A stretch of DNA of 11,862 nt from contig JALGWK010000101.1 in NCBI GenBank assembly GCA_025774205.1, positions 1 through 11,862 on the forward strand, given 5' to 3'. Below, in pieces: positions 1 to 11,862 of this stretch. This stretch comes from a bacterium. Its GTDB lineage: Bacteria > Blakebacterota > Blakebacteria > Blakebacterales > Blakebacteraceae. Each line of letters starts with the position of its first letter. The first letter of the stretch is position 1. Below the pieces are notes generated by a model that saw only the letters and a list, made by a program, of their open reading frames with translations, ran no database searches and had not been told where the DNA came from. The position numbers were made by a program, and so were the translations under genes.

Positions 1-1028
1 ACCCGGTCCGATCCCCGCGAATAGATGGCGATGAACCGGTCAACCAGGTGGGGGATGTCCTCCCGACGCTCCCGGAGCGTTGGAACCCGCAAGCGCAAGA
101 CGCTCAGTCGATAGTAGAGATCCTGGCGGAAGGCTCCGATTGCCACCTCCGCCTCGAGCTCCCGGTTGGTCGCTGCGATGATGCGGACATCCACCCTCCG
201 GTCGACGCGCTCGCCGAGCCGGCGGATGGTCCCATCCTGGAACACTCTGAGAAGTTTCACCTGGCTGGCAAGGGGGAGTTCTCCGATCTCGTCGAGAAAG
301 AGGGTCGATCCGTCGGCTTCCTCAATGAGTCCGTGACGGTCGCTGCCGGCCCCGGTGAACGTACCCCGGAGATGCCCGAACAGCTCCGACTCTATCAGCG
401 GTTCCGGTATCGCCCCGCAGTTGAGGGTGACCATGGGCTTCCGGCCTCGTGACCCGGCCTGGTGGATGGCGCGGGCGACGATCTCCTTGCCGGTTCCCGT
501 CTCACCGGTGATCAGGACCGGGACATCGACCGGACCGGCCTTGCCGATAAAGATTTCGACCTCCTGAACCGCCTGACTCCCGCCCATCACCCGCTGGAGA
601 TCGGTTGCCTCCGACTGGAATTCGACCACCGGTTCTGAAACCCGGTCTCCCGAACGATGCTTCCGCAGCGACTGCTCCACGGCATCGGCGACTTCGGCGG
701 CCGTGACCGGCTTCATGAGGTACTCGACCGCTCCCTGGCGGAGCGAATCGAGCATTGTATCGACGGAATTGAAGGCGGTCATCATGATGACCCGACAGGC
801 AGGGATATCCTCTCTCAGACGTCTCAGAAGCTCGACGCCGTCCGCTCCCGGCAGCCTGACATCGAGGATGGCGACATCGGGGGTCTCCCCCCCTTCGATC
901 GCCTCCAGGAACCGGTTACCATCACTGAAGGGCGCTACGTCGAAGCCTCTGTCCATGAGGGTACTGGAAATGATGTCGAGCAGGACGGGATCATCTTCCA
1001 CTATGGCAAGGCGCGGGATGCTGGTCAT
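1..1028 (-). CDS. NtrC-family sigma-54-dependent response regulator, C-terminus cut by window edge
   Basis: A cytoplasmic two-component response regulator that would activate sigma-54 RNA polymerase when phosphorylated. 342 residues are visible. The receiver domain (about 5-120) has the acidic pair D12/D13, the phosphoacceptor D56 in ILDVRLPGADG, T84 and K106 (MKP). The AAA+ domain (from about 145) has Walker A GETGTGKE (175-182), a sigma-54 contact loop reading GTFTGA (222-227) rather than the usual GAFTGA, Walker B LFLDEIGE (243-250) and the FRQDLYYRL arginine-finger region (300-308). The end of the AAA+ domain and the expected Fis-type DNA-binding domain lie beyond base 1. The ATG at 1028 is preceded by GGAAGGGATTCTC, a usable ribosome site. 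It is divergent from the exporter gene. No partner histidine kinase is visible, so the stimulus and target genes are unknown. Family assignment is very secure. Confidence 0.96.
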   Translation of the reverse strand, partial: MTSIPRLAIVEDDPVLLDIISSTLMDRGFDVAPFSDGNRFLEAIEGGETPDVAILDVRLPGADGVELLRRLREDIPACRVIMMTAFNSVDTMLDSLRQGAVEYLMKPVTAAEVADAVEQSLRKHRSGDRVSEPVVEFQSEATDLQRVMGGSQAVQEVEIFIGKAGPVDVPVLITGETGTGKEIVARAIHQAGSRGRKPMVTLNCGAIPEPLIESELFGHLRGTFTGAGSDRHGLIEEADGSTLFLDEIGELPLASQVKLLRVFQDGTIRRLGERVDRRVDVRIIAATNRELEAEVAIGAFRQDLYYRLSVLRLRVPTLRERREDIPHLVDRFIAIYSRGSDR

Positions 1029-1054
1029 GAGAATCCCTTCCGGGAGGCGCGGAG

Positions 1055-1084
1055 ACTTTAACCGGTCGAGCTCCGGTCCGTCAA
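1055..1084 (-). promoter_or_regulatory. Candidate sigma-70-type promoter of the response regulator gene
   Basis: On the minus strand TTGACG (1084-1079) and TAAAGT (1060-1055) are separated by 18 bases. Transcription would start near 1048, giving a leader of about 20 nt that contains the GGAAGGG ribosome site of the regulator gene. The spacer contains an inverted repeat ACCGG-N7-CCGGT (1061-1077), which could be an operator but is short and expected by chance in such GC-rich DNA. This is inferred from match to consensus only. Confidence 0.45.
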
Positions 1085-1107
1085 CCCCGCGCTCTCCTGT
1101 CAGGCGG

Positions 1108-1136
1108 TTGCCGAACCTGTCCTCTGTACCTATCAT
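1108..1136 (+). promoter_or_regulatory. Candidate sigma-70-type promoter of the DMT exporter gene
   Basis: TTGCCG (1108-1113) and TATCAT (1131-1136) are 17 bases apart, with five of six bases matching the -10 consensus. Transcription would begin around 1143, only about 9 nt before the ATG at 1152. That fits the absence of a proper ribosome site there and suggests a near-leaderless mRNA. The -35 lies inside CGGTTGCC, an 8-mer that recurs in the promoter of the next gene with the same spacing to its -10. Confidence 0.55.
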
Positions 1137-1151
1137 AGCCCGCCTGGAACC

Positions 1152-2117
1152 ATGAACGTATCAGCAGACGCAGAAGGCGCCGGAAGGCGCACCCGGATAT
1201 GGATCGCCTACACGACCGTCTCGATCGTCTGGGGCTCGACCTATCTGGCCATCAGGATCGGTGTCACCGAGCTTCCTCCCTTCTGGATGGCCGGGGTACG
1301 GCTGGTGGCGGCCGGCATCATCCTGGCCGGTATCGCCCTCTGGCGCGGTAATCGCTTCCCGCGCACGCTCCGGATGTGGGGCTGGCTCTCCCTGACGGGG
1401 ATTCTCATTCTCGGCGTGGCCATCGGCGGCATGTTCTGGGCGATCCAGCATCTCGACACCGGACTGGCAGCGCTCCTGACCTGCTTCAGCCCCCTCCTGA
1501 TGGCCCTCTACGGCAGTATCGGAGCTGAAGGAGACCGACTCGACCGTTCCATCATCTTCGGCCTGCTGACAGCCCTGGCCGGCATCGCCGTTCTGGTCGA
1601 TCCCCGCTGGTCCCAGGAAGGCGGGAGCATGCCTTTCATCGCCGTCGCCGTCATCATGGTCGGCGCCAATGCCTGGTCGGGGGGGAGTGTCCTTTCAAAG
1701 CGGCGTCTCAATGAAGTTCCGCCCCTGGTGAGCGCCTCCATCCATTCCCTTACCGGCGGCCTCTTCCTGCTTCTGATCGACCTGCTGGTCCGTCATGACC
1801 CCCTGCCCCACCTTACGGCCAGGGCCTGGGGCAGCATTCTCTACCTCGTCATCTTCGGCAGCGTGCTCGCCTATTCGGCGTACATCTACCTGGTGAAGTA
1901 CATGCCGCCGGCGAAGGCGGGCACTTTCACCTTCATCAATCCGGTCGTGGCAGTCTTCCTCGGCTGGCTGGTTCTGAATGAAGAGCTGAGCTGGCGGCTC
2001 CTGGTCGGAGGCATCATGATCTTCGTCGCCCTGCTGGCGGTCCGGCGGTCACAGACCGGTCGAAGGGTTCCGGTACCGATGAGCGGACCGGGACGGGTGA
2101 ACAGCAACTCCCCGTGA
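1152..2117 (+). CDS. DMT-superfamily transporter with two EamA domains
   Basis: An inner-membrane permease of 321 residues, the usual size for the 10-helix drug/metabolite transporter group (RhaT/YedA type). Two EamA repeats are visible, at about 18-150 and 165-298. The first starts with the family hallmark WGSTYLAIRIG (27-37) followed by an LPPFWMAGVR stretch. The second ends with the typical FTFINPVVAVFLGWLVLNE segment (split here as FTFINPVVAV and FLGWLVLNE) and a final helix, then a basic tail (RRSQTGRRVP). Members export amino acids, metabolites or drugs; nothing here fixes the substrate. An in-frame stop at 1137 excludes a longer form. The ATG at 1152 has only GGAA two bases upstream, so initiation may be near-leaderless. 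It is followed by the lipoprotein gene on the same strand, which appears to have its own promoter. Confidence 0.93.
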   Translation: MNVSADAEGAGRRTRIWIAYTTVSIVWGSTYLAIRIGVTELPPFWMAGVRLVAAGIILAGIALWRGNRFPRTLRMWGWLSLTGILILGVAIGGMFWAIQHLDTGLAALLTCFSPLLMALYGSIGAEGDRLDRSIIFGLLTALAGIAVLVDPRWSQEGGSMPFIAVAVIMVGANAWSGGSVLSKRRLNEVPPLVSASIHSLTGGLFLLLIDLLVRHDPLPHLTARAWGSILYLVIFGSVLAYSAYIYLVKYMPPAKAGTFTFINPVVAVFLGWLVLNEELSWRLLVGGIMIFVALLAVRRSQTGRRVPVPMSGPGRVNSNSP

Positions 2118-2129
2118 CCGTCCCCCCGG

Positions 2130-2158
2130 TTGCCCGCGGCTCCCGCACACGGTATATA
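2130..2158 (+). promoter_or_regulatory. Candidate promoter of the lipoprotein gene, with palindromic -10 region
   Basis: TTGCCC (2130-2135) and TATATA (2153-2158) are 17 bases apart. The -10 sits inside the perfect 12-base palindrome CGGTATATACCG (2150-2161). Transcription would start near 2165, about 30 nt before the ATG at 2196. The CGGTTGCC string at 2127-2134 is identical to that at 1105-1112 in the exporter promoter. If this is right, the in-frame TTG at 2130 is part of the -35 element and not a start codon. The palindrome could also bind a repressor; that is inference. Confidence 0.45.
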
Positions 2159-2195
2159 CCGGAGTGTCCGCCTCTTCACGACCAACCGGCCCGAG

Positions 2196-3011
2196 ATGAT
2201 GGCTCCTGAGACAACCCCGGCGCGCAGAACCGCACTTCTCCTGGTTGCCCTTTTTCTCCTCTCATCCCTCACCGGATGCTTCGAGGTACAACAGGATATC
2301 TGGGTCGGCACCGACGGCGGCGGACGGCTCCGGTTCACCATCCGGGCTCCCTCCCCGGAAGGAGCGAGGACCGACACGAGCAGTGTTCCCGTCGTCGAGA
2401 TCCACGAGATCGCCCGTCGTCTGCGACGCGATACCCGTCTCCGGTTCACACCACGGGTCGAGCAGTATGTCCACGACGGCGCCGACCATGTCGCTATCGA
2501 GATAGCCGTCAATGACTGGCACGATCTGCCGGCCATCAATCGGGACATCATCGAGCAGGGCAGCTCGGGTGATCCCGTCCGGACGGCGCTGGCGCGCCTG
2601 TTCGACTTCTCTCTCGAGGAAGATGCCGAGGGGTATATCCTTTACCGGCAGCTTGCGTCGGAGTCGACGGCCCGACACGCTCGTGACGCCCTCGCGGTAG
2701 TTGAACCCGGATCGGGCGGTTCCGGAGAGGCGGGGGGCCTCAAGATCGTCCTCCACAGTTCCACCGTCAGCCGGACGACCGGAGCCTGGCAACTCGACAA
2801 ATCAGGGGTACGGTGGTCTGTTGATCTGGATGATCTGATGACGGGACGACGGAGATTCCGGGCTTTCGAGGCCGATATCGGGGCCGTCGCCCGGGGCTCC
2901 CGCTTCTGGAGAGTGATCGGGATCGTGCTGGTGATATCGATGCTCGTCGGCATCCTCACCTGGTTCCGGTACGCCCGCTGGTTGAAAAAGTCTGCCGAAA
3001 AAATCAGGTGA
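2196..3011 (+). CDS. Uncharacterised lipoprotein with a C-terminal transmembrane helix
   Basis: 271 residues from the ATG at 2196. A lipoprotein signal peptide ends in the lipobox LTGC, making Cys28 the lipidated residue after a RR-containing n-region and a leucine-rich core. The mature region (about 29-235) is polar and extra-cytoplasmic. It opens with FEVQQDIWVGTDGGGRLRF, a beta-rich pattern faintly like the start of LppM/DUF3153-type lipoproteins, though I cannot confirm membership. A single hydrophobic helix (about 237-262, FWRVIGIVLVISMLVGILTW) with a basic tail LKKSAEKIR closes the protein, so it should be anchored at both ends with a short cytoplasmic tail. An upstream in-frame TTG (2130) would add 22 residues but overlaps the proposed promoter; the ribosome site before 2196 is weak (CCGAG). 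Function is unknown. Convergent with valS. Confidence 0.85.
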   Translation: MMAPETTPARRTALLLVALFLLSSLTGCFEVQQDIWVGTDGGGRLRFTIRAPSPEGARTDTSSVPVVEIHEIARRLRRDTRLRFTPRVEQYVHDGADHVAIEIAVNDWHDLPAINRDIIEQGSSGDPVRTALARLFDFSLEEDAEGYILYRQLASESTARHARDALAVVEPGSGGSGEAGGLKIVLHSSTVSRTTGAWQLDKSGVRWSVDLDDLMTGRRRFRAFEADIGAVARGSRFWRVIGIVLVISMLVGILTWFRYARWLKKSAEKIR

Positions 3012-3014
3012 CCT

Positions 3015-3046
3015 TCGGAGGGTCAGTAGCCGGTGGCTTCCTCCGA
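3015..3046. terminator. Candidate transcription terminator between two convergent genes
   Basis: TCGGAGG (3015-3021) pairs exactly with CCTCCGA (3040-3046), and the loop contains a second small stem AGCC-GGT-GGCT (3028-3038). It lies in the 42-base gap between the stops of the lipoprotein gene and valS. On the minus strand a run of six T follows at 3003-2998, about 11 bases past the stem, and an alternative stem TGACC/GGTCA lies nearer to it. There is no U-run on the plus strand. It is therefore a weak, possibly bidirectional terminator. Confidence 0.35.
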
Positions 3047-3053
3047 CAGGCTC

Positions 3054-5602
3054 TTAGCCCTCCAGCCCGGCCAGGAGTTCTTTCACCTTCTCGTTCCGCT
3101 CCATCATCCCGGCCAGCTTCTCCCGCTCCCGCTCCACGACTTCAACCGGCGCCCGGTCGAGGAAGGAATCGTTCTCCAGTTTCGACCGGGAACCCTTGAT
3201 CAAGGTCTTTAAACGATCCCTCTCCCCGCTGAGCCGCTTGTGTTCCACCTCAAGATCAATGAGATCCTCGAGCGGCAGGAAGAGTTCCACGTCGCCGATA
3301 ACCGTCGAGGCTGATCCCGCCGGTTTCTCCAGGTCGGGACCGATCTCGACCTGTTCCAGTCGGGCCAGGGAGAGGATGAGGCCCTTCTCCTCCTCGAGGA
3401 TCCGGCCGGAGTCGTCGCTCCCGGTCCGGACGATCAGGTTCCCGCGTACCCCGGGGGGCACGTGCATCTCACCCCTGATGGCGCGGATCGAGGTGACAAC
3501 CTCCCTCAGGAGGGCGAACTCATCTTCCGTCTGTTCATCGATCAGGTCTGAGCGGGTTGCCGGCCAGTCGGATGTCATCAGGAAATCCTCTCCGACCTCC
3601 CGTCCGAGCGTTTCCTGCAGCCGTTCCCAGATCTCGCTCGTCACGAAGGGCATGACGGGGTGAAGCAGCTTCAGGATCCCTTCGAGCAGTTCCACAAGAA
3701 GTGACCTGACCGTGGCGGCTTCCGGGGAACCCGGGTCTTTCAGCCGCTCCTTGACCATCTCCAGGTACCAGTCACAGAACTCGTTCCAGACGAAGGCGTA
3801 GAGTTCCCGGGCGGCGTCGGAGTACTTCAGTCCTTCGAAATGAGCGGTGCACCGCTCGACACACCGATTGAACCGGCTCATGATCCAGCGGTCGGCCCGC
3901 TCCAGTTCCGTCTCCCCGGTGCCCGTCTCGTGCCCCTCCAGGTTCATCATCACGAACCGGGAGGCATTCCAGAGCTTGTTGGCGAAGTTCCGTCCCATCT
4001 CGAACCGGGACTCGGAGAGCTTCATGTCCTGCCCTTCGGTCGTCAGGAGACAGAGACTGTAGCGGACCGCGTCGGCGCCGTAGCGCTCGACCATCTCGAT
4101 CGGATCGATCCCGTTCCCGAGGCTCTTGCTCATCGGGCGACCCTGATCATCCTGGATCATCCCGTGGATGTAGAGGGTTTCGAAGGGAACCTGGCCGGTG
4201 AACTCCAGGCCCGCCATCACCATCCGGGTATCCCAGAAGAAGAGGATGTCGTAGCCGCTGATGAGGAGCGAAGTGGGATAGAACTCGGCCAGGTCCTCCG
4301 TCTCGCGGGGCCAGCCCATGGTGCTGAACGGCCACAGCCAGGAGGAGAACCAGGTGTCGAGGACATCGGGGTCCTGCTCCCAGTCGGTCCCCCCGCAGGA
4401 GTCGCAGGGCCCGGTCGGCTTGTCCCGGGTCACCTGCATCTCTTCGCACGTTTCGTTCCGGCAGTACCAGACCGGGATCCGGTGTCCCCACCAGAGCTGA
4501 CGGCTGATGCACCAGTCGTGGATGTTCTCGAGCCACTGCCGGTAGATCTTCTCCCACCGGGCCGGCTGGATGCGCGGACGACCCCGGTCGAGTTCGGCCA
4601 GCGCTTTCTCCGCCAGCGGTTTCATGCTGACGAACCACTGGTCAGAGAGGGCCGGCTCGATCACGGTGGCGCACCGGTAGCAGTGCCCGACAGAATGCTG
4701 GTGGTCGTCGATACCGACCAGCAGGCCGGCCGCCTCAAGGTCGCGGACAACGGCCTTGCGGGCTTCGAACCGGTCGAGTCCCTGATAGGGCCCGCCCACC
4801 TCGGTGATCGCGGCAGTCTCGTCAATGGCCACCAGGACGGGCAGATCGTGCCTGCCGGCGATGGCGAAGTCGTTCGGATCGTGGGCCGGGGTGACCTTCA
4901 CCGCGCCGGTACCGAAGTCCCGGTCGACCGCCTCATCGGCCACGACCGGGATCTCCCGGTCGAGGAGCGGCAGGATGACCATTGATCCGACCAGATCACG
5001 GTAGCGCTCATCATCGGGATGGACCGCGACGGCGGTGTCACCCAGCATGGTCTCAGGCCGCGTGGTCGCCACCACCACCCCGGGACCTCCCTCGCGGTCG
5101 GGATAGCGGACGTGCCAGAGGTGGCTGTCGTGATCCTGGTGCTTGACTTCTTCATTTGAGAGGGCCGTATGACAGTGGGGACACCAGTTGATGATGTAGT
5201 TGCCCCGGTAGATCAGACCCCGCTCATGCAGGGTGATGAAAACCTGGGCGACGGCCTCACTGAGGCCTTCATCCATGGTGAACCGTTCCCGGCTCCAGTC
5301 TACGCTCTGCCCGGTCCGGCGGATCTGGTTCTTGATGATCCCGTCGCGATACCGGCGTGATCGGTTCCGGGAACCCAGAGGGCGCGGCTGCCCAGCATGC
5401 GCTGGAAGCGGATCGGAATGTCTTCGAGGGTCTGGTCGAGGGCATGCCCCATGTGGAGTATCCCGGTCACGTTCGGGGGCGGGATCGTGATCGAATAGGG
5501 CTTGCCGCTGCCAGCGGGCGCGAACGCCCCCGCGGACTCCCATCGCTCATACCATCGCTCTTCGATGGCTGCCGGTTCGTATGCCTTGTCCATCCGGGTC
5601 AT
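3054..5602 (-). pseudogene. valS: Valyl-tRNA synthetase with an internal deletion and frameshift
   Basis: Class I synthetase that charges tRNA-Val in the cytoplasm. The N-terminal part reads from 5602 to about 5342 and includes [15 protein letters not shown] (HIGH-type motif at 5444-5455) and GTDHAGIAT. The reading then continues one frame over from about 5342 with GIIKNQIRR and [13 protein letters not shown]. Between these, family members have about 36 further residues, so roughly 109 bases (a number that is 1 modulo 3) are missing and the frame is shifted. The rest is intact: a CPHC pair, the CP1 editing domain (TTRPETMLGDTAVAVHP, GTGAVKVTPAHD), a four-Cys zinc site, WCISRQLWWGHRIP, DPDVLDTWFSS, a KMSKS-type motif written PMSKS (4136-4122), the anticodon-binding domain and the C-terminal coiled-coil arm with VVEREREKL. 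Restoring the gap gives about 885 residues, normal for ValRS. The start could be ATG 5602 or 5593, or GTG 5611. As read, it cannot give active enzyme. Confidence 0.9.
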
Positions 5603-5659
5603 CTGAATCACTTTCGGAAGAGGATCAAGGACCCAAGAAACGGAGCCCGAGGACCGGTG

Positions 5660-6487
5660 TCAACGGATGGGCTTCAGCTTCTCTTTCGCCCGGTGGGAAA
5701 GCGGTATCACCAGCAGCTTGCCGGTCAGGTCATTGGTGTCGACATAGACATCCGATTCGAAGACAGAAGTGAGATTCGTCCAGGTGAGAACCTCGTCGGT
5801 GACCCCCTCGGCGAAGACTCCGCCCTCCTTCAGGAGATAGATTCGATCGCAGTACTCGGCCGCCAGGTTCAGGTCGTGGAGGACGGTCAGCGCCACCAGC
5901 CCCTCTCCGACCGCGAGTTGCCGGACCAGGTCGTAGATCTCCACCTGGTACCTGATGTCGAGAAAACTGGTCGGCTCATCGAGCAGGATGGCTCCCGCTT
6001 CCTGCGCGATCGCGCGGGCGAAGATCACCCGCTGCCGCTCACCGGAAGAGAGCCGCTGGATATTCCTCGAGGCCAGGGACGCCGCTCCCGTGCGCTCAAG
6101 GGCCTTCCGCGCGATCTCCACGTCGAGTTCCGACTCGAAGGCCAGCCCCCTCAAATGGGGATGCCGACCCATGAGGACAACCTCGAGCGCCGTGAAGGGC
6201 AGCCCGGTCACCGTTTCCTGCGGGACGACGGCCACCCGGCGGGCAAGGTCCCGGGGGGGAACATCTCTCACTTCCTCTCCACCGACCGTTACCCTCCCCG
6301 TGTAATCACGGAGGATCCCGGCGAAGATTTTCAACAGGGTGGTCTTGCCCGATCCGTTCGGCCCCACGATCCCGACGATCTCACCCGGTTCCACCTCGAG
6401 ATCGACCGCGCGGAGCACCGGCGTCTCGCCGTATGAGAAGGAGAGATTCCGGGCCGCAAGCCGTCCGTTGCCATCAGGAGAAGGCAT
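5660..6487 (-). CDS. ABC importer ATPase of the B12/iron-siderophore class (BtuD/FecE/HmuV-like)
   Basis: The cytoplasmic ATPase that powers the adjacent FecCD-type permease. 275 residues with every ABC element intact: Walker A GPNGSGKT (42-49), Q-loop Q90 in VVPQE, signature LSSGE (146-150), Walker B ILLDEP (167-172) with catalytic E171, D-loop SFLD (174-177) and switch H204 in LHDLNLAAEYCD. The LHDLNLAAEYCD stretch and the preceding SFLDIRYQ are typical of the cobalamin/Fe-chelate importer subfamily. A C-terminal extension of about 45 residues follows the core. The ATG at 6487 lies inside the last codons of the permease gene (14-base overlap), with a strong ribosome site GGGGGAGGGATT just upstream, so translation is probably coupled. 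valS starts 57 bases after its stop (or a little more with the shorter start). Confidence 0.95.
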   Translation of the reverse strand: MPSPDGNGRLAARNLSFSYGETPVLRAVDLEVEPGEIVGIVGPNGSGKTTLLKIFAGILRDYTGRVTVGGEEVRDVPPRDLARRVAVVPQETVTGLPFTALEVVLMGRHPHLRGLAFESELDVEIARKALERTGAASLASRNIQRLSSGERQRVIFARAIAQEAGAILLDEPTSFLDIRYQVEIYDLVRQLAVGEGLVALTVLHDLNLAAEYCDRIYLLKEGGVFAEGVTDEVLTWTNLTSVFESDVYVDTNDLTGKLLVIPLSHRAKEKLKPIR

Positions 6488-7520
6488 AATCCCTCCCCCG
6501 TCGACGCAGCAGCCAGAGGAAGAAGGGCCCCCCCACCAGTGCCGTGACGACTCCGACCGGTATCTCGTTGGGCGCCGCCAGGGTCCTGGCCAGGAGGTCG
6601 GCGACCACGAGGAAGGCCGCCCCGCCGATGAACCCGGTTGGGATAAGTAACCGGTGGTCGGGTCCCAGTACGATCCTCAGCAGATGGGGCACCACCAGAC
6701 CGACGAAGCCGATGAGGCCGGCCACGGAGACGGTCAGGCCGGTCAGGAGCGAACCGAGGACGAAAGTGCGCCGCTTGATCCGTTCTACGTCCACCCCGAC
6801 CTGGATGGCCCCCTCCTCACCGAGGGCCAGGGCATTGTAATCGCGGGCCATGGCGAAGATGGCGATCGTCGCGAAAACTGTTACCACGGTGAATCCGGCC
6901 GTGGTCAGGTATCCCAGGTCATCCGGGACCCTGCCCATGAGGTAGAACACGATCGCGTGCAGCTGTTCGAGCGAGGCAATGCTCTGAATAAAGAAGATCA
7001 GGGCCGCGCAGAAGGCGTTGAAGATCACCCCGGTCAGGAGGATCGTGTGGACTGTGAACCGGCCTTCCCGCGAGGCGATCCGTTCGATCAGCACCAGCGC
7101 CAGCAGCGCGCCCGTGAACGCCAGTCCGGGTACTCCGAACCGGCTGATGAGTCCGGTTCCCGCTCCAAGTCCCACCAGGAGGGCCGTCACTCCGCCCAGG
7201 CTCGCGCCTCCCGACACCCCGAGGATGTACGGATCCGCCAGCGGATTGCGCAGCAGCGCCTGGAAGACGATCCCCGCCACCGTCAGCGCCCCGCCCAGGA
7301 CGGCGGCGAGCAGCACCCTCGGGAGACGCACCTCGAGGAGAATCCGGGAATAGAGCAGTCGATCATCGGGATCGAGTCCCCCACCCGCTCCGAGCAGCTT
7401 GAACAACGGCACGCGTACGGCGCCGACGCTGGTCGCGACCAGGAGCGACACCAGGAGGGCGGCCGACACGATCGCCACCCAGAAGAGGACCCGGCCCCCG
7501 GTCAGGCGATCATGGGACAT
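6474..7520 (-). CDS. FecCD-family ABC importer permease (BtuC-like)
   Basis: Inner-membrane subunit that forms the translocation channel as a dimer. About 348 residues, mostly hydrophobic, consistent with the roughly 10 helices of the family. Diagnostic segments are VRLPRVLLAAVLGGALTVAG, QALLRNPLADPYILGVSGGA and, near the C-terminus, GLVVPHLLRIVLGPDHRLL followed by VVADLLAR, all classic FecCD positions. I prefer ATG 7520 (MSHDRLTGG) because GGA sits five bases upstream and it overlaps the binding-protein gene by only 11 bases; ATG 7547 would add nine residues but has no ribosome site. The ATPase gene overlaps its 3' end. Substrate is a cobalamin, haem or siderophore-type compound by family; the sequence does not decide among them. 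Confidence 0.94.
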   Translation of the reverse strand: MSHDRLTGGRVLFWVAIVSAALLVSLLVATSVGAVRVPLFKLLGAGGGLDPDDRLLYSRILLEVRLPRVLLAAVLGGALTVAGIVFQALLRNPLADPYILGVSGGASLGGVTALLVGLGAGTGLISRFGVPGLAFTGALLALVLIERIASREGRFTVHTILLTGVIFNAFCAALIFFIQSIASLEQLHAIVFYLMGRVPDDLGYLTTAGFTVVTVFATIAIFAMARDYNALALGEEGAIQVGVDVERIKRRTFVLGSLLTGLTVSVAGLIGFVGLVVPHLLRIVLGPDHRLLIPTGFIGGAAFLVVADLLARTLAAPNEIPVGVVTALVGGPFFLWLLRRRGRDYAFS

Positions 7521-8466
7521 GGCGATCCATCGGTCCCAGATCTCCATCGGGGACGGCGCCGAACACTTCGGGGTGGATCATCTTCGCCATCAACTCGGCC
7601 ATCTCCGGCAGGCGGGGTCCCGGTATGGTGAGCCGCACCGGATCCACCTGGTACACCCTCTTCTCCCTGACAGCCGGCATGAAAGGCCAGCGCGCCCAGA
7701 CCCCCTCCAGCTGCCCCCGCGGAGATCCCGCCCGATTATCGGAGACATCGATTATCACCTCGGGCCGGCGTTCGATCGCGGCTTCAAGGGAGACCATCTG
7801 ATAGGTACCGAGGGCGTCATGGAAGATGTTCACTCCTCCGACCGCCCGCATGATCTCATCGAAGTGGGAACCAGGACCGGCCACATAGAGCGGATCGGTA
7901 CCCACCACCACCATCACCCGCCTGGCAGCGATCCCGTCGATCCGGGATCGCAGCAGATCCATCCGTTCCCCGATCTCCGACCTCAGGGCCCGGGCGCGCG
8001 TCTCAGCTCCGAGAGCCTGCCCGAGGATCCCGATCGCCTCGAGGGTGCCGTCGAAGGTATCGAGGGGCAGTTCGAGGACCTCGACTCCGAGATCGCGGAG
8101 CCGGCCGTGAACGGTTCCACCCGCTTCGCTCCGGACGGTGACGAAGAGTTCCACGCCCAGGTTCAGTATCTGCTCGATATTCGGGGTATTGTAGGCTCCG
8201 ATGGCAGGCAGGTTCTTCACCGCGGGCGGCCATTCCACGTAGTCCCCGACCGCCACCACCAGGTCGAGCTCTCCCAGGGCGTCTATGATCTCGACGGCCG
8301 CGGGAGCCATGGCCGCGATACGGAGCGACTCCTCTCCCCTCCTCTCCGCGCCCTCTCCCGCGTCCGGCCGACAGGCCACGATGAGCAGGAAGAGCAGGAG
8401 GATGGCGGCATGGGGGCCGCGGTTCGGTATTCCGTGACGGATCAGTGGCATCATCGAGAGATGCAC
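7510..8466 (-). CDS. Periplasmic substrate-binding lipoprotein of the BtuF/FepB class
   Basis: Captures the substrate outside the inner membrane and delivers it to the neighbouring permease. A lipoprotein signal ends in IVAC (Cys32 from the GTG start), so it is membrane-tethered rather than free, as is usual outside Enterobacteria. Two lobes joined by a long helix fit the type III fold: ARVVMVVVG-like strands are seen as RRVMVVVGTDPLYVAGPG, and the first lobe has LPAIGAYNTPNIEQILNLG, the usual 'lP.vG.y..pn.E.il.l.pdl' pattern. GGVNIF and VSLEAAIERRPEVII in the second lobe resemble BtuF-type proteins most. The start may be GTG 8466 (AGG five bases upstream) or ATG 8454/8451. No cobalamin riboswitch fits in the 46-base gap upstream, which instead holds a hairpin. 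Its 3' end overlaps the permease gene. Substrate remains open. Confidence 0.92.
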   Translation of the reverse strand: MHLSMMPLIRHGIPNRGPHAAILLLFLLIVACRPDAGEGAERRGEESLRIAAMAPAAVEIIDALGELDLVVAVGDYVEWPPAVKNLPAIGAYNTPNIEQILNLGVELFVTVRSEAGGTVHGRLRDLGVEVLELPLDTFDGTLEAIGILGQALGAETRARALRSEIGERMDLLRSRIDGIAARRVMVVVGTDPLYVAGPGSHFDEIMRAVGGVNIFHDALGTYQMVSLEAAIERRPEVIIDVSDNRAGSPRGQLEGVWARWPFMPAVREKRVYQVDPVRLTIPGPRLPEMAELMAKMIHPEVFGAVPDGDLGPMDRHVP

Positions 8467-8469
8467 ACT

Positions 8470-8510
8470 ACCTGCCGCTCCGCGCTTCCGTCAAGGGGGC
8501 GGCGGCAGGT
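8470..8510 (-). promoter_or_regulatory. RNA hairpin just upstream of the binding-protein start
   Basis: ACCTGCCGC and GCGGCAGGT (8470-8478 and 8502-8510) are exact reverse complements, nine bases each, with a 23-base loop. In the minus-strand transcript the stem begins two bases after the stop of the HtrA-like gene and its 3' arm carries the AGG that would serve as ribosome site for the GTG at 8466. No T-run follows, so it is not a standard terminator. It could set the ratio of downstream expression by hiding the ribosome site or protect an mRNA end; both are inference. Confidence 0.5.
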
Positions 8511-8512
8511 GT

Positions 8513-9754
8513 TCAGGGTATGTATTCGCGGGGAGGCGGACTGGCCAATGAGACCTGTTTCAGTTCACTCAGCTGGCGTTCGATGGTCAGTATCCGGTTC
8601 CGAACATCGGTTCGCTCGGGGTTGAATCCCGGCGTCGAGAAGAGTCGGTTCAGTTCTTCGAAGATGGTGTGGAAACGGGCGACGATGAACATGTCGGGGG
8701 TTGGCTCCGGCTGCATGAGGACGCCTGACATGGCCATATCAAGTTCAGACCGGTCGCCCACGATCAGCTGCACCGTTATCTCTGTGGAATCGCGTACGGC
8801 TCTGACGGGCACCGCGGTGCCCGGTACCGTGGCCAGGACCAGGTCGCGCATGTGGAACGGGTCGAGCAACGGCTGACCGCCGTAGTGGGTCAGGCGATCA
8901 CCCACCGTCAGACCGGCCAGATCGGCGGGACCATCCTCGGAGACGGTCTGCAGAATGACGCTGTCAGGGATGTCCAGGTCGGCGGAACCGCCGATCCAGC
9001 CCCAGCGCACCCGTCCGAATTCCTCGATCTCACCCGCCACGTGGGCCGCGATATCCACCGTTATCGCTGCCGCGTTTCCCGGCCCGGTCTGGGTGATATC
9101 GGAAACGTACTGGAGGATGACGATCCCGACCAGTTCACCGGCGCTGTTGAGCAGCGGCGCGCCGCTCAGACCGGGATAAACCGGCAGGGTCGTGAATATG
9201 AAACCGGTAGGCATGACCGACCCGATCTCGCCCTGATGCAGGATGGTCCGCTCCTGGAGCGGATCGACCAGCAGCGTGATATCCCCCGCCTGGATCGGTG
9301 TTTCCGAGGGTCCGGGGGGTTCATTGCTGGAGATGAGTTCGTTGACCGAAAGAAGCGCCAGATGGGTGCTCTCGTCCGATCCGAGCAGAGTGGCCGACAT
9401 CCGCCGCCAGCCGACCTCCACCACGATCGAATCGGCGCCGATGACCACGTTCCTCGCCGTCAGGACCCGATTCGAGACTCCGAACCGCACTCCGGTCCCG
9501 ATGTTGAGGACTTCGAGGGTCGCCGATCGACCGCGGCTTCCAGGGTCGGGATCTTCGAGCGCAATCCGTGAATAGGAGAGGATCCTGACCGCGCTCTGCT
9601 GTCCCTTCGACTGGAGAGCTTCGAGCGGGAGCTGATCCGCACCGGCGGCGGCTCCGATTCTCTGGGCCTGGAGCGGCCCCGGAACCATCGCTGCCCCGAT
9701 GAGGAGCAGAGAGAGGATGGCGCTGGCGGATCGTGATCGGCGATGTGAAGGCAT
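8513..9754 (-). CDS. Secreted HtrA/DegP-like protein with a degenerate catalytic triad and one PDZ domain
   Basis: 413 residues with a Sec signal peptide (about 1-30, cleavage after LQA), a trypsin-like domain (about 50-245), one PDZ domain (about 252-335, with SEDGPADLAGLTVGDRL) and a C-terminal helical tail. The trypsin-like fold is clear from RVLTARNVVIGADSI, LLGSDESTHLALLSV and YPGLSGAPLLNSAGELVGIV. Against the HtrA pattern (TNNHVV, SDPRTDLAVL, PGNSGGP) the catalytic His is N102 and the Asp is H131; only S197 remains, in PGLSGAP. Proteolysis by the normal mechanism is therefore not expected. A role as chaperone, peptide sensor or scaffold in the periplasm is plausible. It sits 17 bases after the anti-sigma gene, where MucD/DegP sits in many sigma-E operons. 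The ATG at 9754 has no clear ribosome site. Also possible: an unrelated trypsin-fold protein with different chemistry. Confidence 0.88.
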   Translation of the reverse strand: MPSHRRSRSASAILSLLLIGAAMVPGPLQAQRIGAAAGADQLPLEALQSKGQQSAVRILSYSRIALEDPDPGSRGRSATLEVLNIGTGVRFGVSNRVLTARNVVIGADSIVVEVGWRRMSATLLGSDESTHLALLSVNELISSNEPPGPSETPIQAGDITLLVDPLQERTILHQGEIGSVMPTGFIFTTLPVYPGLSGAPLLNSAGELVGIVILQYVSDITQTGPGNAAAITVDIAAHVAGEIEEFGRVRWGWIGGSADLDIPDSVILQTVSEDGPADLAGLTVGDRLTHYGGQPLLDPFHMRDLVLATVPGTAVPVRAVRDSTEITVQLIVGDRSELDMAMSGVLMQPEPTPDMFIVARFHTIFEELNRLFSTPGFNPERTDVRNRILTIERQLSELKQVSLASPPPREYIP

Positions 9755-9771
9755 GACGGGAGGCAGGGCCG

Positions 9772-10320
9772 CTAGAAACTCACGGCCCTCGCTCCGGGCA
9801 GGCGGATGGGTGTTTCGCTCCGGGAAGTATCGGCCAATGCCAGCTGGTCCTCGAAGAGCCCCGATCCCTGCAGATCACCTATCTGCGGCGGGAGGATATA
9901 CCGCTGAAGCCGGTTCTGATCCACCGCGGAGAGTGTTTCGAGAGGAGCGTTATCCCCGTCGGTGACGGGAACTGTTCCTCCACCGCTGAAACCGGCCACG
10001 ACCAGGATGATCGCCGCGGCGGCCGCCGATGTCAGGAAGGGCACCGGCTTCAGCAGCGATATCACCCGATCCTTTCGGGCTTCACGATGCACCGCGCGCT
10101 TGATCGACCAGCTGATCTCTTCCGGGACATCGACGGAGTTCAGCATCTTCAGATCGAAGATGAGGGTCGACATGCCCTCCAGTCGGCGCCGGCAGGAGGC
10201 ACACTCCTCCAGGTGTGCCGCCACATCCCTCTCCAGCGAAGCAGAGAGAGAATGGTCCAGGTAGGAGGTGAGAACCTCGGCTACCAGACCGCAATATCCG
10301 TTTTCTTCACGCGTTCTCAT
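9772..10320 (-). CDS. Membrane-bound zinc-finger anti-sigma factor (zf-HC2/RseA-type role)
   Basis: 182 residues. The cytoplasmic N-terminal domain has the ZAS zinc site: C10, then H36-x3-C40-x2-C43 in AAHLEECASCRRRL, next to YLDHSLSASLERD. This is the fold that holds ECF sigma factors inactive. A single transmembrane helix follows (about 92-113, within VPFLTSAAAAAIILVVAGF), then a periplasmic tail of about 70 residues. It would be released by proteolysis or a conformational signal on envelope stress. The ATG at 10320 overlaps the end of the sigma gene by 14 bases, with GGGGAAG upstream, so the two are likely made in fixed ratio. The HtrA-like gene follows 17 bases later and could act on, or shield, this periplasmic tail (inference). 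Confidence 0.93.
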   Translation of the reverse strand: MRTREENGYCGLVAEVLTSYLDHSLSASLERDVAAHLEECASCRRRLEGMSTLIFDLKMLNSVDVPEEISWSIKRAVHREARKDRVISLLKPVPFLTSAAAAAIILVVAGFSGGGTVPVTDGDNAPLETLSAVDQNRLQRYILPPQIGDLQGSGLFEDQLALADTSRSETPIRLPGARAVSF

Positions 10321-10921
10321 GCCACTTCCCCAACTTCTCCTGGAGGATCAGACGTCCCCTGTTGAGTCGCGATTTTACTGTACCGACCGGCACCTGGACA
10401 ATGCCGGCGATCTCCTCATAGCTCATTTCCTGGATGTCACGCAGGATGACCACCTGCCGGTACCGCTCCGGGAGCTTCGCCACCTCATCCAGGAGTTCGG
10501 AAGCAGCCAGCCTGCTCTCCACCACCCGGTCGGGCATGGCCCGTTCATCGGCCAGCTCGTAATCGGGTTCATCCTCATTGTCGGATGGTCCGAGGCGAAG
10601 CATCCTCCACCGCTTCCGTCGGCGCCATTCGCTGCGCGCCAGATTGCCGGCGATGGTGTAGATCCAGGTCGAGAAGGAGGCGATGTTGCGGAATTCGCCC
10701 CGTTTCTTCCAGACCCGCAGGAAGGTCTCCTGGAGCAGATCCTCCGCCATGTCCGAGTCTTTGAGAAAACGGTTGAGGTACCCGTATATCCGCTCGTAAT
10801 AGCGATCCACGAGCAGGTCGAAGGCCACCATATTCCCATCCAGACTGCTGGAGAGGAGGGCCTCATCCGACATGAGAGGCAGATCAGCCTTATCGAGTTC
10901 CTGTTTCGTCAACACGGACAT
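10307..10921 (-). CDS. ECF-family RNA polymerase sigma factor (RpoE-like)
   Basis: 204 residues from ATG 10921, the usual ECF size. Region 2 (about 32-97) includes FDLLVDRYYERIYGYLNRF, the core-binding DMAEDLLQETFLRVW and FSTWIYTIAGNLARSEWRRR, which reads the -10. Region 4 (about 150-198) has LPERYRQVVILRDIQEMSY and the helix-turn-helix EEIAGIVQVPVGTVKSRL that reads the -35. There is no region 1 or 3. An alternative GTG at 10930 would add three residues; GTGAGG lies just before the ATG and GGAAAGG a little further up. The gene starts 22 bases after the lnt stop and overlaps the anti-sigma gene, so it may be transcribed both with lnt and from its own promoter in the end of lnt. Likely role is envelope-stress response, by context. 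Confidence 0.95.
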   Translation of the reverse strand: MSVLTKQELDKADLPLMSDEALLSSSLDGNMVAFDLLVDRYYERIYGYLNRFLKDSDMAEDLLQETFLRVWKKRGEFRNIASFSTWIYTIAGNLARSEWRRRKRWRMLRLGPSDNEDEPDYELADERAMPDRVVESRLAASELLDEVAKLPERYRQVVILRDIQEMSYEEIAGIVQVPVGTVKSRLNRGRLILQEKLGKWHENA

Positions 10922-10943
10922 GTGCCTCACGACCTTTCCATGG

Positions 10944-11862
10944 TTATGAGACCACTCTCCTCTGCTTCGGTTCCCTGAAAATGAACAGACCTGAAACTAC
11001 GACCAGGATGGCCAGCAGGGGTACCCAGTCCCCCGTCCGGGCGTAGAGCGTCAAACCCTTCTCCGGCCATACCCGCACAAGAATCGCGTCCTTCCGGTAG
11101 AGTGGCGTGGCCTGGTCGATCCGGCCCCATCGGTCCACGACGGCTGAGATACCGCTGTTCGCGGCCCGTATGACCGGCCGCCTGAATTCCACCGCCCGCA
11201 ACGCGGCCATCTGAAGATGCTGTCGCGGCATCGACGTCCTGCCGAACCAGGCGTCATTGGTGATGACGCTCAACACCTCCGCGCCGTTGACAACCTCCGG
11301 TTTCACGAGTCGTGAGAATGCGCTCTCGTAGCATATCAGCATGCCGATCGGCGGCACCCCGGGGGTCGCTTCGGTCCCGCCGAGCAGGGGCGCTTCCAGG
11401 CCCCTTGAGAAATCGGACCAGCCGAGGCTCCAGCTACGCATGAAATTGAGTATCTTCTGGTAGGGGATCCGTTCCCCGAAGGGCACCAGCAGGCGCTTGT
11501 GGTAGATCTCCTCGTCCGGTGTCATCCCCGAGGAGGTGACCATCATGGCCGAGTTGTAGTAGCGGGATGGTCGTTCGTTATAGATGAGGGAGAACCCCCC
11601 GGTCAGGATGGGCAGATCAAGGTCGCGCTGCAGGTTCAGCACAAACCGTCTCGCCTGCTGATGAAAATTGAGATGTTCCGGGATCGCCGTCTCGGGCCAG
11701 AGCACCAGTTCCAGCCCCTCTCCCGCCCGGGCCACGGCCGCCCGCGTGAGACGCTCATAGACGTAGAAGTTATAGGTGAGCAGCTGCGGAGCCAGTTTGA
11801 CACCCGGGCGTACGCTCCCCTGGATGATGGCCACGTCGAGGGGTTCGGTATCTGACGCCACC
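10944..11862 (-). CDS. lnt: Apolipoprotein N-acyltransferase, C-terminal part (5' end beyond the window)
   Basis: Adds the third acyl chain to the N-terminal Cys of lipoproteins at the periplasmic face of the inner membrane, the last step of lipoprotein maturation. 305 residues are visible: the nitrilase-like catalytic domain plus the last membrane helix; the preceding helices are outside the window. Numbering from the first visible complete codon, the Glu-Lys-Cys triad is E57 (VLWPETAIPE), K122 (YHKRLLVPFGERIP) and C177 (GMLICYESAF). Further Lnt signatures are VITNDAWFGRTSMPRQHLQM, the RAANSGISAVVDRWG segment and YARTGDWVPL leading into the final helix. The codon at the edge is a GTG, here an internal Val, so no start should be drawn there. 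The TAA is 22 bases before the sigma factor ATG. The window's two lipoproteins would be Lnt substrates. Confidence 0.96.
   Translation of the reverse strand, partial: VASDTEPLDVAIIQGSVRPGVKLAPQLLTYNFYVYERLTRAAVARAGEGLELVLWPETAIPEHLNFHQQARRFVLNLQRDLDLPILTGGFSLIYNERPSRYYNSAMMVTSSGMTPDEEIYHKRLLVPFGERIPYQKILNFMRSWSLGWSDFSRGLEAPLLGGTEATPGVPPIGMLICYESAFSRLVKPEVVNGAEVLSVITNDAWFGRTSMPRQHLQMAALRAVEFRRPVIRAANSGISAVVDRWGRIDQATPLYRKDAILVRVWPEKGLTLYARTGDWVPLLAILVVVSGLFIFREPKQRRVVS
10947..10974 (-). promoter_or_regulatory. Candidate sigma-E-type autoregulatory promoter inside the end of lnt
   Basis: On the minus strand GGAACCG (10974-10968) and TCTCA (10951-10947) are separated by 16 bases. This matches the layout known for sigma-E-class promoters (GGAACTT, about 16 bases, TCTnA), with five of seven -35 bases and all fixed -10 bases in place. 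Transcription would begin near 10940, about 20 nt before the sigma factor ATG. Autoregulation through such a promoter is usual for this sigma class. The match is by eye only. Confidence 0.5.

Follow-up and report, generated by a model that had tools for sequence, protein, structure and literature searches.

Most of what is known about the regulated intramembrane proteolysis of anti-sigma factors comes from E. coli and Pseudomonas. One HtrA protein encoded in a sigma factor operon, MucD, is an active protease and chaperone, whose gene comes after mucB and mucC in the algU-mucA-mucB-mucC-mucD arrangement and not directly after the anti-sigma gene. DegS, the site-1 protease of RseA in E. coli, and AlgW of P. 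aeruginosa are HtrA proteins with one PDZ domain that work on the periplasmic side and are linked to an ECF sigma factor and its anti-sigma factor. The PDZ domains of both read OMP-like C-termini, with DegS binding YxF ends and AlgW binding WVF (PMC8545111). DegS is catalytic and membrane-anchored, and its gene lies away from rseA. A different kind of periplasmic partner is represented by RseB and MucB, which are lipid-binding proteins and not HtrAs, are encoded behind the anti-sigma gene and shield the anti-sigma factor from site-1 cutting. Likewise, FoxA, a TonB-dependent transducer with no HtrA or PDZ domain, protects FoxR from proteolysis by binding to the FoxR C-terminal domain (PMC11637429). 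HtrA-type domains without catalysis have also been described, namely MamO and the plant proteins Deg6, Deg16 and the second domain of Deg7, which have other roles (PMC3905215, PMC3473262); MamO acts in magnetosomes and the inactive Degs in plants, and neither is tied to an anti-sigma factor. Dead HtrA domains and guards of anti-sigma factors are each already known. No earlier account linking a family of dead HtrAs to anti-sigma and ECF sigma factors was found in the open literature, most subscription papers being outside the scope of the search.

The locus described here lies in a window of 11,862 nucleotides, the whole stretch of bacterial DNA that was analysed. On its minus strand, the gene order is lnt, ECF sigma factor, anti-sigma factor and an HtrA-like protein that we refer to as pseudo-HtrA. 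The first gene of the run (10944..11861, partial) encodes an apolipoprotein N-acyltransferase, with an NCBIfam lnt match above the cut-off, and is considered only as an operon neighbour for which no role is claimed; the end of an lnt-homologous gene is also found upstream of the sigma gene in L005-L007. The ECF sigma factor (10307..10930, 207 aa) carries Sigma70_r2 and r4 and matches sigma70-ECF, with orthologues that are 79-89% identical, and its gene overlaps by 14 bases with that of the anti-sigma factor (9772..10320, 182 aa), a membrane protein with a zf-HC2 domain, one TM segment predicted from a hydrophobic stretch at about residues 93-111, and orthologues of its own. A gap of 17 nt separates the anti-sigma stop from the pseudo-HtrA start. 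The coordinates 8513-9754 given for the latter by the first-pass annotation are correct, to which the strand, minus, can now be added; the ORF starts with ATG, encodes 413 aa and has no internal stops. Its position behind the anti-sigma gene is that of RseB, and the same order recurs in 30 operons, whereas the fold is not that of RseB, since Pfam and structure searches give HtrA. Directly behind pseudo-HtrA, on the same strand (5660-8466), are genes for a BtuF-like binding protein, a BtuC-like permease and an ABC ATPase (BtuCDF type), and BtuF-like and permease genes likewise follow pseudo-HtrA in G001 and G003. Further along the minus strand, valS, encoding valine-tRNA ligase (3054-5611), is split by a break near 5350, where one frame runs into a stop and another continues, with some 35-40 residues and the frame seemingly lost compared with the usual ValRS sequence, probably through an assembly error in this essential gene.

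With regard to domain composition, pseudo-HtrA matches Pfam Trypsin_2 (E 2e-13) and PDZ, and its likely cleavable signal peptide (residues 1-31; 9662..9754) can be read from a hydrophobic core at residues 11-24 followed by LQA-Q, with a helix at residues 10-21 in the model. The first-pass annotation had correctly described both the signal peptide and the PDZ domain as intact. The AxA-like site after the hydrophobic stretch suggests cleavage. An HMMER alignment to DegS of known structure places N102 (codon AAC, 9449..9451) at the catalytic His of 'TNKHV', H131 (CAT, 9362..9364) at the Asp of 'LTDLAVL' and S197 (AGC, 9164..9166) at the Ser of 'GNSGG', and, as a second test, an AlphaFold model superposes on the DegS fold; the triad positions initially proposed for these residues are confirmed. 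The loop around the serine has also changed, with GLSGAP in place of GNSGGP. The model, built from a 56-sequence alignment (pLDDT 81.4, pTM 0.73), superposes on DegS chain 3gdu_C, which has the peptide YRF bound, with a Z score of 30.0 and an rmsd of 3.1 over 283 residues; its best structural matches are DegS structures with YRF or YQF peptides, and the matches listed are HtrA proteins. MucD, which resembles pseudo-HtrA in being an HtrA protein of a sigma operon, matches with a Z score of 28.0 (8k2y). The comparison with MucD drawn in the first-pass annotation is looser than that with DegS, whose peptide-bound structures come closest. Having the trypsin-like fold and a PDZ domain and lacking the His-Asp-Ser triad, pseudo-HtrA is, as judged from its residues, an HtrA/Deg homologue and not a working member of that family, and cleavage of the anti-sigma factor by pseudo-HtrA itself is unlikely without the triad.

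The phylum-level lineage of the window is represented by four genomes in the collection used, and pseudo-HtrA is found in all four, in the same operon. The three orthologues are 48-66% identical to the protein of the window and their frames are open. The former His position is occupied by N, S, T and A in the four proteins and the former Asp position by H, Q, G and G, while the catalytic serine is kept in all three full orthologues, the fourth copy ending at the end of its contig. Such a loss in the same operon of four genomes, with drifting residues, argues against both a recent mutation and an error as the source of the triad loss, which, as judged from the orthologue alignment, is ancestral, with the exact residues free to drift. 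It is therefore true, as had been remarked, that N102 and H131 are each one base away from the active codon, but this is uninformative for an ancestral loss (the orthologues have S/Q, T/G and A/G at the two positions), and an importance of these two particular residues as such finds no support, since both drift even within the phylum. Sequencing error or pseudogene decay might be suspected in a metagenome-assembled genome with at least one likely error nearby, in valS; however, orthologues at 66% and 49-50% identity with full open frames share the same loss in the same operon, so this reading is rejected and retains practically no probability. The open frames of the four orthologues, the conserved PDZ domain and the occurrence of the family across many lineages support the earlier view that a non-proteolytic function has been maintained.

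Relatives beyond this lineage were sought in 241 genomes, using the sigma factor as the query and not the HtrA-like protein, so that the sample is blind to the state of the triad. Sixty ECF-sigma neighbourhoods outside the lineage were examined, including one in G196, and a profile built from the dead proteins found first was then used to add further loci. An HtrA-like gene stands directly behind the anti-sigma gene in 30 operons, 4 in the lineage and 26 elsewhere, and the catalytic His is absent in every one of them; L173, with its upstream flank missing, is one more dead copy beyond these 30. Among the 27 full dead sequences, His is retained in none, Asp in 7 and Ser in 18, in contrast to the HtrAs encoded elsewhere, in which each of the three residues is present in 39 out of 39. 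With Ser lost in 9 of the 27, the idea that the serine is kept for a purpose finds no support either. The sole apparent exception among HtrAs fetched regardless of sigma genes, L041, itself follows an anti-sigma gene. At this locus (L168/L041, in G004) the dead HtrA is lipoprotein-like (VAGCGRG). A cation transporter gene parts its anti-sigma gene from the closest ECF sigma gene, and the last residues of the anti-sigma factor are still LELF. When the three catalytic columns are left out of the alignment, a FastTree phylogeny still divides all 27 dead proteins from all 39 active ones, to which they are roughly 19-25% identical, by a single branch (support 0.975). A single origin of the dead HtrAs thus appears likely, although long branches may aid the grouping. 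The family very probably spans many phyla, given that the first relatives were one per family and that the phyla tested hold few genomes (1, 1, 4 and 8, with one each around G060 and G104).

The PDZ domain of pseudo-HtrA (residues 250-335; 8750..9007), modelled with a pLDDT above 90 over most of its length, is a single one that has kept its carboxylate-binding loop, GWIGG. Loop and core are conserved in the 27 pseudo-HtrAs, the loop reading [WYF]-[LIF]-G followed mostly by V or I and the core being kept as in active HtrAs. The variability of the PDZ domain is close to that of active HtrAs (entropy 2.25 in dead and 2.03 in active proteins), whereas the protease domain is relaxed (2.24 against 1.32), also at positions beyond the triad. 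Two C-terminal, coiled-coil-like helices follow in the model (residues 353-404; 8543..8698), and most pseudo-HtrAs have a similar tail with a short coiled coil after the PDZ domain, including L089, L093, L103, L120 and L122; this element might bind the anti-sigma factor or take the place of trimer contacts. The number of PDZ domains is not always one, since some dead HtrAs (L110 in G221, L117 in G011) carry two or three.

The anti-sigma factor of the window ends in GARAVSF-COOH (9775..9795), a tail proposed here as the PDZ ligand. GARAVxF is invariant in all four orthologues, while the region before it varies; a YxL-type motif that precedes the tail is common in the family and absent from many members. 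An anti-sigma factor ending in F, Y or W is found in 28 of 30 operons with a pseudo-HtrA neighbour and in 2 of 43 without an HtrA-like neighbour, a control group with some added noise, the ORF taken as the anti-sigma factor being uncertain in some of its loci. The rule was defined on a first set, in which 26 out of 28 anti-sigma factors with an HtrA-like neighbour had such an end, most commonly [V/I]-x-[F/Y], against 1 out of 25 without (L115; Fisher test, about 1e-11), and was then tried on 20 fresh loci. There, F is the last residue of both anti-sigma factors that have an HtrA-like neighbour (L203 and L220, both neighbours being dead) and of one of the 18 that have none (L204). Since related operons are not independent, the loci were roughly collapsed by hand to about 19 and 40 lineages, which left the Fisher value at about 1e-10. 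The rule is broken by L089 and L124, which have a pseudo-HtrA neighbour and end in TVTFSP and TAGGL, and by L115 and L204, which lack the neighbour and end in W or F. At L204 (G104:C146), the C-terminal domain of the anti-sigma factor is TonB-like and its last residues are STF. The pairing of a dead HtrA with an F/Y-ended anti-sigma factor is, on these counts, well supported. Furthermore, the C-termini of three TonB-dependent receptors from the lineage, EVRF, EVHF and RFYF (L197, L199 and L196), are of the same kind as the AVRF/AVSF of the anti-sigma factors.

Active proteases are also encoded in the lineage. The search for a separate active HtrA, advised in the first-pass annotation, found in the same genome a two-PDZ, Do-type protein (L001/L034) with an intact triad (NNHV, KTDVA and GNSGG). 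The sister genomes encode an HtrA that has one PDZ domain and a complete triad (L037 and L039), L040 being a fragment with the Ser end only; this DegS-like active HtrA was not found in the window's own, incomplete genome, in which the two-PDZ Do type is the only one. A gene for an RseP-like site-2 protease is present as well.

The known PDZ ligands, the conserved PDZ domain and the OMP-like tails together lead to the proposal that the anti-sigma tail is held by the dead protein, with OMP tails as competitors. Co-occurrence, conservation and homology make it probable that the PDZ domain of pseudo-HtrA binds this tail. The catalytically dead protein is probably a guard or a sensor, holding in place of cutting, and the earlier suggestion of a sensor or protector of the anti-sigma factor continues to be the best reading, backed by the paired F/Y tail. 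In the proposed mechanism, pseudo-HtrA would be a periplasmic, dead relative of DegS acting as a binding protein, whose PDZ domain would grip, in the periplasm, the free C-terminal end of the anti-sigma factor, which is AVSF-COOH in this operon and mostly [VI]-x-[F/Y]-COOH across the family. Less certainly, this grip would keep the anti-sigma factor out of reach of an active site-1 protease, a catalytic HtrA being encoded elsewhere, and of the RseP-like site-2 protease. When misfolded OMPs with the same kind of C-terminus accumulate, they would compete for the PDZ domain; the released anti-sigma factor would then be cleaved, setting the sigma factor free. In this way, the guard role of RseB and the OMP-tail sensing of the DegS PDZ domain would be united in the dead protein. 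The differences from the DegS system are the loss of the triad, the position of the gene after that of the anti-sigma factor, and an OMP-like tail on the anti-sigma factor itself. Fold and ligand also differ from those of RseB and MucB, which share with the proposed role a periplasmic partner behind the anti-sigma gene, and the proposed binding to the C-terminal part of the anti-sigma factor would be shared with FoxA and FoxR. A guard relieved by OMP competition is the best explanation at hand, its direction, guard or helper, following by analogy with RseB/MucB and FoxA, and we hold it to be evenly balanced between right and wrong.

The tail pairing would fit equally well with a positive regulator, in which the PDZ domain of the dead protein binds the tail and mixed trimers with an active HtrA hand the anti-sigma factor over to be cut. 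In favour of this, HtrA proteins function as trimers, the lineage encodes active HtrAs, and in plant Deg7 the protease domain that is inactive has a role in trimerisation (PMC3473262). Nevertheless, this role is unlikely: the operon encodes no active HtrA, mixed trimers are made less likely by the wide divergence of the dead proteins from active HtrAs, and protection is the role of the additional partners known for membrane anti-sigma factors, such as RseB and FoxA (PMC8545111, PMC11637429).

It is similarly doubtful, and if anything more so, that pseudo-HtrA is a periplasmic chaperone which belongs to the sigma regulon, binds misfolded proteins as DegP does in its chaperone function, and leaves the anti-sigma factor untouched. 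HtrA proteins do have chaperone activity and envelope sigma factors often control folding factors, both of which favour such a role. PMC12826053, too, deals with HtrA as a chaperone. This reading, however, leaves unexplained both the constant position of the gene after that of the anti-sigma factor and the confinement of F/Y anti-sigma ends to operons with a dead HtrA next door. A protease that still cuts, using S197 with a different base, would account for the serine found in 3 of 3 full orthologues and 18 of 27 relatives, yet the absence of His from all 27, the retention of Asp in only 7, the loss of Ser from 9, the replacement of H131 by Q or G in orthologues, the changed GNSGG loop and the relaxation of many positions that are fixed in active HtrAs render it highly improbable, and an alternative active site is rejected.

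The guard with OMP competition leads to a broader proposal, which we put forward tentatively and with somewhat less than even confidence: an ancient and widespread class of envelope-stress switch in which a dead DegS-type PDZ domain would clamp an OMP-like anti-sigma tail, and unfolded OMPs would activate the sigma factor by competition and not by switching on a protease. It leads to a sharp and cheap test, the binding of the last anti-sigma residues by the PDZ domain. For genome annotation, 'HtrA' labels beside anti-sigma genes are likely wrong as to enzyme activity, and a dead HtrA together with an F/Y-ended anti-sigma factor offers a genomic signature of such circuits. If the proposal is true, many little-studied phyla would have a different wiring of this response, with holding in place of cutting.
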